Source of the DNA: Pelotomaculum isophthalicicum JI | GTDB taxonomy: Bacteria; Bacillota; Desulfotomaculia; Desulfotomaculales; Pelotomaculaceae | Assembly (NCBI RefSeq): GCF_029478095.1 | Contig: NZ_JAKOAV010000021.1 | Span: forward strand, 1-64,000 | Direction of reading: 5' to 3' | DNA: 64,000 nt | Shown here: positions 1-64,000 of the stretch, piece by piece | How positions within the stretch are numbered: the stretch's first letter is position 1 | How the letters are laid out: each line of letters starts with the position of its first letter | Made by a program: the position numbers and the translations under genes | Notes under the pieces: generated by a model | What the model was told of the DNA's origin: nothing | The model's input: only the letters and a program-made list of their open reading frames with translations | Databases searched by the model: none

Positions 1-125
1 TCCCCCTTCGACTTCCTTCAGACCCCACCGTTGCCAGTGACGCCCTTGTCTACAGGTTGTCTTCCCGCTGGTTAGGTGACAGGGTTTCTTTCAACCCATT
101 GGCTCGGCAGACATGCCGGGCGAAC
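1..125 (-). mobile_element. 5' end of a group IIC (bacterial class C) intron, cut by the window edge
   Basis: Read on the minus strand, the segment begins GTTCGCCCGGCATG, close to the GTGYGCCCGGCATG start of class IIC introns such as that of Oceanobacillus iheyensis. Further in it has ACAAGGGCGTC, a GGCAACGGTGGGG stretch and GTCTGAAGGAAGTCGAAGG, which match in order the domain I segment AAGGGTGTC / GGTGACGTGGAA / TCTGAAGGAAGC of that family as I recall it. The intron runs leftwards out of the window, so domains II-VI and any maturase are not visible. It starts two bases after a hairpin (128-155), the usual insertion context of IIC introns. The second base triplet (GTTCG rather than GTGCG) is a small departure. 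A remnant rather than a full intron cannot be excluded. Confidence 0.75.
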
Positions 126-127
126 AA

Positions 128-155
128 GAAGCGGCTGCTTTGTAGCCGCCGCTTC
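128..155 (-). terminator. GC-rich hairpin downstream of the efp/Zn-ribbon operon; intron insertion site
   Basis: Arms 128-138 and 145-155 pair with one mismatch around a 6-nt loop. On the minus strand the stem is followed by TT and then the intron start, so the original T-tract was probably separated from the stem by the insertion. It lies 24 bp after the stop of the minus-strand gene at 179-646. Confidence 0.6.
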
Positions 156-178
156 AAATCAATACGTTAAGACATATT

Positions 179-646
179 TTAAATATCTTCCTCATTTGTC
201 ATTGACCTGTTACCGGTTGTCTGCCCTTCCAGCATTTCAGGTTCTTCATCGATCTGATAATCCTCGTCATTTACAAAAACCACTTCATCACAATTAGGAC
301 AGGTAATTTCCACCACATCTTTATCTTCAGTTATATGGGAATCAAAATAAACTGTTTCACCACACCCGGGACACTTAACTTCGATAAAATTTCTTTTGCC
401 GGTGATATGGTTTACTTCGTCATCCTCATACAATTCATCTTCCAGGTGGTACAGGTCCTCGTCGATTGTTTCTAAATAATCTTCAAGCTGTTCCTGTCCC
501 TCTTCCAGATCACCAAATGAATCGGCAAATTCGTCTAAAACTTCAATAATTCCATGAAAAAGTTTGCCTTCTTTTGAATCGGGGCTTAGTTCAAGCCCGT
601 TCGACAATCCTTGCAGGTAAGCTACTCTTGATTTCAAATCATTCAT
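179..646 (-). CDS. CD1247-type N-terminal domain protein with C-terminal zinc ribbon
   Basis: A 155-residue acidic protein. The first ~60 residues (starting MNDLKSRVAYLQGL) form a helical segment typical of small Clostridia proteins annotated as CD1247 N-terminal domain. A very acidic linker follows, then a zinc ribbon with CPGC near residue 93 and CPNC near residue 118, giving four cysteine ligands. No enzymatic motif is visible. It lies 86 bp downstream of efp on the same strand and is probably cotranscribed. Its function is not known to me; the ribbon suggests protein or nucleic-acid contact (inference). Confidence 0.7.
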   Translation of the reverse strand: MNDLKSRVAYLQGLSNGLELSPDSKEGKLFHGIIEVLDEFADSFGDLEEGQEQLEDYLETIDEDLYHLEDELYEDDEVNHITGKRNFIEVKCPGCGETVYFDSHITEDKDVVEITCPNCDEVVFVNDEDYQIDEEPEMLEGQTTGNRSMTNEEDI

Positions 647-732
647 TCACACTGTACCCCCTCTGGTTTATTGACTTTGGTAGGTCCTATATAGTATGTC
701 AATAATCAGGGGGCTTTAAACATGTTTGTCAA

Positions 733-1290
733 TTATGCCCGTTTAATATAGTTTCCTGTTCTGGTGTCAATCTGAAGCCTGTCCCCCACATTAATGAAAA
801 AAGGCACTTGGACTACCGCCCCGGTTTCCAGGGTAGCCGGTTTAGAACCACCAGAGGCGGTGTCACCCTTGATACCCGGACTTGTTTCAGTAACTTCCAA
901 CTCAACGAAGTTCGGCAGTTCCACACCGATGGATTTTTCCTGGAAAGTTAATACGTGGATATTCATATTTTCTTTCAGATATTTTACGGCATCACCCAGC
1001 TGGTCGGCAGTCATCGCCAACTGATCATAAGTCTCCATATCCATAAAATTAAAGTCTTTTCCGTCGTTGTAAAGATACTGGACCTCACGCCGCTCAATCC
1101 TGGCTTTGGGTATTTTTTCACCAGCGTTAAACGTTTTTTCGACAACGGCTCCAGTACGTACGTTTCTGAGCTTCGAACGTACAAAGGCTGAACCTTTACC
1201 AGGCTTAACATGCTGGAACTCAATTACCTGGAAGACATCTCCTTCGAGTTCAATGGTAAGTCCTGTTCTAAAATCGTTGGTTGATATCAC
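733..1290 (-). CDS. efp: translation elongation factor P
   Basis: 185 residues, the normal EF-P length. The N-terminal KOW-like domain carries the loop [15 protein letters not shown], whose tip lysine is the residue modified in many bacteria; two OB-like domains follow, ending in the conserved [12 protein letters not shown] binds ribosomes stalled on polyproline stretches and promotes peptide bond formation. It sits 20 bp after an M24 peptidase gene on the minus strand, the common aroQ-pepQ-efp order of Firmicutes. Confidence 0.97.
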
Positions 1291-1310
1291 CGCTCCCGCC
1301 TCCTGATAAT

Positions 1311-2408
1311 TTATGATAAATTTAATAGATTAATAAGCTTATCCTTTGGTATTCCGGTTAAGACCTTACAACCAGATTCCTCCACCACAACAGTGTCTTC
1401 AATCCTCACCCCACCCCAGTCCGGCAGGTAAATACCCGGTTCAACCGTAACTATCATGCCCTGCCGCAACACAGTATCATCTTTCGACGACAACCTGGGG
1501 TTTTCGTGTATACTTAGGCCAAGCCCGTGCCCGGTGCCGTGTCCGAACCGCTCACCATAACCTTTCGCAGCAATAACATCACGGGCTATCCGGTCAACAT
1601 CCGACGCCCGCCTGCCGCTGCGGATCGCTTCGATAGCCCGCATCTGGGCTTCAAGCACAATATAATATATTTCTTGTTGTTTTGGACCCGGTTCTCCAAT
1701 AACGACAGTCCTGGTAATATCTGAATGATAGCCATGATAAACCGCCCCGAAATCCAGGGTGACCAAATCCCCCTCACGCAATTTCCTGGTGGAAGCCACA
1801 CCATGCGGAAGCGCCGACCGGGGACCGGATGCGACAATAATATCGAAAGCTGCCCCGTCCGCGCCCATACACCTCATTGAATACTCCAACTGCAAAGCCA
1901 CTTCCCGCTCAGACACACCTGGTTTTATAATGGGCAATACCTTTTCAAACGCCTGTTCAGCAAGGCGTACGGCTTCTGCAATATTTTTAATCTCATCATC
2001 ATATTTAGTCAATCTGAGTTTTTCCACTAGTCCGCTTTTCTCTTTTATTTCAAGATTAACTAATTTATCCTTTAGCATAAGAAATTGATTGTAGGCTAGA
2101 TGCTCCCCTTCACAACCCAAACTGGAAATTTTATTTTCTGCCAAAATCGAGGCCAGCGCCTCAGCGTAAGAATCTTTTACCTCTATTATTGTCATTCCCG
2201 GGCTTTCATCTTTCGCTTGCTCCAAATAGCGAAAATCTGTAAGCAGGAAAGTTTTATCCCGACATACTAATAGCGCGCCGTCTGTTCCGGTAAAACCGCT
2301 TAAGTAATAACGATTTTCCGGGTTAGTTACATAAAGCGCCTCAATTTGAGCAGCCGCCAACAATTCTTGCAATTTATTTATCCGAACTTGCATTTTCATT
2401 TGCATCAT
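1311..2408 (-). CDS. M24 family Xaa-Pro aminopeptidase
   Basis: 365 residues. An N-terminal creatinase-like domain (residues ~10-130, with [11 protein letters not shown]) precedes the pita-bread M24 domain. Metal ligands can be seen: the aspartates of [19 protein letters not shown], the histidine of [10 protein letters not shown], and glutamates in [20 protein letters not shown]. The family removes N-terminal residues in front of proline using two metal ions. The start ATG-ATG follows GGAGGAAAA and overlaps the 3' end of aroQ by 35 bp, indicating translational coupling. Confidence 0.95.
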
Positions 2409-2850
2409 TTTTCCTCCAACAGGGCATTAGTTCAACTAATGCCCGCAATGCCAACAGGTAACTGTTCGCGCCAAGCCCGCTGATTTGTCCCGCGGCAACC
2501 GGAGCGACCACAGAATGCCGCCGGAAATCCTCACGCGCGTAAATATTGGATAGATGTACTTCGATAGTAGGGATTCCAACGGCTGCGACAGCATCGCGCA
2601 AGGCGTAGCTATAATGGGTAAACGCCCCCGGGTTAAAGATCACTCCGTCAACTTCACCCACGGCGTGATGGAGCAAATCGATCAAATCACCTTCGTGATT
2701 CGATTGCTGAAAGCTAATATCAACCCTTAATTCGGCAGCTAATACCGACAAATTATTATTGATCTCTTCCAAACTAAGATTACCGTATATTGCCGGCTCA
2801 CGCTTACCAAGCAAGTTTAGATTCGGACCGTTAAGCACTAGTATCTTCAA
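2374..2850 (-). CDS. aroQ: type II 3-dehydroquinate dehydratase
   Basis: 158 residues. It catalyses dehydration of 3-dehydroquinate to 3-dehydroshikimate in the shikimate pathway. The sequence has the starting MKILVLNGPNLNLLGKREP, the catalytic tyrosine in AIYGNLS, the FNPGAFTHYS substrate loop, and EVHLSN plus REDFRRHSV with the catalytic histidine and arginine. Usual length is about 145, so the last ~13 residues (after VELMPCW) are a tail that overlaps the start of the M24 peptidase gene. Confidence 0.95.
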   Translation of the reverse strand: MKILVLNGPNLNLLGKREPAIYGNLSLEEINNNLSVLAAELRVDISFQQSNHEGDLIDLLHHAVGEVDGVIFNPGAFTHYSYALRDAVAAVGIPTIEVHLSNIYAREDFRRHSVVAPVAAGQISGLGANSYLLALRALVELMPCWRKNDANENASSDK

Positions 2851-2929
2851 TTAATAACACCTCTTACCGACTGGAAACATTCTACCATAGAACTGCTATT
2901 TATTCAAAAGAGAAGTTAATCTGGCTAAA

Positions 2930-4279
2930 CTATTGACCACTTACAGTCATTTCCGCCAACCGTAGAGTCGGTGAACCTTTACTGCCATAAAACTGCAAAT
3001 CGTTTCCGACAGCGTCAACTGAAGCAAGAAGATCGATGATATTTCCACCCAAGGCCATACCACGTACTGGTTTTGTTAATTTTCCTTCTTCAATCCATAA
3101 TCCGGCCACTCCAACTGAAAAATCCCCGGAAATTGGATTGGCAGTATGCATTCCCATCACCTCAGTGATGTAAATTCCATCGGTGACATCTTTAATCATA
3201 TTATCAACCGGGGTAGAACCAGTATCGATAAAAAAGTTTGTGGTTCCTACTTCCGGAGTACCCTTAAAGGAACTGCGCACCCCATTGCCGGTTGAACGCA
3301 TATTCTCTTTAGCCGCTGTGTAGCTGTTGTAAAGGAATCCCTGGAGAATTCCATCTTTAATCAATACGGTACTCGCAGTAGCAACCCCTTCACCGTCAAA
3401 AGGGGTTGATGCAATCCCACTATTCAGAGCGCCATCATCAATTATCGTTAATTTCTCAGATATCATTTTGTCGCCGACTTTACCGGCAAATAATGAACGC
3501 CCTTTTTGCACTGCTTCGCTGGTAAGCGCAGGGGCAATCAAGCTCAAAAAGTTTGTTGCAACATACGGGTCTAGCACAACGATCGTTTTCTTTGTAGGAA
3601 ACGGAGTCGCACCCAGCATGCGCACAGCTCTCTGTGCAGCCTCCCGGCCAACTTTGTCCGGGTTTAATTGTTTATATTTTAACCGGTAGTCGAGGGCAAA
3701 ACCATTCTGAGTATCATGGCCTTCACTTGCCGCTAACGCCAAATAAATGCCACAGTATCCACGCTGGCAGGTTAATTTCATACCACGACTGTTCACGATC
3801 GTTACCAACACTTCTCCATCCTGATATGTGGCGCTTTCAATAATTTTCACCCTGGGATCGTAGTCCAGCGCGGTTTGTTCCATAGATCTGGCCAGATCAA
3901 TTTTTGCTTCAATCGTGGCCTCTCTAATATCAGGATCATATAAGTCCAGTTCCGGATAGACCATGTCAGGGGCAGGCAGGGAGTGATATGGATCTAAGGC
4001 TGTCTTGCCGCAGTTAGCCAGCGCCTGCCGCACAGTCGTCTTTATTCCTTCAACACTTAAATCAGTGCTATAAGAGAATCCAGATCTCGTGCCGCAAATA
4101 ACCCTCAGACCCAGGCCGCTGTCTTCCGCGAATTTCATGGTTTCCACATGACCATTTCTCACATCGATATTTAACTCTTTTTGTCTGCTGATATAAGCTT
4201 CGACCTGTTCGGCCCCTTGCTTTCCGGCAAGTTTAACCGCAGCTTCGGCGATGCCAAGATTAGTCTCGTCTCTACCCAT
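2930..4279 (-). CDS. pmbA: TldD/PmbA family protein, PmbA-like subunit
   Basis: 449 residues covering the whole family fold, with the C-terminal FSVGVAGLWIEEGKLTKPVR and ALGGNIIDLL characteristic of PmbA (TldE). The HExxxH zinc motif of TldD is absent, as expected of the non-catalytic partner. In studied bacteria TldD and PmbA/TldE form a protease that matures peptides such as microcin B17. No tldD lies in this window. The ATG start follows a GGAGGGAGAG ribosome binding site. Confidence 0.9.
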   Translation of the reverse strand: MGRDETNLGIAEAAVKLAGKQGAEQVEAYISRQKELNIDVRNGHVETMKFAEDSGLGLRVICGTRSGFSYSTDLSVEGIKTTVRQALANCGKTALDPYHSLPAPDMVYPELDLYDPDIREATIEAKIDLARSMEQTALDYDPRVKIIESATYQDGEVLVTIVNSRGMKLTCQRGYCGIYLALAASEGHDTQNGFALDYRLKYKQLNPDKVGREAAQRAVRMLGATPFPTKKTIVVLDPYVATNFLSLIAPALTSEAVQKGRSLFAGKVGDKMISEKLTIIDDGALNSGIASTPFDGEGVATASTVLIKDGILQGFLYNSYTAAKENMRSTGNGVRSSFKGTPEVGTTNFFIDTGSTPVDNMIKDVTDGIYITEVMGMHTANPISGDFSVGVAGLWIEEGKLTKPVRGMALGGNIIDLLASVDAVGNDLQFYGSKGSPTLRLAEMTVSGQ

Positions 4280-4335
4280 TGATACCGCTCTCCCTCCGAC
4301 ATCTTAAAAACATGATCCAATGTTTGGAACACTTT

Positions 4336-4380
4336 CAAGTAAAACAAGAGCTTGACAAAAGTAAGCTCTTGTTTTACTTG
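4336..4380. repeat. perfect 18-bp inverted repeat (terminator-like hairpin)
   Basis: 4336-4353 is the exact reverse complement of 4363-4380, with a 9-nt loop. It lies between the stop of the YabG-like gene (4497) and the start of pmbA (4279), both on the minus strand. It lacks a clean T-run on either strand, so it may be a stem protecting RNA ends, an atypical terminator or a protein-binding palindrome. Confidence 0.7.
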
Positions 4381-4496
4381 TTCATGTAGTATAATTCAAG
4401 GTTAGTTTTAATATCCCTTTAGCAAAACTAAATTTTACAATGTATAGTGTTATCGGCCTCTACCTCCAGTTTACGGCAAAACTGCCTCCCGGCAGT

Positions 4497-4706
4497 TTAG
4501 TGTACAAAAGGCGCTGTCAGAGCGAATAGGTGACGGGCGGAAATTGGAGCAAGGTCTTGTACTGAAGCCTCCACAATTAAACTAGGGTCCAGAATGGCAA
4601 GAATAGCAACTCTTTCCCCGGTAGCCTGGTTTGTATAAAAACCAATTATACAAAACTGCATGTCCTCTCCGTATATTTTCCTGGTTACTATATCCCCGAT
4701 CTTCAT
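4497..4706 (-). CDS. solo YabG-like N-terminal domain protein (69 aa)
   Basis: The product starts MKIGDIVTRKIYGEDMQF and continues with IIGF, a short basic turn and VAILAILDPSLIVEASVQDL. This resembles the first ~60 residues of the sporulation peptidase YabG, which is about 290 residues long. The protease part is missing: the frame stops after about 69 residues, and no further YabG sequence is seen down to 4280. The start ATG at 4706 is preceded by GGGGGTATTACAG; an in-frame codon 11 residues upstream is less likely. It is either a stand-alone domain or the remnant of a 3'-deleted yabG. Confidence 0.6.
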   Translation of the reverse strand: MKIGDIVTRKIYGEDMQFCIIGFYTNQATGERVAILAILDPSLIVEASVQDLAPISARHLFALTAPFVH

Positions 4707-4816
4707 CTGTAATACCCCCTGTGAAATCGGCGAAAACAAAAAAACTAAATAGCAACAATGTTATATTTCTAATAGCATATGCAGAGAGAATTGGAGTTGT
4801 GTTTCAACTGCAACAC

Positions 4817-6196
4817 CTAACCGACCATTATCTTTTCCTCAGGGTAAATAAGTGATGCCTTACCCCGTTTTTGGGCCAAGGCAAAAGCCGCAGTCAAAGG
4901 ACCCACTCTGCCCAGGAACATAGTCATGATAATTAATAAGCGCCCGGCCACGGTTAGTTTGGGGGTAAGGCCCATGGTCAAGCCCACTGTGCCGAAGGCT
5001 GAAGTGGTTTCGAACAATACTGTTAGAAAATCCGCATTCTCTGTTATGGATAATAACAAAGAAACTACTGTAACCAAGCCCATCGCCAATATAACTATGG
5101 TGATCGACTTGTAAATCTGCTCCTGCCCGATCCGCCGGTGAAATATTTCAGCGTTTTCCTTCCCTTTAGCCATTGACCAGACAGCAATGGCCAGGGCACC
5201 CACGGTAGTGGTTTTCACGCCTCCTCCAGTGGAACCCGGCGAGGCGCCGATAAACATCAGGATCACGATAAAAAACTGCGTGGCTGAACGTAACGCCCCC
5301 GTATCAAGTGTATTGTATCCCGCCGTCCGGGGCGTAACCGCCTGGAAATAAGCGGCTAAAGTCTTGCCAACCGGACTTAGCGGTTTTAAAGTATTATCCA
5401 TTTCCAAAAAGTATATTATCAGTGTTCCTGCGATCAATAAAAGTCCGGTAACTGACAAAGTCATTTTTGTATGCAAGGACAAACGCCTAAAATTTTTATT
5501 GTGCTGAACAAGGTCGACTATGACACTAAAACCGATACCGCCTAAAATGATTAAAGTTGTAATACATAGATTTACCGTGATATCTTCAGTATACCCGGTC
5601 AGGCTCTTAAAATCTCCGAACAGATCGAAACCGGCGTTGTTAAAAGCCGAAACCGAGTGAAACAAACCGTACCAAATCCCTTTTTGCCAGCCCAGGTCAG
5701 ACGACCAGCGGATTGCCAGCAGCATGGCGAAGACAAACTCGGTGGTAAAAGTAAACAAGAGCACGTATTTGGCTAATCTCACTATACCGGCTACATTTGT
5801 CTGATTCAACGCCTCCTGGATAATCAACCTTTGCCTGAGGCCAATCCGGCGGCCCAGCAGCATAGCGAAGAAAGTAGCCATTGTCATAAACCCCAAACCG
5901 CCTACCTGGATTAAAGCCAGAATGACCACATGTCCCAAAGTGGTCCAGTGAGTGCCGGTGTCAACGACCACTAGCCCGGTGACACAAACAGCCGACGTGG
6001 CCGTAAAAAGGGAGGTTAAAAAGCTAATTTCCTGACCAGGTTGCACGGCTGACGGCATTGTAAGCAAAACAGCTCCCGTCAGAATAACCGATGCGAATCC
6101 CACCACCAGAACCTGAGACGGGGTAGCCCGCAAGGTCAACTTTTTTTGTTGTTCTCCATAAGGAGTTAAGGAACCATTTATCGAGCCTTTAAACAC
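4817..6196 (-). CDS. ktrB: potassium uptake channel subunit, TrkH/KtrB family
   Basis: About 459 residues with many membrane segments. The four filter-like loops are visible, for example SAVCVTGLVVVDTGTHW, SVSAFNNAGFDLFG, TPRTAGYNTLDTG and TSAFGTVGLTMGL. KtrB forms the K+ pore and normally works with a cytoplasmic KtrA ring, which is not encoded in this window. GTG at 6196 is chosen as the start because it follows GGAGG by 7 bp; the open frame extends 23 codons further up through a leader holding a hairpin (arms CCCAG/CTGGG) followed by GTTTTGTTTT, which might attenuate transcription. Confidence 0.92.
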   Translation of the reverse strand: MFKGSINGSLTPYGEQQKKLTLRATPSQVLVVGFASVILTGAVLLTMPSAVQPGQEISFLTSLFTATSAVCVTGLVVVDTGTHWTTLGHVVILALIQVGGLGFMTMATFFAMLLGRRIGLRQRLIIQEALNQTNVAGIVRLAKYVLLFTFTTEFVFAMLLAIRWSSDLGWQKGIWYGLFHSVSAFNNAGFDLFGDFKSLTGYTEDITVNLCITTLIILGGIGFSVIVDLVQHNKNFRRLSLHTKMTLSVTGLLLIAGTLIIYFLEMDNTLKPLSPVGKTLAAYFQAVTPRTAGYNTLDTGALRSATQFFIVILMFIGASPGSTGGGVKTTTVGALAIAVWSMAKGKENAEIFHRRIGQEQIYKSITIVILAMGLVTVVSLLLSITENADFLTVLFETTSAFGTVGLTMGLTPKLTVAGRLLIIMTMFLGRVGPLTAAFALAQKRGKASLIYPEEKIMVG

Positions 6197-6343
6197 TATT
6201 TTTCCTCCAAAACAAAACCCCAGAATGCTCCAAAAGGCACCTGGGTTTTTTATAGTATTCTGCACTGTTTATATTATAGTGATGCAATTTTAAAAAACAA
6301 GTATCCATATCCAATATTTATATAATCTTTATATACATATTAT

Positions 6344-6361
6344 TGTAGATCTAGATCTACA
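6344..6361. promoter_or_regulatory. 18-bp perfect palindrome upstream of ktrB
   Basis: TGTAGATCT followed directly by AGATCTACA forms an uninterrupted palindrome in the gap between the Nramp-like gene and ktrB. It lies about 150 bp upstream of the ktrB start in very AT-rich DNA. A dimeric regulator site is possible; no regulator can be assigned. Confidence 0.4.
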
Positions 6362-6453
6362 TGGTGATTATTAACAAGAGTTTTCCCTTAAAATGGCGTT
6401 CGCTGATTTCTTTGGTGAATAAAGGTTGAACGGTAGAAAAGATCAGACGGGTC

Positions 6454-7701
6454 CTACTGGAACAACCCGGGTATTATCGAAGAGATAACCAGGAGAGTTG
6501 TTAAAATAATCATTATGACAGTGGTCACCCAAGCGATCAAATTAAACACGCGGGAATTTACATGCTCACCCATCAAGTCACGGTCATTGATTAAGTTTAA
6601 CATAAACACCAGCACCAGCGGCAATAATGCGCCGTTTATCACTTGGGACCAAATCATTATTGGAATCAGAGGAATATTCGGAATAAGAATAATCCCGGCG
6701 CCGGCAACCACAAGAAAAGAATATAGCCAGTAAAAAACAGGAGCATCTTCCCAGGTCTTATCTACACCTGCTTCAAAACCAAGGGCTTCACAAATAAGAA
6801 AAGCGGTTGAAAGAGGTAAAATTGATGCTGCGAACAAAGAAGCGTTGAACAAGCCAAAAGCAAATAACTCAGAAGCCCAGCGTCCGGCCAACGGCATCAA
6901 GGCGCTGGCCGCGTCTTTGGCTGTTTCGATAGCGATGCCGTTTTTATGCAGTGTCGCCGCGCAGGCAACTACAATGAAAATAGCCACCACATTGACCATA
7001 ATCACACCAGTGATGACATCGAGACGCGAAAGTTTATAATCTTTGATCGTGATCCCTTTTTCCACTACAGCCGATTGAATGTAGAACTGCATCCAAGGCG
7101 CGATGGTTGTACCAACTAGGCCTATTAACATGGCCAGGTACTGGCTGTCAAACGTAAAATGAGGGGTTACCGTTTCTGTTAACACGACATCCCAGGGTGG
7201 TTCAGCCAGAATACCTGAAATTACGTATGAAAAATATAAAGCCGAGGCAAATAAAAATATTTTCTCTACCCTTTGGTATGTTCCCTTAACTACCAGCCAC
7301 CATACAACTAACGCGGAAACCGGTACCGATATATATTTGTTAACATTAAATATTTCCAGGCTCGCAGCTACACCGGCAAATTCCGCGATGGTATTGCCCA
7401 GACTGGAAAGAACCAAACCAAGCATCGCGAATAATATCAGACGTACTCCATATTTTTCGCGTATCAAGTCGGCCAGGCCTTTGCCTGTCACGGCTCCCAT
7501 CCGCACACCCATTTCCTGCACAACGAACAGCGCCAGAACCATGGGAATAAAAACCCACAGCATATGATAGCCGAATGTAGCCCCCGCCACGGAGTAAGTA
7601 GTGATACCCCCGGCGTCATTGTCTACATTGGCCGTAATAACCCCTGGTCCCAAAATAGAAAGAAAAAATATTACCTTTTTAATAAAAGAGGGTTTTTTCA
7701 T
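6454..7701 (-). CDS. Nramp-related divalent metal transporter of the NRMT (Mg2+) type
   Basis: 415 residues, about 11 membrane helices, clearly SLC11/Nramp fold. The metal-site motif of helix 1, DPGN in classical Mn2+/Fe2+ carriers, reads DAGG at residues 29-32. In helix 6 the usual MPHN is APWM at 201-204, so the conserved methionine is alanine. Asn-to-Gly and Met-to-Ala are the exchanges described for prokaryotic Nramp-related magnesium transporters (NRMT, Eggerthella lenta). Context agrees: the gene starts 6 bp after a PRC/MgtE_N/CBS gene and both lie behind an M-box Mg2+ riboswitch. Predicted role is uptake of hydrated Mg2+ (inference from motif plus riboswitch). A general annotation would be MntH-like, which the site residues argue against. 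Confidence 0.85.
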   Translation of the reverse strand: MKKPSFIKKVIFFLSILGPGVITANVDNDAGGITTYSVAGATFGYHMLWVFIPMVLALFVVQEMGVRMGAVTGKGLADLIREKYGVRLILFAMLGLVLSSLGNTIAEFAGVAASLEIFNVNKYISVPVSALVVWWLVVKGTYQRVEKIFLFASALYFSYVISGILAEPPWDVVLTETVTPHFTFDSQYLAMLIGLVGTTIAPWMQFYIQSAVVEKGITIKDYKLSRLDVITGVIMVNVVAIFIVVACAATLHKNGIAIETAKDAASALMPLAGRWASELFAFGLFNASLFAASILPLSTAFLICEALGFEAGVDKTWEDAPVFYWLYSFLVVAGAGIILIPNIPLIPIMIWSQVINGALLPLVLVFMLNLINDRDLMGEHVNSRVFNLIAWVTTVIMIILTTLLVISSIIPGLFQ

Positions 7702-7707
7702 GCACGC

Positions 7708-8988
7708 TCACCTCCTGCCGAAGGCTTTGCGCATCATATAATAGGAAAAGCTCTCCAGGTTCTTGCGGTCAGGTACAATAGTATTTAGAACGTCATCCAC
7801 CGTAATTATTCCGAGCATGCGACTTTTCTCATCCACCACCGGTACAGCAATCAGGTCATATTTTACGATGGTGTCAAGCACATCCCTGTGCTCGTCGCTA
7901 GATAAAACGGTAATGATCCTATCCTGCATAATTTCCTGGAGTGGAGAGCCGGGTTGGGCCATAATTAATTCACGTAAAGAAAACACTCCCAAAAGTTTTT
8001 CATCTGCATCCGTAACATAAAGGTAATAAATCATTTCAGCCGCATGAGCCGTCTCACGAATTTTATTAATAGCCTCCTGTGCGGTCATGTTTAATGCCAG
8101 GGCAATAAACTCGGTAGTCATAAGAGCGCCGGCCGTATCCTCGGGGTACTCCATTAACTCCCGCACATCTTCCGCTTCTTCAGGCTCCATCAAATTCAGC
8201 AGTTCATCCGATTTCTCCTGCGTTAATTCGCCGAGCAAATCCGCGGCCTCGTCCGGTGCCATTTCCTCAAGGATCCGGGAGGCGCGCTCACTGTCCATGC
8301 GTTCAATAATATTGACCTGTGTGTCCAGGTCTACTTCGCCTAGCGCCTCGGCAGCAGTCTGATCATCCAGGTTATTGATAAAGTGCGGTCTTTCGTAGTG
8401 ATCAAGCTCTTCTATAATCTCGGCGATATCAGCGGGGTGCAGCCTACTGAATTTGTCGGTGGTTTCGGAAAGTTTTATATTATCCGTCCTTGTACGGATC
8501 GGCTCTAAATACTGCCAGCCAACCAGGCTAACAGGCAACCGCTCTGTTTTTGGGTCATAACCGAAAACCCTCCTGAGTAAACCGCGCACACCAACATCCA
8601 CCGCGCTTAGCATAATCTCATAAGTATCTTTGCGCTTAAGCCAGGAAAGTTGGATATCATTAACCCGAACAAGCTTTGAGCCTTTAATATCTACAATTTG
8701 TTTATCAAGAAGCCATTTCTTGACAAAAAGTTCATTCTCCTGGATGTTGGCGTTATTCATAAGATCAAACTTATTTTTTAAAAAAAGGCCTTTTTTATAA
8801 AATGTATTTATTTCTGAAATATTAATGATCTTTTGGTTTCCTTTTTCATATTTAATCCCGGTTACTCTCGGGTATACCCCATCCCAAAGCACGGCAAGGT
8901 CCCTAATAGTCCCAACCTTTTTGCCCTCGGCGTCATAAATTTTTTTACCAAGGAAGGTGCTGATAAAAAATTCTCCTTGTAATTTCAC
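7708..8988 (-). CDS. PRC-barrel / MgtE N-terminal / tandem CBS domain protein, no membrane domain
   Basis: About 426 residues from a GTG at 8988 that follows AGGAGGTGC. Two PRC-barrel-like segments come first (around GKKIYDAEGKKVGTIRD and a second near residue 115), then the MgtE N-domain superhelix (LHPADIAEIIEELDHYERP, MAPDEAADLLGELTQEKSDELL), then two CBS motifs (DTAGALMTTEFIAL; IMQDRIITVLSS to MLGIITVDDVLNTI). MgtE uses these cytoplasmic domains as its Mg2+ sensor gate. The MgtE transmembrane pore is absent, so this is not a transporter itself. It is translated just before the NRMT-like carrier under the same riboswitch, so a sensing or gating partner for that carrier is likely (inference). 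Confidence 0.88.
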   Translation of the reverse strand: MKLQGEFFISTFLGKKIYDAEGKKVGTIRDLAVLWDGVYPRVTGIKYEKGNQKIINISEINTFYKKGLFLKNKFDLMNNANIQENELFVKKWLLDKQIVDIKGSKLVRVNDIQLSWLKRKDTYEIMLSAVDVGVRGLLRRVFGYDPKTERLPVSLVGWQYLEPIRTRTDNIKLSETTDKFSRLHPADIAEIIEELDHYERPHFINNLDDQTAAEALGEVDLDTQVNIIERMDSERASRILEEMAPDEAADLLGELTQEKSDELLNLMEPEEAEDVRELMEYPEDTAGALMTTEFIALALNMTAQEAINKIRETAHAAEMIYYLYVTDADEKLLGVFSLRELIMAQPGSPLQEIMQDRIITVLSSDEHRDVLDTIVKYDLIAVPVVDEKSRMLGIITVDDVLNTIVPDRKNLESFSYYMMRKAFGRR

Positions 8989-9087
8989 TTGAAGGCACCT
9001 CCTAACTCCGGGCGTGGAATTCCTTTTTGTTAATATGCCATCTTTAATCAATTTTTTTTCCTGATAGCAGTTAATTAAAAACAAAAT

Positions 9088-9300
9088 AAAAACAACCCTG
9101 AGGAAGGTATCAAAAGGGTTGTTCCCAGTAAATCCCTTTCCCCTCTCGTTTGAGCTTTGGCACGTACATAGCTAGAGAAATAATCTCAGCCACATTAGAT
9201 AAAACCTTAAGCCGGTAATACCTGTTGACCCGTTACAGTCTTTCGACTTTTCCGGGCAGTGGCATATGGTCCATGTAGAAGCCTCACCTAACGAGGAAAT
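9088..9300 (-). promoter_or_regulatory. M-box (ykoK-type) Mg2+ riboswitch with intrinsic terminator
   Basis: On the minus strand the leader has the M-box core in order: GTTAGGTGAGGC (9281-9292), a TGCCCGGAAAAGTCGAAAGA block with the P4-type GAAA loop, then GGGTCAACAG and a GGTATTACCGG segment. It ends in a textbook terminator: AACAACCC (paired positions 9091-9098 and 9116-9123) followed on the minus strand by TTTATTTTGTTTTT. High Mg2+ is expected to favour the terminator and switch off the two downstream Mg-transport genes. Exact boundaries are approximate. Confidence 0.93.
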
Positions 9301-9321
9301 TATTATATTTTCAATTTATAT

Positions 9322-9348
9322 ATTATAATGAAAATAAATTTCTGTCAA
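9322..9348 (-). promoter_or_regulatory. candidate sigma-A promoter of the M-box operon
   Basis: On the minus strand TTGACA (9343-9348) and TATAAT (9322-9327) lie about 25 bp in front of the riboswitch 5' end. The spacer is only 15 bp, shorter than the usual 17, so the hexamer pairing is uncertain. Confidence 0.4.
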
Positions 9349-9455
9349 ACAAAGGCTATATTTAAAGATCGTTGTTTAATAATGAATAATCTTGGACAAC
9401 TGGGCAAAGTTAATAATAAAATTTTATTTTCACAGTAGTAAATGGAGGTTTTATC

Positions 9456-10364
9456 TTGTACGATGTCGCAATAGTAGGTATGGGCCCGGCAGGGATGACA
9501 GCTGCTGTATACGCCGCCCGCAAAAAACTAAAAACGCTGCTCATCGGTAAGGAATGGGGAGGTCAGATAGCACGGACCAGTGAGGTGGAAAACTATATGG
9601 GATTTCAGCTAATCACTGGCCAAGAGCTAATGAGAAAATTTGAGGAGCAGGTTAACGAGTATCCCGTTGAAAAAATATTGGATGAAGTTATTTCCGCCGG
9701 GAGTCAAAAAGAAAATTTTATTGTTGCCACGAAAGGCGGGCAGCAATACTTTGCCAGAACATTGATCATAGCCACCGGCAAACAGCCCCGGTGGTTAAAT
9801 GTGCCTGGGGAAAAGGAGTTTATCGGCAAAGGGGTAAGTTACTGCTCCATATGTGACGCTCCACTTTTTCAGGGTAAGAAAGTGGCGGTAATCGGCGGAG
9901 GCAATTCCGCAATTACAGCGGCATATGACTTGATTAAAATAGCTAGCCACGTATATGTTGTCTCTCTGGATGACTGGAAAAGCGACCCTGCTTTAAGCGA
10001 TAAAATCAAAGATGCCCCGAATCTTACTAAAATGGCCGGGTATCAAACATTAAGCATTAACGGTGAGCAAACCGTAAAAAATATTTTTCTCAAGTCTGTT
10101 AGGGAGCCTTTCAGGGAAACGAACCTGGAAGTGCAAGGTGTTTTTATTGAGATTGGCACCGTGCCCACTACCGATTTTTTGAGTGGATTTATCAATTTAA
10201 ACGATTATGGTGAAATTGTTGTTGACTGCAGTTGCAATACTTCCGTGCCAGGGGTTTTCGCATCAGGAGACGCAACCACCGCGCCTGAAAAACAAGTTAT
10301 CGTTGCCGCGGGAGAAGGTGCAAAAGCAGCGCTTAGCGCTTTCAAATATATCCTGGAAAATTAA
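9456..10364 (+). CDS. thioredoxin reductase-like FAD flavoprotein without the usual NADPH phosphate motif
   Basis: 302 residues from a TTG start 7 bp after GGAGG. It has an FAD-binding GMGPAGMTAAVYAARK, the redox pair CSIC (in CSICDAP, where classical enzymes have CATCDG), a second dinucleotide fold GGGNSAITAA, and the C-terminal FAD motif GVFASGDAT. After the second fold the HRRxxxR motif that grips the NADPH phosphate is replaced by SLDDWKSD. It may use NADH or another donor such as ferredoxin, or reduce something other than thioredoxin. The gene diverges from the Mg2+ riboswitch operon and converges on the next gene; no thioredoxin gene is adjacent. Confidence 0.85.
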   Translation: MYDVAIVGMGPAGMTAAVYAARKKLKTLLIGKEWGGQIARTSEVENYMGFQLITGQELMRKFEEQVNEYPVEKILDEVISAGSQKENFIVATKGGQQYFARTLIIATGKQPRWLNVPGEKEFIGKGVSYCSICDAPLFQGKKVAVIGGGNSAITAAYDLIKIASHVYVVSLDDWKSDPALSDKIKDAPNLTKMAGYQTLSINGEQTVKNIFLKSVREPFRETNLEVQGVFIEIGTVPTTDFLSGFINLNDYGEIVVDCSCNTSVPGVFASGDATTAPEKQVIVAAGEGAKAALSAFKYILEN

Positions 10365-10366
10365 GA

Positions 10367-11578
10367 CTAGAATATTATTAGGTTATCTCTATTTAACCAG
10401 TCTGGTATTTTATAACCTTTTATGGCTGGATGATCGGCAAATAACATTCTGACTTTCTTTATAGATTCATATGTTTCTTTAATTAATAATCTTTGCTCAC
10501 TAATATATTCCTTATTAAAATGATTATTATTTATACCACGCGCTAATTCTTGTTTAATAATACCAACCTTGATAAAAGGATTAATAATATCAGTATAGTC
10601 CTTATCATCAAGCAGCCTGACCTTTTTTCTCAGCCACTCATCAAGGAGTTGTATTGTGCTTTTGTCAACAGCTTGAACCTCCGCAAAGAAAGCAATATTT
10701 ATATTTTCAGACATCATATTATCCAGAACATGAACAAATTCATAATAATTTTTTTTATTTGGAATAAAAAGCGGCCTGAAGCCCTCCGGTCTGTTTTTTT
10801 TAAAATCCTCCTTAAATATTCTCTCACCAAATATCTTCAGCGACATTTCATTAATATGAAATAATTCCTCAATGAAAGCCTCATAAATTGATGCATTTTC
10901 AACCCACTCACCGAAAATAGAATTATGATAACCACCGTATACAGTTTGACACTCCTCGCCTGTTATCAAATAGGACATCCATTTACTTTGATGTTCTACA
11001 GAAAGAATATTGAGATGCCTAAGACAAGCTGCAACCACTTTTTCCTTGCTTTTTTTAACATATCCAAATTCAAATACCGGTAGTAAAATTTTATCCTTTT
11101 TACACCTGTCTTTATAATTATAAGCTATAGAACCCGAATAATCAGATATAACATTAATATGGTACCCGGATTCATTAAAATAATCATTCAAAATACTCAT
11201 TTCGAAAAACAATGGTTCTAATTGTGGTTTTCCAAGATACAACATATTGGTAAAGGGTTTATCGCTGTATTTTATTTCTTCCAGAGTAGTAGTTAAATGT
11301 TCTTCAGTAGGATAAAGGCAAATTTGTTTTATAGTATTATTATTTAATACAGAAATTTGTTGTGTAATTGGAAAATCATTATATTGTTTAATATAAGGGT
11401 TTATTGTATAATTCAATGTTATCTTTTTTTCTTTGATTAAATCAACTATTATTGTTTTCAACATATTTTCATTTAAATCCATATATTCTATTTTTATCTC
11501 ATCATAAGGGATTCCATTAAAATCATTGGAATTAATATAATAACTAGTTATTCTTTTTAATATTTCTATCTTGCTCAA
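10367..11578 (-). CDS. AT-rich orphan protein of unknown function (403 aa)
   Basis: I recognise no family. The predicted protein is rich in Ile, Asn, Lys and Tyr. The first ~75 residues look like a helical, possibly winged-helix-like segment, the middle has SDYSGSIAYNY and GYHNSIFGEW, and the C-terminal half is helical and charged. No signal peptide or membrane helix is visible. Base composition is clearly more AT-rich than in neighbouring genes, and the gene ends 2 bp from the convergent flavoprotein gene. Recent transfer, possibly of an accessory or defence gene, is an inference from composition only. Confidence 0.75.
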   Translation of the reverse strand: MSKIEILKRITSYYINSNDFNGIPYDEIKIEYMDLNENMLKTIIVDLIKEKKITLNYTINPYIKQYNDFPITQQISVLNNNTIKQICLYPTEEHLTTTLEEIKYSDKPFTNMLYLGKPQLEPLFFEMSILNDYFNESGYHINVISDYSGSIAYNYKDRCKKDKILLPVFEFGYVKKSKEKVVAACLRHLNILSVEHQSKWMSYLITGEECQTVYGGYHNSIFGEWVENASIYEAFIEELFHINEMSLKIFGERIFKEDFKKNRPEGFRPLFIPNKKNYYEFVHVLDNMMSENINIAFFAEVQAVDKSTIQLLDEWLRKKVRLLDDKDYTDIINPFIKVGIIKQELARGINNNHFNKEYISEQRLLIKETYESIKKVRMLFADHPAIKGYKIPDWLNRDNLIIF

Positions 11579-11775
11579 TGAATTTTACCTCCATATCATA
11601 TTATTAAAATTCCAGTGAACCCGCTTGAATTTGGCACGTAAGGCATATCAAAAATAGTCTATTATATTTTACAACTTTTTTCGACAATAAAGACAAGTTT
11701 TTGCAGGTGAATTCATAATTTTGCCGAAAAACAAATAATTCATAAAAATCATGATATCACCGGGAGGAAAATAAT

Positions 11776-14421
11776 TTGCTTCATCAACAAAAAGATATTA
11801 GCATAAAGAAGGAAGCTCTTCAAATGATCAAGCCCCATAATCACCTTTGCTTGATTTATGACACGCCGGAAGAATGGTATGATATTGTCATCCCGTTTTT
11901 TCTCCTGGGTCTCGAGCAGGGTGACAAATGTATTTATATCGCGGACGCAAGCACTGCTGACCAAATACGCGTCTTTTTAAATGAAGAAGGTGTCAATGTA
12001 GCTGCTGTTGAATCATCAGGGCAATTTGTCATCCTGACAATAACCGAAATCCAACCGGAAGATGGCATATTTGACCCTGACCAAATGATTTCATTATTAA
12101 AAAAAGAAACAGCTAAGGCAATGCACGAAGGCTATAATGCCATACGTATAACCGGAGAAATGACCCGGTTTCTCCAGGTTGGAACAGATGCGAGCAAGCT
12201 AATAGAATACGAGGCTAAGCTAAATTATTTCTTCCCGGAATATCCTTGTGTATCCATTTGCCAGTATAACCGTAAAGAAACCGCTCCGGAAATCATTAAA
12301 GAAGTGATTATGACTCACCCGATACTGGTGCATGGCAGCCATATTCACCACAACTTTTATTATTTGCCGCCAAATTATTTTCTAAACCAAAAAAGTAGTG
12401 CATGCGAAGTTGAGCACTGGTTAAATAACTTGGAAAACAAGTATAACATTGAGGAGCGGTACCGGCGAATTGTCGAAACCGCCAATGAGGGCATCTGGAT
12501 ATTGGATGCCAACCATCAGACAACTTTCGCCAATGAAAAACTGGCATTAATGTTTGGCTCTACTGTTGAAGAAATGAACGGGCGGTCTCATTTTGATTAT
12601 ATAGACAAAAAACAATGGTCCGATGTTAATAACGCCATGGAACGCCGCAAATTAGGAATCTGGGAACAATACGAAATCGAGTACCGCCGCAAAGACAACT
12701 CACCATTTTGGGCGATAGTGTCCGCCACCCCCTTTTTTGACCAAAACGGCCGCTTTATTGGCTCGTTGGGAATGCTCACGGACATCACGAAGAGAAAGCA
12801 GGCTGAGCGGGAACTGCAAATGAGCAACGAGGAACTGATATCAGCTAACGAGGAATTGACAGCCATAAATGAAGAATTGATTGCTACAGAGGAAGAACTC
12901 AGGCAGCAGTATGAGAAACTGCAGAAGAAAGAGGCAGACTTGGCGGTGGCGAACCAGCAACTTCAGGATATTATTGAATTCCTCCCGGATGCCACTTTTG
13001 TTATCGGTAAGGATAGGAAGATTATCGCCTGGAACCAGGCTATCGAAGAAATGACCGGTATGCCAAAAGAACAAATGCTGGGCAAAGGAGATTATGTGTA
13101 TTCAATTCCTTTTCACGGAAGACCCCGCCCGGGTTTGGTTGATTTTGCCTTCAACACCGATTTTGATCCTGATTCTTTTTATGACTGCTTCGAAAGAAAA
13201 GGTATCACTTTGCATGGGCAGACATATTTGCCTGACATGCATGGAGGAAAGGGCGCCTATATTTGGGGCATCGCTTCACCGCTTTTTGACAAGGAAAAGC
13301 GGATCGTTGGAGCAATTGAGACTATTCGTGACATTACTGAACAAAAGCAGCTTGAAGAACGCCTGAAACATATAAGCCTACATGATACTCTCACCGGCCT
13401 GCATAATCGCGCTTATTTTGAGGAGGAAATGCGGAGGATAGAGGCAGGACGCGGTAATTCGGTGGGTATTATTGTTTGCGATGTGGACGGACTTAAATTT
13501 GTCAACGATACACTTGGCCATGAAGCCGGGGATGCCTTACTGCTGACAGCTGCCCGTATCATCAAAAGTTCCTTTCGGGAAAGCGATATGGTAGCAAGAA
13601 TTGGCGGCGACGAATTCGCCGCAATTATTCCTAACAGTGAAGAGAATACTGTTGAAGAAGCCTGTAACAGAATAAAGCGCACCATAGATAGTTATAACGA
13701 AACAAACCGGGAGTTGCCGCTCAGCATTTCCGTCGGTTTTGCCGCAAGAAGAGATCTTTCAGTGAGTATCAATGAACTCTTTAAAGAAGTAGACAACAAA
13801 ATGTACCGTGAAAAGCTCCACCAGGCCCAAAGCACACGCAGCGCCGTAGTGCAAACTTTGATGAAAATGCTTCAGGTAAGGGATTTTATGACAGAAGAGC
13901 ACGCGGACCGGTTACAGATCCTGATAGTAGATCTGGCTTCAGCTATCGATTTGCCCGAACGCAGTGTGACCGACTTGCGCCTTCTGGCACAATTTCACGA
14001 TATCGGCAAGGTGGGAGTGCCAGACAGCATTCTTTTTAAACCTGGCCCTTTAAATGCTGAAGAGACTGCTGAAATGAGGCAACATTGTATAATCGGCCAC
14101 CGTATTGCCATACTCGCGCCGGATCTTGTCCCGATTGCCGACTGGGTCCTGAAACACCATGAGTGGTGGAACGGCGAGGGATACCCCCTTGGCTTAAAGG
14201 GTGAGGAAATACCGTTGGAATGCCGTATTCTGGCCATTGTTGACGCTTATGACGCCATGATTAGCGACCGTCCTTACCGCAAGGCAATGACCCAGAGGGA
14301 AGCCATAAATGAACTGCGGAACTGTTCAGGAACACAATTTGATCCTCAACTGGTAGAAAAATTCATTCACTTGCTGGATAAAAGAAGACTCTATGACCTG
14401 TCTGTTCCGTTATTATCATGA
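11776..14421 (+). CDS. MEDS-PAS-PAS-GGDEF-HD-GYP signalling protein
   Basis: 881 residues. An N-terminal MEDS (DcmR-like) sensory domain spans ~15-175 (NHLCLIYDTPEEWYDIVIPF and later RITGEMTRF). A PAS domain follows (~225-345), then a coiled coil with repeated NEELI units (~345-395), a second PAS (~395-515), a GGDEF domain with intact RIGGDEFA, and an HD-GYP domain with HDIGKVG and HHEWWNGEGYP. It could both make and degrade c-di-GMP; the MEDS domain is known from sensing of methylotrophic or hydrocarbon-like signals. There is no membrane segment, so it is cytoplasmic. A TTG start at 11776 follows GGGAGGAAA; an ATG at 11824 is an alternative. Confidence 0.93.
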   Translation: MLHQQKDISIKKEALQMIKPHNHLCLIYDTPEEWYDIVIPFFLLGLEQGDKCIYIADASTADQIRVFLNEEGVNVAAVESSGQFVILTITEIQPEDGIFDPDQMISLLKKETAKAMHEGYNAIRITGEMTRFLQVGTDASKLIEYEAKLNYFFPEYPCVSICQYNRKETAPEIIKEVIMTHPILVHGSHIHHNFYYLPPNYFLNQKSSACEVEHWLNNLENKYNIEERYRRIVETANEGIWILDANHQTTFANEKLALMFGSTVEEMNGRSHFDYIDKKQWSDVNNAMERRKLGIWEQYEIEYRRKDNSPFWAIVSATPFFDQNGRFIGSLGMLTDITKRKQAERELQMSNEELISANEELTAINEELIATEEELRQQYEKLQKKEADLAVANQQLQDIIEFLPDATFVIGKDRKIIAWNQAIEEMTGMPKEQMLGKGDYVYSIPFHGRPRPGLVDFAFNTDFDPDSFYDCFERKGITLHGQTYLPDMHGGKGAYIWGIASPLFDKEKRIVGAIETIRDITEQKQLEERLKHISLHDTLTGLHNRAYFEEEMRRIEAGRGNSVGIIVCDVDGLKFVNDTLGHEAGDALLLTAARIIKSSFRESDMVARIGGDEFAAIIPNSEENTVEEACNRIKRTIDSYNETNRELPLSISVGFAARRDLSVSINELFKEVDNKMYREKLHQAQSTRSAVVQTLMKMLQVRDFMTEEHADRLQILIVDLASAIDLPERSVTDLRLLAQFHDIGKVGVPDSILFKPGPLNAEETAEMRQHCIIGHRIAILAPDLVPIADWVLKHHEWWNGEGYPLGLKGEEIPLECRILAIVDAYDAMISDRPYRKAMTQREAINELRNCSGTQFDPQLVEKFIHLLDKRRLYDLSVPLLS

Positions 14422-14635
14422 ATAAACTAGATTATCGTAGAATAACCATGATCTTTTGTGTCCCGAAGCAGCATTTTGAACCCTTAAACCAGCCCGGTTC
14501 ACCAGTGCCCGCCATTAACCGGGGTGACCTTTGAATTTAGCCTGGAAAACTAGTAGGATTGTCGCAATAAATCTTTAATAGCTCTTAAGGCTATGTAAGG
14601 ATAACGTACAACAAAAACACAGGAGGAGTGCAGAA

Positions 14636-15313
14636 ATGGGATTGTTTAAAAAATTGAAGGATGTGTTGGAAGCAAATATTTCCGACCTGATCTCCAAGGC
14701 TGAAGACCCGGAAAAAATGTTGAACCTTTACGTGGAACGAGCCACTGAGGAATTAAAGCAGTTCAATATCCAGGTCAACCGCGCAGTGGCCGACCAACTG
14801 CAACTTCGCCAAAAAGCAGAAGCCAGCAAGAAAGAAATTGAATCATGGAACACTCAAGCTAAAGTGGCAATTACGCAAAACAGAGATGATCTGGCCAGGA
14901 TTGCCCTGGAACGTAAAAAGACAGCGGAAAACAATCTGGCTGAATATGAAGCTCAGTTAGCCGAACAGGAGAAAGCGGTAGAAACATTACGAAGCAATTA
15001 CCGCTTATTAGAGGAAAAGCTTAACAAGGCCAGGTCTGAAAGGGACCAGTTGGTGATGCGGCAGCGCCGGGCGGCGGCCATGAAGCAAGCTAACGAAGCA
15101 GTACAGGAAATTGCTAGTAATAACGCTCTTTCCGATTTTGACCGGATGCGTGACAAAGTCAATAGATCGGAAGCGGAAGCACAGGCAACCATGATTTCCG
15201 CTGAGAACTCTCTGGAAGATGAATTTGCCAAGCTGAAAAAATCAGCCGACGACATGGCCGTTGACGACGAATTGGCGAGACTGAAGGCTGAACTTGGAAA
15301 AGGAAAGGAATAA
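14636..15313 (+). CDS. pspA: PspA/IM30 family membrane-stress protein
   Basis: 225 residues, nearly all alpha-helical coiled coil, with the family start MGLFKKLKDVLEANISDL and LNLYVERATEELKQF. PspA/Vipp1 proteins bind stressed membranes from the cytoplasm and form ESCRT-III-like oligomers. The ATG follows AGGAGG. The next gene begins 5 bp after the stop, so it is operonic with a secreted Ser-rich protein and a small protein, and a terminator closes the unit at 16245-16276. Confidence 0.95.
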   Translation: MGLFKKLKDVLEANISDLISKAEDPEKMLNLYVERATEELKQFNIQVNRAVADQLQLRQKAEASKKEIESWNTQAKVAITQNRDDLARIALERKKTAENNLAEYEAQLAEQEKAVETLRSNYRLLEEKLNKARSERDQLVMRQRRAAAMKQANEAVQEIASNNALSDFDRMRDKVNRSEAEAQATMISAENSLEDEFAKLKKSADDMAVDDELARLKAELGKGKE

Positions 15314-15317
15314 ACTC

Positions 15318-16025
15318 GTGAGTTGTTTGAAAAAAACCCTCGGTTTGCTTGTATGCCTGGCGCTGGTACTATCCCTCCTGGCAGGCCCGGCCCTGGCAAA
15401 AGGGTTCAGCAGCGGAGGACGCAGTAGTTTTTCGTCGGGCAGCAAAAGTACTTCATCCGGGAAAAGCTACTCGTCAAGCACTTCGAGCTACTCCAGCAAA
15501 TCCGCAAAGAGTGGAGCGGCTGATACTGCCGCTCCATCATCTAGTGGATCACAACCAACAGGGGCGTCAACGAGCAATTCATCTTCCGCTGATACTTCAA
15601 AGGGTAAAGGTTATACAACCGAAACACAGGATTTTTCCACACCAAGACAAGGCAGTCCGCCGGCGTTGAGCCAGGACTATCAAACTGGCAAATCTGGTTA
15701 CTCAACAGGGAACAGCTCATACTCCACCGGAAAAACGTCTTACAACGGCACCTGGGACCGCACCTTGTCGCCTGAAAGCGACCGTTTCCCGGCTCAGCGG
15801 CAAGTTGGTGTTTTCGGTTCACCGCCGCAGCCCCCGTATTATTACCATAATCGTTACTGGAGTATGCCTGCGTGGTCACATCTTTTCTTTACGCCAAATT
15901 ATTACTACACTCCCTGGGGTTACCACTATTTCATGCCAAGTTTGTTAACCTGGGTTATAATCTTAGGGCTGTTAGGTTTGTGTGGATATTTAATTTACCG
16001 CCATCTGAAGCGATCGAGGAAATAA
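15318..16025 (+). CDS. Ser/Gly-rich exported or membrane-anchored protein
   Basis: About 235 residues from a GTG start just after pspA. Residues ~1-28 form a signal peptide ending in LLAGPALAKG. A low-complexity Ser/Gly/Thr/Tyr region follows (repeats such as SSGS, YSTG), then an aromatic segment rich in Tyr and Trp (FFTPNYYYTPWGYHYF) and a C-terminal hydrophobic helix with a basic tail. The likely topology is an extracytoplasmic repeat region tethered by the last helix. Operon position suggests a part in envelope stress with PspA (inference). No enzymatic motif. Confidence 0.75.
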   Translation: MSCLKKTLGLLVCLALVLSLLAGPALAKGFSSGGRSSFSSGSKSTSSGKSYSSSTSSYSSKSAKSGAADTAAPSSSGSQPTGASTSNSSSADTSKGKGYTTETQDFSTPRQGSPPALSQDYQTGKSGYSTGNSSYSTGKTSYNGTWDRTLSPESDRFPAQRQVGVFGSPPQPPYYYHNRYWSMPAWSHLFFTPNYYYTPWGYHYFMPSLLTWVIILGLLGLCGYLIYRHLKRSRK

Positions 16026-16044
16026 TTTAGGAGGGTGCTATAAA

Positions 16045-16230
16045 ATGGAATGGCTAGACGGGAAGAGAGTATTCATCAGACGCGACAGGGAGGATAACGG
16101 TTTTGACGGTGTGGTAACCCAAGTCAAAGGAAAATGGATTTACGTTGCGGTATCAGACCCGGATCCGGTCGGTTTTGAAGGGATCTGGGTAAACACTGAG
16201 CTGCAACGGGAAATTGCCGTATTAAAATAA
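16045..16230 (+). CDS. small conserved-looking protein (61 aa)
   Basis: Starts MEWLDGKRVFIRRDRED and contains GFDGVVTQVKGKWIYVAV, which reads as a small beta-barrel of about five strands (SH3- or KOW-like by eye). It has a strong GGAGGG site 10 bp ahead and is the last gene of the pspA operon. Function unknown; a cytoplasmic adaptor is a guess. Confidence 0.7.
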   Translation: MEWLDGKRVFIRRDREDNGFDGVVTQVKGKWIYVAVSDPDPVGFEGIWVNTELQREIAVLK

Positions 16231-16244
16231 TCGAACCGTTTAAT

Positions 16245-16276
16245 AACGCCGGCGGAAACCAAACCGGCGTTTTTTT
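16245..16276 (+). terminator. intrinsic terminator of the pspA operon
   Basis: AACGCCGG (16245-16252) pairs perfectly with CCGGCGTT (16264-16271), followed by a run of seven T. Confidence 0.92.
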
Positions 16277-16379
16277 ACGCCAAAATAAGCCGGTAAATTC
16301 CCACCGCAGATGTTAAAAGTTACATGTCGCAAGCAATAAGCATATACTAGCAATAATAAATTTACGGGGAAATTTAGAA

Positions 16380-17897
16380 ATGAGTACTGTTAATAACAAA
16401 ATAGATGTACGGTGTATCAACGGCTCGCCCGGGATTTTTAACACTGAAGGTCAAAATAATTACTATCCGCTTTCCATGACAAGCAATCCGGCAATTTGCA
16501 ACGAAGAGTTATGTACGCTTGGTTATAACTACGCCATGATCACTTGGGCAACACCGAAACGACCGGCGGACACGACAATATGTTTCGGAGAGAACCCTGA
16601 ACGATTAACTAAGCATACAGTCAATCAAAATACTGAATATCATTGGGTGGAAATATACGGTTTAATTCCTTCCACACGTTATTGGTACAGGGTAGAGTCC
16701 AACGAGGTTAAAGGCTCTTTAAATTCTTTCACGACTTTACCTAAACCTGAGGGAAAGCATCTTTTTAATTATGCCATTTTTAGCGACACGCACATTGCTT
16801 CTACCAACCCTGTCAAAGATATCAACGAAACTTATTTTGGCAAACTCGTTGAACACTCAAAAACATTATTAACCCAGTGTATAATGGACAGCAAAAGACG
16901 GAATATTGATCTGGCAGTGATAACAGGTGACCTTACTGACACCGCAAACCAAAAGCAGTATTTAGAGCTAAGGGATCAAATCCTTCCATGCTTCGGGAAT
17001 ACCCCCTATCTTTTATGTATCGGTAATCATGACAAATTCACCAAAAACTCGGGCATTGGCGAAAAAGGCTTTCTTGACTATGTCTCGAACCGCGAAAAGA
17101 CTTGCGCGAACTTCGTATTTCGTGATTATCAGTTTATTCTGCTTGACTCCTGTAGACAAAATGATAATTGGGGATACATCTATCCCACTCACTTACAATG
17201 GACCAAAAATATATTGCAAAGCGAAGGCAAACCCTCTTACCTGTTTTTTCACCATCCATGCAATGGACCCGACTTGTGGTTCGGCGTAAAAAACCATAAG
17301 GATTTTCTAAAAACCATCCGGCCATTTTCCTGTGTGCAAGGTGTTTTTTCCGGACATATTCACCGAAATAAAGTAACCGTCAACCATATTGCGACAGGCA
17401 ATCTCCCTTACGTGGAAATACCCGCAACCGTGCAGTTTCCTTGCGCCTATGCGATAGTGCAGGTATTTGAGAGCGGCTTCATTTACAACTCTTACAAAGT
17501 GAGCAGGCTGGATCTATCGGAAATGTCCCGGGGAAGGTTTATTCTTAAACATCGTGGTAACGCCATCCTCACCTGGTACGGTTTTGGCGGCATAGGTGAT
17601 CGTTGTTTTTCCTATTCCAACAACCAATTGTTTCGCCCGGCTCGGTACGAACTAGCTGTAACATTAGATCAGCAGAGGGCTATTAAGTTTTATCAACGGG
17701 TTCAGTCCTTCGACGGCGCCAGTCTTACTTGTTCCAATAACATCAATAATTTAAAAGTTGTCTTAGGCCACCACGATTCACATTCACTTGCTTTCCGATC
17801 ATACTATGACAAATTTTCGCATTTTAACATTAACGCCATGATAAGTAAAGAAGGCAACTACGATTTACCTCAGAACATTAAGCTGCTTATCGAATAA
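16380..17897 (+). CDS. metallophosphoesterase with N-terminal purple-acid-phosphatase-type beta domain
   Basis: 505 residues. Residues ~40-125 form a fibronectin III/PAP-type domain (YNYAMITWATPKRPADTT, GLIPSTRYWYRV). The calcineurin-like domain follows with all metal motifs: FSDTHI, VITGDLTDT, IGNHDKF, FFHHP and SGHIHRN. The ~120 C-terminal residues match nothing I recognise. Purple acid phosphatase-like proteins hydrolyse phosphomonoesters or diesters with a two-metal site. No signal peptide is visible, so the enzyme looks cytoplasmic, unlike most of the group. Confidence 0.88.
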   Translation: MSTVNNKIDVRCINGSPGIFNTEGQNNYYPLSMTSNPAICNEELCTLGYNYAMITWATPKRPADTTICFGENPERLTKHTVNQNTEYHWVEIYGLIPSTRYWYRVESNEVKGSLNSFTTLPKPEGKHLFNYAIFSDTHIASTNPVKDINETYFGKLVEHSKTLLTQCIMDSKRRNIDLAVITGDLTDTANQKQYLELRDQILPCFGNTPYLLCIGNHDKFTKNSGIGEKGFLDYVSNREKTCANFVFRDYQFILLDSCRQNDNWGYIYPTHLQWTKNILQSEGKPSYLFFHHPCNGPDLWFGVKNHKDFLKTIRPFSCVQGVFSGHIHRNKVTVNHIATGNLPYVEIPATVQFPCAYAIVQVFESGFIYNSYKVSRLDLSEMSRGRFILKHRGNAILTWYGFGGIGDRCFSYSNNQLFRPARYELAVTLDQQRAIKFYQRVQSFDGASLTCSNNINNLKVVLGHHDSHSLAFRSYYDKFSHFNINAMISKEGNYDLPQNIKLLIE

Positions 17898-18039
17898 CAT
17901 GTAAAAAACATCCAATCCAATTTTCGTTGTTATAAAATATGATAAGACAAATTCTAACATTAACATGGTAAATGTAACCATGGAAAATATCTTTCATATA
18001 ATATAACAACAATCAACCCTAGAAAGGCAGGACATTAAA

Positions 18040-18336
18040 ATGAGCGCTAAGCAAGAAGACGTAATGGGCGGCATGACAGGCGGATGTTTTCCTAGCCCTC
18101 AAGACATCCTTGGGATGCTGGCGGCAAGCGAACAACAAGAAGTTGTTCTTTATTCCCAGATTGCACAAGCCGTACCGTCAGAAGAACTTAGAAGAATAAT
18201 TTTATACATGGCATGCAAAGAACAACGCATGGCGGAAAAACTTGCCTTGCTGTCGCAATGTTTTGGGGCAATGCCCGCCGGGCCGCCTGTCGGAACAATG
18301 TCTTATTCCGTCGGTGAGCAAGAAGAAAAGAAATAA
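18040..18336 (+). CDS. small ferritin-like helical protein (98 aa)
   Basis: A two-helix core (residues ~22-75: MLAASEQQEVVLYSQIAQAV and ELRRIILYMACKEQRMAEKL) resembles half of a ferritin-like bundle, with flexible Gly/Pro-rich ends. Only some acidic ligand positions are present and no ExxH motif, so iron binding is doubtful. It is 33 bp ahead of a related gene with the same helical core. Possibly a spore or coat-associated protein (inference from the small Gly-rich composition). Confidence 0.65.
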   Translation: MSAKQEDVMGGMTGGCFPSPQDILGMLAASEQQEVVLYSQIAQAVPSEELRRIILYMACKEQRMAEKLALLSQCFGAMPAGPPVGTMSYSVGEQEEKK

Positions 18337-18369
18337 TGTTATTAAACATTTTTTCAGGAGGTAATAAAA

Positions 18370-18837
18370 ATGAACACTCTGCAAAGTTTGTTACATGAAG
18401 CAATTCAGCTCGAACTCCGGCAAGTGCAACATCTGGCCATGCTGGCATGCATGGCTCCGGACGAATGCACCCGGCATATAATTTTAGGGATGGTCAAGGA
18501 AGAGACCGGGGAAGCGATGTTCTGGAATACCGTTGATGCCGCTTACCGGGGAGTCCAGCTAACCGGAGGAGTACCTTGCCCTGTCATGCCGCCTGGAATG
18601 GCGCCAACACCCGGCTGTAATCCAACTCCTGGCTGCGGCCCCTGTCCAGGAACTCCCTGTCCTGGTATACCAACTGGTGGCATAACTGGTGGTATAACTG
18701 GTGGTATAACCAGTGGACCAGGCGGCTCCCCTATGCAGGCTTGGAATCCCAACCCTATTATATCTCCCGACCCGGGTGGCGGTGTCTGTGGCCAAGGGTT
18801 TTATTCAGAAGAAGCGAAAAAAGATGAAAAAAAATAA
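18370..18837 (+). CDS. ferritin-like helical protein with Pro/Gly/Cys-rich tail (155 aa)
   Basis: Residues 1-60 repeat the helical core of the preceding gene (LLHEAIQLELRQVQHLAMLA, HIILGMVKEETGEAMFWNTV). The tail holds short repeats: PTPGC twice, CPG units and three GGIT units coded by 12-bp direct repeats near 18672-18710. It ends in a charged KKDEKK, as the upstream protein ends EQEEKK, supporting duplication. It could be a structural, cross-linkable protein; function unknown. AGGAGG precedes the ATG. Confidence 0.65.
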   Translation: MNTLQSLLHEAIQLELRQVQHLAMLACMAPDECTRHIILGMVKEETGEAMFWNTVDAAYRGVQLTGGVPCPVMPPGMAPTPGCNPTPGCGPCPGTPCPGIPTGGITGGITGGITSGPGGSPMQAWNPNPIISPDPGGGVCGQGFYSEEAKKDEKK

Positions 18838-18845
18838 TTATTACT

Positions 18846-18868
18846 GGCCGGGTTTCCATTTACCGGCC
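18846..18868 (+). terminator. hairpin between convergent genes
   Basis: GGCCGG (18846-18851) pairs with CCGGCC (18863-18868), followed by TATTCTCTTT. It can serve the plus-strand small-protein operon; being short and symmetrical it might also act for the minus-strand flavoprotein gene. Confidence 0.6.
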
Positions 18869-18895
18869 TATTCTCTTTAAATTCAGTGAATTCAT

Positions 18896-20893
18896 CTAAT
18901 TTATATCAATAATCTTTAGCCTGTCATAATAATTTTCGAGTAAACGAATCAAGTCCTCTCCCTCACTTTGCTGGCAAAAGAGAAGCCTCTCTGGCTTAAT
19001 GTCCAGCTGCGCCAGAAGAGTTCTGGCGCGCTCTAAGACGCGATTGCATGATGCGCTCCCGCTGGGGTGCCGACATTGCCCCGGACCGCAGGCTACGATC
19101 GCCACCCCGGCAGCCCCGTTCTCAAAAGCTTTTAAAATCCATTCAACGCGCAGTGCGCCTGAAGTGGGTATCTCAACCAACCGTGTTTTATTTAGTATGG
19201 ATGATTCTTTAAACTTGTCCCGCGTTAAGTCCAAGACAACCCCCCGGCAGGCGAATATAGCCAGATAACGTGCGATTAATGGGTTATCTTTTACCATAAT
19301 TTCGTCTAGAACTTCCAGCGTAATAGCGCCCGCCGGGCAGGCAGCCGCGCAGATGCCGCAAGCCAGGCAGCTTTCCACGGGAATCCCTGCATGCTCTTTA
19401 ACAACGGGTACACCATAAGGACAAACACGCTGGCAGGTTAAGCAAGCAGCACATTTCTCAATATTTACCTTTGCTCCTAATCCGCAGCTCATGCAACGTC
19501 CCGCTTCGCGGAGCGCAGCTTCTTCTTCTAAGCCCTTTTCATAAGGCAAGAAGTTTAGAGAACGTTGTTCAGGCAATAGTGACTGCATTCCCTGCCGTTC
19601 AATATGAGGCACTTTTACAGCAACTTTATCCGGCAATGCTCCAATGAGATTAGTCTCTCCTTCAACTGGAAGCATTGTTTCACCTTTTAAGCTGCGCCCG
19701 ACAATATCTGCCACGCGATGTCCTGATGCCACCGCCGCTATTGCCGGTCCCGGTCCCGTGATTATTTCACCACAAGCAAAAACACCTGAATCCGCGGTTG
19801 TAAGAGTTTTTTTATCTGTCAGCAGATAACCCAGCGCATCTTTTTTCAAGCTGCTACCTTCAAGAAAAGATGTTTCCGGTGTTTGGCCAATGGAAAGTAT
19901 TACTGTATCTCCTGGAATAGTCTTATAAACATTGGGTTCATATACCGGGTTGAATTTTCCTTCCCAATCTAAAACAGTTTTTACTTTCTGTACTTTAATA
20001 CCGGTAATGGAACTTCCACTTGACAGAACCTCCACCGGACCGTAACCTGGCTCCAGCTTCACCCCTTCATCAATCGCCTCTATGATTTCCCAAGACGATG
20101 CCGGCATTTGCTCCCGATCTTCAAGTGAAATTACAGTTACCTCTAGCGCCCCCAAGCGCAACGCGGCACGGGCTACGTCCATCGCCACATTGCCTCCGCC
20201 GAGCACAACGATCCGCTTACCAATCCGCGGCATTTTCCCTAAATTTACCAGATTTAAAAACGGCAGCGCAAATAATACGTCGGCATGATCAAAACCTGGC
20301 AGGGCTAATCCCCGGCCTCCCCATAGACCGGTACTTATAATTACCGCGTTATATTTATTTCTTAATTCATCAATACTGATATCTATACCCACTTCAGTAT
20401 CGGGAACAAAGTTTATACCGGTAGACAAGATCTGCTCGACATCCCGTCTCAGCGCTTCTCTCGGCAGGCGAAATGTCGGCAGTGAGGCCATGAAGTGTCC
20501 ACCCGGCTCCTGGTAACGGTCGTATACAGTAACTTGGTGGCCTTGACGCGCTAAGTCATATGCCGCGGTTAAACCAGAAGGTCCTGAGCCAATTACCGCA
20601 ACCTTTTTGCCTGTATATACGGTTGGACAAACCTTCTCCGTCCGCAAACCGACTGCTTCTACAACAAAACGTTTTAAGCTGCGAATGGAAACAGGCTCAT
20701 CGACCTGCGCCCTGCGGCAGGCAGCCTCGCAGGGGTGCGAACAGATCAAAGCGCAGACAGACGGAAAGGGATTATTCGCCTTGATCAAGCGGTAAGCTTC
20801 CATGTAGTCACGTTTTGATATGGCGGCCAGGTAACCACGGACATTGGTGTTAACAGGACAAGCGTTGTTACATGGTGGCAATAGTTCAATCAA
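18896..20893 (-). CDS. GltD-like FAD/Fe-S oxidoreductase fused to an MvhD-type domain
   Basis: 665 residues. The N-terminus has the GltD-type Fe-S cysteines (CNNACPVNTNVRGYL, CALICSHPCEAACRR), then an FAD fold (VIGSGPSGLTAAYDLARQG) and an NAD(P) fold (VLGGGNVAMDVARAALRLGA). Residues ~470-540 carry two 4Fe-4S ferredoxin motifs (CAACLTCQRVCPYG, CLACGICAAACPAGA). The last ~115 residues match MvhD/FlpD (IFACRGVV, ACGPGQCRH, LERARTLLAQL), the unit that passes electrons between hydrogenase or formate dehydrogenase and heterodisulfide reductase. A cytoplasmic electron-transfer or bifurcating hub is predicted, but no hdr, mvh or fdh gene is adjacent. A TTG start follows GGAGG by 10 bp. Confidence 0.88.
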   Translation of the reverse strand: MIELLPPCNNACPVNTNVRGYLAAISKRDYMEAYRLIKANNPFPSVCALICSHPCEAACRRAQVDEPVSIRSLKRFVVEAVGLRTEKVCPTVYTGKKVAVIGSGPSGLTAAYDLARQGHQVTVYDRYQEPGGHFMASLPTFRLPREALRRDVEQILSTGINFVPDTEVGIDISIDELRNKYNAVIISTGLWGGRGLALPGFDHADVLFALPFLNLVNLGKMPRIGKRIVVLGGGNVAMDVARAALRLGALEVTVISLEDREQMPASSWEIIEAIDEGVKLEPGYGPVEVLSSGSSITGIKVQKVKTVLDWEGKFNPVYEPNVYKTIPGDTVILSIGQTPETSFLEGSSLKKDALGYLLTDKKTLTTADSGVFACGEIITGPGPAIAAVASGHRVADIVGRSLKGETMLPVEGETNLIGALPDKVAVKVPHIERQGMQSLLPEQRSLNFLPYEKGLEEEAALREAGRCMSCGLGAKVNIEKCAACLTCQRVCPYGVPVVKEHAGIPVESCLACGICAAACPAGAITLEVLDEIMVKDNPLIARYLAIFACRGVVLDLTRDKFKESSILNKTRLVEIPTSGALRVEWILKAFENGAAGVAIVACGPGQCRHPSGSASCNRVLERARTLLAQLDIKPERLLFCQQSEGEDLIRLLENYYDRLKIIDIN

Positions 20894-21133
20894 TCGAAGG
20901 AAACCTCCAAATGTAATAGATAAAAATATTTAAAAAAATTATATCCTTATTGACAAAAGTTTTGCAAAAGTTTTTTTTGTGATAAAATATTACTTATCTT
21001 AGTATACAGGATTATTTCTTTCTATACCGAATATGTTTTAATGTGGCGAGGATATGTTAAAGCTAAATATCAATATAAAAAAATTATTGCCTTCCAAAAA
21101 TATATATGTAAATATTGTTATGAGGGAGAATAT

Positions 21134-22093
21134 ATGTTAATGAAATTTCCGGAATTAAAAATCAGACATTTGGTGCCAAAGTATCCAATTATTCAAGGCG
21201 GCATGGCTTTGCGGGTATCTACCGCCCCACTTGCAGCTGCTGTAGCTAATGCCGGTGGAATTGGAGTAATTGGCGCTTCCGCTATGTCAATAAATGAATT
21301 AAGAAACGAAATACGAACTGCCAGAAAAAACACCAAAGGTATTATTGGTGTAAACATTATGTTCGCTGTTCGTCAATTTGCAGCGCTTGTGCAATCAGCG
21401 ATTGAAGAGAAAATTGATTTAATCTTTACCGGAGCAGGATATTCACGGGATATTTTCCGCTGGAGCCAAGAATCGGGCGTTCCGATTGTCCCTATTGTAT
21501 CGTCTTCGAAACTGGCGAGGATTGCGGAAAAACAAGGTGCGGCGGCAGTTGTGGCTGAAGGGGTCGAAGCAGGAGGGCACCTTGGCACAAACCGTTCAAT
21601 TGATGAAATACTCCCGGAAATCGTTTCCGCGGTAAAGATACCGGTAATCGCCGCCGGCGGTATTGTGGACGGCAAAGGTATCGCTAAAGTGATTCGGATG
21701 GGGGCTAGCGGAGTTCAAATGGCCACCCGCTTTGTACTAAGTGTTGAATGCGCGGTAGCTGAAGCTTTCAAGCAGATGTACTTAAAAGCTACGGCGGACG
21801 ATGTAGTAATCATATCCAGCCCGGTAGGTATGCCGGGTCGTGCTTTGCGCAACGCTTTTGCGGACAAGATACTAAAAGGCGACGCGCCGGAACCGGATGG
21901 ATGTGATGGTTGTCTAAAAAATTGCTCCCAGGAGTACTGTATCGTTAAAGCCTTGGAAAACTCACGTATCGGTCAAGTTGATGACGGTGTGGTTTTTGTC
22001 GGGCAAAATGTTCATCAAATAAAAAACATTTTGCCTGTGCAAACGATTTTTAATAAACTCATTGACGAATATGAGCAGGAACATGACGGCTGA
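21134..22093 (+). CDS. NAD(P)H-dependent flavin oxidoreductase, FabK / nitronate monooxygenase family
   Basis: About 319 residues from the ATG at 21134, preceded by GAGGGAG; the frame is open 31 codons upstream but that part is lysine/tyrosine-rich and unlike the family. A TIM barrel binding FMN is indicated by YPIIQGGMALRVS, AGGIGVIGASAM, VAEGVEAGGHLG and VIAAGGIVDG. The Cys-rich C-terminal motif DGCDGCLKNCSQEYC is common in Clostridia members. It could be an enoyl-ACP reductase II (FabK) or a nitronate monooxygenase; isolated context does not decide. Confidence 0.85.
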   Translation: MLMKFPELKIRHLVPKYPIIQGGMALRVSTAPLAAAVANAGGIGVIGASAMSINELRNEIRTARKNTKGIIGVNIMFAVRQFAALVQSAIEEKIDLIFTGAGYSRDIFRWSQESGVPIVPIVSSSKLARIAEKQGAAAVVAEGVEAGGHLGTNRSIDEILPEIVSAVKIPVIAAGGIVDGKGIAKVIRMGASGVQMATRFVLSVECAVAEAFKQMYLKATADDVVIISSPVGMPGRALRNAFADKILKGDAPEPDGCDGCLKNCSQEYCIVKALENSRIGQVDDGVVFVGQNVHQIKNILPVQTIFNKLIDEYEQEHDG

Positions 22094-22156
22094 CCCAAAG
22101 GTCACACAAGTCGAATTTGTTCTGCTAATTATATATGCTAACCGCTTACCATGACC

Positions 22157-22188
22157 ATAGTCCTATAAATAACATATTATAGGACTAT
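22157..22188 (+). terminator. terminator after the flavin oxidoreductase gene
   Basis: A perfect 12-bp inverted repeat (ATAGTCCTATAA at 22157-22168; 22177-22188) with an 8-nt loop, followed by TTACTTTTAC. It lies 64 bp after the stop codon. Confidence 0.75.
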
Positions 22189-22320
22189 TTACTTTTACAA
22201 GTATTTATAATATATGTAAACCAACGAATAAATATTGACTGTCGACTTATTCCCAATACAAGCAATTAATCTGCTTCTAATAGCAACTAGCAACCCACAT
22301 CATCTGGAAAGGAATGAAAT

Positions 22321-22521
22321 ATGATGACTGAAACCATACCGGTTTTCTGCCCCAATACAAAGCGAGAAGTTATCGGTTTGTTAAAGTTAAATCCAAGTAT
22401 TTACGATAATGATATCAAGCCTGAATATGATCTTATATTATGTACCGGTAAAATTAATGATTGTGACAAGGCAGCATTCAGTTGCCCGCTCTCAAATATT
22501 TGCGCTTGTAAGCTGCAATAA
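22321..22521 (+). CDS. small Cys-containing protein (66 aa)
   Basis: The product has FCPNTKREVIGLLKLN near the start and a cysteine-rich end (ILCTGKINDCDKAAFSCPL, then CACKLQ), six cysteines in 66 residues. A metal-binding or Fe-S-type mini-protein is possible. An AGGAATGAA site precedes ATG-ATG. No family recognised. Confidence 0.55.
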   Translation: MMTETIPVFCPNTKREVIGLLKLNPSIYDNDIKPEYDLILCTGKINDCDKAAFSCPLSNICACKLQ

Positions 22522-22550
22522 CCGGGACTAACATAAGCGCAAAAATTTTG

Positions 22551-23732
22551 TCAGATATATATTATATCTTCATCAAATATTGTCAAAGTTTTCAGCCCGT
22601 CCGCGGTTACAACAAAAGTATTTTCAATTCCCACCGCTCCGTCTTGAAAAACGAATTTTGGTTCAATAGCTAATACCATTCCTTCTTCCAGCGGTGTTTT
22701 GATACCTGCCGCGACAACCGGCATTTCGTCAAGTTCTAATCCAACGCCATGGCCGATAAATGATACTCTCTCAGGATAACCCATAAAGTGTTCTCCAAAA
22801 TCACTCGCTTCCGCTATTTCCAACGCTGAATCATAAAGTTCCGCGCACATCACTCCCGGCTTTGCCAGTGTCTTGATTCTCTCTTGAATTTTATATGCGA
22901 CTGAATAGGCGCGGACTAAGTGGTCCGGCAGTTTACCAATACAAAATATCCTGGTTTGGTCCACGATGTATCCGTCATAAACAAACCCGTAGTCTACCAG
23001 TACAGGTTCGTTTTTGCCAATCAACTTATAACCGGCGCTTTGGGGGAAAGAAGGATCCGGTCCCCTACCGCCCGTGGGTCCGTCGAAGTAACTTGATACC
23101 GCGAGGTTCGAGCCGGACATTAAATGACCGTAACCAAGTTCCTGGTTAAACCCCCGCAACCTGTGCATACCAATATGACCCCTTTTCCGGCAAGCCGCTT
23201 CAACATCCCCTGCCAACTCCAGTTCAGTAATACCTTCCCGAATATTTTCCCTGATAAAACCATATATCTCCTGGTTTAGTCCCGCGGATTCATTGATTAT
23301 TCCCAATTCATAAGGCGATTTGACCATGCGTAAGGAACGAATATAAGGACTGACATCAATTATTTTCGTTTTTTCAAATAACTTATGATAACGCTGGTAT
23401 TGGACTACCGGCAGCACATCCAGTTCAAAACCCAAGATGTTAAACGGTCCGTAGCCAAAGGATTTTAAAACAGCCACCATTTCTTTGGGATTTTCAAGAT
23501 GGATAATGTTTTCTAAGGCTGATTCTTCACTCGCCCGTATAAAACTCCGCTTAACCATCAGAACCGGTAGGCCGTCAGCCGGAATAAACAGATGCGCTCG
23601 CTGCATCGTACCGGCGAAATAAAAAACATCGACATTTTGGATAATCATTGCTCCATCAATACCCTGACGCTTTAAAATATCTTGTAAGTTCTTAATTCGC
23701 CGTTCAAGCTCAAATTTTGGTGTAATACGCAA
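22551..23732 (-). CDS. second M24 family metallopeptidase (Xaa-Pro dipeptidase-like)
   Basis: About 393 residues from a TTG at 23732 placed 10 bp after GGGAGG; nine further upstream codons are open. An N-terminal creatinase domain (VDVFYFAGTMQRAHLF) is followed by the M24 catalytic domain. Ligands visible are the aspartates of LVDYGFVYDGYIVDQTR, the histidine of FIGHGVGLEL, and glutamates in LAIEPKFVF and GIENTFVV. It is diverged from the copy at 1311-2408 and monocistronic. Substrate unknown; this branch also contains dimethylpropiothetin- and creatinase-type enzymes. Confidence 0.9.
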   Translation of the reverse strand: MRITPKFELERRIKNLQDILKRQGIDGAMIIQNVDVFYFAGTMQRAHLFIPADGLPVLMVKRSFIRASEESALENIIHLENPKEMVAVLKSFGYGPFNILGFELDVLPVVQYQRYHKLFEKTKIIDVSPYIRSLRMVKSPYELGIINESAGLNQEIYGFIRENIREGITELELAGDVEAACRKRGHIGMHRLRGFNQELGYGHLMSGSNLAVSSYFDGPTGGRGPDPSFPQSAGYKLIGKNEPVLVDYGFVYDGYIVDQTRIFCIGKLPDHLVRAYSVAYKIQERIKTLAKPGVMCAELYDSALEIAEASDFGEHFMGYPERVSFIGHGVGLELDEMPVVAAGIKTPLEEGMVLAIEPKFVFQDGAVGIENTFVVTADGLKTLTIFDEDIIYI

Positions 23733-23764
23733 CGGTAAGCAACCTCCCTTTTTTAACATTAAGG

Positions 23765-23857
23765 TATTCAGAATTCAGGAGTCAGAATTCAGAATATTTC
23801 GGGATGATAATTAATTCTTTATTCTGACTGCTGACTACTGATTACTGACTCCTGATT
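23765..23857. repeat. heptamer repeat cluster, two arms in opposite orientation
   Basis: The left arm (23765-23795) is made of TCAGAAT/TCAGGAG-like 7-mers and the right arm (23821-23857) of the complementary CTGACTA/CTGATTA/CTGACTC 7-mers, separated by about 25 bp. The two arms could fold together. Same unit family as at 31489, 50900, 56907 and 57192. Confidence 0.75.
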
Positions 23858-23983
23858 AGTTATGTAATGCTTGTTATTACAAAGGTTAGCTGGTTTATCA
23901 CGACCAGAATGAAGGATTTCATCTGATGTATGGAGAATATTTTCATTCAGAATAAATTATACAGCTGTTTTAAGGAGATTGCT

Positions 23984-25195
23984 ATGAAATATGTTATTTT
24001 ATTGGGTGACGGCATGGCCGACGAACCGGTCGGCGAACTGGCCGGAAAGACGCCTCTACAAGCTGCCGCCACGCCAAATATGGATTACCTGGCGGCTAAC
24101 GGTGTAATAGGTACAGTCAGGACGGTCCCGGAAGGACTGCCACCTGGCAGTGATGTCGCCAACCTCTCCGTAATGGGTTACGACCCTTGCAAATACTATA
24201 CCGGACGCTCGCCTCTTGAGGCTGTGAGCATGGGCGTCGACCTGGGGGAAAACGACGTAGCTTTTCGTTGCAACCTGGTCACCTTGTCCGATAATGGCAT
24301 TTATGAAGAAAAAACAATGATAGACTATAGCTCCGACGAGATCTCCACACTGGAAGCCAAGGAACTGATCGAAGATATCGATAAGCGCCTGAGTAACGAC
24401 TTTATCCATTTTTACCCCGGCATCAGCTACAGACACCTTTTAGTCTGGAAAGGCGGACCTGTGTCCAGTGACCTTACACCTCCCCATGACATATCAGGCC
24501 GGTTTATCACTGAATACCTTCCCAAAGGCGACGGATATGAAACTTTAATTTACTTGATGAAAGAAAGCAATAAGATTTTACCGGAACACCCTGTAAATTT
24601 AAGAAGAAAGAAAGAAAAAGGTCTTCGGCCCGCCACTTCCATCTGGCTGTGGGGGCAAGGGAAAAAGCCGGCATTACCTAAATTCATCGACAAATACGGG
24701 CTTACAGGCTCAGTGATTTCCGCTGTAGATTTAATTAAAGGGATTGGTATTTGCGCAGGACTGAAAGTAGTTGAAGTGGAAGGCGCCACCGGTAACATAC
24801 ACACCAACTTCCGGGGCAAGGCTCTCGCAGCCCTGGAAGAACTTAGCAAAGGAAAAGATTTCGTTTATATTCATGTTGAAGCGCCGGATGAAGCCGGGCA
24901 CCGGGGTGAATTGTCAAACAAGGTAAAAGCCATCGAGGAAGTTGATAAGATGCTGGCTGAGTTGCTAAACGGGCTTAGCCAATTCAAAGATTACAGAATA
25001 ATGCTCCTGCCTGACCACCCCACCCCTATGAGCATTCGCACTCATTCCAGCAGCCCGGTTCCCTTTGTGATATATACAAGTGGAATTAATACTAATAACA
25101 AAATCAAGTCCTACAACGAAGAGGCAGCGGAACAAAGCGATTTAATTTTTTCCACAGGACACGAACTCATGGATTATTTTATCCGGCGCAAATAA
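23984..25195 (+). CDS. apgM: cofactor-independent phosphoglycerate mutase, ApgM (archaeal) type
   Basis: About 403 residues; the ATG at 23984 follows AAGGAGATTGCT, and the start MKYVILLGDGMADEPVG is the family start. It belongs to the alkaline phosphatase superfamily: DGM metal site, the catalytic serine in PGSDVANLSVMGYDP, HVEAPDEAGHRGE and the metal motif LPDHPTPMSIRTHS. It interconverts 3- and 2-phosphoglycerate; some relatives act in methionine or phosphonate routes. No operon partner. Confidence 0.92.
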   Translation: MKYVILLGDGMADEPVGELAGKTPLQAAATPNMDYLAANGVIGTVRTVPEGLPPGSDVANLSVMGYDPCKYYTGRSPLEAVSMGVDLGENDVAFRCNLVTLSDNGIYEEKTMIDYSSDEISTLEAKELIEDIDKRLSNDFIHFYPGISYRHLLVWKGGPVSSDLTPPHDISGRFITEYLPKGDGYETLIYLMKESNKILPEHPVNLRRKKEKGLRPATSIWLWGQGKKPALPKFIDKYGLTGSVISAVDLIKGIGICAGLKVVEVEGATGNIHTNFRGKALAALEELSKGKDFVYIHVEAPDEAGHRGELSNKVKAIEEVDKMLAELLNGLSQFKDYRIMLLPDHPTPMSIRTHSSSPVPFVIYTSGINTNNKIKSYNEEAAEQSDLIFSTGHELMDYFIRRK

Positions 25196-25342
25196 CATTG
25201 CAAAAGATTATAACAATATTTATTCATCCAACATCATTTCATAATCTTTAGTTTATGTTAATTGTTAATCAAATATTTGACTGGTGATAAGATCCAGTAT
25301 ACAATAGAAAGCATAGATTAAGTAGAATTGGGGCTGGAATCA

Positions 25343-25642
25343 ATGACTTATGAAGTATATAAACCTACGGCTGAAAAAGAATTCACTATCTCTATTTCAA
25401 AAAATCACTTCACCCTAAATAAAAAACTGGCTTTAAAAATGAATATGAGTCATGTCGAGTTATCGTATGATCCCTTAACTAAAACGATAAGAATAAGTCC
25501 TTCTACTAATAACAACGGACTAACTGTCAACAGAAATAAGATAGGCGCCAGAGGCTTTTTAAAGCATTTTAACATTCAGTGCAAGGGAAAATATCATATA
25601 ACTATTGACGAAAACGAAAAGGCGCTTTATATACGTCTGTAA
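25343..25642 (+). CDS. hypothetical protein (99 aa)
   Basis: Starts MTYEVYKPTAEKEFTISISK and is rich in short beta strands (HVELSYDPLTKTIRISPS, KYHITIDENEKALYIRL) with a loop RNKIGARGFLKHFNI. The pattern is that of a small beta-rich fold, with some look of an AbrB/SpoVT-like swapped hairpin, but no family is assigned. The stop overlaps the 3' end of the convergent DedA gene by 16 bp. The start is uncertain: a TTG at 25328 is also open. Confidence 0.6.
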   Translation: MTYEVYKPTAEKEFTISISKNHFTLNKKLALKMNMSHVELSYDPLTKTIRISPSTNNNGLTVNRNKIGARGFLKHFNIQCKGKYHITIDENEKALYIRL

Positions 25643-26220
25643 TTTTTTTTAATGAATGGATAAAGTAAATATAAAACCAATATTACAAAACCAACTATAG
25701 AAAGCCTTGTATTTAAGTATCGGGCAATAATTTGATAATTATGGCCAAAAAACATACCGATCATTAAATATAAGAATCCCCACCCCAAAGCGAAGATGGA
25801 ATTATAAAAGAGGAAATATACAATTCCAATTCGGCTAACACCCGCCATGTAAGGAGTAAGGTTGCTTAGTCCCGGGAGGAACCTGCCAAAGATAATAAAC
25901 GCAGGCGCTGACCGGTCCAGCCAGCCCTGGGCTTGTTCGAATCTTTCAGGAGAAATCCGAAGATACTTGCCGCTACGCAAAAAAAATGGCTGCCCTAGTT
26001 TTCTGCCGATCAAATAAGCCGCTAATGAACCGGCAGTATAACCGAAAAGTAATGTTAAAAGAGCGCTTAAAAATTTCATGTTGCCCTGGTTGACCATAAA
26101 ACCTGCAAGAACAACCATTATACCTCCAGGAAAAGGTACACCCATTGCTTCAATTACTACTCCAGCCAACAGACCTCCCAGACCTAGCGCCGACAGATAC
26201 TCAACGATTAAATCCAACAA
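25627..26220 (-). CDS. DedA family membrane protein
   Basis: 197 residues, about five membrane segments. Family signatures are EAMGVPFPGGIMVVLAGFM near residue 25, GYTAGSLAAYLIGRKLG, and GRFLPGLSNLTPYMAGVSRI with the conserved arginine and glycine. DedA proteins act as lipid scramblases or flippases, or in proton-motive-force homeostasis. A TTG start follows GAGGAGGGATATTT. Confidence 0.9.
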   Translation of the reverse strand: MLDLIVEYLSALGLGGLLAGVVIEAMGVPFPGGIMVVLAGFMVNQGNMKFLSALLTLLFGYTAGSLAAYLIGRKLGQPFFLRSGKYLRISPERFEQAQGWLDRSAPAFIIFGRFLPGLSNLTPYMAGVSRIGIVYFLFYNSIFALGWGFLYLMIGMFFGHNYQIIARYLNTRLSIVGFVILVLYLLYPFIKKNYRRI

Positions 26221-26306
26221 AAATATCCCTCCTCCAAGACATATTTATGATGCCCGGAAAAAGGACTTTTTTTCGTGAACTGATAATAAATCCTCTTGCG
26301 AAAATT

Positions 26307-27269
26307 TCACAGAGATAAAATATTGGCCAAGTGATACATCTCAACATCAATTGTTTTAGCCTGGGTCAAGGCATCATCAAGATTAACAGCCGCTATTTCC
26401 CCCTTACTCACGCCAACCATCATTTTGGTCGCCCCGTTCATCAACAGCTCTACTGCCCTCGCCCCAAGCCTGCTGGCTAGAATTCTATCCGCGGCCGATG
26501 GTGAACCGCCCCGCTGGAGATGCCCTAATATGGTTACTTTTGTATCAATCCCTGTACTTTCTTTTATTTTTCGCCCTACCTCCAAACCACCGGAAGCACC
26601 TTCAGCCACGACTATAATGCTATGCAATTTTCCCCTGCGAAATCCTCGCAAGAGCTTTTCGCAAATTTCATCATAACTAAAAGGACGCTCTGGAATCAAG
26701 ATAGATTCGGCACCCCCGGCCAACCCGGCCGCAAGGGCAATAAAGCCGCTGTGGCGCCCCATCACTTCGATTATAAAGGCACGTTCGTGAGAAGTAGCGG
26801 TGTCCCGGATCTTGTTTATCGCCTCGATGGCGGTATTTACCGCTGTATCAAACCCAATAGTTTGATTCGTGCCTGGAATATCGTTGTCAATTGTTGCGGG
26901 AACACCTACGACCGGGAGATTGTGTTCAAGATAAAAAGACCTGGCGCCCCGGAAAGATCCGTCACCACCAATAACTATTAGTCCTTGAATGCCAAAGCGC
27001 TTAGTATTTTCATATGCTTTAGCCCGGCCCTCCGGAGTTAGAAACTGGTCTGAGCGGGCAGTACGTAAAATAGTTCCCCCTCTTTGAACAATGTCGGCAA
27101 CCGAACTAAGATTCATCGGCTCCATGTCGGCCTCTATAAAACCGTTAAAACCACGCTTAATCCCAATAACTTCCAGGCCATGGTAAACAGCTTTGCGTAC
27201 CACCGCCCTGATACATGCATTCATGCCCGGAGCGTCACCACCGCTTGTCAATAACGCCACTCTTTGCAT
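26307..27269 (-). CDS. pfkA: ATP-dependent 6-phosphofructokinase
   Basis: 320 residues, full length. The ATP site (LTSGGDAPGMNACIRAVVR), the GGDGSFRGA loop, the catalytic PATIDNDIPGTNQTIGFDTA with Asp, and EVMGRHSGFIALAAG are intact. The glycine of GGDGS is the usual indicator of ATP rather than pyrophosphate use. It performs the committed step of glycolysis. The ATG follows TGGAGGTATAG. Confidence 0.97.
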   Translation of the reverse strand: MQRVALLTSGGDAPGMNACIRAVVRKAVYHGLEVIGIKRGFNGFIEADMEPMNLSSVADIVQRGGTILRTARSDQFLTPEGRAKAYENTKRFGIQGLIVIGGDGSFRGARSFYLEHNLPVVGVPATIDNDIPGTNQTIGFDTAVNTAIEAINKIRDTATSHERAFIIEVMGRHSGFIALAAGLAGGAESILIPERPFSYDEICEKLLRGFRRGKLHSIIVVAEGASGGLEVGRKIKESTGIDTKVTILGHLQRGGSPSAADRILASRLGARAVELLMNGATKMMVGVSKGEIAAVNLDDALTQAKTIDVEMYHLANILSL

Positions 27270-27338
27270 TGAACTATACCTCCATATAGATGAATACTAC
27301 TACGAATAGCGGTGCAAAATTACAGAATAAGATTTATT

Positions 27339-27530
27339 TTAAATGGAATTGATAATCTCCAGCGCCTCGTCAACTTCAGATTCAGGTACAAGGATTTCTA
27401 TTGAACAAGTATTGCTGGCTTGCTGTGGTCCTATAGGCCTTAGTTTAACTAAAAAACCCTCTGCTGTTAAACGTTTCTCTAACTTCTCCGCCTCTTTTTT
27501 ATTAGGCGCAATATATACCACTGTCCACAC
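27339..27530 (-). CDS. small DUF2007-like protein (63 aa)
   Basis: From the GTG at 27530, which follows AGGAGGCTTTGAT, the protein starts MWTVVYIAPNKKEAEKLEKR and has GFLVKLRPIG and EILVPESEVDEALEIINS. The beta-alpha-beta pattern and the last motif match small proteins annotated as DUF2007 / signal-transducing. It lies between mtrB and pfkA on the same strand. The function is unknown. Confidence 0.7.
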   Translation of the reverse strand: MWTVVYIAPNKKEAEKLEKRLTAEGFLVKLRPIGPQQASNTCSIEILVPESEVDEALEIINSI

Positions 27531-27607
27531 ATCAAAGCCTCCTAACATTTTAGCCGTCATATGGTTAGTTTTTTCTACCCAGCCGGTCAGTATTCCTCTT
27601 TTTCTTT

Positions 27608-27646
27608 AAAAAAGATATATCCAGAGTATACACCCTGGATATATCT
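27608..27646 (-). terminator. intrinsic terminator of mtrB
   Basis: On the minus strand AGATATATCCAG and CTGGATATATCT form a perfect 12-bp stem (left end 27646, right end 27613) with a 10-nt loop, followed by TTTTTT. Confidence 0.93.
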
Positions 27647-27653
27647 CGTTCAA

Positions 27654-27887
27654 TCAATCACCCGAACTGATTCGGCCATGTCTGGTTAGCAATTCCACCC
27701 GGCCTCTTATTTTTATTGCCGAAGTATGCTCTGTAAACTGGGCGATCATAATTTCACCCTCGTCCAGTTTTTCCGAATGATGAAATTTGGTATCCTTACC
27801 CCTGGTTAAGCCAATAATAGTAACTCCATTATCGAGAGCTTTAATTACTACATATTCCCCGGTAACAGTACCCCAGATATCTTGCAA
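27654..27887 (-). CDS. mtrB: trp RNA-binding attenuation protein (TRAP)
   Basis: About 77 residues from a TTG at 27887 that follows GGGGAGTGG; an upstream TTG at 27920 would add 11 residues absent from other TRAPs and has no ribosome binding site. The core reads [18 protein letters not shown], then [20 protein letters not shown] and [11 protein letters not shown], nearly identical to Bacillus TRAP, including the RNA-contact Lys-Lys-Arg set (TKF, IKIR). TRAP forms an 11-mer ring that, when bound to tryptophan, wraps (G/U)AG-repeat RNA. A matching site lies over the trpB2 start at 52290-52318 in this window. Confidence 0.95.
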
Positions 27888-27968
27888 AAAAACCACTCCC
27901 CGAATTTCCTTTATTTGCAAAGCAATAATAGCATACGTTATTTAGTTTTGGCAAGTATACGTCTATCA

Positions 27969-30900
27969 TTATAGTTCGAGAAGGCTGCGGAATTTTCTTT
28001 TTTTTCTTAACGGTGATCTTTCATCTACTGTTTGTTGATTATCCATTAAATCAGGATCATCTATTATTCTTCTGACTTCAACGCCAGTCTTACCGAGTAA
28101 ATCCACCAGTTTTTTCACAACTGGTTTTGATAAATCAACCCAGTATTCTTCCCCACTTTGATATACTTTTTTTTCTTTCTCAAGATGGAAAAATACAGGG
28201 GATTTTCCTTTAAAACTGCTTAAAATCATCTGGACCTGATCCAGCAAAGAGGATGATGCGCTTTCTAGTTTAATATGCACTTCCCCACCCAGATGACTTT
28301 CAATAGTAGAAATATCTTCGCAGATTACCTTTACTTCTTCTCCGTTGCCACTGACTTTTCCCTTGATTAATACCGCTTCGTCCACTTTAATAATCAGTTT
28401 GTTTGATTCGTAAGGCCGCGGAAAAACCAGTACTTCAACCGTTCCGGTAAGATCCTCCAGGGTTAAAAAAGCCATCATATCCCCTTTGCGAGTATTGATT
28501 TTTTTAATACTAGCAATCATCCCACCTAAAATCACCTGACAATCATCGGGCAAATCGCTTATCTCAACCGTGGTAGCCGTAGTCAGCCGGTTTAATATTT
28601 CACGGTATTGTGATAACGGGTGGCCGCTGATATAAAGACCCAAGGTTTCCTTTTCCAACATCAACAATTGGCCTTTCGGGAATTCCGGAACTAAGGGAAG
28701 AGTAATACTAACCGATTCTTCAGCGCCGTCGCTGAAGAGATCCAATAGGGAAAGCTGCCCGTTTTCCCGGTCGCGTTGAGACTGCTGAGCCAAGCCCAGC
28801 CCTGCGTCCACCGCCGCCATCAACTGAGCCCGGCGGTGGCCGAGAGAATCAAAGGCCCCACATTTTATCAGGCTTTCAAGTACCCTTTTATTGATTACTT
28901 TTGTATCTAACCTCTGACAAAAGTTGGCGTATCCACTAAAAGGGCCTCCCTGTTCCCGGACCCGGATGATCGCCTCCACAGCGCCCGGACCGACATTTTT
29001 TAGCGCCGCCAGCCCGAAACGTATCTTCTTTCCGACGGGTGTAAAGCTTTCCCTGCTTTCATTAACATCAGGGGGTAACACTTCAATCCCCAGCCGGCGG
29101 CATTCCTCAATATATGCCGCGACCTTGTCCGTATTATCCTTGACCGAAGTAATTAACGCCGCCATGTACTGAACCGGATAATTCGCCTTCAAATAAGCGG
29201 TTTGGTAAGAAACCAAAGCATATGCCGCGCTGTGTGATTTATTAAAGCCATATCCCGCGAAATATTCCATCAGGTCGAAAACCTGGCCTGCTATATTCTT
29301 ATCTACCCCGTTGTTCTCGGCTCCTTGAATAAACTGGGAACGCAAACCGGCAATAATCTCCGGCTTTTTTTTACCCATCGCCCTGCGTAAAAGATCCGCC
29401 TCGCCAAGACTGAAACCGGCCAAATCGCTAGCTATACGCATAACCTGTTCCTGATATAAAATTACGCCGTATGTGTCCTTTAAAACTGGTTCGAGTCTTG
29501 GATGAAGGTATTTCACTTTTGTCAAGCCATGCTTGTTTTTAATAAAATCGTCCACCATGCCGCTGCCCAGGGGGCCAGGACGGTACAACGCCACCAGCGC
29601 TACAATATCTTCAAATACTTCCGGCTTTAAATCTTTAAGTATTGCGCGCATACCGCTGCTTTCAAGCTGGAAAACGCCAGCCGTTTCGCCTTTGCAAAGC
29701 ATATCATAAGTAGCCTGATCATCAAGCGGAATGAGATCAATGTCGATATTAATTCCGGTGCTCTCAAAAATCAGGCGCACCGCGTCACCAATCACCGTCA
29801 ACGTCCTTAGCCCCAGCAGGTCCATTTTCAACAGGCCGAGCTCTTCAACCGTTTCTTTGGCAAACTGAGTCGTTACCGGACCATCGGACGTCTTGTATAA
29901 AGGAAGATAATGAGTAAGCGGATCCTGCGTAATCACCACGCCGGCCGCGTGGGTAGAAGCATGCCTCGGCATTCCTTCTAAAGCGGCGGCTGTATCAATT
30001 AGTTTTTTTACCTCCGGTTTTTGCTCATACAACTCTTTTAACTCAGATACTTCGTTAAGCGCTTTTTCAATGGTAACGTGCAGTTCCGCGGGAACCAATT
30101 TGGCCACCCTATCCACGTCGCCATAGGGCATGCTTAACGCCCGTCCCACATCTCTGACTGCCATCCGCGCGGCCATAGTGCCGAAAGTAATAATCTGCGC
30201 CACTCTATCAGCGCCGTATTTTTGCACTACATAATTAATAACCTCGCCCCGCCGCTCATAACAAAAGTCAATATCGATATCGGGCATGGATACTCTCTCA
30301 GGATTAAGGAAGCGTTCGAAAAGCAACCCGTATTTTAACGGGTCAATATTGGTTATGCCCAGACTGTACGCCACCAGGCTGCCGGCAGCGGAGCCGCGGC
30401 CAGGTCCCACCGGTATCCCCTTTTGCCTGGCAAAATGGATAAAATCCCAGACAATCAAGAAATAGGCCGGGTATCCCATCTGTTTTATCACACCAAGCTC
30501 ATAATCCAGGCGCTTTTTTATTTCTTCACTCAGCTCACCAAAAACCCTGCGGGCGCCACGGTAACAAAGCTCCTCCAGATAGGTTTCCGTTGTGTACCCC
30601 TGTGGCACCGCGTAATGAGGCAAAAAGTATTTGCCGAAGTCCATCTCAACATTGCAGCGTTCGGCAATTTCCAGCGTATTCCGCAAAGCTTGGGGAATTT
30701 CACCGAAAAGAAGGTTCATCTCTTCAGGGCTTTTTAAGTAGAGTTCTTCCGATTGAAACTTCATCCGGCCCGGGTCATCGATACTTTTACCGGTTTGGAT
30801 GGCCATCAGCACATCCTGGCTCTCGGCGTCTTCACGCCTGATGTAATGTACATCGTTGGTAACTACCAGGGGGATATCCATCTCTTTGTGAATACGCAAC

Positions 30901-31463
30901 AGTTCCTTGTTGGCGGTCCTCTGCTCTTCGAACCCATGGTCCTGAAGCTCCAGGTAATAATTATCCGGGCCAAAGATTTCCCGGTAAAAACCGGCCGCCT
31001 GTCTGGCCTTTTCATTCTCCCCGGCCAGGATTTTGGCGGCCACCTCTCCGGCGATACAGCCGCTCAAAGCGATTAGCCCTTTGCTGTAGCGGGCTAGTGA
31101 TTCCTTGTCCACTCTTGGCTTATAATAAAAACCTTTGGTAAACCCCAGGGAAACAAGATTCAATAAGTTATGATAGCCCTCTTGATTTTTAGCGAGAAGG
31201 ACTAAATGGTTGTAGCTGTCATCAACACGCGGTGTGCGGTCGCTCATGGTACGCGGCGCGACATAGACCTCGCAGCCCAGGACGGGCTTGATTTCAGCCT
31301 TTTGGCACGCTTTGTAAAAATCCATCACACCGTACATCACCCCGTGATCGGTGATAGCCAGGGCAGGCATTCCCATCTCCTTGGCCTTTGCCACAGCCCC
31401 CTTGATCCGGGCCGCGCCGTCTAACAAACTATATTCCGAATGAAGATGCAAATGGATAAACAA
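27969..31463 (-). CDS. dnaE: DNA polymerase III alpha subunit, DnaE
   Basis: 1164 residues. The PHP domain (HLHLHSEYSLLDGA), the catalytic aspartates in SMPDIDIDFCYERRGEVI, the polymerase core (ASTHAAGVVI, GYGFNKSHSAAYALVSYQTA), a helix-hairpin-helix zone and a C-terminal OB-fold (VILGGMIASIKKINTRKGDMMAFLTLEDL region) are in order. This is the replicative polymerase type that works beside PolC in Firmicutes. A TTG start with only a weak ribosome binding site is used. The preceding 70 bp hold a heptamer repeat. Confidence 0.96.
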   Translation of the reverse strand: MFIHLHLHSEYSLLDGAARIKGAVAKAKEMGMPALAITDHGVMYGVMDFYKACQKAEIKPVLGCEVYVAPRTMSDRTPRVDDSYNHLVLLAKNQEGYHNLLNLVSLGFTKGFYYKPRVDKESLARYSKGLIALSGCIAGEVAAKILAGENEKARQAAGFYREIFGPDNYYLELQDHGFEEQRTANKELLRIHKEMDIPLVVTNDVHYIRREDAESQDVLMAIQTGKSIDDPGRMKFQSEELYLKSPEEMNLLFGEIPQALRNTLEIAERCNVEMDFGKYFLPHYAVPQGYTTETYLEELCYRGARRVFGELSEEIKKRLDYELGVIKQMGYPAYFLIVWDFIHFARQKGIPVGPGRGSAAGSLVAYSLGITNIDPLKYGLLFERFLNPERVSMPDIDIDFCYERRGEVINYVVQKYGADRVAQIITFGTMAARMAVRDVGRALSMPYGDVDRVAKLVPAELHVTIEKALNEVSELKELYEQKPEVKKLIDTAAALEGMPRHASTHAAGVVITQDPLTHYLPLYKTSDGPVTTQFAKETVEELGLLKMDLLGLRTLTVIGDAVRLIFESTGINIDIDLIPLDDQATYDMLCKGETAGVFQLESSGMRAILKDLKPEVFEDIVALVALYRPGPLGSGMVDDFIKNKHGLTKVKYLHPRLEPVLKDTYGVILYQEQVMRIASDLAGFSLGEADLLRRAMGKKKPEIIAGLRSQFIQGAENNGVDKNIAGQVFDLMEYFAGYGFNKSHSAAYALVSYQTAYLKANYPVQYMAALITSVKDNTDKVAAYIEECRRLGIEVLPPDVNESRESFTPVGKKIRFGLAALKNVGPGAVEAIIRVREQGGPFSGYANFCQRLDTKVINKRVLESLIKCGAFDSLGHRRAQLMAAVDAGLGLAQQSQRDRENGQLSLLDLFSDGAEESVSITLPLVPEFPKGQLLMLEKETLGLYISGHPLSQYREILNRLTTATTVEISDLPDDCQVILGGMIASIKKINTRKGDMMAFLTLEDLTGTVEVLVFPRPYESNKLIIKVDEAVLIKGKVSGNGEEVKVICEDISTIESHLGGEVHIKLESASSSLLDQVQMILSSFKGKSPVFFHLEKEKKVYQSGEEYWVDLSKPVVKKLVDLLGKTGVEVRRIIDDPDLMDNQQTVDERSPLRKKRKFRSLLEL

Positions 31464-31488
31464 ATCTAACCGTCATCTCTTTCTTTTT

Positions 31489-31530
31489 ATTCTGACTACT
31501 GACTACTGAATACTGAATACTGACTTACTG
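31489..31530. repeat. heptamer repeat cluster between trmL and dnaE
   Basis: About six consecutive 7-bp units CTGACTA, CTGACTA, CTGAATA, CTGAATA, CTGACTT run from 31492. They end a few bases from the trmL stop codon (31534). Confidence 0.8.
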
Positions 31531-31533
31531 CTA

Positions 31534-31992
31534 TTACTTTAATCCTTTAAAGCCCTGCTGTCTCAGCGCCTCGTACAACACCACCGCCACTGAGTTGCCA
31601 AGGTTGAGTGATCTTGCTTCACTTATCATCGGAATGCGAATTTGACTTTCCGGGTAAGCGTTGAGAATTTCGGCGGAAAGTCCCTTTGTTTCCTTGCCGA
31701 AGATCAGCACGGAATCCGGCACAAAAGAGACTTCGGTATAAAAACGTGGAGCCTTCGTAGTAGCCAGGTAGAACCTCCGGTCACGGCAACTGGCGGTAAA
31801 CTCCTCAAAACTGTCGTAATAAAAGATATCTACCAGATGCCAGTAATCCAGACCAGCGCGTTTTAAGTATTTGTCTTCTGTCGAAAACCCTAACGGACGA
31901 ACAAGATGTAATGCAGTCCCCGTCGCAGCGCATGTCCGCGCTATATTGCCTGTGTTTGCCGGTATTTCCGGCTCCACCAGTACTATGTGCAA
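31534..31992 (-). CDS. trmL: tRNA (cytidine(34)-2'-O)-methyltransferase
   Basis: 152 residues, the family length. SpoU/SPOUT motifs are present: VEPEIPANTGNIARTCAATG (motif 1), LIFGKETKGLSAE (motif 2) and IRIPMISEARSLNLGNSVAV (motif 3), forming the trefoil knot that binds S-adenosylmethionine. It methylates the wobble ribose of some leucine tRNAs. The TTG start overlaps the nth 3' end by 10 bp and lies 10 bp after GGAGG. Confidence 0.94.
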   Translation of the reverse strand: MHIVLVEPEIPANTGNIARTCAATGTALHLVRPLGFSTEDKYLKRAGLDYWHLVDIFYYDSFEEFTASCRDRRFYLATTKAPRFYTEVSFVPDSVLIFGKETKGLSAEILNAYPESQIRIPMISEARSLNLGNSVAVVLYEALRQQGFKGLK

Positions 31993-32633
31993 GAGTGCCT
32001 GTCCTCCTTTGGCTGATATTCACAAAATTCTACTAAATGACAATTGCCGCAAGCCGGTCTCCTTGCTAAGCAGACTTTTCGCCCGTGAGCAATCAAACGA
32101 TGGTGTGCCGCCATACGCTGATGGGGCGGAATATGTCCAGCCAGTTCTTCCTCCACTTTTCTGGGATTGCTTGCCCTTGATAATCCCAAGCGGTGAGCTA
32201 TACGGTGGACATGGGTGTCTACTGGTAGTGCGCTACTCCCATAGATCACACCTGATACAACACCGGCGGTTTTACTCCCTACTCCGGGGAGCGATTCAAG
32301 TTCGCTTCTGTTTCGCGGCACTGTGCCACCGTAACGTTTTACCAGTTCACGGGAAGCTTCTATGATATACTTGCTTTTATTGCGGTATAATCCGCATCCT
32401 TTGATTTCCTCCGCGAGATCCTCTTGAGACAACGCCGCGAATTCCTGAGGAGTATTATATTTTTTGAACAGCCTGGCGGTAACCCGGTTTACCTGTTTGT
32501 CAGCACATTGGGCTGATAAAATAGCGGCAACCATTAGCTCAAAAGGCGTTTTATAAATCAAAGCGGTACCCGCGTCAGGATAAACTGTTGCCAGGATATT
32601 CAATATCTTGCCTATTTTTTCTTTCTTATTCAT
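31983..32633 (-). CDS. nth: endonuclease III
   Basis: About 216 residues. The helix-hairpin-helix LPGVGSKTAGVV holds the catalytic lysine; the catalytic aspartate is in PVDTHVHRI. The [4Fe-4S] cysteines follow the C-x6-C-x2-C-x5-C pattern in CLARRPACGNCHLVEFC. It removes oxidised pyrimidines and nicks abasic sites in base excision repair. The ATG at 32633 follows AAGGTTTGTCCG; upstream starts at 32654 or 32651 are also open. Confidence 0.95.
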   Translation of the reverse strand: MNKKEKIGKILNILATVYPDAGTALIYKTPFELMVAAILSAQCADKQVNRVTARLFKKYNTPQEFAALSQEDLAEEIKGCGLYRNKSKYIIEASRELVKRYGGTVPRNRSELESLPGVGSKTAGVVSGVIYGSSALPVDTHVHRIAHRLGLSRASNPRKVEEELAGHIPPHQRMAAHHRLIAHGRKVCLARRPACGNCHLVEFCEYQPKEDRHSCT

Positions 32634-32890
32634 CGGACAAACCTTTATCATCAAAATATTATCTTAAGATTCCACCCTATTTTATTTCGCCAATAAATGT
32701 CCGTGAGCTGAAAAATCTACAACAAATGCCACTTCCAATGCTAAACTGTAATTTAAAAATTATTTTTAACTTAAATATCGTAAATAAACCCTTTTCGTCC
32801 GGGCAATAATAAAAAAAGCTTTTAGGTTAATTTTATAATGTTACAAAGCTTTTGCAAGGCTTATTATTTTAAATGGGGGGACAAAAATCC

Positions 32891-33622
32891 ATGAGTGTTT
32901 TGTTTCCATGGCTTTTTTGGGTTTTGATACTGGTGGCGGCGGTTGTTTTTTTATGGCCATTAAGACGCACGCGCACCGCCAATAAAAATGAATACGAAAA
33001 CCTATCACCTCCTTTGTTTAATGAGGAGTTTTCTGAAGAGTTGAATCCGCCGGCTGCATTATCTTCGCATCAGCTTCAGCGCCCACCAGAACCTGAACTG
33101 CCTCATTGTTACGGAATTGACCGGATGGTTCTTCTAGCACGTGACCCGCACTGGCTTTTTGCCTATTGGGAAATCACTGCAACCAAACAAGACGAATTTA
33201 CAAATAATTACGGGCCTGAAGCATGGTCGGCAACCCATCCGGTTTTAAGAATATATGATATCACAGGCATCGACTTCAACGGTAAAAATGCGCTCGGTTA
33301 TACAGACATCCATATAAGTGAGAGCGCCGACAATTGGTATGTTCAGGTAGGGAAACCAGACCGTTCATTCTGCGTGGATCTAGGCAGGATGTTCCCGGAC
33401 GGCCGTTTTATAACTTTATTGAGGTCCAACGCTGTTACAACTCCACGGGCTTCACTTTCTGATCGTCTGGACGAAGAATGGATGTGGATTGAAGGTTTGT
33501 ACCGTACCATTGGCAAGTTCCAATTCGGTACCAGTTCGCCGATGATTATTGAAGAACTCGCCATGCGTTCAGCTGCTTTACCCCTTGGCATAAGTTCACC
33601 AGGCCTTAACAATGACAAATAG
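32891..33622 (+). CDS. DUF4912 domain protein
   Basis: About 243 residues. An N-terminal membrane helix (VLFPWLFWVLILVAAVVFLW) and a proline-rich linker precede the DUF4912 domain (YGIDRMVLLARDPHWLFAYW, then SLSDRLDEEW). The ATG at 32891 follows GGGGGGAC; an earlier in-frame ATG at 32873 lacks a site. The domain fold resembles carbohydrate-binding modules, and the gene is 49 bp ahead of the GH57 enzyme, a pairing seen in other anaerobes, so a role in glycan storage is plausible. Confidence 0.85.
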   Translation: MSVLFPWLFWVLILVAAVVFLWPLRRTRTANKNEYENLSPPLFNEEFSEELNPPAALSSHQLQRPPEPELPHCYGIDRMVLLARDPHWLFAYWEITATKQDEFTNNYGPEAWSATHPVLRIYDITGIDFNGKNALGYTDIHISESADNWYVQVGKPDRSFCVDLGRMFPDGRFITLLRSNAVTTPRASLSDRLDEEWMWIEGLYRTIGKFQFGTSSPMIIEELAMRSAALPLGISSPGLNNDK

Positions 33623-33671
33623 AAAATGATGTTAATTTTGAACACTTTTAAATTCTGAAAGGAGCAAGTTA

Positions 33672-35288
33672 ATGCCTAAAGGTTATCTATGTTTAGTATT
33701 GCACGCGCACCTGCCGTTTGTACGCCACCCTGAACATGAAAATTTTTTAGAAGAAAAATGGCTTTACGAAGCTATTACAGAAACATATATTCCATTAATT
33801 CATGTTTTTGAACGCCTAATTGAAGATAATGTAAAGTTCCGGGTGACACTTACCCTCTCTCCACCTCTGCTCTCAATGTTTACGGACCCGCTCCTTCAGG
33901 AGCGCTATGTCCGTCATCTGGCAAAACTTATCGAACTGGCGGATAAAGAGGAAGGCCGCACATACGGAAGCCCGTTTCATGAAACTGCGTTAATGTATAA
34001 AAAACGTTTCCAGGAAGCTATGTTCACTTTTTGTGATCGTTATAACCGCAACCTGGTTACTGCCTTCAAAGACTTTCAAGACAAAGGAAGAATTGAACTT
34101 ATCACCTGTGCAGCCACGCACGGCTATTTGCCATTTATGATGCTTTATCCAGAGGCGATCAAAGGCCAGATAAAAACTGCCGTTGACTTGCATACCCGCC
34201 ATCTGGGCAAGCCGCCGGCAGGGATTTGGCTGCCGGAGTGCGCTTATGCTCCCGGTGTTGATGAAATATTAAAAGAATGCGGCCTAAAGTTCTTCTTCAC
34301 CGACTCTCACGGAGTGCTTTATGCTTCACACAGGCCGCGTTTTGGCATTTTCGCGCCGATATATTGTCCATCCGGGGTAGCTGCCTTTGGTAGAGATATT
34401 GAATCTTCTAAACAGGTTTGGAGCACCCAGGAAGGTTATCCCGGCGACTATGACTACCGCGAGTTCTACCGGGATATTGGCTACGATCTTGGTCTTGACT
34501 ATATCGGACCTTATATCCATCCAGACGGGATTAGAATTCACACCGGAATTAAATATCACAAAATCACAGGCAAGGTGGATTTAAGTCAAAAACAGCCTTA
34601 TAATCCCAGGCAGGCCGATGAAAAAGCAGCTTTACACGCGGGTAATTTTATGTTTAACCGTCAACATCAAATATACTATCTTGCAAATTTGATGGATCGG
34701 CCGCCTATCATTGTAGCGCCATATGACGCAGAGCTTTTTGGACACTGGTGGTTTGAGGGGCCGAAATGGCTTGATTACCTCATTCGTAAAATAGCCTTTG
34801 ATCAGGATGTCGTTGAAATGGCAACTCCAAGTGACTACCTGCAGAATTTTCCTTGCAATCAGGTTGCCACACCTTGTTCATCGAGTTGGGGCAATAAAGG
34901 CTATCACGAGGTTTGGCTGTGTGGCGCCAATGATTGGATTTACCGTCACTTGCATATCGCGGCTGAAAGGATGACATCACTTGCCAATAAATACAGTAAC
35001 GCCAGAGGGTTGCACCGGCGGGCATTAAATCAGGCGGCACGTGAATTCCTTCTAGCGCAGAGCAGCGATTGGGCTTTTATAATGAGTACCGGCACTATGG
35101 TTGAATATGCCGTTAAACGCACAAAATATCACTTGTTGAATTTCTTTCAGCTACAAAAAGAAATTCAGGGCAACTGTATTAACGAAGACAATTTACAATA
35201 CCTGGAGTATAAAAATAATATATTTCCAGACATTGATTATAACTGGTATGCCAATAGAACCGAGCTTCCCAAAGCTGCTTCATTATAA
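33672..35288 (+). CDS. GH57 family 1,4-alpha-glucan branching enzyme
   Basis: 538 residues. The glycosyl hydrolase 57 barrel begins MPKGYLCLVLHAHLPFVRHP. The candidate nucleophile is the glutamate in GIWLPECAYAPG, and the candidate acid the aspartate in VAPYDAELFGHWWFEGP. A helical C-terminal domain includes SSWGNKGYHEVWL and NDWIYRHLH. The family makes alpha-1,6 branches in glycogen. It forms a two-gene unit with the DUF4912 protein, ended by the terminator at 35287. Confidence 0.92.
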   Translation: MPKGYLCLVLHAHLPFVRHPEHENFLEEKWLYEAITETYIPLIHVFERLIEDNVKFRVTLTLSPPLLSMFTDPLLQERYVRHLAKLIELADKEEGRTYGSPFHETALMYKKRFQEAMFTFCDRYNRNLVTAFKDFQDKGRIELITCAATHGYLPFMMLYPEAIKGQIKTAVDLHTRHLGKPPAGIWLPECAYAPGVDEILKECGLKFFFTDSHGVLYASHRPRFGIFAPIYCPSGVAAFGRDIESSKQVWSTQEGYPGDYDYREFYRDIGYDLGLDYIGPYIHPDGIRIHTGIKYHKITGKVDLSQKQPYNPRQADEKAALHAGNFMFNRQHQIYYLANLMDRPPIIVAPYDAELFGHWWFEGPKWLDYLIRKIAFDQDVVEMATPSDYLQNFPCNQVATPCSSSWGNKGYHEVWLCGANDWIYRHLHIAAERMTSLANKYSNARGLHRRALNQAAREFLLAQSSDWAFIMSTGTMVEYAVKRTKYHLLNFFQLQKEIQGNCINEDNLQYLEYKNNIFPDIDYNWYANRTELPKAASL

Positions 35289-35313
35289 AAACCCCATTAA
35301 AAGGGGTTTTTTT
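35287..35313 (+). terminator. intrinsic terminator after the GH57 gene
   Basis: AAAAACCCC pairs with GGGGTTTTT across ATTAAAA, followed by further T. It overlaps the stop codon. Confidence 0.92.
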
Positions 35314-35388
35314 AATAATGGTAATACCAAAGCCTAATTCAAAGAGCGAGTGAGCCCGAAGATAAGTATCAAAGGTCGCCAAAATAGT

Positions 35389-35706
35389 TTAATCCATGTA
35401 AACAACTTCCACTCTATCAAGGTAAACCATCAATTTATTGATTAAATTATGTATTTCCACCTTATTCTTATCTTTTGCCGCTTGTTCGATGGAGGCGCCT
35501 AAATCAGTGATAGTGTCGAAACCGTAGCCACCTCCGACTCCTTTCATACTATGACCTAAAATCCGGATAGTTTCATAATCGCCCTTTTCCAAAGCATCCA
35601 GCACTAATTTGCAATCTTTTTGCCTATTTTCCAGAAAGTCTGGTACAATATCAGCAAGATCTCTATCCACATGCGCAATAATTTTTTGTCCAGGTTCGTT
35701 ATTCAT
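35389..35706 (-). CDS. stand-alone histidine phosphotransfer (Hpt) protein
   Basis: 105 residues, all helical. The phosphorylatable histidine is in ILGHSMKGVGGGYGF, and the later helix has GASIEQAAKDKNK. Hpt proteins pass phosphate between response regulators or hybrid kinases. No receiver-domain protein is adjacent; the kinase at 36868 is of the orthodox type with no receiver. The ATG follows AAAGGAAG. Confidence 0.88.
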   Translation of the reverse strand: MNNEPGQKIIAHVDRDLADIVPDFLENRQKDCKLVLDALEKGDYETIRILGHSMKGVGGGYGFDTITDLGASIEQAAKDKNKVEIHNLINKLMVYLDRVEVVYMD

Positions 35707-35812
35707 GGTTTCTGACTTCCTTTCAAATCAACTATCAATAATTATTCAATCTACTTACTTAATATATAATTTTTCTATTGGTTTGTCCCTGTAACTTCAG
35801 ATATAGGTAATT

Positions 35813-36784
35813 TCACACTTGCTCTCCAGTAAATTTTTGACACAATACCCGGCAGTTTTCCCCAAAGATTTTCCTGTACCGGCTACACGCCTGTTCACTT
35901 GGGTTAATCACTATTATTTCACGATTTTTATTTATTGTGTTAAGTGCTCTCTTGACAGTTGCAATTATTGATGTGTCCGCCGGAGCAAGTGAATACCCTA
36001 CAAAAATCAACCGGTCTGACAAACTTATGGACTTGCCCGCGCAATCCCAAACATTCTGCAATCTGCTGATATTATAAGATTTATAAAGAGTAGGAGCTAT
36101 AATAATTGCCTGAGAGCTATCGCTCCCACAGTTCAGGCAAGTAATTGAATATTTATCTTTAAAGAGGAGGTGCGCAACTTTTTCATTATGTTCGGATATT
36201 TCTCCGCAAAGCGGACAAAATGACCAGTTCAGAGATCCGTGTAATTTATAAAGGGGAATTTTCTTGCAACAATCCATATGATTTAGATGGTTGCCATAGA
36301 AACCATATTCCAGTTCATAACCGGTGGAACGGATGGCATTATCTAAAACAATATCGTAATTCAAAGATATAAAAGTTGGAATATCTTCCCCACCCCTGAT
36401 AACTTCGGACACAAAAGCTTGATGCATACCGTTATATGAAGGAAGTGACTTGTCAAGCGTCATGCTGATCAATTTTACCAAAGCCGTTTTCAATTCATGC
36501 AATCGTGGCCTCGGGAATCTGATCGAAAATGCCTGGTTTTGCAGCAAAGACCAATCAACAATATTGAATGTTTCTTCTAATCCCGGAAACTTCTCAAGCT
36601 CATTAGAATGGTTTATTGTTGTCTCGTGGCCATAGAAATGCTCAAGAAACTCCCAAACGATATCCAGCTCAGTACTATAATGCTCTTCCTTAAAAAACTG
36701 ATAAGCTATTTTTAAAAAATCACGCAGCACCGGCGCACCTTCCGCTGCCGACGCTCCCGCTCCAAATATGTATACAGTTTTCAC
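35813..36784 (-). CDS. SIR2-like domain protein with embedded zinc ribbon
   Basis: 323 residues from a GTG that follows AGGAG. The Rossmann-type start TVYIFGAGASAAEGAP, FISLNYDIVLDNAI, YKLHGSLNW and DRLIFVGYSLAPADTSI are the NAD-binding signatures of the SIR2_2 group. Between them are CPLC and CLNC (residues ~180-205), a four-cysteine zinc site. Members act as NAD hydrolases in several phage-defence systems, while others are chromosomal genes of unknown role. The partner effector genes known from such systems are not seen here. Confidence 0.82.
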   Translation of the reverse strand: MKTVYIFGAGASAAEGAPVLRDFLKIAYQFFKEEHYSTELDIVWEFLEHFYGHETTINHSNELEKFPGLEETFNIVDWSLLQNQAFSIRFPRPRLHELKTALVKLISMTLDKSLPSYNGMHQAFVSEVIRGGEDIPTFISLNYDIVLDNAIRSTGYELEYGFYGNHLNHMDCCKKIPLYKLHGSLNWSFCPLCGEISEHNEKVAHLLFKDKYSITCLNCGSDSSQAIIIAPTLYKSYNISRLQNVWDCAGKSISLSDRLIFVGYSLAPADTSIIATVKRALNTINKNREIIVINPSEQACSRYRKIFGENCRVLCQKFTGEQV

Positions 36785-36867
36785 AAAAAATCTCCTAAAA
36801 TAATAATATTATTATAAGCTAAAATTGCCGAATTTGCGTTACTGAGGTATAATCATTCTCGTTTTAT

Positions 36868-38172
36868 TCACATCTTAAACCTGACAAAAAAGGTTGTGCC
36901 GCAAAGGCTGGTTTCAAAATTAATGGTGGCGTTATGCCGGCTGGCGATACTGAAACAAACCGCAAGACCCAACCCTGTCCCATAGTCCTTTGTAGTAAGG
37001 AAAGGGGTTCCTATTTTATCCAGAATATCCGTTTTTATCCCACCGCCCTGATCCTGTACGGCGAAGACAACCTCATCTCCATCCCTGAATGTTTTAATCG
37101 TCAACTTACCGCCGGGAGACATTGCTTCGAATCCGTTACGCACAAGGTTGAGGATCAACTGGCGTATTTCCTTTTCGTTCAGCGCAATATCAGGCACTTC
37201 CGAAGTCTCTATTTCAATATTTTTATCTGTAATCATACCGTCAGCTTCGATTAAAGGGAATAAAGCCTGGATAATATGGTTAATGTTTTGTGGCTTTAAT
37301 TCAACCGTCTTATTTTTTGCCAAGGAGAGAAACTCTGTTATAATTGTATTTGTCCTGTCCAGTTCTGATATCATTAAATTAAAATATTTTTTATACTTAC
37401 TGCAATCCTGTTTTCCTTCAAGCATTTGTAAAAATCCGCGCACAGTGGTCATCGGATTCCTAATTTCGTGGCCGATGCCGGCAGCCATTTCTCCTACCAG
37501 GTTCAACCGGTCCAGACGGGCCATTTCTTTTTCGAACTGTTTTCGTTCAGTGATGTCACGAATGAATATACTTGTTTTATAATGACCATTTTTATCTTTA
37601 AATATGGCACTGGAAATCTCACCGGTAAATATAGCGCCATTTTTACGCTTCAAAGTAAGCTCACCTTTAAATTTCCCCGTACGGTTCCACTCTTTCAACA
37701 CGGCGTAATAACTTGGATCGGTTGTATCGATAATACAATCTATACCGGACTGACAGAGCTCATCTTCTGTTCTTTCAAAAATACGACACGCTTCAGGATT
37801 GGCAGCATAAACGCCTCCACCAGGATCGGCGAGCAGGACTGCATCAATACTGTTATTAAACAACAGACAATAACGTTCTTCACTTTCCCGCAGCGTCTCC
37901 TCTGCTTTCTTCCGTTCTGTTATATCAACAATCGTACCAACCATACGCAGCGGCTTACCGTAATTATCCCTCGCTATAACCTCCCCCCGATCAATTATCC
38001 ACTTCCACTCGCCTGATCCGGCCAACAGCCGGTGTTCGTTTTCTAAACGCGTTGTATGTCCCTCCAAATGTTCATTAAATGCTTTCATCACGGCAGGCTT
38101 ATCATCGGGGTGAATCATTTTCTTCCACATGCTGATATGCATTTCATTTTGCTTCAAAGAGTAACCAAGCAT
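36868..38172 (-). CDS. PAS-PAS sensor histidine kinase, 5' end apparently eroded
   Basis: 434 residues from the first ATG. This ATG falls inside a PAS domain: the frame is open for 33 more codons upstream and encodes typical PAS sequence (GEIYYSPRCAEM), up to a TAA near 38278, with no ATG, GTG or TTG. The rest is intact: the remainder of PAS 1 to ~residue 90, PAS 2 (~95-215), the HisKA box with GHEIRNPMTTVRG, and the HATPase with NLVRNGFEAM, DQGGGI and GTGLGL. It has no receiver or membrane segment. It might be a functional shortened kinase or a pseudogene. Confidence 0.75.
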   Translation of the reverse strand: MLGYSLKQNEMHISMWKKMIHPDDKPAVMKAFNEHLEGHTTRLENEHRLLAGSGEWKWIIDRGEVIARDNYGKPLRMVGTIVDITERKKAEETLRESEERYCLLFNNSIDAVLLADPGGGVYAANPEACRIFERTEDELCQSGIDCIIDTTDPSYYAVLKEWNRTGKFKGELTLKRKNGAIFTGEISSAIFKDKNGHYKTSIFIRDITERKQFEKEMARLDRLNLVGEMAAGIGHEIRNPMTTVRGFLQMLEGKQDCSKYKKYFNLMISELDRTNTIITEFLSLAKNKTVELKPQNINHIIQALFPLIEADGMITDKNIEIETSEVPDIALNEKEIRQLILNLVRNGFEAMSPGGKLTIKTFRDGDEVVFAVQDQGGGIKTDILDKIGTPFLTTKDYGTGLGLAVCFSIASRHNATINFETSLCGTTFFVRFKM

Positions 38173-38469
38173 CTCAGCACAGCGAGGACTGTAATAAATC
38201 TCCCCTGTACAACTGATCCCGAGTGAACAACTATTTGTTATATTTGCTATTTTAGAAATGTTTAGAAAGTTTATTTAGACAAAATCTAATAGTTATCCTT
38301 CGGAAATATTGTCGAATATTGCCTGTGTATAAAAAATTTATCATACTATGGTTTAATATAATATAATAATCAAATTTAAAATGTTTATTGTTAATAATTT
38401 CAATAAAATTAGAACAACTATGCAGGATTTTTCATGCTATTGCAGAATACATATTTAGAGGTGGACCTA

Positions 38470-40224
38470 ATGCAAGGAAAATTTATTCATGATACTTTTA
38501 AAGAAATTCTTAATACAATCAATGATGCCGTAATTGCGATAAATAAGACTTCTACGGTAATTGTTTTTAACAATGAAGCGGAAAAGATTACCGGCTTAAA
38601 GGCAGCCAATATGTTAGGCAAGCCGTTATCTAATATTGTCTGTGTCCCATCCCCGCAAGTATTACAGACAGTACTGGAAACGGGCAGCCCCTCGCTTAAT
38701 CAACAATTACTAATTGGAAATCTTACCGCTGTCGCAAACTATATCCCGCTGATAGACCGGCAGGGAAAAACTACCGGCGCGGCAGCTATTATTACTGATG
38801 TCACCTCATTAAGCAATCTTGAGAGACAGGTTATTGAATTAAAAGAAACCAGATCCCTGCTGGAAGCCATCCTGTACGCAACTGAAGACGCAATAACAGT
38901 GGTCAACGAAAAAGGAAACGGTATTTTAATCAACCCCGCCTACACAAAAATCACCGGCCTCACTGAAGCGGACGTCATCAATAAACCTGCCTCGGTAGCG
39001 GTGACTGAAGGGGAAAGCATGCATTTGAAGGTGCTGCAAACAAGGCAACTGGTTCGCGGCGTCAGGCTTAAAATGGGTCCCGCGAAAAAAGAAGTCGTGG
39101 TAAACGTAGCCCCAATAATTATGGACGGAATACTCCGGGGAAGCGTCGGGGTAATACATGATATTTCAGAAATAATGCACCTGTCGGAGGAATTGGCTAA
39201 TGTCAAAAAACTAATCAGGCATTTGCAGGCTAAATACACTTTTGACGACATAATTGGTGAAAGTGAGCCGATTAAGGCAGCCATAGCCCAGGCCAGGCAC
39301 GCTTCCGACACTCCCGCTACCGTGCTTTTACGGGGAGAAAGCGGAACCGGGAAAGAATTATTCGCCCATGCCATTCATAATGTCAGCGGCAGGAGCAAGG
39401 GGCCTTTTGTCAGGGTCAATTGCGTGGCGATTGCCGAGTCATTGTTGGAAAGCGAGTTGTTCGGATACGAAGAAGGGGCTTTCACCGGAGCCACCCGGGG
39501 CGGTAAAAAGGGTTACTTTGAGGATGCAAGCGACGGCACAATTTTCCTTGATGAAATTGGTGATATTAACCTCGCTTTGCAGGCAAAACTTCTCAGAGTT
39601 TTACAAGAAAAAGAGATAATCAGGGTAGGCGGCACCAGGCCGATACCTGTGAACGTACGGGTAATCGCCGCCACCAACGCTAATCTGGAACAAAGGATCA
39701 GCGAAGGCACTTTCCGTGAAGATTTGTATTACCGGCTCAACGTTGTTCCGATTTTCGTGCCGCCGCTCAGGGTCCGAAAAGATGATATACCTTTATTAAC
39801 CGCCCACCTGGTTAAAAAACTTGAACACGAATACAAACGAAAAATTTCTAAAATATCCCCGGCTGTTTTTAAAATATTTATGAATTACGATTGGCCGGGC
39901 AATATTAGAGAACTCGAAAACTTTATAGGCAGAACAATTATAAAAATGGATAAAAACGAGGAAATTATCCAAACGCGACATGTTCCTGAATTCCTTATTA
40001 AAAGATCTACAACGCAACTTTATAACACAATCAGCCGTTTTCCCAAACCGGCAACAGAAGGCCGCCAGGAAGAAAACCTCAGCAACATTTTGGATATGAC
40101 CGAAAAAAACATTCTGCTGGAAACCCTGCAAAAGACTAACGGCAACAAAACAAAAGCCGCCAATTTGCTAGGTATTGCCGTCAGGAGTTTGTATTACAAA
40201 ATGGAAAAACACGGGCTGGCTTAA
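38470..40224 (+). CDS. sigma-54-dependent PAS-PAS-AAA-Fis transcriptional activator
   Basis: About 584 residues; the ATG at 38470 follows AGAGGTGGACC and is preferred to the upstream ATG at 38434. Two PAS domains (~10-110 and ~125-245) precede the AAA+ domain with Walker A GESGTGKE, the sigma-54 contact loop GAFTGA, Walker [12 protein letters not shown] and the arginine-finger region YYRLNVVPI. The C-terminus is a Fis-type helix-turn-helix ([20 protein letters not shown]). It is the natural activator for the -24/-12 promoter found 190 bp after its stop. Confidence 0.95.
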
Positions 40225-40302
40225 ACATCATTAAACAAGCGCCAAACAAACACCGCTTCGTATTGACCTTAAATAATTTCATGCGTGAGTTGATTGATTT
40301 AC

Positions 40303-40334
40303 ATCTGTCTGCAAATATTGCAGGCAGATTTTTT
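40303..40334 (+). terminator. terminator after the sigma-54 activator gene
   Basis: ATCTGTCTGC (40303-40312) and GCAGGCAGAT (40320-40329) pair with one G-U wobble around AAATATT, followed by TTTTTT. The symmetry also makes it a possible upstream activator site for the promoter 80 bp further on. Confidence 0.85.
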
Positions 40335-40410
40335 CACTTTTCAAGCTACCATTAACATACAAAAGGGCAAAGATCCCCTGAACACATGATTTTTTCTTCT
40401 CTGATATTAA

Positions 40411-40427
40411 TGGCATAGATATTGCAT
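40411..40427 (+). promoter_or_regulatory. sigma-54 (-24/-12) promoter
   Basis: TGGCAT-N5-TTGCAT fits the TGGCAC-N5-TTGCW consensus with GG and GC in the required 10-bp spacing. It lies 43 bp before the GNAT gene, and a sigma-54 activator gene is immediately upstream. Confidence 0.85.
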
Positions 40428-40469
40428 TAAGATCACCTGGGACATGAGGATCCAGGGAGGGGACGCAAT

Positions 40470-41084
40470 ATGTACAAGTTCCTTGAATTGAACAACCTTG
40501 ATTCCACTTATTTTAAAACCGTCATCGAATGTTGCAGGGAAGTATTTAACTATTCTATTAAGGAAATTAATTCTCTGATCAGCAAACTTCAGGCCAATGA
40601 AAACGAACAGGTTAGAGCGCACATTATCTACGCGGACTGTTTGGGAGAACTGGTCGGATTCGCTATATTCTACTATTTTCCCAAAAATCAGGTTGGATTT
40701 ATTGAAGCACTGGTCGTACTGGAGAACTATCGCAATCAGGGCATCGGCTCGCAACTGTACGGGCATATGATGGATTTATTAAAGAAGCTATACCCGCAAT
40801 GCGCCGGGCATGTTCTGGAAATTTGCCGGCAAAAAGAAAATTACCAAAAAAGAAAATCCTTCTTTCTTAAACAGGGCTGCATTCCCATTGCGCTCGATTT
40901 CTTTACAATGGACCCGGTGGTAAGCAAATCGGGAATCAATATACTTTACCATCCATACCGGCTAAATCAAACATTTTCACTTAAGACTATGGAAGATATA
41001 TTCCGCGAGATGGCAATAAACCTGGTGCACACAATCACAGTGCCTTTCCGTTTCCGGCAACGGGCCAGGAAACGACTGGGTTAA
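40470..41084 (+). CDS. GNAT family N-acetyltransferase
   Basis: 204 residues. The GNAT fold occupies ~1-135, with the acetyl-CoA loop in ALVVLENYRNQGIGSQLYGHM. The C-terminal ~65 residues look distinct. The ATG follows GGGAGGGGACG. Driven by the sigma-54 promoter and followed 98 bp later by an AMP-forming acyl-CoA synthetase, it may be an AcuA-like enzyme that acetylates the synthetase's catalytic lysine (inference from gene pairing). Confidence 0.85.
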   Translation: MYKFLELNNLDSTYFKTVIECCREVFNYSIKEINSLISKLQANENEQVRAHIIYADCLGELVGFAIFYYFPKNQVGFIEALVVLENYRNQGIGSQLYGHMMDLLKKLYPQCAGHVLEICRQKENYQKRKSFFLKQGCIPIALDFFTMDPVVSKSGINILYHPYRLNQTFSLKTMEDIFREMAINLVHTITVPFRFRQRARKRLG

Positions 41085-41182
41085 ACGTCCTTACCCGGTA
41101 ATACGAAAACTTAAGGCCGCCAGGAGGTGAGCTTTTACGGCCTTTTAAAATAAAACACATCAACAAATTGGAGGGAAATAAG

Positions 41183-42904
41183 TTGGAACAATATGAAGTA
41201 CTGCCGCCGTCACCAGGCAAACACAATATGGACAATTATGATGAATACTGCAAGAATTTTACCTGGGAAAGCGTTGAAAAAGAATTTAGCTGGTATACTA
41301 CCGGCAAAGTGAACATTGCCTACGAGGCCATTGACCGCATGGTGGACGAAAAGGGTAAAGGCAATGATCCCGCAATCCTTTATAGCGATACCGAGAAAGA
41401 AGTTACTGTTACCTTTGCCGACATGAAAGAGCAGAGCGCTAAGTTTGCTAATGTCTTGACCAAGCTAGGAATCAAAAAAGGTGACCGCGTGTTCCTGTTT
41501 ATCCCCAGGAGCCCGGAAATGCTGATTTCTTTCGCCGGCATCGTAAAAGCGGGCGCTATTGCCGGACCGCTCTTCGAAGCCTTTATGGAAGAGGCCGTCA
41601 AAGACCGCCTGGTAGACAGTGAGGCTGTGGCCATTGTCACCACCGCCGGACAAAAAAGCAGGATTAAAAAAGACGAAATTCCCAGCTTGAAGCACGTCAT
41701 CGTTATCGGAGACGAGGAAGCCAACCTGGCGCCTTACGAACTTTCTTACGAAAAATTAATGGCTGAGGCTTCCGCAGATTTCACACCGGTATGGTTGACC
41801 AAAGACGACCCAATGTTCCTGCTTTACACTTCCGGTTCTACCGGAAAGCCCAAAGGCGTTCTGCACACCCACGAAATTATGACCGGCATTTACCATACTA
41901 TGAGAATCTCCCAGGACGTTCAAGATGGCGATGTATTCTGGTGCACCGCCGACCCGGGCTGGATCACCGGTGTTTCATATTCCGTTTGGGGCCCCTGGCT
42001 GGTAGGCAAAGCTACGATCATCAGAGGCGGCCGCTTTAGCGCTGATGACTGGTATGCCACCCTGGAAAAATACGGCGTTACTAACTGGTACAGCGCTCCC
42101 ACCGCCTTTAGAATGTTGGCTGCCGCCGGTGACGATGCTGTTAAAAAATATAACCTGAAATTAAGACACATTACCAGCGTGGGCGAGCCCTTAAATCCGG
42201 AAGTGATTATGTGGGCTATGAAGGTCTTCAACGTGCGCATCCACGAAACCTTCTTCATGACTGAAACCGGCGTCAATATGATTTGCTGCTATCCTTGCGC
42301 GCCAATCCGGGTTGGCTCGATGTTCAAAGCAATCCCGGGCGTGGAAGCCGCCATTACCGATGACGACGGGAACGTCCTGCCGCCGCTACAAATGGGCAAC
42401 CTGTCCTTGAAAAAAGGCTGGCCGGGCATGATGAAAGAAATCTGGAAAAATCCTGAAAAGTATAACGAGTACTTCAAAAACGAACCATGGTATATCTCAG
42501 GCGACCAGGCTTATATGGACGCGGACGGATATATCTGGTTCCAGGGCAGAAACGACGACGTTATTAAAACCGCCGGCGAAAGAGTCGGCCCCTTCGAAGT
42601 GGAAAGCAAATTGGTTGAACACCCGGCAGTGGCCGAGGCCGGCGTTATCGGCAAGCCGGATGAGGTCCGCGGTAATATCATCAAGGCGTTTATCGCATTG
42701 GCTCCTGGTTATACCTGGAGCGACGAGCTTGATAAAGAACTCAAGCAATTCGTTAAATTAGGTCTGGCCGCTCACGCCGCTCCTAAAGAAATCGAAGTAC
42801 GGGACAAGCTGCCGAAAACCCGCAGCGGTAAGATCATGCGCCGGGTTCTAAAAGCTCAGGAAATGGGGCTGCCGGTCGGCGATTTGTCCACAATGGATGA
42901 TTAA
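41183..42904 (+). CDS. acsA: AMP-forming acetate/acyl-CoA synthetase
   Basis: About 573 residues from a TTG at 41183, 7 bp after GGAGGG. Adenylate-forming motifs are intact: LLYTSGSTGKPKGVLHTH (P-loop), HETFFMTETG, WYISGDQAYMDADGYIWF and GRNDDVIKTAGERVGP. The C-terminal KLPKTRSGKIMRR holds the lysine that is essential for adenylation and is the known acetylation target in Acs. It activates acetate or a short acid with ATP and CoA. The preceding GNAT gene and sigma-54 promoter suggest nitrogen- or carbon-state control. Confidence 0.93.
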   Translation: MEQYEVLPPSPGKHNMDNYDEYCKNFTWESVEKEFSWYTTGKVNIAYEAIDRMVDEKGKGNDPAILYSDTEKEVTVTFADMKEQSAKFANVLTKLGIKKGDRVFLFIPRSPEMLISFAGIVKAGAIAGPLFEAFMEEAVKDRLVDSEAVAIVTTAGQKSRIKKDEIPSLKHVIVIGDEEANLAPYELSYEKLMAEASADFTPVWLTKDDPMFLLYTSGSTGKPKGVLHTHEIMTGIYHTMRISQDVQDGDVFWCTADPGWITGVSYSVWGPWLVGKATIIRGGRFSADDWYATLEKYGVTNWYSAPTAFRMLAAAGDDAVKKYNLKLRHITSVGEPLNPEVIMWAMKVFNVRIHETFFMTETGVNMICCYPCAPIRVGSMFKAIPGVEAAITDDDGNVLPPLQMGNLSLKKGWPGMMKEIWKNPEKYNEYFKNEPWYISGDQAYMDADGYIWFQGRNDDVIKTAGERVGPFEVESKLVEHPAVAEAGVIGKPDEVRGNIIKAFIALAPGYTWSDELDKELKQFVKLGLAAHAAPKEIEVRDKLPKTRSGKIMRRVLKAQEMGLPVGDLSTMDD

Positions 42905-42939
42905 CGTTTAAGAAACAGAAAATAATGATTTAACTAGCA

Positions 42940-42975
42940 ATCCCGTACCACTTTGATAGTGATACGGGATCTCTT
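42940..42975 (+). terminator. terminator after acsA
   Basis: ATCCCGTACCACT (42940-42952) pairs with AGTGATACGGGAT (42958-42970) with one mismatch, followed by CTCTTTTT. It lies between the convergent acsA and DHH genes. Confidence 0.9.
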
Positions 42976-43024
42976 TTTGAATCATTATGGGATTGATCAA
43001 GTGGACATAAAAGCAAAGTATATA

Positions 43025-43939
43025 TCACCCATCATTTTTCATGCTTGCAATAAGTTCATTCATCACTCTATCGGCCTCTTCATATACCACCTGGCAAGTT
43101 CCCACCATCTTATGACCGCCTCCGCCGTACTTTAACATCAACGAACCGACGTCTGTTTTGGAACTCCTGTTGATGATGCTGCGGCCAACGGCAAAAACAC
43201 AGTTTTGTTTATTCTTTCCGTCAATGACCCAGACTGAAATGTTTTGCTCCGGGAAAAGAACATAGATCATAAACCTGTTGCCGCTGTATATCGGATCGAC
43301 ACCCCGCAGGTCTGTGATAATCACGTTGCCGTCTGTAGTGGTATGCTTTTTTATCATATCCTTGAACAATTCGTTTTGTTCGTTGTATTGTTTGATTCTT
43401 TCCTGCACGTCAGGCACTTTGAGAATCTCATCAATAGACATTTTCCGGCAATACTCGATCATGTCGTCCATGAGCTGGTAATTGCTTATATTGTAATCCC
43501 TAAAACGGCCAAGGCCCGTGCGCGGGTCCATAATAAAAGAGAGCAATACCCAACCTTTTGGATTTAATATTTCATCAGAGGTAAACTGACCGGAATCCGA
43601 TTTGTCGACGGCAGCCATCATTTCATCCAGGTGCCCGAACTTTTCCTTACCGCCGTAATAATCGTAGATCACTCTGGCCGCGCTAGGCGCGGGGCGGCTA
43701 TCTCCCTTGTACTTGTTTTTTAATTCAAGTCTTTCATCCTCGCTGGAGTGGTGATCAAACCACAAACCACATCCTTCAACAAAAGGCACGTTGGCCAGCA
43801 CATCGTTTTCGGTTACTTTGATAATGCCGTCTTGGATATCCTTCGGGTGGACAAATGCCCTGTCATCAATAATACCGGCCGCTTTTAAAAGAACCGCGCA
43901 AGCTAACCCGTCGAAATCGGAGCGAGTCAAAAGCCTCAT
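43025..43939 (-). CDS. DHH-type phosphoesterase-like protein
   Basis: About 304 residues. The start at 43939 gives MRLLTRSDFDGLACAVLLK, the first DHH metal motif (SDFDG), preceded by GAGGTG; an in-frame ATG at 43984 lacks a site. LWFDHHSSED is the DHH motif, and the C-terminal KYGGGGHKMVGTCQV is a DHHA1-type substrate loop (GGGGH). Relatives hydrolyse nanoRNA, c-di-AMP or short polyphosphate. No partner gene defines the substrate. Confidence 0.85.
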   Translation of the reverse strand: MRLLTRSDFDGLACAVLLKAAGIIDDRAFVHPKDIQDGIIKVTENDVLANVPFVEGCGLWFDHHSSEDERLELKNKYKGDSRPAPSAARVIYDYYGGKEKFGHLDEMMAAVDKSDSGQFTSDEILNPKGWVLLSFIMDPRTGLGRFRDYNISNYQLMDDMIEYCRKMSIDEILKVPDVQERIKQYNEQNELFKDMIKKHTTTDGNVIITDLRGVDPIYSGNRFMIYVLFPEQNISVWVIDGKNKQNCVFAVGRSIINRSSKTDVGSLMLKYGGGGHKMVGTCQVVYEEADRVMNELIASMKNDG

Positions 43940-44051
43940 ATAATTCATCACCTCAGCGTAATATTTTATTTTAAAATTCTGCAAAAAGAAAATACTTCCT
44001 TTAAGGTGAGGTGACTTTTTTAAAATATAAGTAAAAACCCATGTCTATATT

Positions 44052-44723
44052 TCACGTGTTTTCGCTAATTTTATTTTTATGTTTAGCTATAAAATATTTG
44101 ATACCTATAATAAATAGATGACCAAGCCTTACCTCAAAAGCACAGTCCAACACAGTGTTAAAGCAAGCTTCATCGAAACGGGGCCGCACTTCCACCACCG
44201 GTGTCGCCCCGCCGGGAGAAAGAATACGGCAAAACGCCGTTAATACTATTCCTTTCAACCCCCAGACCGCCCCCGTCAGCAAACCGGTCTGAGAGGAATC
44301 GCCTGCCCCTATTTCCGTATGCCAAGTAAGCCGGCATAAACGTACTTTTTTCAACAATCCCAAAATGTATTTACCATACAAACGCATCATATTAACAATA
44401 CCGGATGCAGTGCGCATAAACTTTGGCAGTGAAATTACATTCTCCCTCTTATCCAGCACATCTCCGTCTTTTTGTTCAACCTTCGTTTTTGTCATTATCG
44501 CCGGCCAGCGCTTTTTCTTTTCAATTTTTATTTCAGGAAGCTCAAAAGTATAATGGATCAACCCACGCCATGCGGAAACCCCCACAGCAAACTGATCATC
44601 CCTTCCCCGTCTCGAATAACTCACCTGCACCCTGACAACGGTCAGCAAAAGAAAAAGCAGAAGAAGGGCTAATAACATCAAGAAAACAAGGGAAACCTTG
44701 CTCACCTGACCCCACCTCTGCAT
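44052..44723 (-). CDS. DUF2953 membrane-anchored protein (YtfI-like)
   Basis: 223 residues. A strongly hydrophobic N-terminal helix (LVFLMLLALLLLFLLLTVV) leads to a soluble part with GLIHYTFELPEIKIE, TGLLTGAVWGLKG and VEVRPRFDEACFNTVLDC, the DUF2953 signature. In spore formers this family sits near ytfJ, which is absent here. GTG at 44705, preceded by AGGTGGGG, is an alternative start. Confidence 0.8.
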   Translation of the reverse strand: MQRWGQVSKVSLVFLMLLALLLLFLLLTVVRVQVSYSRRGRDDQFAVGVSAWRGLIHYTFELPEIKIEKKKRWPAIMTKTKVEQKDGDVLDKRENVISLPKFMRTASGIVNMMRLYGKYILGLLKKVRLCRLTWHTEIGAGDSSQTGLLTGAVWGLKGIVLTAFCRILSPGGATPVVEVRPRFDEACFNTVLDCAFEVRLGHLFIIGIKYFIAKHKNKISENT

Positions 44724-44774
44724 TATTTTTCCACAACGTCCCTGGTCTATGCAAAAAATACTTAATTCTAAAAA

Positions 44775-45761
44775 CTATTCGTTAAACACAACCTCCCGCA
44801 CCTCTTTCATGGTCTCAACAGCCTTGGCTTTGGCCTTCCGCGCTCCTTCGGCGAGAATCTCATCGACATAACCCGGCCGTTTTAATATCTCCGCCCGCCG
44901 CTCTCTAATGGGAGCCATTACCTCCTCGATGCTTGCGGCGAGCAATTTTTTACAAGCTACGCAACCAGTCCTGCCGCCTCGGCATTCATCTTCCAAGCCA
45001 GCCAGCTTGTCTGCCGCGTAAATACTGTGATACTCATGGACAATACATACTTCCGGGTGGCCCGGGTCGGTCTTGCGAATTCGGGCCGGGTCGGTAATCA
45101 TGGCGTTAACCCTTTCTTTTATTAAATCCGGCTCTGCGCCTAGCGCAATATCGTTATGATAGCTCTTGCTCATTTTGCGGCCGTCGATGCCCGGCAGCAA
45201 CGGCACCCTGGCCACAAGACCTTGCGGTTCGGGAAATACCGGACGGTACAGGTAATTAAACCGGCGGGCTACTTCACGGCACAACTCCAGGTGTGGCAAC
45301 TGATCCTCCCCAACCGGCACCGCGTCAGCTTTATACAATAGAATATCCGCCGCCTGGAGCAATGGGTATCCGAGAAAGCCGTAAGTATTGATGTCCTTTC
45401 CCTGTTCTTTCAGCTGCTGCACCTGGTCCTTAAAAGTCGGCACCCGCTCCAGCCAGGATAAAGGTGTAATCATGGAAAAAATCAAGTGCAGTTCAGCGTG
45501 CTCCAGTATATCAGACTGGACAAAAATCACGCTTTTTTCCGGATCCAGCCCCACAGCCAGCCAGTCCGTCACCATCTCTCTTATGTTTTTCCTCATGGAC
45601 GAGTTATCTTCAAATGACGTGCTGAGAGCATGCCAGTCTGCAACAAAATAATAGCAATCATATTCGCTCTGCAACCTGGCCCAATTTTCCAAAACATACA
45701 GGTGGCCAAGGTGCAGCTTGCCCGTTGGACGCATACCACTGACAATAATTCCTTTCGACAT
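44775..45761 (-). CDS. trpS: tryptophanyl-tRNA synthetase
   Basis: About 328 residues from ATG 45761, which follows GGGAGAGG; eight more upstream codons are open. Class I signatures are GMRPTGKLHLGHLYVLEN (HIGH region) and GRKMSKSYHND (KMSKS). The tail contains VACKKLLAASIEEVMAPIRERR. The gene is 25 bp after the site-2 protease gene, so it is probably read from an upstream operon promoter. I see no T-box leader. Confidence 0.96.
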   Translation of the reverse strand: MSKGIIVSGMRPTGKLHLGHLYVLENWARLQSEYDCYYFVADWHALSTSFEDNSSMRKNIREMVTDWLAVGLDPEKSVIFVQSDILEHAELHLIFSMITPLSWLERVPTFKDQVQQLKEQGKDINTYGFLGYPLLQAADILLYKADAVPVGEDQLPHLELCREVARRFNYLYRPVFPEPQGLVARVPLLPGIDGRKMSKSYHNDIALGAEPDLIKERVNAMITDPARIRKTDPGHPEVCIVHEYHSIYAADKLAGLEDECRGGRTGCVACKKLLAASIEEVMAPIRERRAEILKRPGYVDEILAEGARKAKAKAVETMKEVREVVFNE

Positions 45762-45786
45762 TGTTACCTCTCCCTTCTCTTTCACA

Positions 45787-46419
45787 TCACATCACCAGGC
45801 GGGAAACAGCTCTCGCCAGCGCGCCTAACAAACTATAAATCGGGTTAACTAAAATCTTAAATACAATACCAATCAACCCGGTAAAAACAAGTAATATCAA
45901 TACTATCGACCCATATTGCTCAAGCTGGTACAACCACTCCTGCCGTCCCGGCAAAATGCCGGCCAGGATCTTTGAACCATCCAGCGGCGGGATCGGAATT
46001 ATATTAAATACCGCCAAAACCACGTTGATTTGAATCATATACTGCATAATCTCTCTGAAATAAGGCAGGTTCAAACCAACCAGGGCACCGAAAACAATTG
46101 CTGAAATGACGGCCAGCAGCATATTCATCACCGGGCCGGCCAGGGCTACCAGCAACATGCCCTGTCTTTGATCAACCTTTAAATTATAGGGATTTACGGG
46201 CACCGGTTTGGCCCAGCCAAAACCCGCGAAAAACAAAAGAAGCAGACCAATCGGATCTATATGAGCCACCGGGTTGATCGTGAGGCGCCCCTGATAACGG
46301 GCGGTCCGGTCACCAAGCCGGTCGGCCGTCCAACCGTGGGCATACTCATGGAAGGTCAAACCTAAAACAATAGCCGGCAGCATCAAAGCTATATCATTTA
46401 GACTGGGGAAATTAAACAT
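45787..46419 (-). CDS. M50 site-2 protease family membrane metalloprotease
   Basis: 210 residues, about five membrane segments. The zinc motif HEYAH is in LGLTFHEYAHGWTADRLGD, and the third ligand is in IIPIPPLDGSKIL. No PDZ or CBS domain is present, which places it in the short, Rv1417-like branch of unknown substrates. Its start overlaps the end of the CCA transferase gene by 8 bp. Confidence 0.92.
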   Translation of the reverse strand: MFNFPSLNDIALMLPAIVLGLTFHEYAHGWTADRLGDRTARYQGRLTINPVAHIDPIGLLLLFFAGFGWAKPVPVNPYNLKVDQRQGMLLVALAGPVMNMLLAVISAIVFGALVGLNLPYFREIMQYMIQINVVLAVFNIIPIPPLDGSKILAGILPGRQEWLYQLEQYGSIVLILLVFTGLIGIVFKILVNPIYSLLGALARAVSRLVM

Positions 46420-49057
46420 TATCTTTCGCTCCTTCGAAATTTACAAGGTACTTCTTGACGTAATTCATCTCTTCCTGCCTGTTACAGATTACTCCATCCA
46501 GGCGAGCCTGCCACAGCGCTTCCATTGCCCTTTTATATTGTTTCCCCGGCTCATACCCAAGCAGCCGCAAGTCCTTTCCATTAATTTGAGGTTTATTGTA
46601 AAAAACAGCGTTAAGCACATGCCGAAAACGTTTTTTTACCGAATTGCCGGTGAGATAACATAATATCAATGGGTAAATCTCCCCGGGTACCGATTTCACC
46701 TGTCTGGCCAGTTCACTCATGGTAACTCCAAAAGGTTCTTGCAGTTTTTTCAAAATACTGCGCCAACCACCCAGCGCGGCCGCTACTTTATTCGTCTGGC
46801 GCTTGCTTAAATGGTAACGCCGGCAAACCTCGGACGCTACGGTCCAGTCCGAAAAATGCAGCACCGCCAGAAAGTAAATCATCCATATCTCACTAGGTTC
46901 TACTACATTCCAATAGCGCAGGGTTCTCAATGACCGCGTGATTTTATCGAGAACCGGCCGTACCTTTTCGGGTTCTACTCCCGGAAATAAAGACGGCCAC
47001 AGCTGAAGCTCCATAAAGCGGGCTAGCACCAGTCCAGGCCTCGGTTCCAGAAAGACATGTTTTAGTTCTTCCCAAATTCGCTCCGTGGAAACCCTGGCCA
47101 GCATATTATTGTGCATTGCTTCCCTCGCCAGTTTAAGCGTATGTGACTCCAGGCTCATATAATAGCGCTGCTCAAATCTCACCGCCCGTAATATACGCAC
47201 GGGATCTTCCACGAAGCTCAAATTGTGCAACACCCGGATAAGACCGCGCTCCAGATCTTCCCTGCCGCCAAAGTAGTCAACTACATCACCGAAGCTTTCT
47301 TTATTAATCGAAACTGCCATCGCATTGATGGTAAAGTCACGGCGGTACAGATCCTGATGCAATGATGAAGCCTCCACTTGGGGCATAGCCGCCGGGTATT
47401 GATAAAATTCAGTCCTTGATGTGGTTACGTCTACCTGCCTGCCGTCAGGAAACAATATTTTTGCCGTCCCGAACTGATTATGTTCACGCAACCGCCCCTG
47501 ATGCTCTTTGCTAATGGCCCGCGCCAGTTCAATACCGTCCCCTTCCACAACCAAATCAATATCCAGGCACTCTATGCCCAGCAGCAGGTCGCGGACTATT
47601 CCACCGGCGGCGTATACCTTGGCTCCCATAGACAGGGCTTTTTCACCCGCCCATTTTAATATCTCCATATAATCAGCCGGCAGGTTATGGTACATTAATT
47701 CCTGTATATTCACAGGTGACATTACTTGAACGCGCCCCGTCTTAACCATCCGGAAACGGCTTGGTTCACCGCCGCCATGGAGAGTGCGCAGAACATCCGA
47801 GCGGGTAACGATCCCCACTAACTTCCCATCTTCGATCACCGGAAGCCGGCCGATATCATACTCAATCATTAAGTCACGCACTACCGAAGCCGGCGCTTGC
47901 GGACCGACTGACACCAGTTTACTGGTCATAAACGCCTTAACTGGGGCGTGCCCCAGACCATGATGAGCCGCTTTTTCCACATCGCGACGGGAGATGATTC
48001 CTACCATGCGGCCGTTTTCTACTACCGGCAAGCCGGTATGACCGTAGCGCAGCATAACTTTTTCCGCTTCATTAATAACCGTTTCAGGTGTAATTGTCTT
48101 GACCGGGCTGTTCATAATAGCTGACGCTGTAACCGGCGGCCTTACTTTTAAATGGATAGCATCCAATAGCTTACCGGTCACGTCTTCCACACTAGCTTTT
48201 TTTATTGAGGCCGAAGCTGCGGCGTTATGGCCCCGGCCGCCTAGGATGCCCAGTATTTCTCTAACATTTACTTCCGGCACACTGCTCCGGGCGACTATAT
48301 GGACCCGGTCATCCATCTCCACCACGGTAAAAACCGCGTCCGGCCGGTCAAATTCAGCAAGTTTATGGGTTAAGGCGGCGAGTCCGCCAACAAATTCATC
48401 AACATTCCCTTTGGCGATTAATAATTTCATCCCGTTGACTTGAATATGTTCCGCCGAAGATAGCAGATCTCTCAAGAGTATGCGCTGGTCAACAGTAAAC
48501 GGCCGGTCTAGGAATTCCGCCACAACAGCCAGGTTCGCGCCGTTAGAGAGCAAGTAGGCTACCGCGTCCGCGTCTCTGGCTGTTGTGCCGGAATAGACCA
48601 GTGAACCGGTATCCTGGTAAATACCAAGAGCGAGTATAGTCGCTTCCAGCGGTGTAATCTCCAGTCCCCGCTCCCTAATCTTTTCCACCAGCAAGGTGGT
48701 TGCGGCCCCGACCATTTCCACCACTTCGACCGTACCCGATACGTCACCGGCTTCTCTCGGGTGGTGATCGTAAATATGTATTTCAACACCCGGCTTCTTA
48801 AGAATAACAGCCATATTGGCCAGCCTTCCGGGAGACTTGGTATCCACCAGAACCAACCGCTCAACCAGAACCGGCTTTATATCCCTGGCCGATTTTATGT
48901 CAAGGGCATCTTTATGTAAAGCCATAAAAGCTTCAACGCTTCGGGAAAGATTCCCGGGAAAGACCATAACGGCGTCTGGGTAAAGCTTCCTGGCGGCAAC
49001 CATCGACGCTAATGCGTCCAGGTCGGTATTAATATGAGTGGTAATTATCTCCACACT
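46412..49057 (-). CDS. DHH-DHHA1 / tandem CBS / CCA tRNA nucleotidyltransferase fusion
   Basis: About 881 residues from GTG 49057, just after CGGAGGG. Residues ~1-310 are a DHH phosphoesterase (THINTDLDALASM, YDHHPREAGD) with the DHHA1 GGRGHNAAAS loop. Two CBS motifs occupy ~315-440 (MNSPVKTITPE; MTSKLVSVGPQ). From ~470 a class II nucleotidyltransferase follows, with YAAGGIVRDLLLG, CLDIDLVVEGDG, RRDFTINAMAV and FVEDPVRILRAVRFEQR. The transferase end adds or repairs tRNA CCA; the DHH part may have nanoRNase activity. The fusion is known from Clostridia and Aquificales. Confidence 0.93.
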   Translation of the reverse strand, partial: SVEIITTHINTDLDALASMVAARKLYPDAVMVFPGNLSRSVEAFMALHKDALDIKSARDIKPVLVERLVLVDTKSPGRLANMAVILKKPGVEIHIYDHHPREAGDVSGTVEVVEMVGAATTLLVEKIRERGLEITPLEATILALGIYQDTGSLVYSGTTARDADAVAYLLSNGANLAVVAEFLDRPFTVDQRILLRDLLSSAEHIQVNGMKLLIAKGNVDEFVGGLAALTHKLAEFDRPDAVFTVVEMDDRVHIVARSSVPEVNVREILGILGGRGHNAAASASIKKASVEDVTGKLLDAIHLKVRPPVTASAIMNSPVKTITPETVINEAEKVMLRYGHTGLPVVENGRMVGIISRRDVEKAAHHGLGHAPVKAFMTSKLVSVGPQAPASVVRDLMIEYDIGRLPVIEDGKLVGIVTRSDVLRTLHGGGEPSRFRMVKTGRVQVMSPVNIQELMYHNLPADYMEILKWAGEKALSMGAKVYAAGGIVRDLLLGIECLDIDLVVEGDGIELARAISKEHQGRLREHNQFGTAKILFPDGRQVDVTTSRTEFYQYPAAMPQVEASSLHQDLYRRDFTINAMAVSINKESFGDVVDYFGGREDLERGLIRVLHNLSFVEDPVRILRAVRFEQRYYMSLESHTLKLAREAMHNNMLARVSTERIWEELKHVFLEPRPGLVLARFMELQLWPSLFPGVEPEKVRPVLDKITRSLRTLRYWNVVEPSEIWMIYFLAVLHFSDWTVASEVCRRYHLSKRQTNKVAAALGGWRSILKKLQEPFGVTMSELARQVKSVPGEIYPLILCYLTGNSVKKRFRHVLNAVFYNKPQINGKDLRLLGYEPGKQYKRAMEALWQARLDGVICNRQEEMNYVKKYLVNFEGAKDNV

Positions 49058-49169
49058 TACCCTCCGCTGCAATAAATTGCCCCAGACTAAATAACATGAC
49101 TAATATTATATCATACTCCAGGTTTCAAAAAAAGCGACCCGCGGCCACTGACGCCGGTGGATATTCTCC

Positions 49170-49418
49170 ATGCAAGGCCTCCGCTTTGTTCCAATGACTG
49201 CCAATTGTTTATCACAGCTGGTAAAAGGAGTTATAGTAGCGGGCATCAAGACTTTACTGGCACGGGTGGCGCTGAGGGAGGAAGACATCGGAAGAGTATA
49301 TCTGGCCGGAGCTTTCGGAACCTATGTGCGCCCGCGGGATTTGATACGCCTTGGCTTTAGCCGGCGCGATGGCGGTTTTATTGTCCGGAGCTATGTGCCA
49401 GCGTGCGGAAGAGGTTAG
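49170..49418 (+). pseudogene. fragment of a DUF4445 / ASKHA corrinoid-activation-type protein
   Basis: The frame gives LSQLVKGVIVAGIKTLLARV followed by LREEDIGRVYLAGAFGTYVRPRDLIRLG, which matches the C-terminal core of DUF4445 proteins (reductive activators of corrinoid proteins), where the consensus runs KGAIRAGI ... VYLAGAFG ... IRIGLLP. About nine tenths of the gene, including the 2Fe-2S domain, is missing. There is no ribosome binding site. The 387-bp space between the CCA transferase and lysA holds nothing else I can name. Confidence 0.7.
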
Positions 49419-49459
49419 CTGTGGCCCTTCCATGTGGGACCACTGCGATAATACTTTAT

Positions 49460-50770
49460 CTATCTTAGCCTTTCGGGTATCAAGTCATGTGAGACCAGAT
49501 CCTCATAACTTTCCCGCCGGGTGATTAACTCAGCGCCGCCTCCCCTCACCAGCACCATTGCCGGCCGCGGTAAGCGGTTGTAATTCATGGCCATGGAATA
49601 GTTGTACGCGCCCGTGCAAGATACAGCCAGAATGTCACCCGTTTCGGCAGAAGGCAGTTCAATATCCCATATTAACATGTCCCCTGATTCACAACATTTA
49701 CCTGCCACCGACACTAGTTCCGACGGTTGCTGCTTGACTTTACCTGCCAGACAGGCCTCATACCTGGCCTGGTACAAAGCCAGACGGGGATTGTCACCCA
49801 TTCCACCGTCCACTGCCAGGTACTTGCGTATTCCGGGAATATCTTTTATTGCGCCAACAGTATACAAGGTTGTCCCGGCCGGACCACTAATCGAACGGCC
49901 AGGTTCAACTATTATCTTGGGTGCCGGGAAATTATATTCAGCCGCTTTTTCCAGCACAGCTTTCATTGTTACCGCGGCATAATCCTTTACCGGGCGCGGT
50001 TGATCGCCTTCCACATAATAAACTCCAAGACCGCCTCCCAAGTCCAGCACTTTTACATGGCAGCCGGTTTCCTCAAAAACTTTATTGGCGAATGCCATCA
50101 TTACTTCAACTGTGTGGGAATAAGATTCCAGCTCGAAGATTTGAGATCCGATATGGCAGTGTAAACCTTTAAAATCGATCTTTTTTAACTCCAAAGCACG
50201 CTTGACCGCAGCCATCGCCTGTCCGTTCTCAATTACCAGCCCAAATTTGGAGTCGATTTGGCCTGTCCTGATGTAGCTATGAGTGTGCGCCTCTATTCCG
50301 GGCGTCACCCTGAGAATCACCGTGGCTTTTTTACCGGCTTTTTCAGCCAGACTGTTCAATAACTCCAGTTCGCATAAATTGTCCACCATAAAAAAGCCTA
50401 CTTCCGCTTCCAAAGCCATAGCTAATTCTGCGTAAGACTTGTTATTGCCGTGAAAATAAATGCGTTCAGCCGGAAAACCAGCTTTAAGCGCGGTAAATAA
50501 TTCCCCCCCTGATACAACGTCAAGGCCAAGACCTTCCTCTTCCACCATCCGGCAAACGGCAAGATTTAATAGGGTTTTTCCAGCGTAAATAACCTCAGCC
50601 CCATAACTTTGTGTGAAAGAGTGATAATAATCACGACAACTCTCCCGAAAGCACATTTCATCCAAAACATAAAGAGGCGTACCGAATTCCCTGGCCAAGT
50701 CGAGTGAATCACAGCCACCTATTTCAAGATGTCCTTTTTCATTAACCCGCATGGTGCCATTCAGCTTCAT
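49460..50770 (-). CDS. lysA: diaminopimelate decarboxylase
   Basis: About 436 residues from ATG 50770, which follows GGAGGTTGAT; 18 upstream codons are open but lack a site. It is a fold-type III PLP enzyme: the Schiff-base lysine is in VIYAGKTLLN, with GLHCHIGSQIF, GGGLGVYY, EPGRSI and the CCESGD substrate motif from the other subunit. It forms lysine from meso-diaminopimelate. Its 3' end converges on the DUF4445 fragment. Confidence 0.96.
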   Translation of the reverse strand: MKLNGTMRVNEKGHLEIGGCDSLDLAREFGTPLYVLDEMCFRESCRDYYHSFTQSYGAEVIYAGKTLLNLAVCRMVEEEGLGLDVVSGGELFTALKAGFPAERIYFHGNNKSYAELAMALEAEVGFFMVDNLCELELLNSLAEKAGKKATVILRVTPGIEAHTHSYIRTGQIDSKFGLVIENGQAMAAVKRALELKKIDFKGLHCHIGSQIFELESYSHTVEVMMAFANKVFEETGCHVKVLDLGGGLGVYYVEGDQPRPVKDYAAVTMKAVLEKAAEYNFPAPKIIVEPGRSISGPAGTTLYTVGAIKDIPGIRKYLAVDGGMGDNPRLALYQARYEACLAGKVKQQPSELVSVAGKCCESGDMLIWDIELPSAETGDILAVSCTGAYNYSMAMNYNRLPRPAMVLVRGGGAELITRRESYEDLVSHDLIPERLR

Positions 50771-50899
50771 ATCAACCTCCAGATAAACAAAAGCGGCCCT
50801 GGTGTAAATGCCGTAAGGCCGCATTTTCTTCCATTAACTAAATAACTATAAAATCTAGTAGTCAATATTTATAAATTCTTTAGACAATAAAAGTTCTTT

Positions 50900-50935
50900 A
50901 TTCTGAATACTGACTACTGTCTACTGACTACTGAG
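50900..50935. repeat. heptamer repeat cluster after trpB2
   Basis: Five 7-bp units (CTGAATA, CTGACTA, CTGTCTA, CTGACTA, CTGAGTA) preceded by TTCTTTATT, the same lead-in as at 23815 and 31480. The cluster ends 3 bp from the trpB2 stop codon. Confidence 0.8.
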
Positions 50936-50938
50936 TAA

Positions 50939-52294
50939 TTAAACTTCAGGCAACTGCTCCAAAGCTCTTTTAAGGTTTTCCTCCGGCAGCGGGTAATCTT
51001 CCAGTTTTCCAGACAAGTATGCGTCGTAAGAGGGTAAATCCAGAAGTCCGTGGCCACTCAAGTTAAACAGTATTGTCCTGGCCTCACCGGCTTCCTTCGC
51101 TGCGATAGCTTCCACCACCGCGTGATGGATAGCATGGGAAGATTCAGGAGCCGGCACGACACCTTCACTCTTGGCAAAGAGAACGGCAGATTCAAAAACC
51201 GCTGTTTGCCCGTAAGCGCGGGCTTCAGCTATACCGTCGTGAACGATCTGGCTAACCAGCGGCGAATCGCCATGATATCTCAAACCGCCGGCATGGATAC
51301 CCGGGGGCATGAAATCCTTGCCCAAGGTATACATCCATAAGAGCGGTGTGAATCCGGCCACATCCCCGAAATCATAAGCGTAATGCCCGCGCGTCAAAGT
51401 CGGGCAGGAACTGGGCTCTACAGCCACAAGCCGCACTTTGGCGCCGCTGACAATCTTATCATGGGCAAACGGAAAAGCGATGCCAGCGAAGTTACTACCG
51501 CCGCCACAGCAGGCGATGACCACGTCAGGATAAGCGTCTACCTTGGCTAGCTGCTCTTTTGCCTCAAGTCCGAGAACGGACTGGTGCAGGGCAACGTGGT
51601 TCAGGACACTGCCCAAGGCGTAATTTGTGTCATCACGTCCAGCCGCGTCTTCCACCGCCTCGCTGATGGCTATACCCAAGCTCCCCAGTGACTCAGGGTC
51701 TTTCTCCAGGATTTGCCTCCCGGAATTAGTCAGATTGCTGGGACTGGCAATACAATCAGCGCCAAAAATTTGCATCACCGAACGGCGGTAAGGTTTCTGG
51801 TGATAGCTTACTTTTACCATGTAAACGGTGCATTCCAAGCCAAAGAAGTTGCACGCCTGGGATAACGCGACACCCCACTGGCCTGCGCCTGTCTCGGTGG
51901 CAAGCCGTTTAATTCCTGCCTCTTTATTGTAATAAGCCTGGGCAACGGCGGTATTCAACTTGTGGCTGCCGGCCGGGCTTACCCCTTCGTATTTATAATA
52001 AATTTTCGCCGGTGTATCCAGGGCCTTTTCCAGCCGGCGCGCCCGGCAAAGGGGAGACGGCCGCCAGAGCTTATAAATTTCCCGCACCTCTTCCGGTATT
52101 TCGATCCAGCGCTCCTGGCTCACCTCTTGTAAAATTAAAGCCATCGGGAATATCGGGGACAAGTCTCCAGGCCCCGCAGGCTGTTTCGTTGCGGGATTCA
52201 GCGGGGGTTTTGGCAAATTGGGCATGTCCGCCTGGATATTGTACCATTTTGTTGGCATTTCTTTTTCACTGAGTAAAATTTTTGTTTCACTCAT
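50939..52294 (-). CDS. trpB2: tryptophan synthase beta-like enzyme, TrpB2 type
   Basis: 451 residues, longer than TrpB1 (~400) as usual for TrpB2. The PLP lysine is in [15 protein letters not shown]; other motifs are [16 protein letters not shown], the phosphate-binding [11 protein letters not shown] and [12 protein letters not shown]. TrpB2 condenses indole (or indole released elsewhere) with serine to give tryptophan and usually lacks a TrpA partner; neither trpA nor other trp genes are here. The start and ribosome binding site are overlaid by a TRAP-type repeat site. Confidence 0.94.
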
Positions 52295-52318
52295 CTCACC
52301 TAAAACTCCTCTCTCCTC
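52290..52318 (-). promoter_or_regulatory. predicted TRAP-binding site over the trpB2 start
   Basis: On the minus strand six triplets occur with legal spacing: GAG-N2-GAG-N2-GAG-N3-TAG-N2-GAG-N2-GAG. They run from 52318 to 52290, through the AGGAGG-like ribosome binding site and across the ATG (52292-52294). A seventh TAG abuts at 52319-52321. TRAP (mtrB at 27654-27887) recognises exactly such repeats, 9-11 in full sites, and blocks ribosome binding at some Bacillus genes. Confidence 0.7.
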
Positions 52319-52407
52319 CTAAAATTTAATAAAAATCGATCTTTTTCAAAAACACTAAAAATATTTTAGCTTAATGTTTCTTGCTGCGCAATATTATTCG
52401 TCATTTT

Positions 52408-53385
52408 TTAACTTATCTTTTCTTCCTTGCTTATTTCATTGCTCCATTTGCCACAACGGTCACCCCAGCGTGCGATAACGTTTCCCTGCTCAGCCACTTC
52501 CACTACCTCGCACATATTGGGGCAGCCGGTGCATTCAAAACTGCCGGTTTTGAATAATGAATCGGCCACGCTGAAACCTTTGAACCGGCTTAGTCCGGTT
52601 CGCGCCACCGCTTCACGGGCCAGCAGGGCTGCGCCTACCGCGCCCATCACGTCAAAATGTGAAGGTACGGTCACGGGTAATTCCAGCGCTTTTTCAAAAG
52701 CCTTGGCCATTCCCACATTGGCTGCCACCCCGCCTTGAAAAACCACCGGAGGCAAGATTTCCTTGCCCTTACCGACATTGTTCAGGTAATTGCGCACAAG
52801 TGCCTCGCACAGTCCGGCCAGGATATCCGGGAGGCCGCATCCCATCTGCTGTTTGTGAATCATATCCGACTCCGCGAAGACAGCGCACCGCCCGGCAATC
52901 CGCACCGGCGACTCCGCCTGTAAAGCGATTTCGCCGAATTGCTCAATCTGTATATTCAGCCGCGCGGCCTGCTGGTCGAGAAAAGATCCCGTGCCCGCAG
53001 CGCAAACAGTGTTCATGGCAAAGTCAGTCACCACACCATTGCGCAATATGATGATTTTTGAATCCTGTCCGCCTATTTCTAAAATTGTCTGCACTCCCGG
53101 CACCAGCAATAGTGAAGCGACAGCGTGAGCGGTTATCTCATTTTTCACTGCGTCGGCGCCGACGAGCACCCCGGTGAGATGCCTGCCGCTGCCTGTTACA
53201 CCGGCGCCCCGCACTTTTACTCCGGCAGGCAGGCGTTCGTTTAATTCTTTCAATCCTTTCTGAACCGTAGCAATTGGCTGCCCCTGTGTCCTGAGATAAA
53301 TTGCTTCACAGACTATTCCGCCTTCATTAAGAAAAACTAAATTTGTGCTGACAGATCCCACATCTATTCCCAGATAACCCTTCAT
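52408..53385 (-). CDS. acyl-CoA dehydratase activase (BadF/HgdC-type ATPase)
   Basis: 325 residues. ASKHA motifs are visible: YLGIDVGSVSTNLVF, GAGVTGSGRHLTG, EIGGQDSKII, and VFQGGVAANVGM. The cysteines of the bridging [4Fe-4S] cluster lie in VCAAGTGSFLDQQA and GRCAVFAESDMIH. An extra C-terminal segment has CTGCPNMCEV and DRCGKW. The family injects an ATP-energised electron into 2-hydroxyacyl-CoA dehydratases. The start overlaps the previous gene by 4 bp. No dehydratase subunits are in the window, so the client is unknown. Confidence 0.9.
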   Translation of the reverse strand: MKGYLGIDVGSVSTNLVFLNEGGIVCEAIYLRTQGQPIATVQKGLKELNERLPAGVKVRGAGVTGSGRHLTGVLVGADAVKNEITAHAVASLLLVPGVQTILEIGGQDSKIIILRNGVVTDFAMNTVCAAGTGSFLDQQAARLNIQIEQFGEIALQAESPVRIAGRCAVFAESDMIHKQQMGCGLPDILAGLCEALVRNYLNNVGKGKEILPPVVFQGGVAANVGMAKAFEKALELPVTVPSHFDVMGAVGAALLAREAVARTGLSRFKGFSVADSLFKTGSFECTGCPNMCEVVEVAEQGNVIARWGDRCGKWSNEISKEEKIS

Positions 53386-54482
53386 CTATTCACTGCCTCC
53401 CTGGTTTCCTTTCTCCTTGCCAATAGATCTATAAAAGCTTCCAGCCTGGTCTGCAGGCCGGCCTCCCCTGTGTGTTCATCCATAATCAAAGTAAGTATCG
53501 GTATGTCGTAATCGGAACCCACACCTGGCAGGATACTTTGCGCTACTATTTCAGGCATGCAAGTAAATGGATAAACTTGAATTATCCCGTCGTATCCAGC
53601 CAAAGCATAGTTTACGGCGCTCCCTACCGTCTCCTGTCCGTGGCCGCCCACAAAATGACACAGGTAAGGGCTGGCGGAAGCACAGGCATCTTTGCTGGAA
53701 CGAAGATTTTTAACCAACCCGAATAACAGATGGTCATTCACCCATTCGCTCAAATAGATCGAACGGTCTACTTCAACTCCAAGCAAGCCCAGATGTCGTT
53801 CCAGCCGATGGTTTGAAAAAGGTTCCAACAGAGTATAGATCTCTCCGATAACAGCGATTCTGACAACCGGCGCGCCGTGTTTTCGCGCCACCCCGGCCAT
53901 TATTGTATCCGCCTTTTTCCTGGCCTCCGCCAGTTCAACCTGTGAAGCGGCGTTGTCTATCAGGGTCAATGCTTCACTAAAAGCTCGATCGGTTGCACCT
54001 GGCTTTGCTTCACGGGGCCGGACCTGAAACGCTGTCTTTTCCATCTCGTCTACCGCCAGCGCTTTCTGGTAACCAAACCGGATAGCCTGGATTACCTGCC
54101 ACCAGGACCGGCTGCCGGTAATCTTTTTCATCTTAACTATTAATTCAGAAATATTTTTTTCCGGTGGTTCGAGTACAATTAACTGCATGTCGCAGCCAAT
54201 GTCCTTTAAGATGGCGTGCTCAATCTGAGCGTAATAGCCAAAGCGGCACGGGCCGCACCCGCCGGCCATAATGATAGTGTCGGCGCCCATTTCACGTGCT
54301 TCAATAAAATTTCCCAAATTTAGTTTTAGGGGCATGCAGGCAAATTCCGGGCCATGCTTGACACCCAGGTTCAATGTCTTTTTACTGGAAGGCGGCGGTA
54401 CCACCACGTCTACCTCCAGATAATTAAGCATCGCTTTTAAAGGAATATACAGGTTGCCCATATGCGGAAAGGTTACGCGCAT
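53382..54482 (-). CDS. CoA-dehydratase activase-related protein (DUF2229-like), second of three
   Basis: 366 residues starting MRVTFPHMGNLYIPLKAML. Cysteine motifs HGPEFACMPLKLNLGNF, GGCGPCRFGYYAQ and YPFTCMPEIVAQSILP, plus LIMDEHTGEAGLQTRLEAF at the end, match the C-terminal part of very large fused activase proteins (COG3581-like). The ATG follows GGAGGTAAATA. It overlaps the activase gene and is 15 bp after a related gene, so the three are one unit. Confidence 0.85.
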   Translation of the reverse strand: MRVTFPHMGNLYIPLKAMLNYLEVDVVVPPPSSKKTLNLGVKHGPEFACMPLKLNLGNFIEAREMGADTIIMAGGCGPCRFGYYAQIEHAILKDIGCDMQLIVLEPPEKNISELIVKMKKITGSRSWWQVIQAIRFGYQKALAVDEMEKTAFQVRPREAKPGATDRAFSEALTLIDNAASQVELAEARKKADTIMAGVARKHGAPVVRIAVIGEIYTLLEPFSNHRLERHLGLLGVEVDRSIYLSEWVNDHLLFGLVKNLRSSKDACASASPYLCHFVGGHGQETVGSAVNYALAGYDGIIQVYPFTCMPEIVAQSILPGVGSDYDIPILTLIMDEHTGEAGLQTRLEAFIDLLARRKETREAVNR

Positions 54483-54497
54483 TATTTACCTCCGTTA

Positions 54498-55475
54498 TCA
54501 TAGCCCGGCTGCTTCGGCCTTTTTCCACCGCACCATGTCTAAAAAGGCCTCCAATCTGGTTACAATACCGGCTTCCCCGGTATGTTCATCAAGGGTAAGG
54601 TTCAAAAAGGGCGCGCGCAGGGCGCGCGCATGACGCTCAATCAATTCGCCGGTCATAGAATCGGGCCCGCACCCAAAAGCAGCCACATGCACCACACCAC
54701 TTATATCCTGACGGTCGAGGTAGTGATAAGCGGCTCCGATCATGCGGTGACCGAGACTCCAAAATAATTTTTTCGGCAGCCGGGCCGCGTTGCTCCTCAG
54801 GATTTTTTCCGGCACATGCTCAGCTGTTAAAACGTTAGCGCCCATCTCCTTCAGCCGGCCGACTAGATTCATGCTAATATAAGGATCATAGATGTTGTAC
54901 GGGTGGCCGATTACAGCCACATTCATTTCTAACGGATAACCCAAGGGTTTGTCACCGACATTGTTTTCCAAGACCGCTAAGGCCTCAGCCGGCATCAAAC
55001 CCATCTGCAACAGCCGGCAATACTTTTGCAGGGTTTTAACAGAGTTGCGGTAAGCCCTAAATATTTTAAACTTATTACCGGTAAAAAGACTGCCAACCTT
55101 ATTTATTGCCGTGTATAAATCCCTGTTTTTCCTGTACAGGTTGACGTCAACGCCAATTAAGTCAGGCAGGCCATCCAAGCGGCGGATCATGTCCGGCAAT
55201 CCGAGAAATTTCGGACAGATATATTTACGGTGCTCCACACTAACCATTCTTGGCAAAAAAATAAAATCAACTTTTCCTGTAAGGTCCAATACATGACCAA
55301 AGAACAGCTTTACCGGCAGGCATACCTCATCTACCGCGTGTTTTAGCCCCTGGGTCAGCGTCACCCTGGTTGACGGCGATGAGAGCACCACTTCGGCACC
55401 CAACTCTTCAAAAAAAGTCCGCCACATCGGGTAATAATAGTAGTATAGAAGTGCCCGGGGAATACCAACCTTCAA
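54498..55475 (-). CDS. CoA-dehydratase activase-related protein (DUF2229), first of three
   Basis: About 325 residues from a TTG at 55475, 9 bp after AGGAGG. It starts MKVGIPRALLYYYYYPMWRTFF and has DEVCLPVKLFFGHVLDL, the cysteine of RKYICPKFLGLPDM, FGCGPDSMTGELIERHA and LTLDEHTGEAGIVTRLEAFL. It shares the DEHTGEAG ending with the next gene, so the pair arose by duplication. In many bacteria these modules are fused to the activase. Confidence 0.85.
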   Translation of the reverse strand: MKVGIPRALLYYYYYPMWRTFFEELGAEVVLSSPSTRVTLTQGLKHAVDEVCLPVKLFFGHVLDLTGKVDFIFLPRMVSVEHRKYICPKFLGLPDMIRRLDGLPDLIGVDVNLYRKNRDLYTAINKVGSLFTGNKFKIFRAYRNSVKTLQKYCRLLQMGLMPAEALAVLENNVGDKPLGYPLEMNVAVIGHPYNIYDPYISMNLVGRLKEMGANVLTAEHVPEKILRSNAARLPKKLFWSLGHRMIGAAYHYLDRQDISGVVHVAAFGCGPDSMTGELIERHARALRAPFLNLTLDEHTGEAGIVTRLEAFLDMVRWKKAEAAGL

Positions 55476-55505
55476 TTGCTTCAACCTCCTTTCACTGTGA
55501 TGTGG

Positions 55506-55862
55506 CTACCCTCTTGGCCGGAAAGCAAGTGCCGCCAGGTAGCCAAACACTACTGCCGCAGTAATACCCGCCGCCGCTGCTGTCACTCCTCCACTGAAGG
55601 CGCCCAGCAGCCCATGTTGTTTAACTCCGTTCAACGCGCCTTGGGCCAGCAGGTGGCCGAAACCGGTCAAGGGAACAGTTGCCCCCGCCCCGGCCAGATT
55701 AACCAAAGGCTGATACAGGCCGACAGCGCTGACGATCGCGCCAGCGCTGACAAAAGTAACCAGCACGTGGGCAGGGGTGAACTTATAACTGGTCAAATCC
55801 ATCAGCAACTGTCCGATTACACACAGCGCGCCTCCGATTACAAAAGCCCAAAAAAATTGCAT
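55506..55862 (-). CDS. spoVAE: stage V sporulation protein AE
   Basis: 118 residues, three to four membrane helices (FWAFVIGGALCVIGQLLMDL, VPLTGFGHLLAQGALNG). It belongs to the SpoVAC/SpoVAEb family of channel proteins that carry dipicolinic acid into the spore and release it at germination. It lies 12 bp after spoVAD. Confidence 0.94.
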   Translation of the reverse strand: MQFFWAFVIGGALCVIGQLLMDLTSYKFTPAHVLVTFVSAGAIVSAVGLYQPLVNLAGAGATVPLTGFGHLLAQGALNGVKQHGLLGAFSGGVTAAAAGITAAVVFGYLAALAFRPRG

Positions 55863-55874
55863 CTTGCAAGCCTC

Positions 55875-56888
55875 CTATCTCATTTCAATTACTACGGCAT
55901 GCCCGATCCCCGGCACTGTTTCCCCCTGCTGAACGCTGCATGGACTTAACAGCGCGCCGGTGCCGATGCCAAGCAGGCGTTTATATTTCCCAGATCTAAG
56001 GCTTTCCATAAGATAGCCGCAGGTGACTACCGCCGAACAGCCGCAGCCGCTTCCCCCGGCGTGAACATCTTGCGAGGCGCTATATATCAAGATGCCGCAG
56101 TCAGTATACCTGTCGGAAATATCATATCCGTATTGCGTGACAAGCTGACCGGTAAGTTTCTTGCCATAGGCGCCCAGGTCGCCGGTAATGATCAGATCGT
56201 AATAATCAGGCTGCCTTGAGGTATCCTGTAAATGACAGGTTATCGTATCCGCCGCTGCCGGCGCCATGGCGGCGCCCATATTTTGCGCATCTCCCTGACC
56301 CAGGTCGACAACTTTGCCAATTGTGGCATGAGTAATTACCGGCCCGCTCCCCTCTCTGGCCAGCACTGCGGCGCCTGCACCTGTTACCGTCCACTGAGCG
56401 GTCATTGGACGCTGGTTCCCCATTTCAGTGGGAAAACGGTACTGCCTCTCAGCCGTACTGTAATGGCTTGAAGCACCCACCAGGACTTTTTCGGCAAAAC
56501 CGCCGTCTATCAACATGGCTCCCAGTGCCATGCCTTCATACATGGTTGAACAGGCGCCGTACAATCCTAAGAAAGGTATACCCAAAACTCTCGCGGTAAA
56601 ATTCGCCGTAATAATTTGATTCAGCAAGTCACCTGCCAGCATATAATCAATATCTTTCACCTGTAAACCGGCCTTTTCCAGGGCCTTTTGCATAGTCTCC
56701 AGCATCATCCGCTGCTCGGCCTTTTCCCAGGTTTTTTCACCATAGTAAGTATCATTAACCACCTGGTCAAATGTTTTCCCTAAAGGTCCTTCACCTTCCA
56801 GGCACCCAACAATTGACGCGGCTGCGATAATGACCGGCGGGTTTTTAAAATAAACGGTTTGTATTCCGTTTTTTTTAGGCGCTGCCAA
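55875..56888 (-). CDS. spoVAD: stage V sporulation protein AD
   Basis: About 337 residues; the TTG at 56888 follows GAGGGGTGA and is preferred to the TTG at 56903. It has a thiolase-like fold: AGDLLNQIITANFTAR, FLGLYGACSTMYEGMAL with the cysteine, ATAERQYRFPTE-type segment, AMAPAAADTI and GGSGCGCSAVV. SpoVAD binds dipicolinic acid on the inner spore membrane. It is separated from spoVAC by a repeat-bearing insert. Confidence 0.95.
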   Translation of the reverse strand: MAAPKKNGIQTVYFKNPPVIIAAASIVGCLEGEGPLGKTFDQVVNDTYYGEKTWEKAEQRMMLETMQKALEKAGLQVKDIDYMLAGDLLNQIITANFTARVLGIPFLGLYGACSTMYEGMALGAMLIDGGFAEKVLVGASSHYSTAERQYRFPTEMGNQRPMTAQWTVTGAGAAVLAREGSGPVITHATIGKVVDLGQGDAQNMGAAMAPAAADTITCHLQDTSRQPDYYDLIITGDLGAYGKKLTGQLVTQYGYDISDRYTDCGILIYSASQDVHAGGSGCGCSAVVTCGYLMESLRSGKYKRLLGIGTGALLSPCSVQQGETVPGIGHAVVIEMR

Positions 56889-56906
56889 TATCTCACCCCT
56901 CAAGTA

Positions 56907-57229
56907 ATTCAGGTAGTCAGTATTCAGGAGTCAGGAGTCAGAATTCAGAATATTTAAAGACAAGAAATACATACTTTCATTCCGCCTCCTGGTTCTTGGT
57001 CCTGTCCCCTAACCCTAACTTCCGCCCCTGACTTCTGTCTTTTCTCTCCTGTCTTCTACACTAAAAATACATTTTTATAATTCGTGGTGCCGCTTGCGGC
57101 ATGGGCAACTGCCCTGAAAATAAAACAAACTATTCTCCCATCAAATGATGAAGCGAAGCTTCATGGATGTCTGACTTCTATTTCCTGCCTTTCAGCTTCT
57201 GACTCCTGAATTCTGACTCCTGACTACTT
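56907..57229. repeat. 320-bp insert bounded by inverted heptamer repeats between spoVAC and spoVAD
   Basis: The left boundary (56907-56950) has GTCAGTATTCAGGAGTCAGG-type units and the right (57192-57229) the complementary CTGACTCCTGAATTCTGACT-type units. The inside holds degenerate units (57002-57060), a TGCCGC/GCGGCA stem (57088-57101) and a near-palindrome around ATGAAGCGAAGCTTCAT. No reading frame is supported. The right end includes the spoVAC stop codon. Confidence 0.65.
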
Positions 57230-57682
57230 AAAGAAGTAGTACAGCACTCCGGCTATCCAGGCTGTAACTATACCCCACACCAGCACCGGCCCGGCAATAG
57301 TAAAAAGCCGCGCCCCTACGCCGAAAACCAGACCCTCGGCTCTATACTCCAGAGCCGGAGAAACCATCGAATTGGCAAAGCCTGTGATCGGGACAATACC
57401 GCCGGCCCCGCCAAACCTGCTAACTTCGTCGTACACACCTATACCGGTGAGAAAAGCCGACAGAAAGACCAAGGTGGTAGAAGTTGCCGCCCCGGCTTCA
57501 TTAATGTTCAACCCCCTGGCCAGGAAGAAACTGAGGATAAACTGACCCACTAAACAGATCAAGCCGCCTATCACAAAAGCCCAAAAAACATTTCTTAAAA
57601 CCCTTGGTTTAGGCGTGTTTTCTTTTACCATTTCCGCGTAGCGCTGTTTTTGTTTGATCAGTGGCATTGCATTATCCGGCAT
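57224..57682 (-). CDS. spoVAC: stage V sporulation protein AC
   Basis: About 152 residues from ATG 57682, which follows GGGGTGACAGAA. Membrane helices and family motifs are clear: RNVFWAFVIGGLICLVGQFI, FLTGIGVYDEVSRFGGAGG, IVPITGFANSMVSPALEYRA and EGLVFGVGARLF. SpoVAC is a mechanosensitive channel part of the dipicolinic acid conduit. The TAG stop lies inside the first heptamer of the downstream repeat. spoVAA and spoVAB are not in the window. Confidence 0.95.
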   Translation of the reverse strand: MPDNAMPLIKQKQRYAEMVKENTPKPRVLRNVFWAFVIGGLICLVGQFILSFFLARGLNINEAGAATSTTLVFLSAFLTGIGVYDEVSRFGGAGGIVPITGFANSMVSPALEYRAEGLVFGVGARLFTIAGPVLVWGIVTAWIAGVLYYFFK

Positions 57683-57870
57683 TTCTGTCACCCCGTAATT
57701 TATATTTACCAACTCAAATGTTCCTTATACAAAAAAGCTGCCGACCTCCAGTCAGCTGTATACATAAATTGCAATTTCTTATATACCTTGCTAAATTTCT
57801 TTATTATCAGCAAAGGTCATCGTCTCATTGTACTTCTAGCTCATGTGTTATGGCTTTTTAACTGTTATGT

Positions 57871-57911
57871 AAAAAAAAACAAAAGCCAGGGGTAAGCGGG
57901 GTCTCCCTGAC
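57871..57911 (-). terminator. intrinsic terminator in the spoVAC upstream gap
   Basis: On the minus strand GTCAGGG pairs with CCCTGGC (U-G wobble allowed) and is followed by TTTTGTTTTTTTTT. It ends the minus-strand unit coming from 58088. The rest of the 400-bp gap (57683-58087) is AT-rich with no gene that I can support; it should contain the spoVAC promoter. Confidence 0.85.
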
Positions 57912-58087
57912 TTTGTTGTTAAGGTAGATTATACCAAACGAAAAAGAGGAATTATAAATTCACAGGGTTCTGCTTTTCTTTAACTTCTTGTAGTTTATAG
58001 CATTATTATACTGATGAATATAATCCTTTGATTTGTTCTGGAGGCTAATTGGAACAATTCTATTTTACACCGTGTTTTGTTATAGTT

Positions 58088-58507
58088 CTAAACCAATACA
58101 CCAACTCTGGGTAAAATATTTAAAATAGCGTACTGATTCGGATGGCAGTTGACAAACTGAGCCGTAAAATCCTTGCCAGCCTGTAAACCAAAATGTTGAC
58201 CGCCCTGCCAATTTGGAGTGTTGGTAACATCATAAACTATACCATTGACAGCTACATAAGCTGGCTTGCCGTTTTGGCCGTTTAACTGTGCCAATTGTTC
58301 TAAGGTAAACTTCATTTGTAAGGAGTGGTTTCCTGTATCTCCCTGTGGCATGCAACAACTGCAATTAACTGCATACAGGTAATTCCATTTAGATCCGTGC
58401 TTTAATTCATCAGTATAAATTTCAGTTATCATATTTCTATATGGTAAATATTCAAGACCAAATAAAATTTTGTGATATCTTTCTACTGCAGCCAACTCTC
58501 CGAACAA
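58088..58507 (-). pseudogene. 5'-truncated ferritin-like protein with cytochrome b5-like domain
   Basis: The frame begins directly inside a ferritin-like helix (GELAAVERYHKILFGLEYL, then ITEIYTDELKHGSKWNYLYA), preceded by a TAA two codons upstream and without a ribosome binding site. The C-terminal ~75 residues form a cytochrome b5-like heme/steroid-binding domain (FTLEQLAQLNGQNGKPAYVA, VNGIVYDVTNTPNWQGGQH). The heme axial histidine position HFGL is kept. The N-terminal half of the four-helix bundle is missing. An alternative internal ATG could express the b5-like part alone. Confidence 0.65.
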
Positions 58508-58620
58508 GGCTTAGTTGTGATACCTTTACTATAACTACAATTTCCTTCTGCCCAGGCGGGGTATATTAACCATATAATTATAGAATAATTCATCACCGCT
58601 CACAGATTCAACGATTAACC

Positions 58621-58881
58621 TTAGAGCCTCTGGACTACCACCGGGTCCAGCTTGACGATGGTGACCACGGGCTGGCCTAGGCCGGCCATTTCACCGGGGT
58701 TAATATTCCTGGCGGTTACGACGCCGTTGATAGGGGCTTTGATCACACTATTGGCATAGTCGGCCCGGGCTTTTTTCAACTGGGCCTCGCACTGCCGGAT
58801 GGTCTCAGGAATAGTGGCATTCAACAGAATGTCCAGGCTGTTACGGGCGGCCTCATTGGTCGTTTTGGCCTGGGTGTACAC
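58621..58881 (-). pseudogene. fragment of an HlyD/EmrA-type efflux adaptor
   Basis: 86 residues: a coiled-coil piece (RQCEAQLKKARADYANSV) and the lipoyl/barrel hybrid motif IKAPINGVVTARNINPGEMAG, then VVTIVKLDPVVVQ. Full adaptors have 250-400 residues with an N-terminal membrane anchor; both ends are missing. It lies downstream of the TetR gene on the same strand. Confidence 0.75.
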
Positions 58882-59104
58882 CTTCTCGGCCTGCTCGAAC
58901 TACTGCATTATACTGTTTCAACTAATTAATTAACTCGATTTGGCATTGAATCTATTCAACGCGTGAAAAAATGAGATTTTTTGGGTTAAAAGTACGCCAG
59001 CGTATGTTATTTGCATGCTTAAAGACATGCTGAAAGATCGGTTATAATTACCAAGACCAGATCTTCCGTTTATCGGAGACTACGAGGTTTGTCAGCTGCA
59101 AAAG

Positions 59105-59695
59105 TTAAGTTTTTACACAATTAGCACCGGTAAAGAATAAAGTCTTCAGAGTGTTCAAAATATCATCGTAAGGGTATTCTTTTTCAAATAAAAACCAGTC
59201 CAGGGCGGCGATGCCCACCATTCCGAACAGCGCGGAAGCAGCCGTTGCGGTTTCTAGTTCTTTTTTTATCACTCCTTCTTTTCTTCCATCATCGATAAGT
59301 TCCCTGATGATGGAGAGATAGCCCGACCGGATCCGCCGGGCCGTTTCTTCCCACCGCGTTTCCTGGCCCCAGACCTCGCTTAAGAGCACCTTGCAATAAT
59401 TCTTATAATCGTCAAAAAACCGGAGCTGTACGGTAATCAGGGATTCCAGCTTGGCCGGGATGCTCTTTCTCCTGGCGATTTCTTTTTTTACCGCGTTTTC
59501 GAGACGCTTGATTCCCTCTTCAACAAGAGAAAGAAATAGTTCCCTTTTGCTCCCGTAATTATAATAGATTGTACCCTTGGCGACGCCGGCCCGCTCTGCG
59601 ATCTCATCCACAGTCGCTTTTTCGAAACCTTTTTCTGAAAAAACTGCCATGGCCGCTTCAAAAATGGGTAGCCTTCTCTGCTGTCCTCTGTCCAT
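59105..59695 (-). CDS. TetR/AcrR family repressor
   Basis: About 196 residues from ATG 59695, which follows GGAGGTTTTCCG. The helix-turn-helix is intact (ATVDEIAERAGVAKGTIYYNYGSKRELF), with a helical ligand domain afterwards. It sits between fragments of an EmrB-like and an EmrA-like gene and so once controlled that efflux operon. Two perfect TATACT-N4-AGTATA sites at 60191-60227 are the likely operators. Confidence 0.92.
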   Translation of the reverse strand: MDRGQQRRLPIFEAAMAVFSEKGFEKATVDEIAERAGVAKGTIYYNYGSKRELFLSLVEEGIKRLENAVKKEIARRKSIPAKLESLITVQLRFFDDYKNYCKVLLSEVWGQETRWEETARRIRSGYLSIIRELIDDGRKEGVIKKELETATAASALFGMVGIAALDWFLFEKEYPYDDILNTLKTLFFTGANCVKT

Positions 59696-59799
59696 AACCG
59701 GAAAACCTCCTGCCTCTGCCCGGCTCACACCGGAGCATGTATTTACAAACTGACGTTCATGTGAACAAGTCTCTTTTATCTTAAATTTTACATTTTAAT

Positions 59800-60144
59800 C
59801 TATGTCATACCGCCGACCAGCCCCTGGATAATTCGGAAAAAAATCAGGGAGTTCATGCTCCAGGCCAGGCCGCACAGGGCTGATCCCGCAGTAAAGAAAA
59901 TCAGGCTGGCGATAAAAAACTTTTTAGTGCCGAAAGTATCGGCCAGGTAAGCGGTTACAGGTATTATAACGCCGATGGTCATCATGTAGGCCGTGGCCAC
60001 CCACTGGACCTTGTTTACGTCGACCCCGAACACGGCCATAAGTTTGGGAACGGCCACGTTGACGATGGTCGTGTTCAGCAGGTCCATCGCCAGGCCGGTG
60101 ATCACAGCAACAAGGACCAGCTATTTTTCCCATCTAGAAAACAT
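59800..60144 (-). pseudogene. DHA2/EmrB-type MFS efflux pump: nonsense codon 8 and 3' truncation
   Basis: An ATG at 60144 behind GGAGGACAAC begins the protein MFSRWEK, then TAG, then in the same frame LVLVAVITGLAMDLLNTTIV, WVATAYMMTIGVIIPVTAYL and RIIQGLVGGM. The reading frame ends at ~115 codons, after three to four of the expected 14 helices. The premature TAG and the missing 3' three quarters mark a dead gene. Confidence 0.85.
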
Positions 60145-60190
60145 GTTGTCCTCCGCAAACATAACTTTATACGTTTTATATTATATACCG

Positions 60191-60227
60191 TATACTCTTA
60201 AGTATAAATATTATACTACATAGTATA
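60191..60227. promoter_or_regulatory. tandem TetR-type operators
   Basis: TATACT-CTTA-AGTATA (60191-60206) and TATACT-ACAT-AGTATA (60212-60227) are perfect inverted repeats with identical half-sites, 21 bp apart (two helix turns), 47 bp upstream of the dead EmrB start. A shorter TATAC-C-GTATA copy overlaps at 60184-60194. Confidence 0.8.
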
Positions 60228-60321
60228 AAAGTATAGCACCACTCATAAAATAAATCAAGCCTGAAGTCAATAAATTTGGGAACTATCACAAAACAACCAG
60301 GCGGTGAGAGTTCATAAAATT

Positions 60322-60358
60322 AAGGGCAGAGCCTATTTATCGAATAGACTCGGCCCTT
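60322..60358 (-). terminator. hairpin ending the radical SAM-plsX unit
   Basis: AAGGGC...GAG...CTATT pairs with AATAG...CTC...GCCCTT across a 4-nt loop with two small mismatches; on the minus strand TTAATTTTAT follows. Confidence 0.7.
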
Positions 60359-60416
60359 GTCCACCTCACAGGATCTTTTCTCAAATCTGTTGCTTGAATA
60401 TTAAAGTATGCTATTT

Positions 60417-60482
60417 TTACTTGTTTTTCCTACGGAATAAGATATTTTTAAGTGATTCCCACATTTTTTTAATGCTATTCAT
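60417..60482 (-). CDS. candidate 21-aa basic amphipathic peptide
   Basis: An ATG at 60482 stands 6 bp after a perfect AAGGAGGTG ribosome binding site. The product, MNSIKKMWESLKNILFRRKN plus a final K, would be a short amphipathic cationic helix. It is also in frame with the fabH-like remnant upstream, so part of it may be neutral sequence. Real expression is unproven. Confidence 0.4.
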   Translation of the reverse strand: MNSIKKMWESLKNILFRRKNK

Positions 60483-60590
60483 TAAGTTCACCTCCTTGCC
60501 GGCACGGGCTATTTTTTCAAGTTCGACGTTGGTGAGTACCCGGCTGGGCACGCATGTCCCGATACTGGTATTAATTAACTCCCAGGGCAT
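60483..60590 (-). pseudogene. remnant of the 5' end of fabH
   Basis: Overlapping the plsX 3' end, the frame gives ELINTSIGTCVPSRVLTNVE followed by LEKI. This resembles the N-terminus of FabH (IIGTGSYVPEKVLTNADLEK), and fabH normally follows plsX in fab operons. The remaining ~300 residues are absent. Confidence 0.6.
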
Positions 60591-61599
60591 GGCGGTCACC
60601 TGCCCCGTATATATTTGCATTTTCAATGCTGTCGCGGATAGATTCAACCAGGCGGTTTTCGACCAACTGTCCGGCCACCTTGATCGCGTTTTTTATAGCC
60701 TTGCCCGTGGAACTGCCGTGGGATATAACTGAAATGCCGTTAACCCCCAGGAGCGGAGCGCCGCCGTATTCGGCGTAATCAATGCGTTTTTGCAGTCCCT
60801 TCAGGGCGGGTCCGGCTAAAACAACACCCATTCTGGCCAGCCTGTTTCTGGTTGTTTCTTCCCTTATCACTTTAAATATGGACGTAGCCATACCTTCCAC
60901 GGTTTTTAATACAACATTGCCGACAAAGCCATCGCAAACCAGGACGTCGACGGTATCCCGGAAGAGATCTCTGCCCTCAACGTTACCAAAAAAATTTATT
61001 CCGGCTTTCTGCAGAAGGGGAAACGCCGCGAGGATGGTTTCGTTGCCTTTGGTTTCTTCTTCGCCGTTGCTTAAGAGCCCCACCCTCGGGTTTTTTACCC
61101 CGAGAATTTTCATGGCGTAGAGATAGCCCATGATCCCGAACTGGACTAAGTGGTGCGGCTTGCAATCCACATTGGCGCCAGCGTCCAGCAGAACTGTAAA
61201 TCCTTTTTCGGCCGGCAGCAAAGATGCGATGGCCGGCCGGTCAATACCCTTGATCCGGCCCAGCCCCAACAAGGCGGAAGCCATGGCGGCTCCTGTGCTC
61301 CCGGCCGAAACCAGCGCCTGGGCCTCACCCTCCTTGACTAGCCTGGTGACCGTCGCAATGGAAGAATTTTTTTTCTTCCGGATCACCGCCGCTGGTTGCT
61401 CACACATCTCGACTACCTCCGGGGCGTTGACGACGCTTACCAGGCCCCCGGCGTTATCACCGCCGAGCTCATAATACACCCGTTCCTCATCTCCGGCCAG
61501 GATCACAGAGATGCCATATTCCTTAGCTGCATCAAGGGAACCTTTAACAATTTCACGGGGCGCGTAGTCCCCGCCCATGGCATCCACTGCGATCTTCAT
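60571..61599 (-). CDS. plsX: phosphate acyltransferase PlsX
   Basis: About 342 residues from ATG 61599 with AGGAGGTACCGC ahead. Family motifs: MKIAVDAMGGDYAPREIVKG, VSAGSTGAAMASALL, LLDAGANVDCKPHHLVQF and the end YAEYGGAPLLGVNGISVISHG. PlsX makes acyl-phosphate from acyl-ACP for PlsY in phospholipid synthesis. Normally it neighbours fapR, fabH and fabD; here only a fabH remnant remains downstream, and a radical SAM gene lies 50 bp upstream. Confidence 0.96.
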   Translation of the reverse strand: MKIAVDAMGGDYAPREIVKGSLDAAKEYGISVILAGDEERVYYELGGDNAGGLVSVVNAPEVVEMCEQPAAVIRKKKNSSIATVTRLVKEGEAQALVSAGSTGAAMASALLGLGRIKGIDRPAIASLLPAEKGFTVLLDAGANVDCKPHHLVQFGIMGYLYAMKILGVKNPRVGLLSNGEEETKGNETILAAFPLLQKAGINFFGNVEGRDLFRDTVDVLVCDGFVGNVVLKTVEGMATSIFKVIREETTRNRLARMGVVLAGPALKGLQKRIDYAEYGGAPLLGVNGISVISHGSSTGKAIKNAIKVAGQLVENRLVESIRDSIENANIYGAGDRHALGVN

Positions 61600-61649
61600 G
61601 CGGTACCTCCTGCCGGCGTTATGTTGAAAAAATCCCGTTGCAGTTGGGA

Positions 61650-63047
61650 TTATTCGCATTTCCGGCACGCGTATTGCGCCTGGCGCCCGCCCCTGCGCTC
61701 TTCCTGAATACCGTCAGCAACAACGCCCCAGCGCGCCGCCTTTTGATCCAGGGATTCGGCTACAGGGCCGTCCAGGATAGTTTCAGCTCCCGGGTGAGTG
61801 GGAAGGGCCCCCGACTCGGCCACGATTGCCCGCAGCGCATCCGGATTGTCGATGATCGGGCAGGGCCGCAGGTGATTTTTGCAGAAGGGCTGGCGCTTTT
61901 GGAAGGACGCGAATAGGGACGAACGCAGTACTTCCAGCAGGGTCTTCTCATTAATGTTATCGACGGCGAAGTGGACGAAGGCACAGGGTTCCACATCTCC
62001 GGCGGCGTTGATGTGGAAATACCGCCGCCCGCCGGCAATGCAGCCGCCGGTCATTTCACCGTCGTTCCAGAAGTCGGCCAGCAAGATCGGCTTATTGGCG
62101 CGGATGTACGGGATGCGCCCGGCCAGGTAGGCCCGCTGCTCCGCCGTCACCATCAGCCCCGGATCCGGATCACGGCCGATGGGGATATAATGGAACAACC
62201 ACCCGTACGCGACTCCTTTATCAACCAGGAAGTCGATAAAGTCGTCGCTGGTGACTTCCATTACATTATCCCGGGTGACGGTAATCGACACTCCCAATAT
62301 GGCTCCCTTTTCCTTCAACAAGTCCATGGCCTTTATTACTTTGTCAAAGGCTCCGGCGCCGCGGCGGGCGTCGGTTCGTTCCCGCCATCCCTCCAGGCTG
62401 ATGGCCGGCGACAGGTTCCCCACCTCCACAATTTTGTCGGCCGCTTCCTCGTCGATTAGCGTGCCGTTGGTATAAGCCATGAAAGCCATGTCGCTGTGTT
62501 TACCGGCCAACTCGAACAGCCGCGGGTAAGCGAACGGTTCACCGCCGGACATGACCGCCCAGTAAATGCCCAGTTCCTTGGCCTCGGTAAAGAGTTGGTC
62601 CAATCTTTCATAGCTCAGCGAATCTTTTTTCGCGTACTTGCCGGCCCAGCAGCCCTCGCAGGCCAGGTTGCAGGCGCCGGTCGGGTCCACCAGGAAGAAG
62701 TTTGGGACATTTACCCCGTGTTTTTGCGACATCTGCGCCTGTTTTGAAATGCCGAAGAGCATGGCGTTGATAAACCAGTTATAGACCAGGCAATGCTTGA
62801 CGTTGGGGTGTGTCGCGACGAACAGCCGGTTGACAAAAGTCCGGATGGCCGGGTTTTGCCGGTAGGCCAGGGCTAACTGCTCCACCTGTTCCTTGTGTTC
62901 TTTCTTGATGGCGAGCAACTTTGCCAGGTTAAAAATTTTGGGCAAGTTTACTTCGGAGTCTTTTTCGAGGTAGCCCAGAGCCTGACGGAGAATCTGTTCC
63001 TTTACAAAGTTTTTGGCGAAGTCGAGATTCGCTGCTTTCCCCTGCAT
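61650..63047 (-). CDS. radical SAM protein with C-terminal Cys-rich (SPASM-like) region
   Basis: 465 residues. The N-terminal ~110 residues are helical. The radical SAM cluster motif CNLACEGC follows, then MSGGEPFAY and ISLEGW, the SAM-contact strands. Later cysteines in MTGGCIAGGRRY, VEPCAFVHF and FCKNHLRPCPI would bind auxiliary clusters. The last two cysteines are in YACRKCE. The start ATG follows GGAGGTAACAGAGGA. Substrate unknown; it is operonic with plsX and follows a regulator, so a membrane-lipid modification is possible (inference). Confidence 0.9.
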   Translation of the reverse strand: MQGKAANLDFAKNFVKEQILRQALGYLEKDSEVNLPKIFNLAKLLAIKKEHKEQVEQLALAYRQNPAIRTFVNRLFVATHPNVKHCLVYNWFINAMLFGISKQAQMSQKHGVNVPNFFLVDPTGACNLACEGCWAGKYAKKDSLSYERLDQLFTEAKELGIYWAVMSGGEPFAYPRLFELAGKHSDMAFMAYTNGTLIDEEAADKIVEVGNLSPAISLEGWRERTDARRGAGAFDKVIKAMDLLKEKGAILGVSITVTRDNVMEVTSDDFIDFLVDKGVAYGWLFHYIPIGRDPDPGLMVTAEQRAYLAGRIPYIRANKPILLADFWNDGEMTGGCIAGGRRYFHINAAGDVEPCAFVHFAVDNINEKTLLEVLRSSLFASFQKRQPFCKNHLRPCPIIDNPDALRAIVAESGALPTHPGAETILDGPVAESLDQKAARWGVVADGIQEERRGGRQAQYACRKCE

Positions 63048-63171
63048 TCCTCTGTTACCTCCATGTTAGTATAATTTTTCCCTTCCTTTTGTGGTTGTTA
63101 AAGAAAAGTTAAAAAAAATTATATGCATGGTCACCTCCCTGACGCGAGTTTAATAAAGATGCACCCACATA

Positions 63172-63211
63172 TCTTTTGGTTTTACCAGTAAAACACAAAA
63201 CACCAAAAAGA
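63172..63211. promoter_or_regulatory. large interrupted palindrome upstream of the radical SAM gene
   Basis: TCTTTTGGTTTT at 63172 is mirrored by AAAACACCAAAAAGA ending at 63211, with an inner GTTTTAC-CA-GTAAAAC (63179-63194) perfect repeat. A related TCTTTTGGG stretch lies upstream of the regulator gene near 63952-63966. The shared motif suggests a binding site for the regulator encoded at 63235-63927. Confidence 0.5.
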
Positions 63212-63234
63212 CCAAATAACTGCCCAAAAAAATT

Positions 63235-63927
63235 TTATATTGCCCGTTCTAAAGCATCACTCAAAAATTTTACCAGTAATTTATTCTCTTTGGAGCTAAA
63301 TTCCGAAATATATTTTTGGAGCCGGCCCACTTCGTCAGCCAACTGGCCATTTATGACGTCATGCATATTTTTGACCGTTGCTCCCAGCGCCGTGCCCGCG
63401 AACAAGCTCAGGATCAGTTCTGGCCTGAGGGCCGGCTGCAGCAGATTTTTCATCATTTTTACGGCTTTTGTACCTAAATTTTGAATGTAAACAATTAATA
63501 CGGCTATTATATATGCGCTGATTATTATCGGCGCCTCGGTGGCCGGCATCTCTTTCAGGAGGTCATCAATAATTTTTTTCGAGCCGTGCTTTTTAACATT
63601 TTCAAATATTTCGAGAAGTTTTTCCCGGGCAGCGTGCCATTCTTCCATATGGTCGATTTCTTCTTTTTCTTTCAGGAATAATTCCCCGGCTTTTGGGGTC
63701 GGAAGAAATAGAAGAACCGAACGCCCCGAGTATCTTTCTTCACGGCTTACGGAATATTCGCTGCGCAAATAACCTTCTTTCTCTAGTTCCTTTAAGATGT
63801 CGTATGCCGTCCACTTGCTGACCCCCAGCGCCTCGGCTACGGTGATATAATGCACGGGTGTACCGGTATTTTCGTATATTTTTTTAATCTTGTGTAAAAA
63901 CTCTTTTCTTCGCCGGGTCAAAGTCAT
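63235..63927 (-). CDS. winged-helix transcriptional regulator with membrane-associated C-terminal part
   Basis: About 230 residues from ATG 63927, which follows GGAGTGA. The N-terminal ~70 residues are a winged helix (ITVAEALGVSKWTAYDILKE, LEKEGYLRSEYS). A helical linker follows, then a hydrophobic stretch (APIIISAYIIAVLIVYIQNL) and a Gly/Ala segment (LILSLFAGTALGATVKNMHD) that could touch or enter the membrane. I do not recognise the family beyond the DNA-binding fold. It probably controls the radical SAM-plsX genes downstream and itself. Confidence 0.75.
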   Translation of the reverse strand: MTLTRRRKEFLHKIKKIYENTGTPVHYITVAEALGVSKWTAYDILKELEKEGYLRSEYSVSREERYSGRSVLLFLPTPKAGELFLKEKEEIDHMEEWHAAREKLLEIFENVKKHGSKKIIDDLLKEMPATEAPIIISAYIIAVLIVYIQNLGTKAVKMMKNLLQPALRPELILSLFAGTALGATVKNMHDVINGQLADEVGRLQKYISEFSSKENKLLVKFLSDALERAI

Positions 63928-64000
63928 CAATCTCACTCCGGTTATAAACATTATCCCAAAAGACCCAAAATCCTATGCATATAATAACCCGGTCTATAGA

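Follow-up and report, generated by a model that had tools for sequence, protein, structure and literature searches.

Does a pore-less magnesium sensor regulate the transporter encoded beside it? The question is raised by a stretch of 64,000 nucleotides from Pelotomaculum isophthalicicum JI (contig NZ_JAKOAV010000021.1, positions 1 to 64,000; the window), in which a minus-strand gene for the cytoplasmic half of an MgtE-like protein precedes a gene for an Nramp-related carrier. The first-pass annotation of this DNA read the two genes as a detached Mg2+ sensor acting on a carrier of unrelated fold, with feedback at both the RNA and the protein level, and regarded the arrangement as new. Along the minus strand the order is M-box, terminator-like hairpin, sensor and NRMT (Table 1). 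The 6-bp spacing that had been given for the two genes was correct: the sensor stop codon occupies 7710-7708 and the NRMT ATG lies at 7701. The likely start of the sensor is the GTG at 8988, which AGGAGG precedes by about 8 nt.

Table 1. Features of the sensor-NRMT locus, in window coordinates.
Feature	Position	Strand	Basis
M-box (ykoK leader) Mg2+ riboswitch aptamer	9302..9134	-	RF00380 cmscan
Probable riboswitch terminator	9077..9126	-	12-bp hairpin GGGAACAACCCU...AGGGUUGUUUU, then U-rich tail, read from sequence
Soluble MgtE-like Mg2+ sensor, 426 aa	7708..8988	-	Pfam, PDB sequence search, AlphaFold2, Foldseek, site-residue alignment
NRMT-type Nramp (SLC11) magnesium carrier, 415 aa	6454..7701	-	Pfam, PDB match, site pattern

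The element for RNA-level feedback was indeed present upstream on the same strand. The M-box scored 141.2 bits (gathering cutoff 44), covered model positions 1-169 in full and was the sole M-box of a genome that encodes no full-length MgtE and one CorA. The probable terminator hairpin was unusually stable when folded alone (-14.7 kcal/mol, z -2.36), whereas the folding stability of the whole 176-nt leader end was ordinary (z -0.52). A simple terminator scan did not list this terminator, as the hairpin loop exceeds the length that the scan permits.

In the sensor, Pfam identified MgtE_N at residues 183-284 (103 bits) and two CBS stretches (66 bits) whose pair spans about residues 290-404. The membrane pore domain PF01769 was absent, no membrane segment was found (top 19-residue Kyte-Doolittle mean, 1.19), and the C-terminus is a short basic tail where MgtE has its plug helix. 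The MgtE model TIGR00400 scored 197 against the sensor, below its cut-off of 232.75, and the match covered just 18-252 of 450. The AlphaFold2 model (mean pLDDT 83, pTM 0.57) contains a C-terminal domain of which about 230 residues superpose on cytosolic structures of MgtE, and Foldseek aligned the sensor to 2yvy with an rmsd of 2.0 Å and a TM score of 0.86 by target length. The sensor is a pore-less MgtE-related protein without a membrane segment. Its earlier description as PRC-barrels followed by MgtE_N and CBS domains stood except for the plural: within an N-terminal PRC-barrel region of about residues 1-160, modelled as beta-rich, one unit passed the Pfam cutoff (residues 5-32, 26.9 bits, cutoff 21.2). 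More than one barrel is suggested by the AlphaFold2 model and by relatives; in one of these (L228), two PRC stretches were detected. An identical sensor sequence (100%) occurs in Pelotomaculum sp. PtaB.Bin013.

The neighbouring gene, previously called NRMT-like, encodes by its sequence an NRMT-type Mg2+ carrier. It matched Pfam Nramp with 321.7 bits, and its best PDB match was EleNRMT (7qia, E 4e-121), with MntH at about 1e-30. Ungapped alignment to EleNRMT placed NDAGG in helix 1, with Gly for the metal-site Asn, and TTIAPW in helix 6, with Ala for the selectivity Met and Trp for His; these changes are the NRMT site pattern according to the EleNRMT structural paper (PMC8806188). The window carrier thus resembles EleNRMT over its full length and in its metal site, and a sensor partner goes unmentioned in the accessible portion of that paper.

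The claim of novelty did not survive, since Shin et al. (2014; PMC4072509) had already described the pairing and proposed the same cytoplasmic feedback. They showed Nramp-related Mg2+ transport under M-box control in Clostridium acetobutylicum and reported that most NrmT genes adjoin a homologue of the N-terminal cytoplasmic domain of MgtE, often under M-boxes, with the M-box marking the Mg2+-transporting members. For the fragment they proposed cytoplasmic feedback or chaperone activity, and its role beside NrmT was left open. The window locus shares with these operons the gene order, the M-box and the juxtaposition of an Nramp-related Mg2+ carrier with a homologue of the MgtE cytoplasmic domain, and differs from them in species and sequence alone; the accessible portion of that paper makes no mention of a PRC-barrel part. 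The C. acetobutylicum fragment is split in two, as it is in one Bacillota genome of our survey (G124, locus L100), where PRC and MgtE_N-CBS are encoded as two genes. In the literature text searched, which included few subscription papers, we found no later test of the fragment's role and no account of a PRC part with NrmT.

To what extent the two genes stay together was surveyed with both proteins in 299 Bacillota genomes, with NRMTs accepted at identities of at least 48%. The sensor lay directly upstream on the same strand at all 28 NRMT loci, the window included, with 10-169 bp between the two matches, and an M-box preceded 20 of the 27 other pairs. Sensors were scarce near other Bacillota Nramps, with two of 70 within 5 kb, each adjoining an existing NRMT pair. 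Conversely, three of 31 Bacillota sensors had no NRMT; one of these (G231) was rejected because its contig stops there, which leaves two real cases. The other three phyla were searched with NRMT as the query, and the pairing recurred at 12/12 loci in the archaeal Halobacteriota, at 28 of the best 30 loci in Actinobacteriota (in six of them with a partner that is PRC-only) and, within about 6 kb, at 23 of the best 30 in Acidobacteriota. Where sensor and NRMT are about 1.2-1.3 kb apart in Acidobacteria, an unrelated gene lies between them, a glycosyltransferase by the look of its sequence. Sensor-NRMT gene fusions were absent from the 80 loci examined, and in those of the 80 with a visible end the sensor frame stops at most 38 aa past the CBS pair. 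The neighbourhood of sensor and NRMT is therefore conserved far beyond chance in bacteria and archaea; of the two grounds that had been named together for dropping the regulatory interpretation, absence of such a neighbourhood and lack of any interaction or effect on transport, the first fails. The remaining seven of the best 30 acidobacterial NRMTs, around which a span of about 6 kb held no sensor, and the six actinobacterial PRC-only partners indicate that Mg2+ sensing is not always supplied by an adjacent gene, a point against that interpretation.

Of the acidic residues that bind Mg2+ in MgtE, the core is kept and the outer sites are lost. In Thermus (Tt) numbering, D95 and D247 were invariant in 106/106 sensor relatives, D91 was kept in 94/106, and all relatives except two carry E or D at the E59 position. 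The window sensor has Tt E59, D91, D95, D226 and D247, which correspond by alignment to E214, D246, D250, D378 and D399 of its own sequence (Tt D95 being its D250 and Tt D247 its D399). In MgtE, mutations at sites Mg4 (D91/D247), Mg5 (D226/D250), Mg6 (D95) and Mg7 (E59) affect Mg2+-driven closure (PMC5882242), and of the residues forming these four sites the window sensor lacks Tt D250 only. Its substitutions at Tt positions are D250 to N, E216 to R and D214 to E, and the plug-helix Mg2+ sites (Tt E258/D259; Mg2/Mg3) are missing. MgtE gating geometry could therefore not be copied unchanged, and with the plug helix gone any action on the transporter would have to go through another surface. The ATP-site residue Tt Phe227 is Leu in the window sensor and in 46/49 NRMT-linked relatives; since F227A abolishes ATP binding by MgtE (PMC5529423), this residue pattern makes ATP control in the MgtE manner unlikely. 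Compared with the MgtE channel (TIGR00400; T. thermophilus 2yvx/2zy9), the sensor thus shares the order of N and CBS domains, the fold and the core acidic residues, but lacks the pore and the plug helix, carries Leu for Phe227 and has an added N-terminal PRC region.

Given the domains observed, the conserved core aspartates of the Mg2+ sites, the riboswitch and the persistence of the pairing in bacteria and archaea, we consider it probable, if well short of assured, that the detached sensor gives protein-level feedback on NRMT, the two genes forming an operon for Mg2+ uptake. When Mg2+ is low, the M-box would permit transcription of both genes, and NRMT would bring Mg2+ in without proton coupling. 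As cytosolic Mg2+ rises, ions would bind between the N and CBS domains of the sensor, as in MgtE, and the Mg2+-bound sensor would compact, act at the cytoplasmic face of NRMT and slow uptake. We infer Mg2+ binding by the sensor, its contact with NRMT, the inhibitory direction and a docking role for PRC, the N-terminal PRC-barrel part being the likeliest docking piece. EleNRMT transports without proton coupling (PMC8806188), so that such a carrier follows the gradient and would profit from a cytosolic brake. The regulatory interpretation, published earlier as a hypothesis, is plausible and is strengthened by the survey.

The forms taken by the NRMT partner bear on this reading. The usual form is the soluble PRC-MgtE_N-CBS protein of the window type. 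At 12/30 actinobacterial loci, sensor and NRMT seemed to be separated by an extra gene, in gaps of 600-750 bp; there the sensor itself has a membrane extension at its C-terminus, which runs for another 190-220 aa with 4-5 hydrophobic segments and reaches the NRMT gene. One of these proteins (L228) aligned with T. thermophilus MgtE end to end, and L228, L236 and L158 matched TIGR00400 nearly in full, with 223-238 bits around the cut-off of 232.75; in the L228 and L236 alignments, other residues stand where the Thermus pore domain has its GGNTGNQ stretch. We read the membrane-extended partners as anchored MgtEs that have probably lost channel function, and a diverged membrane domain beside NRMT is what an MgtE that gave up its channel role would be expected to leave. 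At the six actinobacterial loci mentioned above, the partner is a PRC protein alone, about 190 aa long and encoded downstream; three membrane-extended loci carry a PRC protein as well. PRC is a candidate dock because it persists where the sensing part is absent.

Two earlier results count against feedback: in B. subtilis, Mn2+ uptake was restored by the Acidobacterium capsulatum carrier, which acted as a Mn2+ transporter, and those of C. acetobutylicum were functional without the fragment (PMC4072509). In the sole co-expression test, the A. capsulatum fragment made Mg2+ rescue no better (PMC4072509), which is weak counter-evidence, as a brake is not expected to raise rescue. The Mn2+ result would also suit a pair serving a different divalent metal, for instance Mn2+, to which the sensor would respond. 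We regard this as improbable for the window, where the pair stands behind an M-box, the mark of Mg2+-transporting members (PMC4072509), and where NRMT has Ala for the selectivity Met together with the other EleNRMT site changes. A Mg2+ chaperone or buffer, or a factor for NRMT assembly or stability, would be a better contender, although still an unlikely one: Shin et al. (2014; PMC4072509) named chaperone activity as an alternative, and the PRC-only partners at six actinobacterial NRMTs could aid the carrier without sensing Mg2+. Such a role sits poorly with the invariant aspartates of the core Mg2+ sites, where the N and CBS domains meet. Moreover, free Mg2+ at millimolar concentrations scarcely requires a chaperone.

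The sensor family also occurs away from NRMT. In Nocardioides, Microbacterium, Embleya and other Actinobacteria, it was paired with a DUF1003 membrane protein at 23/23 and 20/20 loci; the DUF1003 gene follows the sensor (L048:6253-6837 and L116-L135). Five of these genomes were checked and contained no NRMT, their Nramps being MntH-like or lacking altogether. DUF1003-linked sensors keep D95 and D247, and their ATP-site residues are altered further. The DUF1003 protein is a candidate second partner of a detached sensor. Two isolated Bacillota arrangements were also seen: a third, solitary sensor copy behind an M-box with no adjoining transporter gene (L087:2131-3432, genome G155), and, without an M-box, a sensor paralogue that shares 83% identity with the NRMT-linked copy and precedes the gene for an APC-type permease of 648 aa (L098:3023-6409, genome G003; one genome only).

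These cases would fit a Mg2+ (or nucleotide) signalling protein of general function that acts mainly on another protein and shares the operon with NRMT only because the two are both produced at low Mg2+. The DUF1003 pairing, in genomes mostly without NRMT, the solitary M-box sensor and the APC-linked copy all speak for it. Yet the sensor stays with NRMT in four phyla, mostly across very short gaps, Bacillota sensors are not found with other Nramps, and the APC and solitary cases each come from one genome; we therefore judge this role unlikely, slightly more so than that of a chaperone or assembly factor. A broader proposal, which we offer tentatively and with some doubt, is that PRC-MgtE_N-CBS is a general, exchangeable Mg2+ sensor descended from an MgtE after loss of its pore, whose PRC-barrels would dock membrane partners of unrelated fold (NRMT in four phyla, DUF1003 in Actinobacteria, occasionally others), with only the PRC dock remaining where sensing is dispensable. 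In the literature searched, DUF1003 was seldom mentioned, and we found no mention of the DUF1003-paired branch, of PRC-only partners or of partners that keep a membrane domain.

If the sensor gates NRMT, a channel and a carrier of LeuT fold are governed by one and the same Mg2+-sensing module, which would be a clean example of partner switching by a regulatory domain. The conserved site residues, the diverged anchored relatives and the PRC-only partners provide ready mutants and comparisons for testing the role of the sensor.

Elsewhere in the window, a TrkH-type K+ uptake protein is encoded on the same strand 188 bp 3' of the NRMT gene (4817-6265). A minus-strand ORF of 403 aa (10367-11578) matched nothing in Pfam or NCBIfam at E 0.001, and the plus strand at 11776-14421 encodes an 881-aa protein with MEDS, PAS, GGDEF and HD domains, probably a cyclic-di-GMP enzyme.
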